A DNA stretch of 40,188 nt from Candidatus Poseidoniaceae archaeon. GTDB lineage: Archaea; Thermoplasmatota; Poseidoniia; Poseidoniales; Poseidoniaceae. Under the pieces are notes generated by a model. It searched no databases. It was given only the letters and a program-made list of their open reading frames with translations, and was not told the DNA's origin. The stretch is from assembly GCA_028822845.1 (NCBI GenBank), contig JAPKCS010000019.1, positions 1-40,188 of the forward strand, in the 5' to 3' direction. Of the stretch, positions 1 to 40,188 are shown piece by piece. The translations under genes were made by a program, and so were the position numbers. Numbering within the stretch: the first letter of the stretch is position 1; each line of letters begins with the position of its first letter.

Positions 1-1367
1 TGCTGTTGAGGTTGACCTTGCTGTGGTTGATCTGGTTGCTGAGGTTGCTGAGGTTGAGGTGGTGCCTGTTGATCGAGAGGCTTACGGATTGGCGCCACGG
101 GACGCGGCAATGCTGCTGCTTTTTGTGCAGCAGGTGAAGACATGAATTCTGACAGTGAAACGCTTCCATCCCCATCGGTGTCCGCCTCTGCGTGAAGCGT
201 TGTTGCTTCCTCGACGGTGGTCCCAGTGGCGATTGCCAGTTCTTCAATGGAGAGTTGTTCGCTGCCGTCTACGTCTGCTGCGATGAAGTGTTCAGCCGCA
301 CTTGTAAAGAGCTCTTCTTCAGAAACAGGCATCTCGAGTGGGGTGAGTTCCACTTCTGGTTCCGGCACTGAAACAGGTGTCGGTTCGGGTTCAGGCTCGG
401 CTTCCGGCTCCACAACTGGTTGTGGTTCAGGTTCGAGGACTTCAACGGGGGCTGGTTCAGGTTCAGCCACAATGGTTGGCACCTCCACTGCCGTGGGTTC
501 ACTTTCTTCACCCATGCCAAGGTCAAACGCCCCGGCAAATGCATCTTGGGTTGCTTTAGCAACCTGCTTCTCATTCGAAGTATCAAGAGCGGTTTCAGCC
601 ACTGGCTCTGCAATAAATGAAGGCAACTCAACCTGAGGAAGAGCGGGCTCATCTGCTGTCGGCAAGGGCACAGGGTTGCTGCCAGGCAGTGGAACACTTG
701 GTTCCGCAGCAGGTGCGGCAACCTTTGGGGTTGATTGAGGAAGGGAAGGTTTCGGCAGCGAAGCAACGCTTGCAGAGGCTGCAGTCCCACTGGCCAAGGT
801 TGGGACAGGAAGGGCATGGCCTGCTACATCGAGAGCGGCTTCGAGTTCATCAGCGACAGCAACAAGCGAGGCATGGTTTGATTCTGGATGAGCCAAGAAC
901 GATTCGAGCCCTGCCAAGTAGCGGGTCACTTCACCGTTGCCTCCTGTAGCGTAAGCCACAGCTAATAATTTGAGAATTCTCATTGGGTCGGCCAAGGCTG
1001 TCAACTTGCTGACATCGTTGGCGGTGAGGTCCGGATTGTTTCCTGAACTGCTTCCTGAGGAGTCTGGAAGGCCAAGGAACTGAAGCAACGGGTCAGGCAT
1101 CGTCATGATACCGAGGTGCCCTGCAACGAGGTAGTAGATCTCGCCACCTTCACATTGAATACGTTCACTTGCTGCTGTAAAATCAAATTCTCCAGGAAGA
1201 AGAACGATGTCTGAAAGCACTTCGAAGAATTTCTCCATGGCGAGTGGACGGTCCATTTCCATCAAGACGTGGACCATATCGGAAGATTCCGTCACGCCAA
1301 AGTAGGCTGCGGCATCATCGACATCAATGCCATCCGGCATTGATTCTCCAGGCAATTCATCAACCAT
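1..1367 (-). CDS. EF-hand, proline/glutamate-rich cytoplasmic protein (3' end cut by window edge)
   Basis: The frame is open from an ATG at 1367 to the left edge, so the C-terminus is missing. There is no signal peptide or membrane helix, so it is probably cytoplasmic. Residues 1-200 look globular and match no family I recognise. A low-complexity stretch rich in EPEPEP and VEVP follows (about 200-380). Two EF-hand loops come next, DVDGSEQLSIEE and DTDGDGSVSLSE, their starts 31 residues apart, with acidic residues at loop positions 1 and 3 and a Glu at 12 in both. The visible end is Gln/Pro-rich. Paired EF-hands normally bind calcium, so a calcium-responsive role is inferred. It starts 82 bases after the giant TSP3 surface protein on the same strand, so the two are probably co-transcribed and may interact at the membrane. 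The next frame upstream ends in a TGA at 1371, which supports the ATG start. Confidence 0.8.
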   Translation of the reverse strand, partial: MVDELPGESMPDGIDVDDAAAYFGVTESSDMVHVLMEMDRPLAMEKFFEVLSDIVLLPGEFDFTAASERIQCEGGEIYYLVAGHLGIMTMPDPLLQFLGLPDSSGSSSGNNPDLTANDVSKLTALADPMRILKLLAVAYATGGNGEVTRYLAGLESFLAHPESNHASLVAVADELEAALDVAGHALPVPTLASGTAASASVASLPKPSLPQSTPKVAAPAAEPSVPLPGSNPVPLPTADEPALPQVELPSFIAEPVAETALDTSNEKQVAKATQDAFAGAFDLGMGEESEPTAVEVPTIVAEPEPAPVEVLEPEPQPVVEPEAEPEPEPTPVSVPEPEVELTPLEMPVSEEELFTSAAEHFIAADVDGSEQLSIEELAIATGTTVEEATTLHAEADTDGDGSVSLSEFMSSPAAQKAAALPRPVAPIRKPLDQQAPPQPQQPQQPDQPQQGQPQQ

Positions 1368-1449
1368 GATTCAATCCCCTATGCCTTGGCCACCCGTGTT
1401 CTGTTCTTGAGGATGATGCCACCGTTGGTTTGCGAACTTATGGTTGCCA

Positions 1450-4400
1450 TCATCGGTTCCTTCCAAGGTCAAAGATCGCTCTGGACTGTGGAGCAGACCA
1501 TCCAGTTTCTTGCAATTGCATGAGAACAGTTCGTTCTTTTTCGCCATCATCGATGGCTGTACGAACCCAGTCTGCTGCGGATTCTCGATCTTCGGTTTGC
1601 CAGTCATCGAAGATGCTCAAATCCACCTTAATTCGTGCTTTACGAACCTTAGCGGTACCTTCCTCTTCCTCTTCTTCAACAACTGGTATTTTTGAAACAG
1701 GGCTTTTCCCCGTTGTTTTGCCACCGCGTGGTGGGCCTGAGGGCGCTTTGGATTGAGGGGGGCCTCCCGAAGGGCTTCGGCCAGGAGGTCCACTGTTCGG
1801 AGGGCCACCCGTGTTGGTTGGGGGTGAGCGAACGCTTGGCGTTGGTGTTGGCGCTGGCGTAGGTGTCGAACGAGGTGCATTCCGTTGAGGGGTGGAACTA
1901 GTTGAGCCAAAGGAAGAAGCCACGCTGTCTTCATCGTCATCCCAGTCGTCATCATCATCTTCATCATCATCGTAATCGAATTCATCGCTGCGGAACATCC
2001 GTAGGATGAACACGATCAACAGTACGGTTCCAACAAGACCTCCAAGTCCAACGACCACCAACATTCCGGTTGAAAGGCCAAAGAGACCTGCCGTGGTATC
2101 TTCATCGCTGGTGGCTGTAATCGGACAGCCATCGCCATACCCTCCATCATTGCCAGCAGGTTGTTCTGGGCAATTGTCGTAGTAATCGGCCGTTCCGTCA
2201 CCGTCGCCGTCACTTTGAGTTGGATCGCATCCAGTTGAATCAACATAGGTTTTGTACGCTGGTTCAGTGTCTGGGCAAAGGTCTGCTTCGGTACCAGAAG
2301 CGTTGTCACCATAGCCATCACGGTCACGGTCTTCCCACTGAGTAGGGTTGCCAGCAAGGTTTTGCGGTTCAAACAGATCACGGTAGCCATCACCATCGTC
2401 ATAGCAACCGATGAAATCAATGTATGATGTTCCATTTTCGAGTGGGCATTGATCGGCGTTTAGACCTTCAATGTTGTCGCCATAGCCATCGCCATCTTGA
2501 TCGAACCATTGCGATGCATCGGTCGGGAAAGCGTCACCAGATTGGTTCTCACGCAGTCCATTGGAAGAATTGAGGGTGTACACATAGACGCCTTGGTAAC
2601 CGTCCCCGTCAAGGTCTTGTTCCAACGCTGTTTCATCAGTGCAGCCATCTGAATCAACTGGGAAACCCTCAGGAGTGGCTGGGCAGAGGTCATTGGCATC
2701 GACGATGCCATCCTGATCGGTATCAATTTGATTGGCAGAACAACCATCGGAGTCGACCAAGGTTTCAGCGGTGAAAGGGCACAGGTCGACCGGGTCAAAC
2801 ACGCCATCGCCATCGGTGTCTGTTTGGCGTTGGGCTTGGCTGCAGCCTGCGGTATCAACGGTGTCTTGGTATTCTGTCTGTTCGCATTGATCCAAGTCGT
2901 TGGTAACACCGTCTTGGTCGTCATCCAATTGGTTGTCAGCACATCCAGCAGCGTTGACTGAAAGGCCTGAATCCGTATCCGGGCACGTGTCTTCTTCATT
3001 TGACACGTAGTCACCATCATCGTCACTGTCATCGATAAAGCGGCATCCAATGCCTGTTTCACCGTCGATTGGAACGGTTCCTTGGAGCACGCCTGAAACC
3101 GAAGGACATTCATCTGCTTGGTAGCCATCTGGATTGTCACCGAAACCATCGCTGTCGAAATCAAGCCATTGGGTTGATTCAAGCGGGAACGCATCGGCCG
3201 AATCATCCCAGCCATCGCCATCGGTATCGGGGCATCCGCTGACTGGATTTGTTGAATTGCCCCAAGTGCCGGGGCAACCATCGAGGACCAAACCTGCACC
3301 ATTGTTGGTGAGATCTTCGTCTGAAAGATTATAGAAAGAGGTCCAGACATCCGGGTAGCCATCGCTGTCGTTGTCTTCAGCAGCTGCAATGTTGTCTGGG
3401 AATTTATCAGGGTTTGTGGCACTGTCTGAACTGTTATCCCCGTAGCCATCGCCGTCAGAGTCAGTCCATTGCGTTGAATCGAATGGCCAGATATCCGCAC
3501 CAAGGGTCACATTCCATTCCAAGAATGTCCCCTCACCGGAGGGGTCTGAAGAGCCATCAGTATCGGAATCAAGGCAACCGTTTCGGTCTCGCCATGAAGC
3601 GCCCCAATTCCACGGACAAGCATCACCGGTGACGGTGTCGCTTTCGTTATCGCCCCACCCATCGCCGTCATAATCGGCGTACTGAGAGGGGTTGAACGGG
3701 AAGAGGTCGCCTTTTGGATTGTTTGGGTCAAGGAGGGTAGCACAACAGTCTGGACCGGAGTTGTCCCCGTATCCGTCGCCATCGGAGTCTTTCGATTGCT
3801 TCCAATTAAGCACGAAAGCATCGCCTGAAAAGTAAGTTGCGTCGTTGTCGGACCAACCGTCTTGATCGTCATCTCGACAGCCCAATCGACCGAGCCAAGA
3901 ACTTCCAACATCGCTTTGGCAACCATCAACGGTATCTGCATAGCCGTCAGCGTCGTAATCTGAACAACCGTAAACGTAGAAGGAGGAGGAAGAGGCGTCG
4001 TTGACGCAGGCATCCGCCATTGGACCTGCTGCGTTATCACCAAAGTTGTCGCCATCGCTGTCTGCCCATTGATTGCCGAGGAGTGGTAGGTCATCGACTA
4101 AATCGAAGATCAAGTCGCGATCGGTGTCCAGATACAAGCGCAACACGCCAACATCATCGAGGATGTTGTCCCACCATGCAAGGTGAACGGTCCCGTTTCC
4201 GTCAGTTTGTGCGCCAGTTTGGCTTCCTGCAGCAAGGTATCCAAACGAGAGGCTGGACCAAAGGCCATTCGACTGAGTTGCTTCTTGCTTCGAAATGCTG
4301 TTCCATGTGAGTTCATTGCCCAGCCCGCTGCTCGTCAAAAGCAGATAGTGGTCATCCATGACCACAAGGTCCCAAGCCCCTTCGAGGTTCGAATCTGGTC

Positions 4401-7400
4401 GTGAGACGCTAAGAGAAGACCACATGGTTTCGTTAAGTCGGGTGTGAAGGAAAGGCGTCGAATCAACATCACTGTGGACCGCCAGCATTGGGTGTTGGCC
4501 GCCAACAAGATCAAGATTGAACTGGCTGGTTGTCCCGGCGATTTGGGCCGAGTAACTTGTCCAAGTGGTTGCATTTTGACTCAATTCATGAACTGAAAGA
4601 GCACCTGTGGTCGTCAAAACCGCTGCCATGATGGACCCATTTGGCCCAATCGCAAGACGGAGATTAGAGGATAGATCGGAAAGACTTGTGATGGTGTGAA
4701 CATCGACGTTGCTCCCGTTCATAACCCACAAAGAGAGGTTGGAAGAGGTACCGTCGTTCATCACCAAAAGGACAGCGAGGGAGCCGTCGGCAAGGTAGGC
4801 CGCTGATTGTTGCTGAGATACGACCGAACCAATGGAAGAGAGGTTGTCGAAGGTCCATGTGCTTGAGCCCGTTGTTTGTCGTGCCATTTCCAAAACATTG
4901 TTCGGTGCATCTCGGTAGATGAGCACCGTTTCGTTGTTGTTGGAAGCCAACCCCTGAGTCATGACCGAAACGGGTCCCTCGAGGCTGATCGAAGAGCGAA
5001 CCATTGAAGTCGCCCATCCACTTTCAGTTTCAATGGAGGTGAACAGTTGATTGGTACCCGCCGATGCGTAAGCGAGGCGTTGCTGACCCAAAACGTCGAG
5101 GTTCGAACCGAGGTGTTCACCGAACTGACCTGTGGTTACAAGCGTCTGTTCGACCGCTGTGTGGCCAATGATGGAGCGGTGGATTAACCCGTCTTGCGCG
5201 TCTGCTTCGAGGATGATTGGGCGCCCGGATTCGGTGACCGTGAACGCGTAGCGCTGAGATTGGTTGCTGCTCTCGACAACCTGGGAGGTCTTCCAAACCC
5301 CAGCAGGTGTTGCATCGTTGACGTGTTCAGAGTAGTATGAGGCGTTGTTTTGGAAGGTGAGGAACATGCTTGTTTCACCGCGAGCTGAGGTGCTGAGGTC
5401 CAATTGAGTTAAGTTTCCACTGTACGAGAACGAGGTTGATTCCCAATCCCGCTCGGAATGGATTTGGTACATCAATGTGGTTAAATCAGTGGGTGGGTCA
5501 GTGGATGTGTCAGTGGATATGTCCCGCCGACTGAGAATAATTTCACTGAGACCATCGCCGTCGATGTCGCCATGAGTTGCAGCGAGCATCCCTATGTTTT
5601 CGCCTGCTTGACCTGTCGCCAAAAGTTCCCAATCCGAACGCAACCCGATTGAGGAGCCAAGGATCAATTCCACTTTACCGCTGTTGCCTGGGCTGGCTTG
5701 CATGATCAAGACGTCATCGTAGCCGTCTTCATTGACGTCACCTGCAGGCATGATTGTACGTCCAAGCAGGGCGTTTGCCTCTACCGATTGGAGGGTGTAA
5801 CTGGGGACGTCCGATGCGATGCCTGTGGCTGAACCGTAGTAAGCCCAAATTTTGCCACTTCGGTAAATCGAGCCGTTGAATGGTTCGCTGAACATGAAAT
5901 CGTCAAAGCCGTCTGAGTTGACATCGCCGATGTAATTGATCGAAGAACCGAAGAGTTTCCCTTGAAGGTTTGAGACAATGCTCTGGTCGAGTGTTCCATT
6001 GTATCCGTTTAGACCACCAAAGAAGATTTCAATTGAAGAAAGGCCCAAAGGACTCTGTAAATCTCCTGTGTTGGAGACGAGTAAATCGCTCATACCGTCA
6101 CCGTTCAGGTCTCCGTTGGAAGCAAAATTTTGGCCAAACATCGGACCATTTTTGGTTTGAGTGATGTTGCGAAGGTGTTCAAGGCCGGACGTGCTTCCGT
6201 TGAAAATTAGAAGCTTGCCTTTGTTGATGTTTACATCGGTCACTTGCTCAGAGAACCCTCGAGCCGAAACGACGAGGTCGGCCATTGCATCGCCGTCCAT
6301 GGATTCTGAAACGCTGAGGTCCCATCCAAGTTGTTCATCGTCCTCACCAGTAGCGTTCCACCAGGCGTTGGTTTCTAAGCCGCTGCTGTTGCCAAGGTAG
6401 ACTTGAATGCGCCCCGGCGATCCTGTGAAGTCACTGCTGGTATCGTTCCAGCCCGGTGCTCCAATTGCAGCATCGTAGTATCCATCGCCGTTGAAGTCTC
6501 CAACGCCAAGGCCATGGCCGAATAATTCGTTTTCAAGTTCACCTTGGAGAATTAAATCGGGTGGAGGTACAAGGCCGTCCTGCGATTCAATGCTCACGCC
6601 TGTGGTTGAACCATAGTGCACGAGAACGCGACCCGTGTTCGTGGCGTTGCCGTCGTATTGCGGCTCAGCAATGAGAATGTCATCAAAACCATCACCGTTG
6701 ATGTCCGCCATCACTATGGCCCCTTCATCTGAGTTTTGAGCGCCGGTGATGTTGGTGCTCGGTGCAGGATTGATCCGTCCGGTTTCTTGGCCTGAAAGGC
6801 TACGGAGCAAGTAAAGCGTAACCTGGCCCAAAGGGTCAGTCGTTGATGTTACAACCTGTTCAAGCGCATTTCCATCAAGGCCCATGCCGAGATGTGATCC
6901 GAGTTGGTCGTCGCGCGACAACACCCGGTGATCGTACGAGGATCCGTCCACACGAATCAGACGGACTTCCTTTGCAGCAGGCACTGCGTAAGCAACGTGG
7001 GCGATCTCATTGTCGTCGATTGCAAGTTCGATGTCATGCCCGACTGGCCCTAAATCAAGAAGGGCGTGAGACCATCGGGTTCCGCTGAAGTTCAATTGCC
7101 ACAAGGAACCGTTGGAATCCCTGAACACGCCCCATTCCAGTTCAGTTTGGCGCAAGCCGAGCCTGAAATCAGTTGGGCTGACATCTTCGACGATGGTTCG
7201 GGTGAGCCATGTTGTTTCGAAGTAGACTTGGCCAGAGTAAGCGATTCGTGCCACTTTGATATCAGCGCCGTCGGCGTACATGAGGTACGGCCGACCATTT
7301 TCATTGATGGCGAGTGCACAATCGACAAGTGTTTCTTCTGTGCTTGGCGCCACAGTGTCGACAATTGCATCGGTCCAAGAACCGGTGAACGTTCGGCTTG

Positions 7401-7773
7401 CATAATGCACTTCGCCTTCGACGGTGCTCCAACACAAGTTCATCTTTTCACGTCCGTTTAGAACAAGATCCGGTGTACCTGGGGTGCTGTTCTCAAACAG
7501 ATGGAGGGTTGATTCCGTCCAAATGTTTAATCCTGATTCTTGACGAACTTCTGCTTGCTCAAGTCCATCAAAGGAAATGAGTTCACCTGCAAAATCATGA
7601 CCGTACCCACTCGAGAAGGGCACGTGAGCGCTTGTTGGCATCACTTGAACCTCTTCTTGCAAATCCTCAACGGGGAATGGATGCGTGGCAAGCGGTGCGA
7701 AGGATTGAACCAAAAAGAGAACGGTGAGCGCAAGCGCGAGAGTAGGGAAAGATACGCTGCGCTCAACGGCCAT
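1450..7773 (-). CDS. Giant surface protein: FG-GAP (integrin-alpha-like) propeller plus TSP3-type calcium repeats, C-terminal membrane anchor
   Basis: About 2107 residues. The chosen start, MAVERSVSFPTLALALTVLF, opens a signal peptide; the open frame runs on to 8148, but that part overlaps the divergent gene. Residues about 345-750 carry seven FG-GAP repeats such as VGDFNGDGYYDAAIGAP and IGDVNSDGFDDFMFSEP, the calcium-binding blade motif of integrin-alpha propellers. Repetitive propeller-like sequence lies on either side. Residues about 1215-1890 hold roughly 19 DxDxDG calcium-loop repeats (DSDGDGYGDN type) interleaved with about 12 cysteine pairs. A membrane helix (about 1897-1925) is followed by an Asp-rich stretch, a Pro/Ser-rich linker and a conserved-looking 60-residue helical tail. 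The protein should project from the cell and bind calcium, with its tail in the cytoplasm. Adhesion or substrate capture is inferred. The EF-hand gene follows on the same strand. Confidence 0.92.
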   Translation of the reverse strand: MAVERSVSFPTLALALTVLFLVQSFAPLATHPFPVEDLQEEVQVMPTSAHVPFSSGYGHDFAGELISFDGLEQAEVRQESGLNIWTESTLHLFENSTPGTPDLVLNGREKMNLCWSTVEGEVHYASRTFTGSWTDAIVDTVAPSTEETLVDCALAINENGRPYLMYADGADIKVARIAYSGQVYFETTWLTRTIVEDVSPTDFRLGLRQTELEWGVFRDSNGSLWQLNFSGTRWSHALLDLGPVGHDIELAIDDNEIAHVAYAVPAAKEVRLIRVDGSSYDHRVLSRDDQLGSHLGMGLDGNALEQVVTSTTDPLGQVTLYLLRSLSGQETGRINPAPSTNITGAQNSDEGAIVMADINGDGFDDILIAEPQYDGNATNTGRVLVHYGSTTGVSIESQDGLVPPPDLILQGELENELFGHGLGVGDFNGDGYYDAAIGAPGWNDTSSDFTGSPGRIQVYLGNSSGLETNAWWNATGEDDEQLGWDLSVSESMDGDAMADLVVSARGFSEQVTDVNINKGKLLIFNGSTSGLEHLRNITQTKNGPMFGQNFASNGDLNGDGMSDLLVSNTGDLQSPLGLSSIEIFFGGLNGYNGTLDQSIVSNLQGKLFGSSINYIGDVNSDGFDDFMFSEPFNGSIYRSGKIWAYYGSATGIASDVPSYTLQSVEANALLGRTIMPAGDVNEDGYDDVLIMQASPGNSGKVELILGSSIGLRSDWELLATGQAGENIGMLAATHGDIDGDGLSEIILSRRDISTDTSTDPPTDLTTLMYQIHSERDWESTSFSYSGNLTQLDLSTSARGETSMFLTFQNNASYYSEHVNDATPAGVWKTSQVVESSNQSQRYAFTVTESGRPIILEADAQDGLIHRSIIGHTAVEQTLVTTGQFGEHLGSNLDVLGQQRLAYASAGTNQLFTSIETESGWATSMVRSSISLEGPVSVMTQGLASNNNETVLIYRDAPNNVLEMARQTTGSSTWTFDNLSSIGSVVSQQQSAAYLADGSLAVLLVMNDGTSSNLSLWVMNGSNVDVHTITSLSDLSSNLRLAIGPNGSIMAAVLTTTGALSVHELSQNATTWTSYSAQIAGTTSQFNLDLVGGQHPMLAVHSDVDSTPFLHTRLNETMWSSLSVSRPDSNLEGAWDLVVMDDHYLLLTSSGLGNELTWNSISKQEATQSNGLWSSLSFGYLAAGSQTGAQTDGNGTVHLAWWDNILDDVGVLRLYLDTDRDLIFDLVDDLPLLGNQWADSDGDNFGDNAAGPMADACVNDASSSSFYVYGCSDYDADGYADTVDGCQSDVGSSWLGRLGCRDDDQDGWSDNDATYFSGDAFVLNWKQSKDSDGDGYGDNSGPDCCATLLDPNNPKGDLFPFNPSQYADYDGDGWGDNESDTVTGDACPWNWGASWRDRNGCLDSDTDGSSDPSGEGTFLEWNVTLGADIWPFDSTQWTDSDGDGYGDNSSDSATNPDKFPDNIAAAEDNDSDGYPDVWTSFYNLSDEDLTNNGAGLVLDGCPGTWGNSTNPVSGCPDTDGDGWDDSADAFPLESTQWLDFDSDGFGDNPDGYQADECPSVSGVLQGTVPIDGETGIGCRFIDDSDDDGDYVSNEEDTCPDTDSGLSVNAAGCADNQLDDDQDGVTNDLDQCEQTEYQDTVDTAGCSQAQRQTDTDGDGVFDPVDLCPFTAETLVDSDGCSANQIDTDQDGIVDANDLCPATPEGFPVDSDGCTDETALEQDLDGDGYQGVYVYTLNSSNGLRENQSGDAFPTDASQWFDQDGDGYGDNIEGLNADQCPLENGTSYIDFIGCYDDGDGYRDLFEPQNLAGNPTQWEDRDRDGYGDNASGTEADLCPDTEPAYKTYVDSTGCDPTQSDGDGDGTADYYDNCPEQPAGNDGGYGDGCPITATSDEDTTAGLFGLSTGMLVVVGLGGLVGTVLLIVFILRMFRSDEFDYDDDEDDDDDWDDDEDSVASSFGSTSSTPQRNAPRSTPTPAPTPTPSVRSPPTNTGGPPNSGPPGRSPSGGPPQSKAPSGPPRGGKTTGKSPVSKIPVVEEEEEEGTAKVRKARIKVDLSIFDDWQTEDRESAADWVRTAIDDGEKERTVLMQLQETGWSAPQSRAIFDLGRNR

Positions 7774-7825
7774 GTAGCCTTGACACTCGACCTCATTGAA
7801 AACGCTTGTCGAAAAAGGCCCATCA

Positions 7826-7844
7826 TGACCCCCGTAGGGGGTCA
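7826..7844. promoter_or_regulatory. Perfect inverted repeat in divergent intergenic region
   Basis: TGACCCCC and GGGGGTCA are exact 8-base arms around a GTA centre, 53 bases upstream of the giant surface protein start and 74 bases upstream of the divergent thiamine pyrophosphokinase start. It could be an operator for a dimeric regulator or an RNA hairpin; the sequence alone does not decide. A weaker repeat with the same CCC-N3-GGG core lies upstream of the second TSP3 gene. Confidence 0.5.
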
Positions 7845-7850
7845 GAAGAG

Positions 7851-7870
7851 AAAGGGCCGAAAAGGGCCAA
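7851..7870. repeat. Two tandem 10-base direct repeats
   Basis: AAAGGGCCGA at 7851-7860 is followed directly by AAAGGGCCAA at 7861-7870, so AAAGGGCC recurs with one helical turn of spacing. It sits next to the inverted repeat at 7826-7844. The GGGCC at 7854-7858 can also pair with GGCCC at 7817-7821, enclosing the inverted repeat. A regulatory role is inferred from position only. Confidence 0.4.
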
Positions 7871-7917
7871 AGGAGCGCAGGGGAGCACTTGACAAAAGAG
7901 GAAGTTTTGGTCGTACC

Positions 7918-8568
7918 ATGGACGGGGGGAGTTGGCTCATTTGCGCAGATGGTGAATGGCCTTCTGAGTCCATTTGGCAGCCCCTCGTGGATCAAGCGGA
8001 TGTCATCATTGCTTGCGATGGAGCATTGCAGCAGTGCCTTGACCGCGCCGTTCAACCCAACATTGTGATTGGAGATATGGACAGCGTGGATGAGGCCCGG
8101 TTTGATGAGTGCAGTGATGCTGTTCAATGGATTCGCATCGAAGAGCAAGAAAACAGCGACCTGTCAAAGGCAATTGAGCATGCAGCGCGCCATGCTCCAA
8201 AAAACCTTGATGTGATCGGCGTCGAAGGTGGCGCATTCGGTCACCAGATGGCACCCTTTTTCGCCCTCTATGATGCACCAGCTTCAACCGTGATTCACAT
8301 GAACAAATCCCGCATGATGTGTGTCAAGAACGCCTCGCTAGCCTTCACTTCGATTGAAATTGGCAGCACGGTTTCACTGTTCGCAATCGGACCTGCTTCA
8401 GGAGTCACCCTCACCGGGTGTGCATGGCCGTTGAATCAAGAGCGACTGGAACCGGGAACAAGGGGTTTGAACAATCGAACCACCGAACCGACAATCGAAA
8501 TCAAGGTTGACGATGGCGCTGTTCTCGTGTGCATTGAACCTGCTCACAGCGGCCCCTTGGGCAAGTAA
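7918..8568 (+). CDS. Thiamine pyrophosphokinase-family protein
   Basis: 216 residues from an ATG at 7918; the frame is open further upstream, but that part would overlap the divergent gene and has no family similarity. It carries the thiamine pyrophosphokinase signatures: ACDGA (residues 32-36), IGDMDS (51-56) and the ENSDLSKAI segment (79-87) that corresponds to the family's DTDxxKA motif. The family transfers pyrophosphate from ATP to thiamine, giving thiamine diphosphate in the cytoplasm. One oddity is that the usual GGRxDH motif reads GGAFGHQ at about 104-110, so the Arg and Asp are replaced. This could mean altered substrate preference or only lineage drift. It is divergent from the giant surface gene, and its 3' end overlaps the convergent DUF4105 gene by 25 bases. 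No other thiamine gene is nearby. Family assignment is good; exact substrate is less sure. Confidence 0.82.
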   Translation: MDGGSWLICADGEWPSESIWQPLVDQADVIIACDGALQQCLDRAVQPNIVIGDMDSVDEARFDECSDAVQWIRIEEQENSDLSKAIEHAARHAPKNLDVIGVEGGAFGHQMAPFFALYDAPASTVIHMNKSRMMCVKNASLAFTSIEIGSTVSLFAIGPASGVTLTGCAWPLNQERLEPGTRGLNNRTTEPTIEIKVDDGAVLVCIEPAHSGPLGK

Positions 8569-9407
8569 TCTCGGATCATTTGAGAATAGGTACCTTCGCC
8601 ATCCCACTGCATGGCGTGTTCGTCGACCCGAGCGCGTTCGATGGTGGTTTCAAAGTCGCCCCACTTTTCGATTAAACCGAGTTTGTAAGCGGCTCGGGGG
8701 GTGTAGCCTGGCAAGAAGTTCCGCCATGTAAACGGGACACGACCAGGTGTGATGCGATTCACCATACCGACAATCGATGTGTTGCAGGTGGTCAAGAATG
8801 AGTGGTACCACTCTCCCTTTTCAGCCAAAGAATTTGCTTTATTTGTTAACGCAAGCAGCAGTGCTTTCTCTTTCCCAGGTGGCGTGATGCCGCGGAACAT
8901 GTAATCCTTGTTACCCCGCCCATTCGTTCGCAAACCGAGCAGGTCGCGCTCGTGGCCAACCAGCAAATACAGTTCGTAATGCCGCCATAGTCCTGGCCAT
9001 GGGTGGTAGCGTTGACCCTTTCTTCGACGAGCTTCAAACGAGAAAGAAAGGCAAGTTCCATTGTTGAATTCGAAGGTCAGGAAGGTGTGAGCCATACCGT
9101 GCAGGTGGTGGAAATGGTCGACGACAAACCAGACGTCTTTGATTTGATCCGCATCGACTTCCAACGTGTCTTCCCAGTCTTCATCACGATCCCTCGTGGT
9201 TCGCCAGAAGAAGTCACGAATGTTGCTGAAACGAATGGTGCTCCCAGTGATATCTGCTGTGGTTGTTCGTTCACAGTCAGAATTCCAAGTGTCATCCAAT
9301 TTCGGAACCCTTGGACGGATTCGGATCACCCAAAGAAGGACACTCAGGAGAAGGAGACCGGCAACAGAAAGCCCGACGCCACACAACACATCGATCACTC
9401 CAGCCAT
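8544..9407 (-). CDS. Membrane-anchored DUF4105 (Lnb N-terminal-like) protein
   Basis: 287 residues. One N-terminal membrane helix (about 5-28) precedes a domain matching DUF4105, the family of the N-terminal domain of lacto-N-biosidase Lnb proteins. Recognisable blocks are HTFLTFEFNNGTCLSFSFEA, the ELYLLVGHERDLLGLRTNG segment, WYHSFLTTCNTSIVG (the family's Y-N-C-T-T-like cysteine block) and WRNFLPGYTPRAAYKLGLIE. These histidine- and cysteine-centred blocks suggest a thiol-hydrolase-like fold outside the membrane; the substrate is unknown. I chose the ATG at 9407; a TTG two codons upstream at 9413 is the alternative. The start lies 6 bases after the stop of the 439-residue gene, so the two are in one operon. 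The domain is mainly bacterial, which suggests transfer. Confidence 0.82.
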   Translation of the reverse strand: MAGVIDVLCGVGLSVAGLLLLSVLLWVIRIRPRVPKLDDTWNSDCERTTTADITGSTIRFSNIRDFFWRTTRDRDEDWEDTLEVDADQIKDVWFVVDHFHHLHGMAHTFLTFEFNNGTCLSFSFEARRRKGQRYHPWPGLWRHYELYLLVGHERDLLGLRTNGRGNKDYMFRGITPPGKEKALLLALTNKANSLAEKGEWYHSFLTTCNTSIVGMVNRITPGRVPFTWRNFLPGYTPRAAYKLGLIEKWGDFETTIERARVDEHAMQWDGEGTYSQMIRDYLPKGPL

Positions 9408-9413
9408 TATCAA

Positions 9414-10733
9414 TCACCACTTATGCCAGATCCTCAAATCACGGTCCCACCAATCCATGGCCCCATCTGGGTTTTGACGCCATAGCGTTCCATCGTCATC
9501 GGTTGTGGTCGGCATGCCTTGGGCATCAGGTGAACCATCAGCAAGAATTGTTGGTGTTGGGCCAAACGAGCGAAGTGGCTCGAGGTCGTTCTCCTCTTTG
9601 ACACGAACAAGCATGAAAAAGACGATGAAGGCGACGATCAGGCCAAGCGCTCCAATCGAATACCACCCCACCGATTGGGTTGCAGTCTCATCACCGAACG
9701 AGCGGCTCGGAAGGGCTTCTGCCTCGTCTTTGCTCAAATTCCCGCCAGGCTGACGAACCATGTTCAAACCGTGAATGGTTCGAATTTGTTCATTATTGAC
9801 AACTTCGAGGCCGACCAAATGCACACCTGCTGGTAAAACTGAGCAATCGTAACTGTTGCTTGAGTTCCCTGGCAGAAGCGTGCCCTGAACCGACCAAAAT
9901 TTATCGAAGGTACTGAAATCGACACCGGCCATGTTTGGGATCATGGTGATCAGGCAAGGGGTGTCAGTCGAGTTGCCATTGCCTCGAACATTGAATGAAA
10001 ACGCTGGTGCTGCTCGATTGTGAATGGTAAGGTTGAGCCACGATTCTGCGGTCTGGCCGAGGTCATTTCTGTAGGCCTCTTTCAGCATGTATTCGCCGGC
10101 TGGCCAATGTGAACAATTCAGCGAAGTCTGGTTATCGAGCACCGTAAACGGAGCGCCGGAAAAGGTGCGGGTACCTTCTGCTGCATAACGGGGACCTGTT
10201 TGATCTGCAAACACCCGTTCAATGGTGCACGCATCGCCGGTCTCGATCCAAGATGGGGCATCGAGGCCAAGGGTGATTTGTGGCACTTTCAATGCTGGTC
10301 GAAGCACGTAAGTGGGCAATGGAATGGTGGTGATTGTCTCGCCATCTTGGTTGACAATTTCAAGGCGAAGTGTGTGCTCACCTTGAGCCCAAGCATCGTA
10401 GATGATGCTGGCATTTGATTGGCCCGAGAACGACATTGTTTGGCTGTCGTGAACCTCGCGGTCTTTGTGAACGCCGTACAGCCTGAGTTCGATGTTGGTG
10501 AAGTCGTCGGTGGTGTTTATGATGGCAACGACTCGGATTGCGTCTGGTTCGCCGTCTTGGTTGAGGTCAAGTGTGTCATTGCGAAGCGCAATCAGGTTGA
10601 GCCCTTCCGCTTCTAAGGCTTCGTCGACGGCGGTGGGCTCCGCTGAAACAGGGGCTGTGAACCCAAGTGGAGCAGCTATGCTCAATGAGAGTACAATGAG
10701 CATGAACAGGCTCCTTGCTTGAGGCTTAAACAT
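9414..10733 (-). CDS. Secreted, C-terminally anchored protein with beta-rich ectodomain and Trp-rich tail
   Basis: 439 residues. A signal peptide (residues 1 to about 31, cleavage near PVSAEP) leads into a segment with an acidic DLNQDGEPDAIRV loop like one dockerin/EF calcium loop, then repetitive beta-rich sequence of Ig-like character, with several Cys and N-x-S/T sites. A membrane helix (about 351-376) is followed by a roughly 60-residue cytoplasmic tail ending in a Trp-rich stretch (DDDGTLW, then DGAMDWWD, then RIWHKW). A similar Trp-rich motif ends the acidic protein at 37377-38105. No family is recognised. Its ATG lies inside the last codons of the TSP3 gene (8-base overlap at GATGTTTAA) and its stop is 6 bases before the DUF4105 gene, so all three are probably translated from one message. 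Confidence 0.8.
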   Translation of the reverse strand: MFKPQARSLFMLIVLSLSIAAPLGFTAPVSAEPTAVDEALEAEGLNLIALRNDTLDLNQDGEPDAIRVVAIINTTDDFTNIELRLYGVHKDREVHDSQTMSFSGQSNASIIYDAWAQGEHTLRLEIVNQDGETITTIPLPTYVLRPALKVPQITLGLDAPSWIETGDACTIERVFADQTGPRYAAEGTRTFSGAPFTVLDNQTSLNCSHWPAGEYMLKEAYRNDLGQTAESWLNLTIHNRAAPAFSFNVRGNGNSTDTPCLITMIPNMAGVDFSTFDKFWSVQGTLLPGNSSNSYDCSVLPAGVHLVGLEVVNNEQIRTIHGLNMVRQPGGNLSKDEAEALPSRSFGDETATQSVGWYSIGALGLIVAFIVFFMLVRVKEENDLEPLRSFGPTPTILADGSPDAQGMPTTTDDDGTLWRQNPDGAMDWWDRDLRIWHKW

Positions 10734-13281
10734 CGTTGTTCACCTCTGGAAGTTCAGTTGCTGGAGGTGGGAGTGGGAGGGGCGGTAAATCTGCCAAGGG
10801 GGTCATGCTGCCTTGTGGTAAGGTCTGACCCATCTGTTCAAGGGTGCGGGATTGCTTCTCTTCGAACAAGGCGTCTTCGAGGCCATCATCGTCCCGCCCA
10901 GAGCGAACGATGAGGGCTGCTGCTGCGCCTGCGATGAAGCCGAAACCGATGACCAGATAGGTTAGCCACGAAGCCTCTGGGCTCTCTCCAAGAATTGCAA
11001 CGGCGGAGGCAAACTCACCATAATCGTTGGACCAGCCATCGTTGTTGCTGTCAACACAGCCCTGAACATCTCGCTTTGAGGTCCCAGCCTGTTCGGGGCA
11101 ATCGTCTCTGAAAGCACCCAAAGGAACATCGCCAAATCCGTCCCCATCAAGGTCACGCCATTGCAAAGCCTCAGTGGGGAAAGCGTCAGCTATACCCTCT
11201 GGATGCGCCAGCCAGGAAGCTGTTGGATCCGACCAGCCATCGCCGTCTGTATCCCGGCAGCCGAGTCGATCGAGCATTGAGGTGCCACGGACTTCTGGGC
11301 AAGCATCGCCTTGGTTTCCATCCGCATTATCGCCGTAACCATCACCGTCAGAATCGCGCCATTGCGTAGGTTCGTGAATGAAAGCATCACCCAAATCGGA
11401 CCAGCCGTCGCCGTCTGTGTCAGCGCAACCCCATCGGTCACCACCTGAAGATGGGCCGACGGAAGTGCCGGCTTGATCTGGGCATACGTCAGCGGTTGTG
11501 CCACGGGGGTTGTCTCCGCGACCATCACCATCGGTGTCGTGCCATTGAGTCGGGTCCATTGGCCATGCATCGCCGCGACCACCAGGGCTTGCAAGCCAAG
11601 CATTGGTTGGATCAGACCAACCATCTTGGTCGCTGTCGGGGCAACCCCATCGGTCGAAGGTGGAAGCGCCCTCTGTGGTTTTACAGCCATCGCCGCGGTA
11701 CGCATCTCGGAGGGTTTGGCCATCGAAATATTCCACGTTGTCACCGTAGCCATCATCATCGGTATCGTACCATTGACTTTGATCTTCAGGGAAGGCATCG
11801 GCAAAACCTGCAGGATGAGCAATCCAATCATTGGTCGGATTGGAAAATCCATCTTTATCGGTGTCTCGGCAGCCCAAACGGTCGACATAGGAAATCCAAC
11901 TGGATTCGACTTCTTCAGGGGATGAAAAGACACATACATCGCCTTCATAGCCTTCGAAATTATCTCCATAACCGTCACCGTCGGTGTCACGGTATTGAGA
12001 GGGGACGAATGGGAAATCATCGATTTGTGAGGCGCCATAGGTTTGATTATCGCCCCAACCATCCTCATCGGTATCGATCCATTGCGTCGGGTTGTCAGGG
12101 AAGGAATCGATCAGTTTGGCACCTTCGCTTTGGTTGTCACCCCATCCATCGAAATCACGGTCTCGCCATTGAGATTCTTCAGACGGGAAAGCGTCCGAAC
12201 CGTTGGCGATGGTCCAATTCATATCGCCGTCTGAGTATGTGTCCCCGTCTGAATCGGGGCAACCGTATCGGTCGCTGCTCGAGGCGCCGGTGATGAAGGG
12301 GCACGCATCAGGGGTTGTAGCAGAGAGGAGGTAGGAGCCAATGCCCCACCCTTCCCTCGTAAGGTTCCAAGATTCGTTTTCCCAGTTATCACCATAGCCA
12401 TCAGCATCCGTGTCGCTCCATTGAGTATCGTCGAGTGGGAATGAATCACCCAAACCAGTGGGGTGAGCGTACCACGCTGTCACTCCATCAAGGCCACCAG
12501 GGTCTGCATCAGAGTAACCGTCGCCGTCCGAATCAAGGCAGCCATAGCGGTCCATGACTGAGTACCCACGACGGTACGGGCAATGGTCGCCTTGGTACCC
12601 GTCAAGGTTGTCGCCGAAGTTGTCGTTGTCGCTGTCAAGCCACTGGGTTGGTTCGAGCAAGAAGGCATCTGCTCCATTTTGTGCTAGCCATCCAGGTTCA
12701 GGATCGGACCAGCCATCGCCATCTGAATCGATGCAACCTTTCCGATCGTTTGTGGAGGTGCCGATGGTCTCATCGCAGTCGTCATCGTTGTCGACAAAGC
12801 CATCCTCATCGGTGTCCCTGCTCGTCTTGTCGATTGAAGTTGTGAGCGTGTAGTCAAAACCATCGTTGCACCAAGAATCGTCCGCCTTCACTTTGGCATA
12901 GACGTAACTTTGAGTCGCAACCGTGGTCGAGAGGATTTTCGAAGCAGCGCCATCGTTAACAGCAGCGTCGACAATGGTTCCACCTTGGGCGTTGAGGAGC
13001 GAAAATCGACCCTCCCAACCATCACCAGGGCACCACCAAGCAGGACCATTCATGGTTCCCGAGAATGAGATTTGTACGATGTCGCCTTTGCGGGCTTCAA
13101 CCTTCCAAAAGTCGGTCTGATCGTTGCCCGCATCACAATCCGGATCGCAGACATATCCGCTCGAAGTAACGCCATCGGTAAGCGGCGTAGCGCTTTGAAT
13201 ATCGTTGTCTGCGAGTGCGGGAGGAAGGGTGCAAAGCAAAAGCGCGGCGAGCCAGAGGGCAAGCACACGCTTTGGGAGCAT
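10726..13281 (-). CDS. TSP3-repeat calcium-binding surface protein with PPC-like N-terminal domain
   Basis: 851 residues. A signal peptide (1-24, ending PPALA) precedes a domain resembling the bacterial pre-peptidase C-terminal (PPC) beta-sandwich (about 25-150; note DFWKVEARKGDIVQISFSG). Residues about 155-760 are calcium-loop repeats in which a DxDGDGxSD loop, a short variable stretch, QWxDxDGDGxGDN, and a Cys pair of the form C-x4-GTS-x2-DRxGC recur about eight times. The regular Cys pairs suggest one disulfide per repeat. A membrane helix (about 770-795, TYLVIGFGFIAGAAAALIV) and an acidic, proline-rich cytoplasmic tail end the protein. It should form a long calcium-stiffened stalk on the cell surface; what it binds is unknown. 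It is the first gene of the operon with the 439-residue and DUF4105 genes. Confidence 0.9.
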   Translation of the reverse strand: MLPKRVLALWLAALLLCTLPPALADNDIQSATPLTDGVTSSGYVCDPDCDAGNDQTDFWKVEARKGDIVQISFSGTMNGPAWWCPGDGWEGRFSLLNAQGGTIVDAAVNDGAASKILSTTVATQSYVYAKVKADDSWCNDGFDYTLTTSIDKTSRDTDEDGFVDNDDDCDETIGTSTNDRKGCIDSDGDGWSDPEPGWLAQNGADAFLLEPTQWLDSDNDNFGDNLDGYQGDHCPYRRGYSVMDRYGCLDSDGDGYSDADPGGLDGVTAWYAHPTGLGDSFPLDDTQWSDTDADGYGDNWENESWNLTREGWGIGSYLLSATTPDACPFITGASSSDRYGCPDSDGDTYSDGDMNWTIANGSDAFPSEESQWRDRDFDGWGDNQSEGAKLIDSFPDNPTQWIDTDEDGWGDNQTYGASQIDDFPFVPSQYRDTDGDGYGDNFEGYEGDVCVFSSPEEVESSWISYVDRLGCRDTDKDGFSNPTNDWIAHPAGFADAFPEDQSQWYDTDDDGYGDNVEYFDGQTLRDAYRGDGCKTTEGASTFDRWGCPDSDQDGWSDPTNAWLASPGGRGDAWPMDPTQWHDTDGDGRGDNPRGTTADVCPDQAGTSVGPSSGGDRWGCADTDGDGWSDLGDAFIHEPTQWRDSDGDGYGDNADGNQGDACPEVRGTSMLDRLGCRDTDGDGWSDPTASWLAHPEGIADAFPTEALQWRDLDGDGFGDVPLGAFRDDCPEQAGTSKRDVQGCVDSNNDGWSNDYGEFASAVAILGESPEASWLTYLVIGFGFIAGAAAALIVRSGRDDDGLEDALFEEKQSRTLEQMGQTLPQGSMTPLADLPPLPLPPPATELPEVNNDV

Positions 13282-13326
13282 GGTTGTCCAACAGGTGGTG
13301 TGCTAATGAACACTACCCGTCATTCG

Positions 13327-13345
13327 GACACCCTACGGGTGGCCT
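13327..13345. promoter_or_regulatory. Short inverted repeat upstream of the TSP3 operon
   Basis: GGACACCCTACGGGTGGCC contains the 5-base arms CACCC and GGGTG around TAC, 47 bases upstream of the TSP3 gene start and just past the stop of the sialidase-like gene. On the other strand the core reads CCCGTAGGG, as in the stronger inverted repeat upstream of the other TSP3 gene. It may be an operator, or a hairpin ending the upstream transcript. Confidence 0.35.
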
Positions 13346-13356
13346 CAAATGAAGAG

Positions 13357-15096
13357 TTAATTCAGATACCGAGCCGCAAGGATCAGTTCATCAGCAGAAA
13401 AGAATGGCATGCTCATGCCAGCTTCTGTGTCAGCGTTTACAACGCTGTGCCCCGATGAAATATCGCCTCGAATGAATTTGATATACCGCTGCTCTTCGTT
13501 CTCTTCGAAGGGATGCAATCCGACATTTTCTTGGTAAGCAATACCAACCCATGAGCCGTCTGGTGCCATGACGGTTTCAAAGAAGTCGTGCAGTGCGTGT
13601 GTGTCACCGCTGCTTTCTTCGTAATCCGTGACCGTGTGCAGCGGCGTGGGGTCAACGACTCTGAAATCCCAAACATCGCCTTCCATTGGGTGATGCAAGG
13701 CACCCGCATAGAGGTACCAATCCTTTCCAGCCACGTAGCCGTCTTCGGAATTGTTTTGATCGTAGTCCAATCCGTAGAAAGCCACACTGACCACTTGATC
13801 TTCAGAGATTGAGACAAAGGGATACATCTGAATTCCACGGTCGAACGCCGTTGCATTCCAACTCGACCAAGCGGTGCCATTGTCGTATGAAACTGCAATC
13901 CGCAACTCCCAAGCGCCTGTGTTTCCGTTTGGACAATCTGCCCATGCTACGACAACCATGCCACCTTCGTTGTTGTTGACAACAGGATAACCTTCAGGGC
14001 AGTTACCTTCGCGAGGACCGACGGCAACAGGTGCTTCCCAGGTACCATCGCTTGGCCCAGGTCCTGTGCCGCGACCATAATCTGGACTGACTCGAACTTG
14101 AACAACGCCGGTGCTGGTGTCTGCGTCTTCTTGTGCCACAAACACGTAGGGACCATCGTTCTGGCTCGAGATGGTTGACCAACCACCAGGCATTGCATAG
14201 CATTGCGAATAGGGGGCTCGACCAGTTTCAGAATGGTAGTACCAGTATCGGCCAGTATCACCCGTGCATTCAGGGGGTGTCGCTCCTGAATTGCCCAGGT
14301 AATGGATGATACCATCGCCTTGTGCTGCGACCCAAGGCCGGTCATCAGCAGCCATTGTTTGCATGCGTTCGCAAACGGTTGGAGAAATGTAGGTGTTGCC
14401 ACCATCTTCAAACATGTGCCACCAGTTGTCTTCGAGTGTTGTATCAAGGAAGTACACGACATCGTTTGCATCCACTGCAATGTCACCTTCATCGCCGAGG
14501 CATTCGGAGCCTGATCCTGTGACGCTTCCTACAAGGGAACTCAGCATTGTGCCAGGTGTTGGTTCGAAATTGTCTCCATGGCCCCATGTTTGGCCACCAT
14601 CGTTTGAAATCCAGAACCAAGAAGCCCAGTAATCCCATGAGGTGCTGTCTCCATCACTGCAAGCATACCACAAGCCTGGTGCGCCTCCTGCAACGGGGTA
14701 AACTGGAGCACCTTCACCGCCCCATGCCAAATCTTTGTGAGCGGTCACGAAGAGGTTGCCTTGCTTGTCGATTGACAGGCTTGGTTCGTAGCCAATACCG
14801 TAGCCTTCGTAGCCTGGATCTTGCCCGTTCTCGGGATCGATGCATTCCTCATGCCGAGGCATGTATTCGGGCTCATCCCAAGCGAAGTAGACTTGATCAC
14901 CGGGCAGGTTCTCAGGGGCTTCTGATGGATTGATTCCATTGGCAATGGAAGAGCCCCAAAGCGCTGCAAGCAGCAACGCTATGATCGAAATTGCTACGGT
15001 TGCTCCTGCTGCCATGTTGAGCTCTTTTGCAGTTTTTGCCGCATCTGGAGCGTCACTGAACGGCCCCGGTTGAACCAAGATTGCGTCCTCTGCCAT
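13357..15096 (-). CDS. Membrane-anchored sialidase/BNR-like beta-propeller protein
   Basis: 579 residues from the ATG at 15096. A TTG at 15141 would add 15 residues and start 5 bases after the upstream stop; I prefer ATG because a GAGG precedes it and the helix stays near the N-terminus. One membrane helix (about 28-50, TVAISIIALLLAALWG) leaves the rest outside. The ectodomain has the rhythm of a sialidase-fold propeller: SLSIDKQGNLFVTAHK, an Asp-box-like ISNDGGQTWG, a second block VSYDNGTAWSSW, and several cysteines. The Arg triad of true sialidases could not be confirmed by eye, so glycan hydrolysis is possible but unproven; glycan binding is the alternative. It lies downstream of a GT4 glycosyltransferase and upstream of the TSP3 operon on the same strand. 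Confidence 0.75.
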   Translation of the reverse strand: MAEDAILVQPGPFSDAPDAAKTAKELNMAAGATVAISIIALLLAALWGSSIANGINPSEAPENLPGDQVYFAWDEPEYMPRHEECIDPENGQDPGYEGYGIGYEPSLSIDKQGNLFVTAHKDLAWGGEGAPVYPVAGGAPGLWYACSDGDSTSWDYWASWFWISNDGGQTWGHGDNFEPTPGTMLSSLVGSVTGSGSECLGDEGDIAVDANDVVYFLDTTLEDNWWHMFEDGGNTYISPTVCERMQTMAADDRPWVAAQGDGIIHYLGNSGATPPECTGDTGRYWYYHSETGRAPYSQCYAMPGGWSTISSQNDGPYVFVAQEDADTSTGVVQVRVSPDYGRGTGPGPSDGTWEAPVAVGPREGNCPEGYPVVNNNEGGMVVVAWADCPNGNTGAWELRIAVSYDNGTAWSSWNATAFDRGIQMYPFVSISEDQVVSVAFYGLDYDQNNSEDGYVAGKDWYLYAGALHHPMEGDVWDFRVVDPTPLHTVTDYEESSGDTHALHDFFETVMAPDGSWVGIAYQENVGLHPFEENEEQRYIKFIRGDISSGHSVVNADTEAGMSMPFFSADELILAARYLN

Positions 15097-15146
15097 GGAA
15101 GGCGGTTCCTCTGCTTCGCTTTGGAGGTTCGCTTTCGTCAAGGGTG

Positions 15147-16418
15147 TCAGGCCGTTTTGGAGAGAAGGGATGAATAGATTGCTTCGTAGGCTTCAGCATT
15201 GTGTTCGTAGGTGTACGTCGATAAGACCCGTTCTCGACCACGCTCGGCTTGCTTAGTACGCCCTTCAGGGTCGTTCAAGGAGCGACAAACGGCTCGGGCT
15301 AAATCGCTTGAGTCACCGGTTGTGAACAGTTCGCCAACCGTCTCATCAATCATCTCAGTGAGCGGTGCTTGATTGACGGTGACCACAGGTGTGCCACTGG
15401 CAAGTGCTTCCAAAGGAATCAACCCTTGACCTTCGTAATACGACGGATACACCACCAAATCGGCTGAACGGAAGTGCTGTGCAAGTTCTTCGAAAGGCAT
15501 GCCGGGTTGAATGAACACTGCGTGACCAACGCCTAACTTCTGGGCCTGCTTGAGCAATGTTTTGCCCATATGGCCACGACCAACAATGCACAACCGTGCC
15601 CCGGGATGATGTTCAAGAATCTCAGGCATGGCTCTCAGCAAGGTTCGATGACCTTTTCGGGCGACGAGGCGACCTACTGCGAGGAGCAGCGGGGTGGTTT
15701 TGGATGGTCGTCCACACAGCGCATCTTCATCATCAGCGTCGTACTTCTTCCTCAGTGCTTCATGGGCCAGTTGCTCTTCTTCGTCATCGGTGTTGCTCGG
15801 TCGGAACACGAGGTGGTCGACACCGTAGAGCACCGTTTCGCATCGCCAATCGGTGGGCGGTTTGTACCAACGTTTGAATTCCTCTTTGGTCGATTCACTG
15901 ATCGCAACGCTCACCGAGGAGGCTTCGATTCCAGCTTGTTCGTAACGTGCATACCAGCCACCAGTGACTAAAATCGCCAAATCGTTGGGGTTTTTCCAAG
16001 TTGCAGATTCACGGTGCTTGGCTGCTAATTTCATACCTTCACGTTCGCCAATCCAACTGCCGTTCAGGGCAGACACCACTGGAGCGATGTTGGCCTTCAC
16101 CCATTCGAACTCCTTTCGTTTCCAACTGAGCAGGGGCAACAATGTATGGACCACATCAACGGGTACGCTCGCATGCAGTTGTTTGAGAGCACGAAGGGAA
16201 TGTTTCCCGTAAGAGCGGGTGAAAGCCATCGGTGCTTTGAGCCATGGAACTTCGATGACGGAGACACCTTGCTGGGCTGGTGCTCGCCCTTTGTGCGCTC
16301 TTGTGATGATGGTGATGCTGTGTCCACGGGCTGCTAAATGACCTGCGAGGTGATACACAACGGAACCGATTCCACCCCATCGGGGCGGGTATTCACCGGA
16401 CACCATGGCGATGTGCAT
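15147..16418 (-). CDS. Glycosyltransferase family 4 (GT-B fold)
   Basis: 423 residues starting MHIAMVSGEYPPRWGGIGS, the usual opening of GT4 enzymes with the Gly-rich loop; an open frame reaches 16478, but the extra 20 residues have no family character. The C-terminal half has the GT1-type domain: LLLAVGRLVARKGH, LCIVGRGHMG and SYYEGQGLIPLEALASGTPV, the last carrying the E-x7-E nucleotide-sugar motif. Such enzymes are retaining transferases that use NDP-sugars at the cytoplasmic face to build glycans on lipids or proteins. Acceptor and donor cannot be read here. Placed between a divergent DPM1-like GT2 and several heavily N-x-S/T-containing surface proteins, it may contribute to surface glycosylation; this is inference. 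Confidence 0.88.
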   Translation of the reverse strand: MHIAMVSGEYPPRWGGIGSVVYHLAGHLAARGHSITIITRAHKGRAPAQQGVSVIEVPWLKAPMAFTRSYGKHSLRALKQLHASVPVDVVHTLLPLLSWKRKEFEWVKANIAPVVSALNGSWIGEREGMKLAAKHRESATWKNPNDLAILVTGGWYARYEQAGIEASSVSVAISESTKEEFKRWYKPPTDWRCETVLYGVDHLVFRPSNTDDEEEQLAHEALRKKYDADDEDALCGRPSKTTPLLLAVGRLVARKGHRTLLRAMPEILEHHPGARLCIVGRGHMGKTLLKQAQKLGVGHAVFIQPGMPFEELAQHFRSADLVVYPSYYEGQGLIPLEALASGTPVVTVNQAPLTEMIDETVGELFTTGDSSDLARAVCRSLNDPEGRTKQAERGRERVLSTYTYEHNAEAYEAIYSSLLSKTA

Positions 16419-16525
16419 GGACACGCCAACGCGCGCTTGGGTTTCAATGTCACCGAATCGAAGACCGCCTCGATTCAAATTCCCGCTCCAATGCTTTCAA
16501 GGGGGTTGCGTTTGTGGGAAGGCCC

Positions 16526-17299
16526 ATGGGCGAAAAACTCCCTGTCACCGTGACAGTGATTCTTCCGACTCGGAATGAAGAAGAAGCCTTGGGTCCAACA
16601 ATTGACGCAATACCTCGTGGATGGTGTAAAAACCTCGAGATCATGATTGTTGATGGAAACTCGAGCGACCGAACTCGAGAGATCGCATTAGAAAAGAAAA
16701 TTCGCGTTCACCTTGAGGACCGAAAAGGATACGGCCGGGCTTACCGGACGGGCTTCGATGTGGCAAAGAACGACATCATCGTGACCATGGATGCTGATTG
16801 CACCTACCCTGCTGAACTCGTTCCGACCCTTGTCAAGCGCTTGCTTGATGATGACCTCGATTTCATCACTTGCGACCGCCTTTCGCTGGCTGAAGAAGGA
16901 TCCATGCCAGGCATCCACGGTTTTGGAAACTGGGCGCTTTCATTCACGGCCAGAATGCTGTTTGGTTACGGCATCAAGGACTCCCAATCAGGCATGTGGG
17001 TGTTTAGAAAATCAATTTTCGAGAACGAAGATATGCGTCCGACCAACGATGGTATGCCCTTGTCCGAAGAAATGAAAATTTTGGCACGACGTGTGCTTGG
17101 CAAAAAGAAGGCCGTCGAGATTTCTGTGCCTTACAGGCCTCGTGTTGGTGAGGCGGAAATCCACACCTGGGGCGATGGATGGAAGAATTTCAAATTCCTC
17201 TTTGCCCGCCGAGTCAACCTGCACCGAACACGCACACCGTGGGGTTCACGTGACTCAAATCCTGATTCAACAAACGGCGATCTTCCTGAACAAGCCTGA
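16526..17299 (+). CDS. Glycosyltransferase family 2, dolichol-phosphate mannosyltransferase (DPM1)-like
   Basis: 257 residues from the ATG at 16526 (a GTG four codons upstream at 16514 is possible). The GT-A signatures are clear: VTVILPTRNEEEALG (about 9-23), IVDGNSSDRT (41-50), GYGRAYRTGF (68-77) and the metal-binding MDADCTYP (88-95, Asp89 and Asp91). The DSQSGMWVFRK and VPYRPRVGEAE blocks are typical of DPM1/AglJ-like enzymes. There are no C-terminal membrane helices, as in soluble DPM1. It probably charges a polyprenyl phosphate with a sugar for later transfer outside, the entry step of archaeal N-glycosylation; the sugar is unknown. It is divergent from the GT4 gene and 11 bases upstream of the methyltransferase gene. 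Confidence 0.87.
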   Translation: MGEKLPVTVTVILPTRNEEEALGPTIDAIPRGWCKNLEIMIVDGNSSDRTREIALEKKIRVHLEDRKGYGRAYRTGFDVAKNDIIVTMDADCTYPAELVPTLVKRLLDDDLDFITCDRLSLAEEGSMPGIHGFGNWALSFTARMLFGYGIKDSQSGMWVFRKSIFENEDMRPTNDGMPLSEEMKILARRVLGKKKAVEISVPYRPRVGEAEIHTWGDGWKNFKFLFARRVNLHRTRTPWGSRDSNPDSTNGDLPEQA

Positions 17300-17310
17300 G
17301 CTGATGGCGA

Positions 17311-17946
17311 ATGACGATTTGGCATGAGCGTTGGTCCGCCAACCAAATTGGCTTTCACCGAGCGGTTCCCAACGATCTTCTGACCAAGCACTGGGCTGCA
17401 ATCGGTGCTGCACCTGACGCTCATGTTCTCGTTCCACTGTGCGGAAAAAGCCTCGATATGCACTGGTTGGTCGAACAAGGACACAGCGTCACCGGCGTCG
17501 AATTGGTCGAAACGGCTGTTCAAGCTTTTTTTCAAGAGATGAATGTAAAACCCACCATCGAAACCAACGGAGGCATCGCTCGTTATGCCTTCGCCAAGAA
17601 TGCCATTCTCCAAGGTGATCTCTTCGCAATCCGTCCTTCCATGGACCCATACGAGGCATGGTATGACCGGGCTGCATTGGTGGCACTGCCCTCTTCCATG
17701 CGTCCTGATTATGTCGGCCAGATTCACTCACTTTGCGCTGCAGGCGCGGTTGGTTTGATGATCACCTTCGCCTACCCGCAGGACCAGATGCAAGGGCCTC
17801 CATTTTCGTTACCGGATGATGAAGTTCAGCGCCTGTTTGGTTCGAGGTTCGATGTGGAACTGCTCGATAAAATCGACCTGGAAGATGAAAAGCAGCGTGG
17901 ACTCAGCAGCCTGACTTCATCGGTGTACAAATTGACTCGACAATGA
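17311..17946 (+). CDS. tpm: Thiopurine S-methyltransferase (bacterial TPMT family)
   Basis: 211 residues, the usual length of bacterial TPMT. The family blocks are nearly textbook: WHERWSANQIGFH at the N-terminus, VLVPLCGKSLDMHWLVEQGH (SAM-binding motif I) followed by VTGVEL, and AWYDRAALVALPSSMR. The family methylates sulfur, selenium or tellurium nucleophiles with SAM; in bacteria it often serves metalloid or thiol detoxification, and the natural substrate here is unknown. It follows the GT2 gene by 11 bases, probably in one transcript, though no functional link is evident. The family is bacterial and eukaryotic, so the gene was probably acquired from bacteria. Its stop is one base from the convergent stop of the giant beta-helix gene. 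Confidence 0.92.
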   Translation: MTIWHERWSANQIGFHRAVPNDLLTKHWAAIGAAPDAHVLVPLCGKSLDMHWLVEQGHSVTGVELVETAVQAFFQEMNVKPTIETNGGIARYAFAKNAILQGDLFAIRPSMDPYEAWYDRAALVALPSSMRPDYVGQIHSLCAAGAVGLMITFAYPQDQMQGPPFSLPDDEVQRLFGSRFDVELLDKIDLEDEKQRGLSSLTSSVYKLTRQ

Positions 17947-17947
17947 A

Positions 17948-20900
17948 TCAAACATTGTCCCAATCAAGGTCAGTGCCCTTCAACGGTTGAGGCTCCTCTT
18001 CATTGCCTTCTTCCTCGGCTTCGACTTCCGAAGCGCCGTCGATCAAACCACCTTCAAGCGTCACGGGAGAATCCTCCACAGTGGCGTCGGTCGGTGTGAT
18101 TGAACCGAAGGCGTCCCAAGATTCGATGAGGTCCAATTCTGCCAAACGTGATCTTCGACGGGCGACAAGCATTGCGCCTCCCGTGAGAACCGAAATGAAC
18201 GTCAAAACAGCCCCGAGTAAGAGCATCGGTCGGTTGTCGTTTGGAGGGGCGTTGACATTAAGGGTCACGCTCAAGACTTCCACATTGGCTTCGTCCCCAT
18301 CCCCGTCAGTGGCGATGACCTTCATGTTTGGTCGTCCAGATGATTCTGGATTCAGTTCCATGCTTCCAGTCCAGACATGATCTCCATCTGGGTCCGAGAG
18401 GTTCATTTCCCAAAGTTGAAGGTTGTATTTGACCGTCACACGGACATCGTTTGTTGTTCCATCAGCGTCATCCATTGTCACTGAAACGGTGAGTGTGTTC
18501 ACTTCACCGGCAATCAGTTCCGATGGCGTATAGACCAAATCTGAAAGTCGAGGCAGGCTTGATTGGACCGTGATGTTAGCAAAGACTTCATCCATGCCAT
18601 CCCGACTGTCTTTGATGTAAAGTGAAATTTTATGATCGCCAGGTAAGAATTGAACCTCATCAAGGCTCTTGGTCGAGAGGATGGTGTACGTGCCATTCAG
18701 AGCCCAATGTCGCCATTCTCTGGTGACCATGTCGTCATCAGCGTCAGTTGATTCCTCACTCAAAACCACATACGCTCCCGCAGTGATTGAATCCCTGTTC
18801 TCAGGTGAAATCATGACGGCAATCGGGTCTGATTGACCCACTGTGAGGGTGATGAAAGAATTGGAAACCATTCCATTTACATCTTCAAGGGTGATTTCCA
18901 TGGTATGGGTCCCAGCAGGGAGGTTGCTGATGTGGGTCACGTTTGGTGCAACGCTGTCCAACAGCGGTTCGTTCAGCAAATCACTTCGAACGGTCATGGT
19001 GAACTCATCCCCATCGTAGTCAACGGACTGGACTGCGTTCCAAAACACAGAATCAGAAGATCGGAAGATTTCGCCATCGACAGGCGAAACCAAATCCAAC
19101 ACCGGTGCAGAGGTTGTGACTTCAATGGTGTGATTGACGGTCACGGGTTGGTGGATGCCATCGTCAAGGCTCAACGAAATCTGGTGCGTACCAGCAGAAA
19201 GTCGAGTATCAAAGAGAAGCCAATCTTCACCTTCTGGAGTCAATCGCCCGTCCAAATCGCTGGACCAAACTACAATGAGGTATTCTGACCCACCGAATGG
19301 GTCACTGTCTGCACAATGCCAACTGCCGTTTTCTGGGAAGGTCGAACACGCTGCATCGTAATCCCCTGATCCATTGGCAGAGAACCAAATTAATTCTGAG
19401 GAAGTGTATGTGACGGTTGATTCAGGGGTTGAAATCTCAGTACGGGGCGGGGAATTCTCCACTGGTACAAGAACAGATGTGGTCTTGGTAGCATTGATGT
19501 GTTCTGGGCGATCATCGACAACCCGCATTTCAATGCTATGAACTCCGCGTGAAAGATGACCAGTCCAGACCGTGGCGTTTGCCTGATTGGACCATCCCAG
19601 TTGCCCATCAAGGCTTGACCACCATTCGACTTCAAGCACATCACCCTCTGGATCGATCGTGGTGGATCCGTCAAAGGTGACCGTCTCTTGACTTTCATTC
19701 CCGTTGCGCTGAACTTCGAACACTGGTGTTGGAACTTCATTGTAAATTTCCACAGGAATGGTGTATGTTGAAGGAGCATTGATGGCATCGGAGGCATAGA
19801 GGGTCAAATCGAAGGTTGAAGGTACGGTCTCTTCCATCGTTAAATTCATCCAAATTTCACTTGGGCAGGATGCAGCTGTGGTTTCGGATTCGATGTAGGA
19901 CCTCTCAATCCAGCAGGTCAATGCATCGCCTTCGGGATCTGAGATTCCGCTGATGTTGAAATGAACACTCTGTGTCCTTGGAATGATTAATTCTGACCAG
20001 GGCGTCAGCGATGGCGTGACATCGAAGACAATGATTGGGGGTTGGTTTGCAAGTTCAATGGTTCTGGTTTCTGAGACACAATGCCCTGCATCGTCACACA
20101 CTTCCAACGTGATGACATGGATACCATCGCTCAATCCCACAGAGGGGGCTGTCAATCCATTCCCAGTCAACACAGAGACTCCACCATCGCTCAACCAACC
20201 GTCTATGGACGAAGTCCATGTAAAGGTCAAGATGTCATCATCAAGGTCCCATGAGTCGGACGCGTTGAACTCTACTTCGCCTTGGGATGGATACACCATG
20301 CTGTCTGCGGGCGAGGTCCAGATCAGGAATGGGACTTGGTTTTCAAGCGGAAGAAGGCAGTTGACAAAGCGATCTTGGTCGAGCACCAATGATGTCGTGT
20401 TTGAAACACTGTCATAACCACATGAAACGCTGATGCTGTTGTCAGAAGAAGCCCCTGTGTTGGTCCATCGTTGACCGATGAAGTCAGGCAGTTGCACGTA
20501 ACCAAGGTCGTTTGTCGACTCCTCAACCGAGGGTTCGAATTGTGCAAAAGAGGTGTTGACATTGGCGTTTGGAATACCGTTGGTGAAGTTGTTCACCACC
20601 CACACTGTGATGTCCCAAGCCACATCGATGGTGGCTGAACCAGCGATGCTTGCCAATGTCAAATCCACGTTCACTGGTTGGTGCAGGTGCAAGTCTGAGG
20701 TGCTATCGAGTTGGATTTGGTGTGCGCCCGTTGTATCGGTGAAGCCAGACCAATTGACTTGGCTGTTCTGTAAGACAATGGAACCACTGCATGCAGCGGT
20801 CACGCTGTTGCCCGTTCCAGAAAGGGATATGTGATCAATGAGGGTCAAACAAGCCGTTCCTGTAAACTCAGTTCGACTGATCGAGGAAGGGAAGTTTCCA

Positions 20901-22750
20901 TTGTTATTGGCATCCCATTCAATTCCGCTGTGGTTTCCTGAGAGCACGAGCGAGTCCAAATTGGCTGCGGCTTTAACGAGGGATAACGCTGGAACGCCAG
21001 GGCTTTCCGAGGCAATGTTGGCGCCCTGAATGTGTATGCGTCCTCCCTGTTGACCGAGCGTCAAGCCTTGATTGTCAGCCATAAAGGCCGGACGGTTTGG
21101 ATTGTTATCAGACAAGGTGAGGTTTTGCAGCCACAGGTCCACTGAATTCAAAGCATAAACGCCTGAACCTGTCGACCCTTCCACCGTGCAGCTACGGCAT
21201 GTTACATCGCCTGATGATGATTCAATGTCGTTTGATTTCTCATAGAATAATCCGGCTTGATCACCGAGGGAAGCCGTAGCAGGGTCGCCACCGTTGTTGA
21301 GAGCGGTGAGGTTCTCGAAGGTCACGTACCTTGCATCAAAGACATGGGCTCCTGACTCTGCGTTGTCGGCCAAGTCTAGCCCATCGACGACCACTGTGGC
21401 TTTGTCGATAAAGAGGCCATCTTTGGAATTGTTATGCAGGTTCCAATCCGAACCCTGCATGGCACCGCCAGAAGTGGACGAAACGCCAGGACCAACGGAC
21501 CCTGAAACGGTCAGGCCGTCAAAATGAGGTGCGAAAAAGGATGAACGGACCGCCACCCCTGCTTCATGAGGCCCTTGTCCTGGATCACCGGAATCGAGCA
21601 CCGTCAAGTTGCGGAATGTGGTCGAACTGTCAACAAAGTAAAGGCGAACTCCCACGGTGGTTGAGTCCTCAACCAAGGTGTTCTCAAACCAAGCACCTGT
21701 TGCGTTGACATCAATCGCTGCAAACCCGATGTTCGCAGTTTTTGCACCGGGCCCGCCGGTCCCACGAACCGTTAGGTTGGTGAAATCTGCGGTCTCATAA
21801 TTGGTGTAATTCGTATGGTTGAATTTGTCAACATAAACGCCCCTGTACATTGAATTGCTTACCGTTGCGTCTTTGATGACGGCTCGGGTATAACCACCAT
21901 CGTCAATGTGCTGAACAACAATGCCGTTGTCCGACTTATCGATGCTAAGGTTGGTGAGCAACGGTTGGCTGTCTTCCACCCAAACCCCTGCTGCAGTGAC
22001 CCACGAAGAACCGCTGATGTTGTCCATGACGATGTTCCGGAGCAGCCCTCCTGAGCCGCCCCAAATGTTGATTCCACGCGTCAAAATATCAGTGAAGTAG
22101 GCTCCATCGATGATGGGGGTGGAACCGTCACCAATCGAAAGACCAAGCCCGTAACGCCAATCGTTCTGAACGGGAACCATTCGGCCAGCTTGGTCGATGT
22201 AAAGGTCATGAATCACTGGGGAAGCACTGCTGAAGAGATCAAGACCAACGCGGTCAGGATTGATGATGGTGAGGTTGGTGAACAGTGGATTGCTTCCGAA
22301 AATGGTCACAGCGTAAATGGCGTCTTCAATGGTTAAATTATGAATCACGGATCCCCGACCGTTTGAACTGCTGTTGAATTGAAGACCTTCATGATCTAAG
22401 GTGGCGAAAGAGAACATCACCACAGGACAACTGCTCGTCCCTTCCACCGTGAGGCGCCCTTCGATGTAAATCCGAGCCCCAGCACCAAGTTCAATCTGAG
22501 TGCATGCACTTACAATCAATTCATCGAACACGGCAACGGTGTATGAGGTGGTCACCGTGACGGTTCCAGACCATGTCGTTTGGGCTTTTGGAGAAGCATG
22601 TTCCGGTGCTAAAACCTCATCTTCAAGAGGGTCCGAAATCGATGAAAGAGCGCCTGTGAATGGGGTGCAAATAAGCAAAGCAACCAACATCAAGGCCGAC
22701 CATTGACGAAGGTGCTTGGGTTGCATAGCGACAGGTCGGCGCAAATGCAT
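17948..22750 (-). CDS. Giant surface protein: right-handed beta-helix plus PKD/Ig-like domains, C-terminal membrane anchor
   Basis: 1600 residues from the ATG at 22750; an in-frame ATG at 22726 (MQPKHLRQWSALMLVALLIC) gives a more standard signal peptide and may be the true start. Residues about 50-650 repeat short strand-turn units of the parallel beta-helix (PbH1/NosD-like) type, for example FTNLTIINPDRVGLDLF and YVTFENLTALNNGGD, with very many N-L-T sequons. Residues about 760-1490 are tandem PKD/Ig-like modules, with phrases such as FNASDSWDLDDDILTFTW and DPEGDALTCW. A membrane helix (about 1505-1530, MLLLGAVLTFISVLTGGAMLVA) and a cytoplasmic tail rich in Glu end the protein. The beta-helix fold commonly binds or cuts polysaccharides; no catalytic residues could be assigned, so glycan binding or adhesion is inferred. 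Confidence 0.9.
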   Translation of the reverse strand: MHLRRPVAMQPKHLRQWSALMLVALLICTPFTGALSSISDPLEDEVLAPEHASPKAQTTWSGTVTVTTSYTVAVFDELIVSACTQIELGAGARIYIEGRLTVEGTSSCPVVMFSFATLDHEGLQFNSSSNGRGSVIHNLTIEDAIYAVTIFGSNPLFTNLTIINPDRVGLDLFSSASPVIHDLYIDQAGRMVPVQNDWRYGLGLSIGDGSTPIIDGAYFTDILTRGINIWGGSGGLLRNIVMDNISGSSWVTAAGVWVEDSQPLLTNLSIDKSDNGIVVQHIDDGGYTRAVIKDATVSNSMYRGVYVDKFNHTNYTNYETADFTNLTVRGTGGPGAKTANIGFAAIDVNATGAWFENTLVEDSTTVGVRLYFVDSSTTFRNLTVLDSGDPGQGPHEAGVAVRSSFFAPHFDGLTVSGSVGPGVSSTSGGAMQGSDWNLHNNSKDGLFIDKATVVVDGLDLADNAESGAHVFDARYVTFENLTALNNGGDPATASLGDQAGLFYEKSNDIESSSGDVTCRSCTVEGSTGSGVYALNSVDLWLQNLTLSDNNPNRPAFMADNQGLTLGQQGGRIHIQGANIASESPGVPALSLVKAAANLDSLVLSGNHSGIEWDANNNGNFPSSISRTEFTGTACLTLIDHISLSGTGNSVTAACSGSIVLQNSQVNWSGFTDTTGAHQIQLDSTSDLHLHQPVNVDLTLASIAGSATIDVAWDITVWVVNNFTNGIPNANVNTSFAQFEPSVEESTNDLGYVQLPDFIGQRWTNTGASSDNSISVSCGYDSVSNTTSLVLDQDRFVNCLLPLENQVPFLIWTSPADSMVYPSQGEVEFNASDSWDLDDDILTFTWTSSIDGWLSDGGVSVLTGNGLTAPSVGLSDGIHVITLEVCDDAGHCVSETRTIELANQPPIIVFDVTPSLTPWSELIIPRTQSVHFNISGISDPEGDALTCWIERSYIESETTAASCPSEIWMNLTMEETVPSTFDLTLYASDAINAPSTYTIPVEIYNEVPTPVFEVQRNGNESQETVTFDGSTTIDPEGDVLEVEWWSSLDGQLGWSNQANATVWTGHLSRGVHSIEMRVVDDRPEHINATKTTSVLVPVENSPPRTEISTPESTVTYTSSELIWFSANGSGDYDAACSTFPENGSWHCADSDPFGGSEYLIVVWSSDLDGRLTPEGEDWLLFDTRLSAGTHQISLSLDDGIHQPVTVNHTIEVTTSAPVLDLVSPVDGEIFRSSDSVFWNAVQSVDYDGDEFTMTVRSDLLNEPLLDSVAPNVTHISNLPAGTHTMEITLEDVNGMVSNSFITLTVGQSDPIAVMISPENRDSITAGAYVVLSEESTDADDDMVTREWRHWALNGTYTILSTKSLDEVQFLPGDHKISLYIKDSRDGMDEVFANITVQSSLPRLSDLVYTPSELIAGEVNTLTVSVTMDDADGTTNDVRVTVKYNLQLWEMNLSDPDGDHVWTGSMELNPESSGRPNMKVIATDGDGDEANVEVLSVTLNVNAPPNDNRPMLLLGAVLTFISVLTGGAMLVARRRSRLAELDLIESWDAFGSITPTDATVEDSPVTLEGGLIDGASEVEAEEEGNEEEPQPLKGTDLDWDNV

Positions 22751-22762
22751 TTCAATGGTTCC

Positions 22763-22785
22763 CCTTCGTGGGTCCTCATCGAAGG
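22763..22785. promoter_or_regulatory. Spaced inverted repeat between the beta-helix gene and the Lrp-like genes
   Basis: CCTTCG at 22763-22768 and CGAAGG at 22780-22785 are exact inverted 6-base arms with an 11-base spacer, 13 bases upstream of the beta-helix gene start in the 92-base divergent gap. The arms are 17 bases centre to centre, compatible with a dimeric regulator on one DNA face, but arms this short can arise by chance. Confidence 0.25.
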
Positions 22786-22833
22786 CTCATGGTGGAGATT
22801 CTAATTCGCAACCAATAAGGCCGGACTTTCTCT

Positions 22834-22840
22834 GGGGTGA
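22834..22840 (+). promoter_or_regulatory. GGGGTGA ribosome binding site
   Basis: GGGGTGA lies 2 bases before the ATG at 22843 and matches the anti-Shine-Dalgarno end of archaeal 16S rRNA. It supports a start at 22843 rather than at the GTG at 22837, which lies inside the site. Confidence 0.5.
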
Positions 22841-22842
22841 CC

Positions 22843-23076
22843 ATGCCTGAGGCATTTGTCCTGTTCAAAACCCTCCCCTCACACGAGCGAGAGGTGTACT
22901 TAGCGCTTGCTGGCCACAAATCGATTGCAGAAGTTCACGCCCTCTATGGCGAATTTGATCTTCTGGTGAGGGTGAGTTCAGAAAACGCTGGTGAATTGAC
23001 ATCGATGTTGATGCGTGAATTCCGTCAGATTTCAGGTGTGAAAGAAACACAGACCCTCATTGCGGTCGAATATTGA
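22843..23076 (+). CDS. Stand-alone Lrp/AsnC ligand-binding (RAM) domain protein 1
   Basis: 77 residues, a whole Lrp/AsnC effector-binding domain and nothing else. The beta-alpha-beta-beta-alpha-beta pattern is visible, with IAEVHALYGEFDLLVRVSSE (family pattern V.e.~.v.G.yD.ll.v) and a closing GVKETQTLIAVEY strand. The N-terminal helix-turn-helix of full Lrp regulators is absent. In this family such domains assemble into dimers and octameric rings that bind amino acids or other small ligands, and HTH-less members act as sensors or partners of full regulators. The next gene encodes a second such domain 9 bases downstream, so the two may form mixed rings. It is divergent from the giant beta-helix gene. 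Confidence 0.87.
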   Translation: MPEAFVLFKTLPSHEREVYLALAGHKSIAEVHALYGEFDLLVRVSSENAGELTSMLMREFRQISGVKETQTLIAVEY

Positions 23077-23081
23077 GGTGA
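23075..23081 (+). promoter_or_regulatory. GAGGTGA ribosome binding site overlapping the upstream stop
   Basis: GAGGTGA shares two bases with the stop codon of the first RAM-domain gene. Its distance is 4 bases to the ATG at 23086 and only 1 base to the ATG at 23083, which favours 23086. The arrangement suggests translational coupling of the two genes. Confidence 0.6.
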
Positions 23082-23085
23082 GATG

Positions 23086-23319
23086 ATGGCGATTGGATTT
23101 GTACTCATTACGACGCAACCTGGACGTGAACATGAAGTTCGCAAGGCCTTGGATAGCATTGAATTCGTCACGGACCGATGGATGTTATTCGGTGCATATG
23201 ACCTGATTGCTCGGGTTCAAGCCGATGATGAATACACACTCACACGGTGCATCGTCGAAGACATTCGAATCATCGAGGGCATCGCTGATACCAAGACCCT
23301 CATCGGTGCCGAACTTTGA
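23086..23319 (+). CDS. Stand-alone Lrp/AsnC ligand-binding (RAM) domain protein 2
   Basis: 77 residues (78 if the ATG at 23083 is used). Again a bare RAM domain: GFVLITTQPGREHEVRKAL, then FVTDRWMLFGAYDLIARVQA (the family's GxYD block), then GIADTKTLIGAEL as the last strand. It is a clear paralogue of the preceding gene, yet the two differ through most of their length, which fits an old duplication with divided roles. There is no DNA-binding domain, so any effect on transcription would need a partner. The winged-helix ATPase gene is convergent and directly adjacent, stop codon to stop codon with no spacer. Confidence 0.87.
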   Translation: MAIGFVLITTQPGREHEVRKALDSIEFVTDRWMLFGAYDLIARVQADDEYTLTRCIVEDIRIIEGIADTKTLIGAEL

Positions 23320-25548
23320 TCACAGAAGTGAATGAAGCTGGGTTTCAAGCATTTTAGCCGCTCGTGGGCATCCTGCTGCACGGTGCTGGGTGATGGCTTC
23401 CCTCAAAGCGACTCGACGCATGCTTGACTGCAGGTGTGATTTACAGGTCCACCAACGGGCATTGATGCGATGAAGCGTTGCGTTGTTGGCAGATCGTTTT
23501 GGCGCCGCAATCGTGTCAAAGATTTCCTTGGCTTTCACTGCATCCCGCTCCTGAAGGTGCTCGACGAGGGCGAGGCGAAGCGCATCTGCGCGAATTGTAT
23601 TGGTTTGCGCCGCTATAGCCAGGTGCATTTCCTCAAGTCCTTGTGCCACTTCAGAAGCGCTTTTGGCCTTCAGCAGGGTTGCTTTTGCCGCCATGCTTTG
23701 CAGAAGAGGTTGGGCTAAACCACCAATTCCTGCCAGCGAGGTTCGAAGGCGTTGTGCTTTTTCGAAGTCCGCTTCTTGAAGGGCCAAAGCATGTTGAATC
23801 ATTGACATGGCAACAAGGGTGACAGAACGTTCCTCGGGTGCGTCTTGAGGAAGTTTGACTTTCGAGAGGTAATGTTTGACATCGTTTGACAATGTTGGAT
23901 CGGTTTGATTGTGGATGCGGTCATCAAGACGACGTGCTGCTGCTGCAAGCGCCATTCGGTTGGTGTCGCTTTGTACCTCGGAGGACAAACCTGCTTCGAT
24001 GAGTTCCTCAGCCTCTTCCACCCTGCCCTCAAGCATAGCCAAACCGAAGGCTACCTGCCTCGATTCTGCCGAATCATCAATCGATTCCAGATGGCGCCGA
24101 GCATGTTCGGGCTCACAGCGCTCAATGGCCACCTTTCCTGCGAGGTAATGCAAATGCGAAGGCTCTGAAGACACTTTAATCGCCTGCTCCAACAGGACTG
24201 AGAAAGCCCCTGAATGAGTTTCAACGAACCGTTCCATCTCAAGATCGAGTTGGGCATCAACGCCTTCCTCAAGGCTAGCTATGCGATGGTAAAGGAGAAT
24301 GATGTGATCATCTGCTGTTTCTGCTAAGCTTTCCCAATGGGTCACGGCAGCTTGGTGCAGTCGGTGCGTCGTCTCGTCATCAAGCGCAGAACGGCGAACG
24401 TTTCGAACCAGATGTTGGATTTCCATTTTCTCGAGGTTTGAAGTCCATCTCAAAAAGGCGTAGTCGTCCAAAATACCGACAACTTCGCTGTCAAACGCCT
24501 TGCTTGCTTCGATTGGCATCGGCACCATCACGATGTGATCAAGAGCTGTTCTGGTGGAATCATCGAGGGTTGAAAGCACAACATTCTCCACATAGGATTG
24601 GACATCAGCACCTGCTTCAGGAAGAGGTATTCCATCTTCATGAAGTAAAATGGCCAAGGGGTGGCCACCCAATCGTTCTGCGATGCGCAAGCGTTCGTCC
24701 TCCGGCAGCGTGTCACCAAGCAAGAGGGCTGCGTCTTGGACCTCGAGCGATGGAATGGCAATTCGAGGAAACGCTTCGGGGAACGGCATGGGTTCCCTTC
24801 CAATCAGCAGCATGTGAGCCGCATGTTCCTCGCCAAGTTGGGTACAAAAGGAACGAATTGAATCAATGTGGCGTCCAGAAATGAGGTGAGCGTCATCGAT
24901 GACCAACATCTCTCCTTTGCATTTCTTGGCCGCATATTCGACCAAGGCTTGGTTGTTTTTTGGCAGTGGTCCTTTGAAACCCCATTGCTCACATAAGGCA
25001 TGAAGGTCAGTAAATTCACCAACCTGCGCCCATCGAACATTGGCACCAGATTCCAACAAATGCTCGCTAACAAGACCACCGATCGTCGTTTTCCCAATTC
25101 CAGGCAAACCACTGAGCGCCAAGCAGTGCTGTTCACGAACCTGTTCACTTACTTCGGCTGCAAGGTGCTGACGACCGTGTATTTTCCCAAGGGTTGGCAA
25201 TGTTCCAAACGAGGTCCCACGTGATGATTTTTTCTTTTGTTTCGTTGCACCAAGGGCTTCGAGGCTTTGACGACCAACCTCGGTGAGGTGGTAGACATGC
25301 CTGCGCCGAGAACCGCCGCCAATCACGTGGGCTTTTCGCTTGAAAATCAGACCCTGTTCTTCCAACACATTCAGGGGAATATTCAGGGCACTGCGCACGA
25401 CACCAAGCGCTTCGCTGATGCCAGGTACGGAAAGGTCTCGGTTGACATCCCAAGCCTTCTCCATCGCAGGTGAGCAACGACCAAGCCAGCGTAAAATACG
25501 CTCTTGTGGGGTCGATATGGCAGCAACCATGTCCCTTCCAATGACCAT
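23320..25548 (-). CDS. Winged-helix STAND-type NTPase regulator with helical-repeat C-terminus
   Basis: 742 residues from the ATG at 25548; ATGs at 25578 and 25530 (the latter preceded by GGAAGG) are alternatives. Residues about 6-90 form a winged helix (TPQERILRWLGRC, ISEALGVVRSALNIPLNVLE, then a wing ending YHLTEVGRQ). A P-loop NTPase follows, with Walker A GLPGIGKTT (about 147-155), Walker B EMLVIDDAH (about 211-219), a MLLIGRE sensor and a GGHPLA motif (about 295) like the GLPLA of NB-ARC/STAND proteins. The rest (about 400-742) is alpha-helical with TPR-like spacing. STAND proteins are ligand-triggered switches; MalT is a transcription activator of this class, though its HTH is at the other end. 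A signal-responsive regulator is inferred. It is divergent from uvrC and convergent with the RAM genes. Confidence 0.85.
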   Translation of the reverse strand: MVIGRDMVAAISTPQERILRWLGRCSPAMEKAWDVNRDLSVPGISEALGVVRSALNIPLNVLEEQGLIFKRKAHVIGGGSRRRHVYHLTEVGRQSLEALGATKQKKKSSRGTSFGTLPTLGKIHGRQHLAAEVSEQVREQHCLALSGLPGIGKTTIGGLVSEHLLESGANVRWAQVGEFTDLHALCEQWGFKGPLPKNNQALVEYAAKKCKGEMLVIDDAHLISGRHIDSIRSFCTQLGEEHAAHMLLIGREPMPFPEAFPRIAIPSLEVQDAALLLGDTLPEDERLRIAERLGGHPLAILLHEDGIPLPEAGADVQSYVENVVLSTLDDSTRTALDHIVMVPMPIEASKAFDSEVVGILDDYAFLRWTSNLEKMEIQHLVRNVRRSALDDETTHRLHQAAVTHWESLAETADDHIILLYHRIASLEEGVDAQLDLEMERFVETHSGAFSVLLEQAIKVSSEPSHLHYLAGKVAIERCEPEHARRHLESIDDSAESRQVAFGLAMLEGRVEEAEELIEAGLSSEVQSDTNRMALAAAARRLDDRIHNQTDPTLSNDVKHYLSKVKLPQDAPEERSVTLVAMSMIQHALALQEADFEKAQRLRTSLAGIGGLAQPLLQSMAAKATLLKAKSASEVAQGLEEMHLAIAAQTNTIRADALRLALVEHLQERDAVKAKEIFDTIAAPKRSANNATLHRINARWWTCKSHLQSSMRRVALREAITQHRAAGCPRAAKMLETQLHSLL

Positions 25549-25633
25549 GTTGCTTTCTAACCACCGCTTTTCCTGCATCAACCTTGATGGGTGGAGGGGT
25601 TTCCTTTTTTGGGGGCGGCGATGAGCAGAGGCT
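25549..25633. promoter_or_regulatory. Divergent promoter region, STAND regulator / uvrC
   Basis: 85 bases between divergent starts must hold both promoters if the chosen starts are right. The clearest element is TTTTTTGGGGGCG at 25605-25617, 16 bases before the uvrC ATG. A similar AAAAAAGGGGGGCG occurs 13 bases before the ATG at 32954. No convincing TATA box was seen. Confidence 0.3.
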
Positions 25634-27361
25634 ATGCCTGTCACCCTCGCTTCGGTGGATTTCCCGAAGCGTCCAGGGGTTTACTTGTTCAAAACCAATC
25701 AAGGACGGGTGCTCTATGTCGGAAAGGCTACGAAACTCAACGAACGCATTCGTTCCTATTTCGCACAAAGTCCGGACCGCCAAATGATTCCTGAACTCGT
25801 CAAGCGTTCTGATGACATCGAATGCATTGTAACAAATTCTCCCGAGGAAGCACTGATCCTCGAACGTCAATTAATCAGGCAACACAAACCAAGGTACAAC
25901 TCCATGCTTAAGGATGACAAATCCTACCCGTTCTTGGTGCTGACAAAAGAAGAAATCCCTCGGATCATGTACACCCGCCATCCACCAAAGGGCAGCCTAA
26001 GATGGGGTCCATTTCCAAATGCGGGTGCTGCCAAGCAAGTGATGCAACTCCTACGCAGACAATTCGGTATCCGTGATTGTAAGGAATTGCTCCCCCAAGG
26101 TTGCCTCTCCATGCACATTGGTTTGTGCTCTGGCCCGTGCATTGATGCAGCGGGCTATGCTGAGAGCGTCAACACCGTACGCAGGGTACTCAACGGCGAT
26201 GCTGTCGCTTTGCTTGAGGAATTAGCCACTGAAATGGACCAAGCCGCTGAAGGCATGCAGTTTGAACAGGCCGCGGCTCACCGAGACACGATTCGGGCCG
26301 TTCGAGCAACCACTGGCCAGCATGTTGTCTCGAGCAAAGTGTACCGAGATTGTGACGCTATTGGCATCGTTGCTCAAGGTGAGATGGCTGCTGTTGTCAT
26401 CATGCATGCCGATAAAGGCGTGGTCAAAGGCCAGGAGGTCTGGCCCATGGTCCATCGAGGCGACCTTGGGGAAACCGTCGCCAGTTTTGTTTCCGAGCAT
26501 TATGCAAATCGACGTCCGCCAAGGTTGCTGCTGACTCCAACTCCACTTTTGGATGGGATCGAGGAATGGTTGTGCACCCGTCGGAAAGCAAAGGTCGAGG
26601 TTCGAACTCCATTGCGAGGCGATTTAGTGACCTTGTTGACCTTAGCCCGACAAAACGCGGACATCCAGATGACCCGATTAGCCAACGCCACCAGCGGTTC
26701 ATTGGAACAGCGTGCGGCCAATGATGGGGCAGGCGTTCTTGGAATGGATCAATTAAATCACATCGTCTGCTTCGATATGGCTCAACTGCTTGGTGATGAA
26801 CGGGTCGGGGCAAGCGTGACGTTTCGCAACGGCCGGCCAGCGAAGAAAGAGTACCGGACTTACATTGTGAAAAGTGAGGCTATGGATGATCTCCGCATGA
26901 TGAGTGAAGTGGTGGAACGATGGTTGAAACGTCAGGATACTTGGCCAGATTTGCTGTTGATTGATGGCGGTGAAACACACCTCTCAACGATCACGCGGCT
27001 GCTCAAAGAACATGATGTGCTCGACAAATTTGCTTTAGCAGCCTTAGCGAAGCGTGAAGAAACAATCTACAGGAATGGACATGAGCCAATCATCTTGGAT
27101 CGAAAAGGAAGAGTGATGGTCCATGCACGGGATGAAGCTCACCGATTTGTCAACACATACCATCGTAAACGCCGGGGGCGCAGCAAAATGACAGACCCTC
27201 TGGAAAGTGTCGAAGGGTTGGGGGCTAAGAAAATGCAAAACCTACTCCGCCATTTTGGAGGAAGGCAAGGCATCCAGCACGCTTCTGCCGAGAACCTGAT
27301 GACTGTTCCTGGCATCGGCCAATCGCTTGCAAAGCGAATCTATGATTCGCTTCACAACTGA
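25634..27361 (+). CDS. uvrC: UvrABC excinuclease subunit C
   Basis: 575 residues, close to the usual bacterial length. The GIY-YIG nuclease domain is at the N-terminus (GVYLFKTNQGRVLYVGKATK, about 15-34). A four-cysteine block, C-x7-C-x7-C-x3-C around QGCLSMHIGLCSGPC, fits the UvrC iron-sulfur site. A UVR domain (MDQAAEGMQFEQAAAHRD), the RNase H-like nuclease domain and C-terminal helix-hairpin-helix motifs (VEGLGAKKMQNLL, VPGIGQSLAKRI) follow. The nuclease acids are kept in CFDMAQ and LLIDGGE, as is DEAHRF; the usual CFDISH His is a Gln here. UvrC makes both incisions in nucleotide excision repair, recruited by UvrB. uvrA and uvrB are not in the window. Archaeal UvrABC genes are thought to come from bacteria. 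The stop abuts the convergent stop of the 1082-residue gene. Confidence 0.96.
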   Translation: MPVTLASVDFPKRPGVYLFKTNQGRVLYVGKATKLNERIRSYFAQSPDRQMIPELVKRSDDIECIVTNSPEEALILERQLIRQHKPRYNSMLKDDKSYPFLVLTKEEIPRIMYTRHPPKGSLRWGPFPNAGAAKQVMQLLRRQFGIRDCKELLPQGCLSMHIGLCSGPCIDAAGYAESVNTVRRVLNGDAVALLEELATEMDQAAEGMQFEQAAAHRDTIRAVRATTGQHVVSSKVYRDCDAIGIVAQGEMAAVVIMHADKGVVKGQEVWPMVHRGDLGETVASFVSEHYANRRPPRLLLTPTPLLDGIEEWLCTRRKAKVEVRTPLRGDLVTLLTLARQNADIQMTRLANATSGSLEQRAANDGAGVLGMDQLNHIVCFDMAQLLGDERVGASVTFRNGRPAKKEYRTYIVKSEAMDDLRMMSEVVERWLKRQDTWPDLLLIDGGETHLSTITRLLKEHDVLDKFALAALAKREETIYRNGHEPIILDRKGRVMVHARDEAHRFVNTYHRKRRGRSKMTDPLESVEGLGAKKMQNLLRHFGGRQGIQHASAENLMTVPGIGQSLAKRIYDSLHN

Positions 27362-30300
27362 TCAATCGAAGCGCTCTTCACCGACTTCTTCGACGATGTC
27401 TTCCTCAATGTCTGGCATGATGTCTTCCTCAATGTCTGGCATGATGTCTGGGATGATGTCTTCGATGAGTTCAGTTGGAAGTGGAACCTCTTCGATCATT
27501 GATTCTTCAAAGATGGTCGGAGGGGCCTTGAATGGTGATATGCCTGCCGGAAGTGGGGGGGCGCTTGGTTTGTTGAGTTCTTTAAATTCATCGAACTCAC
27601 CGTGGATGGCTTCGCTGTGGAAACCAGATAAGTCTGCAAACTCATCGTTGCCAATCTTTGGTTTTGCTGAGGCAGCAAACCTCGCCCTACGGAGGTTTCT
27701 CTTTGCTCGCTTCTTCCTTCGACGACGCACGAAGAGCATCAGTAAGATGACAATGATGGCCGGGTATTTCCAGAATTGAACCAAGAAGTACACCCAAGAT
27801 AAATGTATTTGGAAAGTAATCTTGTCATCCACATCACCTGCTGGCATGATGTATGTGATTTCTTGACGGCCATCGATGACCTCTGATTGGATGTTCCCTT
27901 GGGATGATTCAAGGTTTTCCAACGTAATTCCAGAAGGTAAGATTATTTTTATTGGACCATTGACTGCTAATTCAAAATCTTCATTCAAGGTGCTGCTGAA
28001 CTTAAATGGGACCGTGAGGACATCGTCCGGATTGTCCTCGCCGTTAGGCAGAGTCAGGCCTCCCAGTCCAATGATGCTGTTCGTGAGCATGCCAGTGATG
28101 CCTTGCATCATCAGCCCCATCGGTTCAATAAATGTTGAACGGATGAGATCGGTGACCAGGCTGATTTGGACTCCGGACGTGTTGCCTTCTCTAATTTTCT
28201 CAAAATCCGGATCAATTTTCAATGAAAACTTAACCTTTGGAATTTTCAAGGTTAGACTCAATGGTTCTTCATCGCTGACAATAAGATCGGGCGCTCCAAC
28301 ACCCTTCAAACGAGTCTTCACTTCGAAGTCACTGATGTCTATTTCCTTAAAATTGATAATATCTGTTTTCACCAGTTCTTTCGCAGCGTCCTGGATAAAT
28401 TGCGTGAACAGTTCACCGACCCGTTTGACAAAAGCCATGAGACCTTCTGAAGTGAATTCAAATGTTAATGATTCGTTGCAGATACTGAAACCTGGGCAAA
28501 AGGCTCCAAAGATCTCCCCAAGATCAATCGTTCGGTTAAGTGGTTGGTCGACACGACTTGCGATGTCAAGCCCAAGGCGAATCAAGTCCGAAGGCAACGC
28601 CTGCATGGTAACGCTGTGTTCACCCGTGTCGATGTCGTCTAGGAATTGAGAAGGGATTCCAATTCGGTAGACCGACACATCTGCATCGAGGGCGAATTCG
28701 AAGCCCAAGGAGAAATCCCATTCGTTTATATCGAAGGATAATGCATCCATCTCGATGGCACTGGTGACACAGGTTTTGTTTGTGCTCGGACAAATGACAT
28801 TTTGATTGTCCCCACGAATTGCATGCCTCCAATCGTACGGGTTGGTTCCAGCAAAGGAAATTGAATTTACATCGTTCCCTCCGAGCGTATCCTTGAGGAC
28901 CAAACGGTCGCTGCCATTTGCAGTTCTCACCCAGTTTGGAAGAACAATTTCAAGGGTCACCTCCGAGGGTGGGAGGTTTGCAGGGACAATGGCAGAGAGG
29001 TAACTGCTGTTGAGCACAGTCTCCAGAGTGAGCCCTGAATTGAGCACACGTTCGAAATCAGCGGTGGTGAGTTCATCGATGACTTTTCCGATTTCATCAA
29101 TGTTGTTATTTTGGGAAAGAATGTCGATCAACCGCATCGAAAAGGGTTGACTTGAAGTTTCCAGATAGACTGGATTCGTGATGCCCATTGCGGCTTCTCC
29201 CCTGATACAATAATTCAGATCCACGCCTCCTGCCACCACTTCAGAGCAGCCAGCTGAGTGAGAATAATTCAGTCCACCTGCTGGCCTCGAGCCGATCGCA
29301 GGGGTGGTTGAAATCCAACGCATCTCACTCATTTCAATCGTGTCAATGCCTGCAACGGTTGATGACACACCCTCCGCAATCACATCAACAGGGAATTGGG
29401 ATGTGAAATTTGATAAATCAACAAGACCGTTGTGATAGGCCAGACGGATACCATCAGCAGTCACGATAGGAACTGTGGCCTTTTCAGCGGCATCCATGAG
29501 GGAGACCCCCCAATCATCAAGCGTCGCGGCATCGAGGTAATGCATTCCTGCAGTGAAACCAAGAGTCGCTGCAGATTCATCCCTCAAATCGAGCGTGATA
29601 TGGATGTCCATGGCCTTGGATCCTTCAGGAACATTCACCGTCTTGGTGTCCGAGCGGTTCCGATGAACTAAGGTCAGTTCGACGCCTTGGGTCAGATCTG
29701 AATCAACTTCATTTGCAGTTCTGTGGTCAATCACCCAGGAACCAGAATTGAAGGCACTTGTGTCAAATTTCTCGACGATTTGACCAGCGCTGTCGACCGA
29801 AGCAATGGTCGAGTAACTTGGGGGATTAACGGTGTAGGTCGCCAGATGGCCACGTCGGGCAACAAAATCGAACGAGGAGGTGATTTCGGTGCCCATCACC
29901 ATCAAACCTTGGTAAGCACGCTCAAGATTGAGGTCGTCGTTTTCCGCCAAGTTGAACGTCGATTGATCAAGTTGAATCAAGGCGCTTGTCGAAAGACAAA
30001 TTGGAGGGTTGAACGCATTGTTTTCCGAAGCACCCTCTTCTTCTGAGTCCGTTGTTGGATCCGTGGAACAGGTGGTGGTCACACCAGATTCAACGTATTG
30101 ATTGACATAACCTGTCGAGACTGATACCTCACCAAAGCTTGATTGAAGCGACTCGGCTATGGCTGCTGCAATCTCATTTTGGAGTTTTTCGCCAATGGTT
30201 GGGGAACCCGCACCGGCTGACTCTTGGTCCATATAATTTCGAATTAAATCCGCTGGAGCACCGTCCTTTGCTTCTAAGCCGTCGTTCGCTAGCATGCCTG

Positions 30301-30610
30301 CAAGGAGAGGGGAATCCAGACCAAGCGCTGCTCGGTCAAATTCACGAATGGCCCATGTCAACTCCAATTGGAGTTGTTCCGTTCCGAGCATGGTGAAATC
30401 ATAGGTGCCTTCAATCCAATCTTTGTAATCAGGTGTTCCGTCATGGGAGTCCACATAGGTATCGCAAATTCCATCCACGACAGGCGTGTTGCATGATGTC
30501 ATGCCTGCTGCAGCAGCCATTGGTACGAAAATCGAAAGACACATCAGTCCAATCAACAAGTGAGCCAGCGTCTGCTGACGAATGTTGGACCAACGGTGCT
30601 GTTCGGTCAT
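27362..30610 (-). CDS. Large secreted, C-terminally anchored protein of unknown function
   Basis: 1082 residues. An N-terminal signal peptide (hydrophobic run LLIGLMCLSIFVPMAAAA, about 18-35) is followed by a long ectodomain (about 36-935) with no family I recognise. It starts with a VVDGICDTYVDSHDGTPDY segment, has scattered cysteines, and becomes beta-rich with amphipathic stretches such as LTLKIPKVKFSLKIDPDFEK. A membrane helix (about 940-963) is followed by an Arg/Lys-rich stop-transfer block and a roughly 110-residue acidic, proline-containing cytoplasmic tail ending in repeats of DIMPDIEE. The plan matches the other giant surface proteins, but calcium loops are lacking. Similar architecture suggests a lineage-specific envelope protein. 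It is divergent from taw2, with a gap of 50 bases. Confidence 0.85.
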   Translation of the reverse strand: MTEQHRWSNIRQQTLAHLLIGLMCLSIFVPMAAAAGMTSCNTPVVDGICDTYVDSHDGTPDYKDWIEGTYDFTMLGTEQLQLELTWAIREFDRAALGLDSPLLAGMLANDGLEAKDGAPADLIRNYMDQESAGAGSPTIGEKLQNEIAAAIAESLQSSFGEVSVSTGYVNQYVESGVTTTCSTDPTTDSEEEGASENNAFNPPICLSTSALIQLDQSTFNLAENDDLNLERAYQGLMVMGTEITSSFDFVARRGHLATYTVNPPSYSTIASVDSAGQIVEKFDTSAFNSGSWVIDHRTANEVDSDLTQGVELTLVHRNRSDTKTVNVPEGSKAMDIHITLDLRDESAATLGFTAGMHYLDAATLDDWGVSLMDAAEKATVPIVTADGIRLAYHNGLVDLSNFTSQFPVDVIAEGVSSTVAGIDTIEMSEMRWISTTPAIGSRPAGGLNYSHSAGCSEVVAGGVDLNYCIRGEAAMGITNPVYLETSSQPFSMRLIDILSQNNNIDEIGKVIDELTTADFERVLNSGLTLETVLNSSYLSAIVPANLPPSEVTLEIVLPNWVRTANGSDRLVLKDTLGGNDVNSISFAGTNPYDWRHAIRGDNQNVICPSTNKTCVTSAIEMDALSFDINEWDFSLGFEFALDADVSVYRIGIPSQFLDDIDTGEHSVTMQALPSDLIRLGLDIASRVDQPLNRTIDLGEIFGAFCPGFSICNESLTFEFTSEGLMAFVKRVGELFTQFIQDAAKELVKTDIINFKEIDISDFEVKTRLKGVGAPDLIVSDEEPLSLTLKIPKVKFSLKIDPDFEKIREGNTSGVQISLVTDLIRSTFIEPMGLMMQGITGMLTNSIIGLGGLTLPNGEDNPDDVLTVPFKFSSTLNEDFELAVNGPIKIILPSGITLENLESSQGNIQSEVIDGRQEITYIMPAGDVDDKITFQIHLSWVYFLVQFWKYPAIIVILLMLFVRRRRKKRAKRNLRRARFAASAKPKIGNDEFADLSGFHSEAIHGEFDEFKELNKPSAPPLPAGISPFKAPPTIFEESMIEEVPLPTELIEDIIPDIMPDIEEDIMPDIEEDIVEEVGEERFD
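27395..27442. repeat. Tandem 24-base coding repeat (two perfect copies plus partial third)
   Basis: Two identical 24-base units lie at 27395-27418 and 27419-27442, followed by a partial copy from 27443. They encode the repeated acidic DIMPDIEE octapeptide near the C-terminus of the 1082-residue protein. Perfect identity points to recent slippage, and copy number may vary between strains. Confidence 0.85.
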
Positions 30611-30660
30611 GCATGAGGGTTACCACGCACATTCATAGCCGTTCCCCCCTTGATGCCACC

Positions 30661-31836
30661 ATGGATAGCACAGATGGTACCCCTCGCATTGGCGTGGTCA
30701 TCTGGACATCGCAGCACCTTGGTTCTGAACTCCATGCAGCCCTCAAGGCCCTCAAGTGGTTCGATAAAGGGGGGCGTTCGAGAAATGAAAGAAGAGAACA
30801 AATAGGCTTCCCATGCCTGCAAAGTTCTGCTCTAACCATTGAGCAAATGGATGAACTCAGGGCTGTCTTCCCCTACCAATTTGAGCACGAAGTGCTCGCC
30901 GTTCGCGAAGTTGGGCCATCGGTGAACCCTCATGATCGGCTTCGAAAATGTGCCTTGGGTTGGGCTGGACATCAGGGTGCTGAACTTCCTGGGAAATTAG
31001 TGGAAACTCTGCCGAACAAGTGGGAAAGGCTTGGTGACCTCATCGTGCTCCCTATCGATGCTTTTCAAGACGATGCTTGGTGCGAGCGCCTCGAGGCTGC
31101 AAGCTCCTCCAACCGTCATGAACTATGGCAGAATGTAGCGACAGCACTGGGTGGAACCCGTCTTGCTCGTCAAGCCCAAATCATGGACAATGCCCTCCGG
31201 AGCCCGCAACTCGAGATGTTGTACGGAGAGCAGACGTGGGTTGAATTTTCAGACCATGGAGTAAAGTTTGGATTTGATGCCCAGCATGTGATGTTCTCAG
31301 CGGGAAACGTCACGGAAAGGCACCGCATTGGTGGGCTTAACATGCAAGGAGAAACCATCGTTGACGCCTATGCTGGAACTGGCTACTACACCCTTCCGAT
31401 GCTGGTGCGAAGTGGGGCGCTGCATGTTCATGCATGCGAAATGAACCCCGCCTCAATCGACGGATTGCAATGGGGGGCTGAAGCGAACAACGTCGCTGAT
31501 CAACTCACCGTTCATCAAGGAGATAACCAGACGACGCTTCCCTCGCTGATCGGCATTGCTGACCGTTGTCACCTCGGTTTGCTTCCTTCTTCTGAAGCGG
31601 TTTGGTCCCACGCCTTGAATTGCCTCAAACCAGAGGGTGGGCGGTTGCATATTCACATGAATGTCGAAGAAGGATCCATCGAGGAGTGGTGCGAACAAAC
31701 CATCAGCGAACTGCGCCAGTTATCGAAAGAACTTGGCCGTGTTTGGACCATTGAAGCCGAACACCTTGAGCGTGTCAAATCCTATGCCCCAAGGGTTCTT
31801 CACATCGTTCTGGATGTAAAATGTTCAACTGTGTGA
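30661..31836 (+). CDS. taw2: tRNA wybutosine-synthesizing protein 2 homologue (Tyw2/Taw2)
   Basis: 391 residues from the ATG at 30661; the in-frame ATG at 30613 would leave almost no room for a promoter. The C-terminal half is a class I SAM-binding domain: VDAYAGTGYYTLPML (motif I), HACEMNPASIDGL (motif II), then DRCHLGLLPSSEAVW and GGRLHIHMNVEEG. The last two match the Tyw2 signature (human TYW2 has LGLIPSSE and LHIHQNV), and not the NLP motif of the sister methyltransferase Trm5. Tyw2/Taw2 moves the 3-amino-3-carboxypropyl group of SAM onto the tricyclic base at position 37 of tRNA-Phe. The divergent N-terminal part presumably binds tRNA. The other wybutosine genes are not in the window. 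Confidence 0.87.
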   Translation: MDSTDGTPRIGVVIWTSQHLGSELHAALKALKWFDKGGRSRNERREQIGFPCLQSSALTIEQMDELRAVFPYQFEHEVLAVREVGPSVNPHDRLRKCALGWAGHQGAELPGKLVETLPNKWERLGDLIVLPIDAFQDDAWCERLEAASSSNRHELWQNVATALGGTRLARQAQIMDNALRSPQLEMLYGEQTWVEFSDHGVKFGFDAQHVMFSAGNVTERHRIGGLNMQGETIVDAYAGTGYYTLPMLVRSGALHVHACEMNPASIDGLQWGAEANNVADQLTVHQGDNQTTLPSLIGIADRCHLGLLPSSEAVWSHALNCLKPEGGRLHIHMNVEEGSIEEWCEQTISELRQLSKELGRVWTIEAEHLERVKSYAPRVLHIVLDVKCSTV

Positions 31837-31859
31837 GAGGATTTAGCCTCGGTTATTTT
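31837..31859 (+). terminator. Weak hairpin and T-rich stretch after taw2
   Basis: Directly after the taw2 stop, GAGG and CCTC pair around a 6-base loop, followed by GGTTATTTT. The stem has only 4 bases, so this is a weak candidate; the T-rich stretch overlaps the end of the convergent cyclophilin gene. Confidence 0.22.
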
Positions 31860-32863
31860 GGCGGTGGGTCGTCGATCAACACGGCGTCGTAGGTTGGAGC
31901 AGACGAAGCGCTATCAAGGCCAAGAGGGGCGTCGATGCGTCCAACATAGAACACCAAGAAGCCAGCAAAAGCGAGGAGGAGGACCGCACCCAGGCTCAAA
32001 CCAATGACGCCGAAAGCGTCACCGAGCGTTGAGAGCCATGAGGTTGTATCGTCTTCCAGCCCATCCCCGAATCGAACGGTGCCATCGGGGTCAGAGACCC
32101 CAACCATGCGTATGGAGATGATTTCTGCCTCATAACTCGGCCTGCCGGCTGAAGAAGCTGGATTCTGAATGTCTTCTTCACCCGTTGGATCATCTGATGT
32201 CGGAGTCAAGGCAATACCCCGAACATGGCTCATACCATCGCGCACGATTCCAAAGGTTGCGTACCCTTCATCGTCTCGGTTTTCCGGGTCGAGGTTGTGG
32301 GCTTCGGTTTCAGCAATGTACCATTGAGCATCGGCAGAATCCGGATCTTGACCGCGAGCCATACCGATTGCACCGTCGACGTGGGAGAGGTTCGGGTTTC
32401 GCTCGAGCGGAATGGTGTCACCCGTTCCCCCGTTGCCACATTGAGGACTTGTCAGCGGATAAAGGCCGACCGTCGAGCAGCTAGGGTCGCCACCTTGAAT
32501 TACGAAATCATCGATCACTCGATGGAAAAATATGCCGTCATAAATACCGTCTTCGACGTTGGTGATCATGTTCTCTGTGGTGATTGGAACCCATGCTTCA
32601 AACAACTCAATGACGATCACGCCATAAGCACGCGAAGTGAAGTGCGCTGGAACATACGATACTTCAATTTCAACAATCGCATTGCCTTGATAGGTTTCTT
32701 GCATTGGGGTGTCTTCTGGTTCTGGGCCATCAAGCCACTTTGCAGGATCGACCCCGACGTTGCGCCATCCGCTGTTGCCAGTGTCCGCATGGGCCAAGGG
32801 CACCACCGTCGCAGTCATGCACAGAAGGTTCAGGACAAGCAGGCAGGCAAGTCGTCCTTTCAT
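31853..32863 (-). CDS. Extracellular membrane-anchored cyclophilin-type peptidyl-prolyl isomerase
   Basis: 336 residues from the ATG at 32863, which opens a clear signal peptide (MKGRLACLLVLNLLCMTATV); the frame is open further to 32965, but the extra part lacks this pattern. The cyclophilin domain spans about 55-235, with IFFHRVIDDFVIQGGDP (the family's FHRVI.xFMIQGGD), GAIGMARGQDPDSADAQWYI and YATFGIVRDGM. The key Arg, Phe and Gln of the active site are present. A C-terminal membrane helix (about 285-308) and a short cytoplasmic tail follow, so the isomerase faces outside. It could help fold the large secreted proteins encoded nearby, which are rich in proline and cysteine. It converges with taw2, with 16 bases between them. 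Confidence 0.92.
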   Translation of the reverse strand: MKGRLACLLVLNLLCMTATVVPLAHADTGNSGWRNVGVDPAKWLDGPEPEDTPMQETYQGNAIVEIEVSYVPAHFTSRAYGVIVIELFEAWVPITTENMITNVEDGIYDGIFFHRVIDDFVIQGGDPSCSTVGLYPLTSPQCGNGGTGDTIPLERNPNLSHVDGAIGMARGQDPDSADAQWYIAETEAHNLDPENRDDEGYATFGIVRDGMSHVRGIALTPTSDDPTGEEDIQNPASSAGRPSYEAEIISIRMVGVSDPDGTVRFGDGLEDDTTSWLSTLGDAFGVIGLSLGAVLLLAFAGFLVFYVGRIDAPLGLDSASSAPTYDAVLIDDPPPK

Positions 32864-32953
32864 GGTTGGGCGAGTCGGTCCTCCTCCATGAATCGTGCGG
32901 AGAATGTCCATCCGCACCCATAGACCAAAAAAGGGGGGCGCTGTCAAACAATC
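32864..32953. promoter_or_regulatory. Divergent promoter region, cyclophilin / small membrane protein
   Basis: The 90 bases between divergent starts contain AAAAAAGGGGGGCG at 32927-32940, close in form and position to the element before uvrC. No clear TATA box was seen for either gene. A role in transcription or start-site selection is inferred from position only. Confidence 0.3.
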
Positions 32954-33343
32954 ATGGAACAACAATCAAACTTCATCCCCAACGTTACGCTTGGCTACGG
33001 CACCTTTCTCTTGCTGTGGGGCATAGCAGTCTCTGTTCTCTCGGGTTCAGAGTCCATCACATCCTATTTCCCGAGCCTTCTTGGTGTTCCATTGATGGTT
33101 TCAGGCATCATGACCATGCGCATGCCTGAGAAGCGAAAACTCTGGATGCACATCGCTGCAACTTTTGGTTTGCTCTGTGCGCTTGGAGGCACTCGGTTTT
33201 TCATGGTCATGAGCGATGGTATTGACTACGCTTCAGGATCAATGTTGATGTTGCTGATCACCGGTTCAGCCTACACTGCCTTCTGTGTCCGTTCCTTCAT
33301 TGCAGCGCGAAAAGCCCGAGAGGCTGCAAGCGCTGAGGCTTGA
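32954..33343 (+). CDS. Small four-helix membrane protein of unknown function
   Basis: 129 residues with four hydrophobic segments at about 14-31, 38-56, 64-85 and 93-114, a polar MRMPEKRK loop between the second and third, and a charged C-terminus (RKAREAASAEA). It resembles the general TMEM14/small DMT-like size class, but no diagnostic motif is visible, so no function is given. It is divergent from the cyclophilin gene and is followed after 55 bases by the S15 peptidase gene on the same strand, possibly in one transcript. Confidence 0.72.
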   Translation: MEQQSNFIPNVTLGYGTFLLLWGIAVSVLSGSESITSYFPSLLGVPLMVSGIMTMRMPEKRKLWMHIAATFGLLCALGGTRFFMVMSDGIDYASGSMLMLLITGSAYTAFCVRSFIAARKAREAASAEA

Positions 33344-33398
33344 AACCAGTTCAAGTTCAAAGCGTCATGCTCTTGATGGGGAAGGACTTCGCAGAAGC

Positions 33399-35300
33399 AT
33401 GGCTGATAGCAAGGGTTCCGAGGGCACCGCTTCAATCGAGGCGCTGTTGGTCCCTGTATTCGAACCAGCCAGCGCCGCTCGCCGGCAATTGAACTTCTCT
33501 GCTGCAGGCACCATTGCAGTCGCAGTGGTGTTTCTTTTGTTGGCGATGACGTTTGGTGAATCATTGGTGTCCTCATCGGCTCAAGATGAGTTCGAGGGTG
33601 AGTGGTGGAACACGCCGCTTCATCTGCGTCATCAGATGGATCTCCCGATGGACACATTGAGGGCACAGCTGCCAGTGAACGGTACCTACGAGGCGTTGCC
33701 TTATACCGAACATTTCATCGAAGTTGAACTTCCTGCAAGTGAACAGGATGCTGGTTTCCCCGGTCCTGCGCTCATGCACGTGTCTTTGTGGCTTCCAAAC
33801 GTTCCCGAAGGCACTCAAGTCCCAGTGATCATGACCATTCACCCATACTATGACTTTGGAGGTGAAGGCATGCCTGGCCTCGGAGATGATTCGTCCCCTA
33901 ACACGGTGCCAGACGGTGGCGTTGGCAAGTGGATTTACGACACATTCCTTCCTCACGGCTACGCTTTCGCTCAAGCCTCAACCTTTGGAACCGGTCAATC
34001 AACGCACTGCCAAGATGTCAAAGGGCTAGGTGAACAAACTGGAATCCAAGCCGTGACGGATTGGCTTGGTCAGCAGAACTGGTCAAACGGCAATGTTGGA
34101 TTGATGGGGAAATCATACGCAGGCACAACCAATTGGGAAGCCGCGCAAAACCCATCACCGCACCTGAAAACCATCGTTCCAATTTCAGGCTCAATTGGCG
34201 TTCAAGAAATGTTCTATCGAAACGGTTCTTCTGAGGCACGAGCCATGGGGTACGATGCCGCTTACCAAGCCGCAACCACCGATTTAACTACCGATGACAT
34301 GCGCGTCTGTTCAGACGATGCGATCGGACCCCTCAACCCGTTTTCGACATGGGGTTGGGCTGAATTCGGCGGTGCTGATTGGAGCGATTACTGGGACGAA
34401 CGACGCCATCTTCCTGACGTCTTGGAAAACTACCGTGGCAGTGTTTACATCGTCTGGGGCTTGCAAGACTGGAACGTCGATCCATACCATGCTTTCCCGA
34501 CCTATCAATTGCTCATCGATGCAGGCATCAACGCACGAGCAATCTCGGGTCAATGGGCTCACAATTATCCCGATCAGCCCGACCGGCACAGCGAATTAGA
34601 CAGCGGTTACGGCAAGGAGGCTTACCCAAACATGAGCCGTATGGACTGGGCTGTTGAGTTGTATGGCTGGTTTAATTATTATCTGAAGGGCATCGGCGAC
34701 GAACCAGAACCGATGGTACAAATACAAACCAATGACGGAAGATGGCACGTCGAGGACACGTGGCCACCAGCCGATATGATGTGGGACATGCACACCATCG
34801 ATTCTTCTTGGGGGAGCCTTGGAACCGTGAACGGTTTAGGCACCGGCGTGACCCTAACAAGTCCAACCTTCGAAAATAAAACCCACATTTCGGGCCTTCC
34901 AACCTTGCACCTTGATGTGACAACACAAGCCTGTAACGGAGGACAAATCTTTGCCACCCTCTACGATGACACAGATAACCTTCGCCTCGGACATGCGACG
35001 ATGGATATCCGCTATCGAGACGGTGGCTACGACGCTCAGCCAGCACTCCCATTCAGCCAATACACGATGCTCATGGAATTCAACCCCCTTGATGTTGTGC
35101 TCCCTGCCGGTCATTCGCTCCGGCTTGAGTTGAGTGAAACTGGAGAAGATTACCTGCCAGGACCCTGCGCATCGAATCCAGCTGGTGGCCTGACGGTCAA
35201 TGGAGGCACCTTTGGTTTGCCAATCATCGATCGGCCCTCTGCCCATGAGGCGTGGTTTGAATCACCTCACTGGTGGGATCAACAGCCAATCCCTGCCTGA
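33399..35300 (+). CDS. Membrane-anchored CocE/NonD-type S15 peptidase (Xaa-Pro dipeptidyl-peptidase family)
   Basis: 633 residues from the ATG at 33399; the frame is open from 33285, but the upstream part overlaps the preceding gene. One membrane helix (about 33-52) places the enzyme outside. The alpha/beta-hydrolase domain has the nucleophile motif GKSYAG (Ser239), the acid in GLQDWNVDP (Asp357) and the histidine in GQWAHNYP (His388), which fits the S15 catalytic triad. A C-terminal jelly-roll domain (about 450-633, with LRLGHATMDIRYR and VVLPAGHSLRLELS) is typical of PepX/CocE enzymes. The family cuts Xaa-Pro dipeptides or hydrolyses esters and acylated beta-lactams. An extracellular peptidase suits a protein-degrading marine heterotroph. 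The receiver gene follows 9 bases downstream. Confidence 0.92.
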   Translation: MADSKGSEGTASIEALLVPVFEPASAARRQLNFSAAGTIAVAVVFLLLAMTFGESLVSSSAQDEFEGEWWNTPLHLRHQMDLPMDTLRAQLPVNGTYEALPYTEHFIEVELPASEQDAGFPGPALMHVSLWLPNVPEGTQVPVIMTIHPYYDFGGEGMPGLGDDSSPNTVPDGGVGKWIYDTFLPHGYAFAQASTFGTGQSTHCQDVKGLGEQTGIQAVTDWLGQQNWSNGNVGLMGKSYAGTTNWEAAQNPSPHLKTIVPISGSIGVQEMFYRNGSSEARAMGYDAAYQAATTDLTTDDMRVCSDDAIGPLNPFSTWGWAEFGGADWSDYWDERRHLPDVLENYRGSVYIVWGLQDWNVDPYHAFPTYQLLIDAGINARAISGQWAHNYPDQPDRHSELDSGYGKEAYPNMSRMDWAVELYGWFNYYLKGIGDEPEPMVQIQTNDGRWHVEDTWPPADMMWDMHTIDSSWGSLGTVNGLGTGVTLTSPTFENKTHISGLPTLHLDVTTQACNGGQIFATLYDDTDNLRLGHATMDIRYRDGGYDAQPALPFSQYTMLMEFNPLDVVLPAGHSLRLELSETGEDYLPGPCASNPAGGLTVNGGTFGLPIIDRPSAHEAWFESPHWWDQQPIPA

Positions 35301-35305
35301 GGTGG
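35299..35305 (+). promoter_or_regulatory. Ribosome binding site supporting a GTG start
   Basis: GAGGTGG overlaps the stop codon of the S15 peptidase gene and lies 4 bases before the GTG at 35310. It decides for the GTG as start, because no in-frame ATG lies close downstream, and it suggests translational coupling. Confidence 0.6.
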
Positions 35306-35309
35306 TCCA

Positions 35310-35666
35310 GTGCGCGTGTTAGCGTTCGAAGACAGCTATGACATCGAAGCCTTGCTTGATTCCGCAGGAATCAAACATCAAATATCCCACATCACTCAAC
35401 GCTGGGATTCAAGCAATCCACTCGAGCACATAGCAAAAGTACGACCAGATGTGTTGTTGCTCGATTATTACATGCCCCCCCACACTGGTTTAGAAGTGCT
35501 TCAATTGCTGAATGAAGCCGTTGCGAAAGGGAAGGCTGTTCGCCCGCCAACAATCGTTGCGATGTCGAGTGAAGCCGGGGCGAATGCAGTGATGTTCCAA
35601 AAGGGTGCAAATCACCAAGTCATCAAATTCGACCTTCATACATTGGACATATGGAATGTAACTTGA
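35310..35666 (+). CDS. Stand-alone CheY-like receiver domain protein
   Basis: 118 residues with a GTG start. The receiver residues are all present: acidic pair Glu7-Asp8 in LAFEDSYD, phosphoacceptor Asp52 in VLLLDYYMPP, Ser86/87 in IVAMSSEAG in place of the usual Thr/Ser, and Lys106 in QVIKFD. There is no output domain, so it should signal by protein contact, as CheY does. No histidine kinase lies in the window, so the phosphodonor is unknown. The C-terminus after Lys106 is short, about 12 residues, and the last helix looks reduced. It follows the S15 peptidase with coupled translation, but a functional link is not evident. Confidence 0.87.
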   Translation: MRVLAFEDSYDIEALLDSAGIKHQISHITQRWDSSNPLEHIAKVRPDVLLLDYYMPPHTGLEVLQLLNEAVAKGKAVRPPTIVAMSSEAGANAVMFQKGANHQVIKFDLHTLDIWNVT

Positions 35667-35715
35667 TGGCTTTTTTATGCGATGAGGCTAAATTCTGCCC
35701 ACCTTTCAGCGTGAC
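35667..35715 (+). promoter_or_regulatory. Possible promoter or T-run terminator between receiver and membrane protein genes
   Basis: A CTTTTTTATG stretch at 35670-35679, just after the receiver gene stop, lies about 40 bases before the next ATG. It could be a TATA-like box for the downstream gene or an archaeal oligo-T terminator of the upstream one. Confidence 0.3.
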
Positions 35716-36429
35716 ATGGTTGACTTCGATGCACCCGATGTTGGCTTCTCGCTGATTGATGAACTTGGAGCACTCGGACCGGTTTTCGGCCTGGTGTTAA
35801 TTGCCCTGGGTTTATTTTTGATGATACGAGGCCACGAGAGTTTGACCTACGTTGCCGCAGCGACAGGAGCCGGTTTCGGCTATGTGCTCACACCAGCGAT
35901 CTACCCGCTCGTCTCCTCCTATGTTGGAGTGTTGGAGCAAATTCACGTGATGGGCATCTTGATGTTGTTGAGTGCAGGGCTTCTGATGGCCACCATCCAA
36001 GTCAGCATTGCATTGATGGGGTCGGTGGTGTTTTTCCTCGTCGTCAGGTCAATGTTCGCAGCGGGAAGTTTCGGCGACAGTGAACTCATCACCAACGCAG
36101 TCGGTGTGATTGCCTTTTTCTCAGTTATTTGGATTCGAAAGCAACTTCCCCTGTTGGTTTCAGCATTTCTCGGTACCATTGCCACGCTCGGGGGGATGCT
36201 TATTCTAAACGGTCAACAAATGACGAATCTCGACCCCAAAAACAGTTCGACCATTGCAATTGTCTTGTTGCTTTTCACAATCAGTGTGACGGTCCAAATC
36301 CGGGCTATAAAACGCCGAGCTGAAGCTGAAAACTTGGATGAGAACGGTGAACCGAGGCCGCCTGAAGTCAAATCAGATCCACGCCGGGTCCGTGAACCAT
36401 CCCAATTCGACCTGCCAGATCTTCGTTAA
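35716..36429 (+). CDS. Multi-pass membrane protein of unknown function
   Basis: 237 residues with about seven hydrophobic segments between residues 18 and 195, for example GLVLIALGLFLMI, YVLTPAIYPLV, GILMLLSAGLLMA and IAIVLLLFTISVTV. A charged, proline-containing cytoplasmic tail of about 40 residues follows (RAIKRRAEAENLDENGEPRP). The helix pattern with small residues in GAGFGYV and the early RGHE resemble TMEM198/DUF4203-like proteins, but this is a weak impression. A hairpin overlaps its stop codon, and the AIG1-like gene begins 45 bases downstream. Confidence 0.75.
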   Translation: MVDFDAPDVGFSLIDELGALGPVFGLVLIALGLFLMIRGHESLTYVAAATGAGFGYVLTPAIYPLVSSYVGVLEQIHVMGILMLLSAGLLMATIQVSIALMGSVVFFLVVRSMFAAGSFGDSELITNAVGVIAFFSVIWIRKQLPLLVSAFLGTIATLGGMLILNGQQMTNLDPKNSSTIAIVLLLFTISVTVQIRAIKRRAEAENLDENGEPRPPEVKSDPRRVREPSQFDLPDLR

Positions 36430-36446
36430 GGTTCAGGACGAACCTT
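36428..36446 (+). terminator. Perfect 7-base hairpin overlapping a stop codon
   Basis: AAGGTTC and GAACCTT pair perfectly around AGGAC; the first arm starts inside the TAA of the multi-pass membrane protein gene. No clean T-run follows, so it may reduce read-through or protect the 3' end of the mRNA, not act as a classical terminator. It lies 28 bases before the next ATG. Confidence 0.35.
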
Positions 36447-36474
36447 CAAAGCCTGTTCTTTGACGCAACGAGCC

Positions 36475-37392
36475 ATGGAAGAAGTCCTGGTTTACGGAAG
36501 CCAGCAAACAGACCGTCAAACTTTTCTGGCCATGGCAGTGGTTACAGGGTTGTTGGTGTGGTTCTCTTTCAGTTTGGATTGGGGCAACCTCATACACACC
36601 AGTGCTGAATCATTCAATGATCCATGGGCTCCCCCAACGGTTGTGTTGCTATGGCGAATTACATGTGCAGGGGTTGGTATTGGAGCGGTTGTCTCCATGT
36701 TTCGAATTGGTGCTGGTACGATGCAAGTGCTGATGCATGAAGACCGAACAATGAAAATACTGGCTCCGGTTGGACGCGAAAAGTTTGTCACATTCAGTTC
36801 TTGGACCTTGGTCAGTAACATCCTGTACTTTTCAAGTGCTGGAGCAGCATCATTTCTTGGTAGCATTGGGAACGTGGTGCCTCTGTGGCTCGAGGCTTTT
36901 CAAACGACAATGTTTGCGATCGCTTGCGGATCAGCATTTTTGACAGCAGCCGTGGTCCGGCATGTCATCCTCCCCGGTCTCTTCCAATCTGACCGGAGTT
37001 CCGATTTCATTTTCAAGTACCATGAACAAATGATGCATAATTATTCTGCAATCTTTTTGGCCGTTGAAATGGTGCTCGTCGTTCCAAAACTACAACCAGA
37101 ATTGGCTCTTATTTGCGTCGGAATGGGGCTTTTCTACGTCTTCTTTGCCTATGTTAATGCCTATCATGGAAGTGGATTCTATGTGTACAGTTTCATCGAC
37201 CCGAGGCGCCGTTATGCTCCCTTTGTCATGATTGCATTGGCTGCTGCAATCGCAGTGTTTTACGTTTGCATGTACCTCGTCAGCCTCATAGCAGCAACGA
37301 ACCTGTTGGTTGCAGCGTTGATTTTGACGGCCTGGGTGTCACTTATTGTTCAGTTCAGTCCGACCCAAGACCCAGATCAGTCTTCATCGTAG
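36475..37392 (+). CDS. AIG1/ADTRP (FAR-17a)-like integral membrane hydrolase candidate
   Basis: 305 residues from the ATG at 36475 (a TTG at 36460 is an alternative) with about seven or eight hydrophobic segments. Two blocks resemble the eukaryotic FAR-17a/AIG1 family: KFVTFSSWTLVSNILYF (AIG1 has KYLTF followed by a hydrophobic helix) and HEQMMHNYSAIFLAVEM (AIG1 has an MHT...E block). A GSGFYVYSFID segment follows where AIG1 has G-x-WVYPF-L. The two proposed catalytic residues are Thr106 and His188, 82 residues apart; from memory human AIG1 has Thr43 and His129, 86 apart, and ADTRP Thr47 and His131. Those enzymes are membrane threonine hydrolases that cut fatty-acid esters of hydroxy fatty acids. 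Function here is inference. The C-terminus overlaps the convergent acidic-protein gene by 16 bases. Confidence 0.68.
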   Translation: MEEVLVYGSQQTDRQTFLAMAVVTGLLVWFSFSLDWGNLIHTSAESFNDPWAPPTVVLLWRITCAGVGIGAVVSMFRIGAGTMQVLMHEDRTMKILAPVGREKFVTFSSWTLVSNILYFSSAGAASFLGSIGNVVPLWLEAFQTTMFAIACGSAFLTAAVVRHVILPGLFQSDRSSDFIFKYHEQMMHNYSAIFLAVEMVLVVPKLQPELALICVGMGLFYVFFAYVNAYHGSGFYVYSFIDPRRRYAPFVMIALAAAIAVFYVCMYLVSLIAATNLLVAALILTAWVSLIVQFSPTQDPDQSSS

Positions 37393-38105
37393 GGTTGCCA
37401 TTCGTCTTGGCCTTCCTCTCGGAACCACCAGTAGCCATCCTCGTCCTCGAACCATTCGACACCGTTTTCATCAATGGAGTAGCCATCGACTTCTTCTTCG
37501 CCTTCTTCACTTTCTTCCACTTCCTCCTCAGCGTTTGGATCGACCAAACCTGAGTCTTGTGAGATTTGTTGTTTTACCCGTTCTAATTCCTCATCTGCAT
37601 CAGCGAAGACGCGGTTTTCAGTGATGATTTCGGCTTGATGGTCGCCTTGACGGATCGCGTCATCAGATTCTGAGATGAAGTCATCACTCATTCGAGCTTT
37701 GAATTCTTCAAATTCATCCCTTCCATAACTGCCAAGGAATTCATCCCCTTTCGATTGCATGAGGTCGTCCAAATTAGCTCGCTTTTCACGCTTCAAATCC
37801 GGTGCATCTGGAACGCTACCAGCATAAAAGGAATCTTCTTCATCCGATAACTTCCCGAAAGATCGGCCTTCAGGGTCCACTTCCTCAATCGCTTCAATGA
37901 TCAAGTCGTGTTCCTCTTCGTCGAGGTTCTCCTCTTCGTATTGGGTCCCAACCATGGTGACCAATTTGTTGAGGTTTTTCGCCAGCTTACGATCGTCGTC
38001 ATCGAATTCATTGACCAGTTTGTCAACTTGCTTGAGAAGGCGCTCATATGGGGTGCCAGTGATGGCTCCGAGAAAACGTCCAAAGCCGCCTTTCTTCTTC
38101 GCCAT
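37377..38105 (-). CDS. Acidic cytoplasmic protein with Trp-rich C-terminal motif
   Basis: 242 residues, no signal peptide or membrane helix. A short basic start (MAKKKGGFGRFLGAITGTPY) leads into a helical, coiled-coil-like segment (about 20-80, LLKQVDKLVNEFDDDDRKLA) and then strongly acidic, probably disordered sequence. Near the C-terminus a run of Glu precedes a Trp-rich motif: DENGVEWFEDEDGYWWF, then DEWQPYDED. The motif recalls the Trp-rich tail of the 439-residue anchored protein at 9414-10733 and may be a small beta module or a docking peptide. No known family is recognised. It is divergent from the JAMM gene and overlaps the convergent AIG1-like gene by 16 bases. Confidence 0.77.
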   Translation of the reverse strand: MAKKKGGFGRFLGAITGTPYERLLKQVDKLVNEFDDDDRKLAKNLNKLVTMVGTQYEEENLDEEEHDLIIEAIEEVDPEGRSFGKLSDEEDSFYAGSVPDAPDLKREKRANLDDLMQSKGDEFLGSYGRDEFEEFKARMSDDFISESDDAIRQGDHQAEIITENRVFADADEELERVKQQISQDSGLVDPNAEEEVEESEEGEEEVDGYSIDENGVEWFEDEDGYWWFREEGQDEWQPYDED

Positions 38106-38200
38106 GGTGACAGCAAAGCACCGGCCCTTTTCAAAGATTCTTCACTTTGGGAGCCTCCGGACACTTCATTCAACAGGGAGTTCTGGCATGGCCGAGGACG

Positions 38201-38962
38201 ATGGTTGAATCTTGGCTCCTTGAATTGATGACCACCTACAACGCGGAGTCATACAGCGGTCGAGAAGCCTACACTGCGCAAGTCCACATCCCCGGAAAGG
38301 TCTTTGAGAACCTTGTTTGGTGGGCATTGCAATCGCTTCCTGACGAAATCCTTGTGGGACTGGACATCGATGCTGAAACCCCGCATGTGGCCGAAGTTGA
38401 CGACCGTTTTAGTGGCACTGAAAGCACACCCAACCTGTTTCAGGGCCAAGGCTACAGGATCAAAGAGGCACACATTGTCAACCGTGGTGACTCGTACTCA
38501 GTCCACCATTTACCCGAAGATTGGACCGACGACATGTTCTCGACCTCACGTGGTTCACGCGCTGGACGATTCACCCATTGGCTCCACACCCATCCAAATG
38601 CCCCGGCAATCCCCAGTGGAGCAGACGCAGATGCTGCACAAGAAACGCTCGGCATTGACATGATTCTTGGTTTGCGGTTTTCACCAGAAGGCCCACTGCC
38701 ATGGTTCGATGATGTTGAAGGCCAGCGTCGGCGTGTGGGGAAGGAAGCCGTTGCTGAACCAACAAAGACACGCCGGAGGTCGTTTTTCGAACGGCAAAAA
38801 TTACCCGTGCTCGGTGTGGCTCCAAGTGGGCACAAAATACATGAAATTCAATTGATTGCTTTCCATAAAAATGGGCTTGGAATCAATGTGTTGATGGTCG
38901 ATGAACAGGGCTACCCCTACGGTTGGGAAGCCTTCAACAATCAAGCAACCAATGCAGCGTGA
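38201..38962 (+). CDS. JAMM/MPN+ metalloprotease-like protein
   Basis: 253 residues from the ATG at 38201; an in-frame ATG at 38228 is also possible. The sequence HTHPNAPAIPSGAD (residues 129-142) fits the JAMM consensus H-x-H-P-x6-S-x2-D exactly: zinc ligands His129, His131 and Asp142, with Ser139. An upstream Glu49 in LPDEILVGL lies where the MPN+ catalytic Glu precedes the domain's early strand. JAMM enzymes remove ubiquitin or ubiquitin-like proteins; archaeal ones such as HvJAMM1 release SAMP modifiers. Other members process amino-acid or sulfur-carrier conjugates, so the target is open. Outside the motif similarity is low, and an unusual 30-residue basic insert (TKTRRRSFFERQ) follows. 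The 3' end overlaps the convergent DUF1499 gene by 22 bases. Confidence 0.78.
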   Translation: MVESWLLELMTTYNAESYSGREAYTAQVHIPGKVFENLVWWALQSLPDEILVGLDIDAETPHVAEVDDRFSGTESTPNLFQGQGYRIKEAHIVNRGDSYSVHHLPEDWTDDMFSTSRGSRAGRFTHWLHTHPNAPAIPSGADADAAQETLGIDMILGLRFSPEGPLPWFDDVEGQRRRVGKEAVAEPTKTRRRSFFERQKLPVLGVAPSGHKIHEIQLIAFHKNGLGINVLMVDEQGYPYGWEAFNNQATNAA

Positions 38963-39432
38963 AGGCCCTCAAGGCGATCGGGATTGACACCAAGATCACT
39001 TTGGCCAAGCCGTGATTGGGAATGCAACTCCAGCCGTATTGTGCCATCGTCTTCAACCGTCAAACTCACAGCCACATCGTCTGGGAACCGCCAGAATGAA
39101 GTTCGTTCGACAAAGTGAACATAGGAACTGGATTCGTCACTGCTGCTGATTAACACATCTCCGTTGTTGTCCTCGATGTAGCCATCAAGATTGGATTGTA
39201 CATCTTCGAAGGAGGCGTCCGTAACGAGAACGAGCGTGTCCATTCTGAAATCAGCCCCACCACCCAAATGAGCACAATTCATGCTGTCTGACTCACATGT
39301 CGGCATGGTCTCAAAGGGCTCATCAGCCGCACTTGTAAGGATCCAGACTTGGCAAAGAAGCCACGGTGAGATCAGCGCTCCAACAACCAAAAGAACGGTT
39401 GAACGCTTCAACAAGGGGCGCTCAGAGGTCAT
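38941..39432 (-). CDS. DUF1499 family protein, membrane-anchored
   Basis: 163 residues with one N-terminal hydrophobic helix (about 12-35, STVLLVVGALISPWLLCQVW) that may be a signal anchor. The rest matches DUF1499: ASFEDVQSNLDGYIEDNNGD, SSYVHFVERTSFWRFPDDVA and LHSQSRLGQSDLGVNPDRLE, the last being the family's SR.G.SD.G.N..R signature. The biochemical function of the family is unknown. Its start codon lies inside the end of gpmA (11-base overlap), so it is translated from the gpmA message. A link to glycolysis is not evident. Confidence 0.87.
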   Translation of the reverse strand: MTSERPLLKRSTVLLVVGALISPWLLCQVWILTSAADEPFETMPTCESDSMNCAHLGGGADFRMDTLVLVTDASFEDVQSNLDGYIEDNNGDVLISSSDESSSYVHFVERTSFWRFPDDVAVSLTVEDDGTIRLELHSQSRLGQSDLGVNPDRLEGLHAALVA

Positions 39433-40135
39433 GACGTTTCCAACCTGTATCTGACCAGTGGTACACCATCGGTTGGCCAGTTGGGACTTCGAGCGAGAGC
39501 ACTTCCTCTTCGCTCAGCCCTTCGATGTGCATGATGATGCTGCGAAGGGAGTTTCCATGTGCAGCGACAAAGATGTTGTTGCCGGATTGAAGGGAGGGGA
39601 TCAGCGTGGAATCGAGGTAGGGAATCGTGCGCTCTGCCGTCAATTTGAGGGATTCGCCTGATGGAGGAGGTACGTCAAAAGAGCGTCGCCAGATGTGCAC
39701 TTGTTCCTCTCCGTACTTCGCACGGGTAGCGTCTTTGTTCAAGCCTTGTAAATCGCCATACATTCGCTCATTCAACTGCCAAGACACGTGGACTGGAAGA
39801 AGGTCAGCAGCTCCTGCATCGCCTCGAACCTGTGCCCATTCAATCATGCGAGCCTCGTTTTCTGAAACCGAGGACAGACCGCCCTCAGGCTCAGGGTAGC
39901 GAAACACCGGAGTTTTACCGCCGTTATGCTGAGCAAGAGCGAGCATGGCCGTCATCTGAGCGCGGATGAGCGTTGAGACGTGAACTTCATCGATGTCGAG
40001 GTGAGCGATTTGCTTTCCTCCAGCAATGGCTTCTTGGATTCCAACGTTGGTGAGCGGTACGTCAACCCATCCGGTGAAAAGTTGAGCAGCGTTCCACATC
40101 GATTGACCGTGGCGCATCAAAATGAGCAGCGACAT
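39422..40135 (-). CDS. gpmA: 2,3-bisphosphoglycerate-dependent phosphoglycerate mutase
   Basis: 237 residues, near the usual 230-250 of the family. It interconverts 3- and 2-phosphoglycerate in glycolysis and gluconeogenesis through a phosphohistidine. The catalytic block LMRHGQSMWN is near the N-terminus and is followed by the diagnostic LFTGWVDVPLTNVG; LNERMYGDLQGLNK carries the acid-base Glu, and VAAHGNSLRSIIMHIEGLS the second catalytic His. Many archaea use the unrelated cofactor-independent enzyme, so a GpmA here suggests bacterial origin, which is common in this lineage. The ATG at 40135 has no alternative nearby. DUF1499 follows with overlapping translation. Confidence 0.96.
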   Translation of the reverse strand: MSLLILMRHGQSMWNAAQLFTGWVDVPLTNVGIQEAIAGGKQIAHLDIDEVHVSTLIRAQMTAMLALAQHNGGKTPVFRYPEPEGGLSSVSENEARMIEWAQVRGDAGAADLLPVHVSWQLNERMYGDLQGLNKDATRAKYGEEQVHIWRRSFDVPPPSGESLKLTAERTIPYLDSTLIPSLQSGNNIFVAAHGNSLRSIIMHIEGLSEEEVLSLEVPTGQPMVYHWSDTGWKRHDL

Positions 40136-40188
40136 AAGAACTCCCTGTGTAAGGGGCAGCGACGGTTCTCCATGAACATGGCGGCGAA
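40136..40188 (-). promoter_or_regulatory. Upstream region of gpmA to the window edge
   Basis: 53 bases before the gpmA start that should carry its promoter. A CTTACA stretch on the minus strand about 20 bases before the start is the only AT-richer element; I see no convincing TATA box and no other gene start. Confidence 0.2.

Follow-up and report, generated by a model that had tools for sequence, protein, structure and literature searches.

An unannotated family of Poseidoniales membrane proteins, probably remote relatives of AIG1/ADTRP, with a putative Ser/Thr-His site

The window analysed here (the whole stretch of 40,188 nucleotides, from a Poseidoniales (Marine Group II) genome) encodes a polytopic membrane protein, P0001. 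We suggest, with a probability of about 0.5, that the P0001 family shares an ancestor with AIG1/ADTRP and Pr6Pr, and that its members are putative membrane-embedded ester hydrolases or acyl-transferases acting through position 108 and His188. The nucleophile would be the hydroxyl group at position 108, at the beginning of helix 107–130 (a Ser residue, replaced by Thr in one clade within the second Poseidoniales family); His188, in helix 182–202, would activate it, and the activated hydroxyl would attack a lipid ester inside one leaflet. A Ser108 (Thr108)-His188 intramembrane esterase or acyl-transferase is the best-supported putative mechanism. The analysis itself shows the gene, its family, the constancy of [ST]108 and His188, the predicted fold and the alignment register; we infer that the proteins are catalytic, that Ser pairs with His and that the substrate is a lipid ester, the first and last of these by likeness to AIG1/ADTRP. 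If catalytic, these proteins would be an archaeal branch of poorly understood intramembrane ester enzymes in which a single site uses Ser as well as Thr, and they would offer a testable way into the roles of such enzymes outside FAHFA metabolism.

The P0001 gene and its distribution

P0001 has 7–8 helices. The opposite strand of its gene, in the same frame, is interrupted by stops. The features discussed below are as follows.

36475..37392, + strand: single ORF (ATG to TAG) for P0001, a 305-aa polytopic membrane protein, remote AIG1/FAR-17a-like
36790..36792, + strand: codon of Thr106, within KFVTFSSW, the nucleophile of the original prediction; Thr 45, Pro 14 and Ala 14 in 73 homologues; lies where a helix starts in the model (DSSP break)
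36796..36798, + strand: Ser108 codon; position of the proposed nucleophile, occupied by Ser or Thr in all 73 homologues
36967..37263, + strand: stretch matched by PF04750, residues 165–263; 17.4 bits, under the 24.5 cut-off
37036..37038, + strand: codon of His188 (MMHNYSA), invariant (73/73); aligns with the AIG1 catalytic His
37036..37041, + strand: His188 and Asn189 codons; neither residue varies (73/73)
37066..37068, + strand: codon of Glu198, H-x9-E as in AIG1; Glu 44, Asp 20, Ala 8 and Ser 1 across the family
37174..37194, + strand: G234-x-x-V-Y238-x-F240 block; Y238 and F240 invariant

The nearest named relative of P0001 comes from an uncultured Poseidoniales archaeon (86% identical), and the gene is present in 70 of the 146 genomes of the window's family. 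Since the ORF is conserved to this degree in a second Poseidoniales assembly and is this widespread, with an invariant His188, the observation goes beyond chance. A profile search of 390 genomes of the phylum recovered the family from both Poseidoniales families (f1 and f2); beyond this order it was essentially absent from these genomes, with one stray weak match, and a search of plasmids and viral contigs yielded no bacterial or viral homologue. As far as searched, the P0001 family is restricted to Poseidoniales. The members from the window's family (A1, 50 sequences) and from the second Poseidoniales family (A3, 23 sequences) matched each other by hhalign with an E value of 2.8e-73; they were therefore considered a single family, and together they make up the alignment of 73 homologues. 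Catalogues already list prokaryotic members of the superfamily (Pr6Pr; Caulobacter in PF04750). The novelty lies in the Poseidoniales family itself, which is unannotated, has one additional helix at its N terminus and carries an invariant Ser/Thr site two positions away from the Thr originally proposed.

Relationship to the FAR-17a/AIG1 superfamily

The match of P0001 to PF04750 (Far-17a_AIG1) has an E value of 0.0031; of the 50 A1 homologues, this profile matched only 2. Over 194 genomes of the order, PF04750 gave 32 matches at E ≤ 1, five of them on the P0001 family; the long ones (about 90–160 profile positions) include P0001, G124 and G411, and most of the others correspond to short stretches or stop-containing frames. 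None of the 194 genomes reached the PF04750 cut-off. The bacterial Pr6Pr profile (NF038065, cut-off 30 bits) matched 19 of these genomes at E ≤ 1e-3, all from the second Poseidoniales family, and every located match that was compared with the family coordinates coincided with a P0001-family gene. It matched 15 of the 23 second-family (Marine Group IIb-like) members, the best at 24.7–25.6 bits (E 2e-5), over their His half and, in some, over nearly the whole model of 162 positions; all members fell below 30 bits, and P0001 itself had no match. No curated cut-off was reached by P0001 or by any homologue scanned, and a HMMER profile of the P0001 family did not place AIG1 or the bridge proteins described below above shuffles.

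The TMEM164 acyltransferase family is related to AIG1, and one second-family member matched its profile (PF14808) over residues 57–227 (E 9.4e-5). TMEM164 was nevertheless rejected as a closer family, and this match carries no weight, since two unrelated membrane proteins of the same order, one an EamA-like transporter and the other CcmF-like, score equally well.

Proteins above the PF04750 cut-off (34.6 and 37.2 bits) do occur in a further archaeal family of the class, probably Marine Group III-like. Six of them (L072–L077) were used as a bridge. The gene neighbours on the contigs of L073, L075 and L076 fit an archaeal genome. The contigs of L072, L074 and L077 are bacterial-looking and could be contamination; the PF04750 gene there adjoins acyltransferase-like and histidyl-tRNA-synthetase-like genes that look bacterial. 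The superfamily had been described in the original prediction as mainly eukaryotic, a view that can no longer be held: it has a bacterial branch named Pr6Pr in NCBIfam, Caulobacter passes the cut-offs of both PF04750 and NF038065, and PF04750 is also passed in this other archaeal family.

The human AIG1 sequence used in the comparisons scores 263 bits against PF04750, and both its catalytic motifs agree with the published T43A and H134A mutagenesis primers, spelling KFL-A-FID and HGM-A-TTV (PMC11139994). In hhalign, the P0001 family aligned with the bridge plus AIG1 with a score of 30.1 (E 0.0017), which was reached by none of 300 column shuffles (maximum 22.5), in a register pairing His188 with His, Glu198 with Glu, and the Y-x-F residues. 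The best non-family ORF in the control was one of the PF04750 proteins, and the N-terminal half alone was not significant. The kinship with FAR-17a/AIG1 that had been proposed is upheld as a distant one by several tests that are individually weak but specific and point the same way, and the direct PF04750 match of P0001 remains below the cut-off; on these alignments, we consider kinship of the P0001 family with the superfamily to be supported but remote.

P0001 shares several features with AIG1/ADTRP, which are FAHFA hydrolases: a His-x9-Glu motif whose His lies close to the beginning of a helix, the Y-x-x-[FW] and G-x-x-V-Y-x-F blocks in unchanged order, and a hydroxyl residue where the second helix ahead of the His helix begins. 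It differs in its sub-cut-off match and in carrying Ser (Thr in one clade) where the best register puts the nucleophile. It is also about 60 residues longer, and has one more N-terminal helix as well as a strand hairpin (83–96) ahead of the site. By profile, the [TS]-N-W-N-L motif of the bridge proteins aligns with S108-S-W-T-L of P0001, and their His is aligned as well; they differ from P0001 in their length (about 220–240 aa), in passing the PF04750 cut-off, in having Thr or Ser at the site, and in a PCG...CG loop that P0001 lacks.

Position of the putative catalytic residues

Both Thr and His are required in AIG1 and ADTRP (PMC8123165; PMC11139994). The residues are T47 and H131 in ADTRP, 84 positions apart, and T43 and H134 in AIG1, 91 positions apart (PMC8123165). 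The original prediction had paired Thr106 with His188 at a spacing of 82, and had pointed to E-M and G-x-x-VY-F blocks downstream; both residues at that spacing, His188-x9-Glu198 and G234-x-x-V-Y238-x-F240 are present in the P0001 translation. The spacing of 84–86 that it gave is correct for ADTRP and not for AIG1.

In the alignment of 73 homologues, Trp110, Phe180, Met187, His188, Asn189, Tyr221, Tyr238 and Phe240 are invariant, and position 107 is Phe or Tyr. Position 108 always carries a hydroxyl (Ser in 55 sequences, including P0001, and Thr in 18, with Thr108 occurring in one clade within the second Poseidoniales family). Glu198 is not universal. With ungapped sliding profiles, the Thr/Ser motif of the bridge was placed best at Ser108 (15.7; next 6.5; Thr106 −6.2), a score matched by 8 of 5000 column permutations, with identities at Trp110, Leu112 and Asn115, and its His motif was placed best at His188 (15.4; next 0.3; 17 of 5000 permutations). 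The AIG1-only profile again ranked His188 first, less clearly (394 of 5000), and gave the Thr motif no significant placement (1029 of 5000), 106 scoring better than 108; the Ser108 register thus depends on the archaeal bridge. The catalytic His of AIG1/ADTRP has a constant counterpart in the P0001 family, at rank 1 with both profiles. A conserved catalytic Thr is not seen in the family: by the bridge register, the site aligned with it is 108, which is Ser or Thr.

The AlphaFold model of P0001 (m509615dd56b3, input A1; pLDDT 92.2, pTM 0.90) contains helices at 12–33, 36–48, 54–78, 100–105, 107–130, 137–171, 182–202, 208–231, 248–275 and 277–291. Residue 106 is the single non-helical residue ahead of helix 107–130, a helix-cap position from which the Thr/Pro exchange would follow. 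Helices 107–130 and 182–202 are one crossing apart, so that 108 and 188 would be expected, from the helix order, near the same membrane face. No solved relative was found by Foldseek against the PDB, nor a solved family member by sequence search. Against BFVD, Foldseek returned eleven uncharacterised nucleopolyhedrovirus proteins (probability 1.00, TM about 0.5–0.7), including A0A097P957, A0EYZ7 and D7F5Q2. These baculovirus proteins may be AIG1-like and acquired from insects; a literature search found no paper identifying them. The model of a bridging PF04750 protein (pLDDT 56) was too poor for use, and a fold search with it gave nothing significant, several of the same baculovirus proteins appearing at E 1–3.

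Alternative interpretations

Thr106 could itself be the nucleophile, like AIG1 Thr43, paired with His188, in which case the clades with Pro or Ala at 106 would be inactive. KFVTF does resemble AIG1 KFLTF, all 30 rows of the large clade to which P0001 belongs keep Thr, and a short profile of AIG1 by itself puts 106 at the top. However, position 106 is Pro or Ala in 28 of the 73 homologues and has changed at least five times on the tree, with His188, Asn189, Trp110 and [ST]108 unchanged, and the bridge PF04750 set aligns its Thr/Ser with 108 rather than 106. We consider a catalytic Thr106 improbable. Because 106 varies while [ST]108 and His188 are constant, Thr106 is probably a helix-capping residue, and the alignments make Ser108/His188 more likely than Thr106/His188 as the pair. 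The residue to target by mutagenesis is accordingly moved from Thr106 to Ser108.

Somewhat less improbable is that the fold is shared with AIG1 and the proteins are not enzymes; the invariant His, Asn, Ser/Thr and Trp would then bind a ligand or a lipid, or would make up a structural core. No match attains a cut-off, the distribution is that of an accessory gene (about half of the genomes), and many of the invariant residues are non-catalytic in AIG1 (F107, W110, N189, Y221, Y238, F240); against this, both residues that AIG1 needs map to positions retained in every member. Least probable, with roughly one chance in nine by our estimate, is an absence of homology, the AIG1 motif matches arising from hydrophobic composition and chance in a polytopic membrane protein. 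Weak matches between membrane proteins are indeed cheap, as the transporter-like and CcmF-like proteins at E ~1e-4 against the TMEM164 model illustrate; yet the Pr6Pr matches in the order fall on the P0001 family wherever compared, two independent anchors fall on its invariant positions, and the top non-family ORF in the hhalign control is itself a PF04750 protein.

The hydrolase or acyl-transferase reading through position 108 and His188 can be extended, more tentatively than the reading itself, to a distinct archaeal AIG1 branch in which the Ser/Thr nucleophile is exchangeable within one fold, with such intramembrane enzymes in all three domains. Archaea having ether lipids, the substrate of the P0001 family would then be predicted to differ from cell-made FAHFA.

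Gene neighbourhood

Among the P0001-family neighbourhoods compared, no common lipid gene was found, and the neighbours are clade-specific; a pathway assignment from gene neighbours was therefore dropped. An S15 hydrolase and a CheY-like gene lie upstream of the family in two genera, and fumarase, TIM, EF-2-like, MMPL, XPG and peroxidase genes occur in other neighbourhoods. In the window, the segment directly upstream (33285–35666) encodes an S15/CocE-type alpha/beta hydrolase and, after it, a stand-alone CheY-like receiver, and in one genus of the second family (L109, L115) an S15 gene is convergent to the P0001-family gene. A 237-aa membrane ORF without Pfam or NCBIfam match also lies directly upstream in the same orientation (35716–36429), and was seen solely beside close relatives of the P0001 gene. 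The 3' end of the P0001 gene overlaps by 16 bases (37377–37392) that of a convergent acidic ORF of 242 aa (37377–38105, − strand), and this 3'-overlapping arrangement is retained in many relatives.
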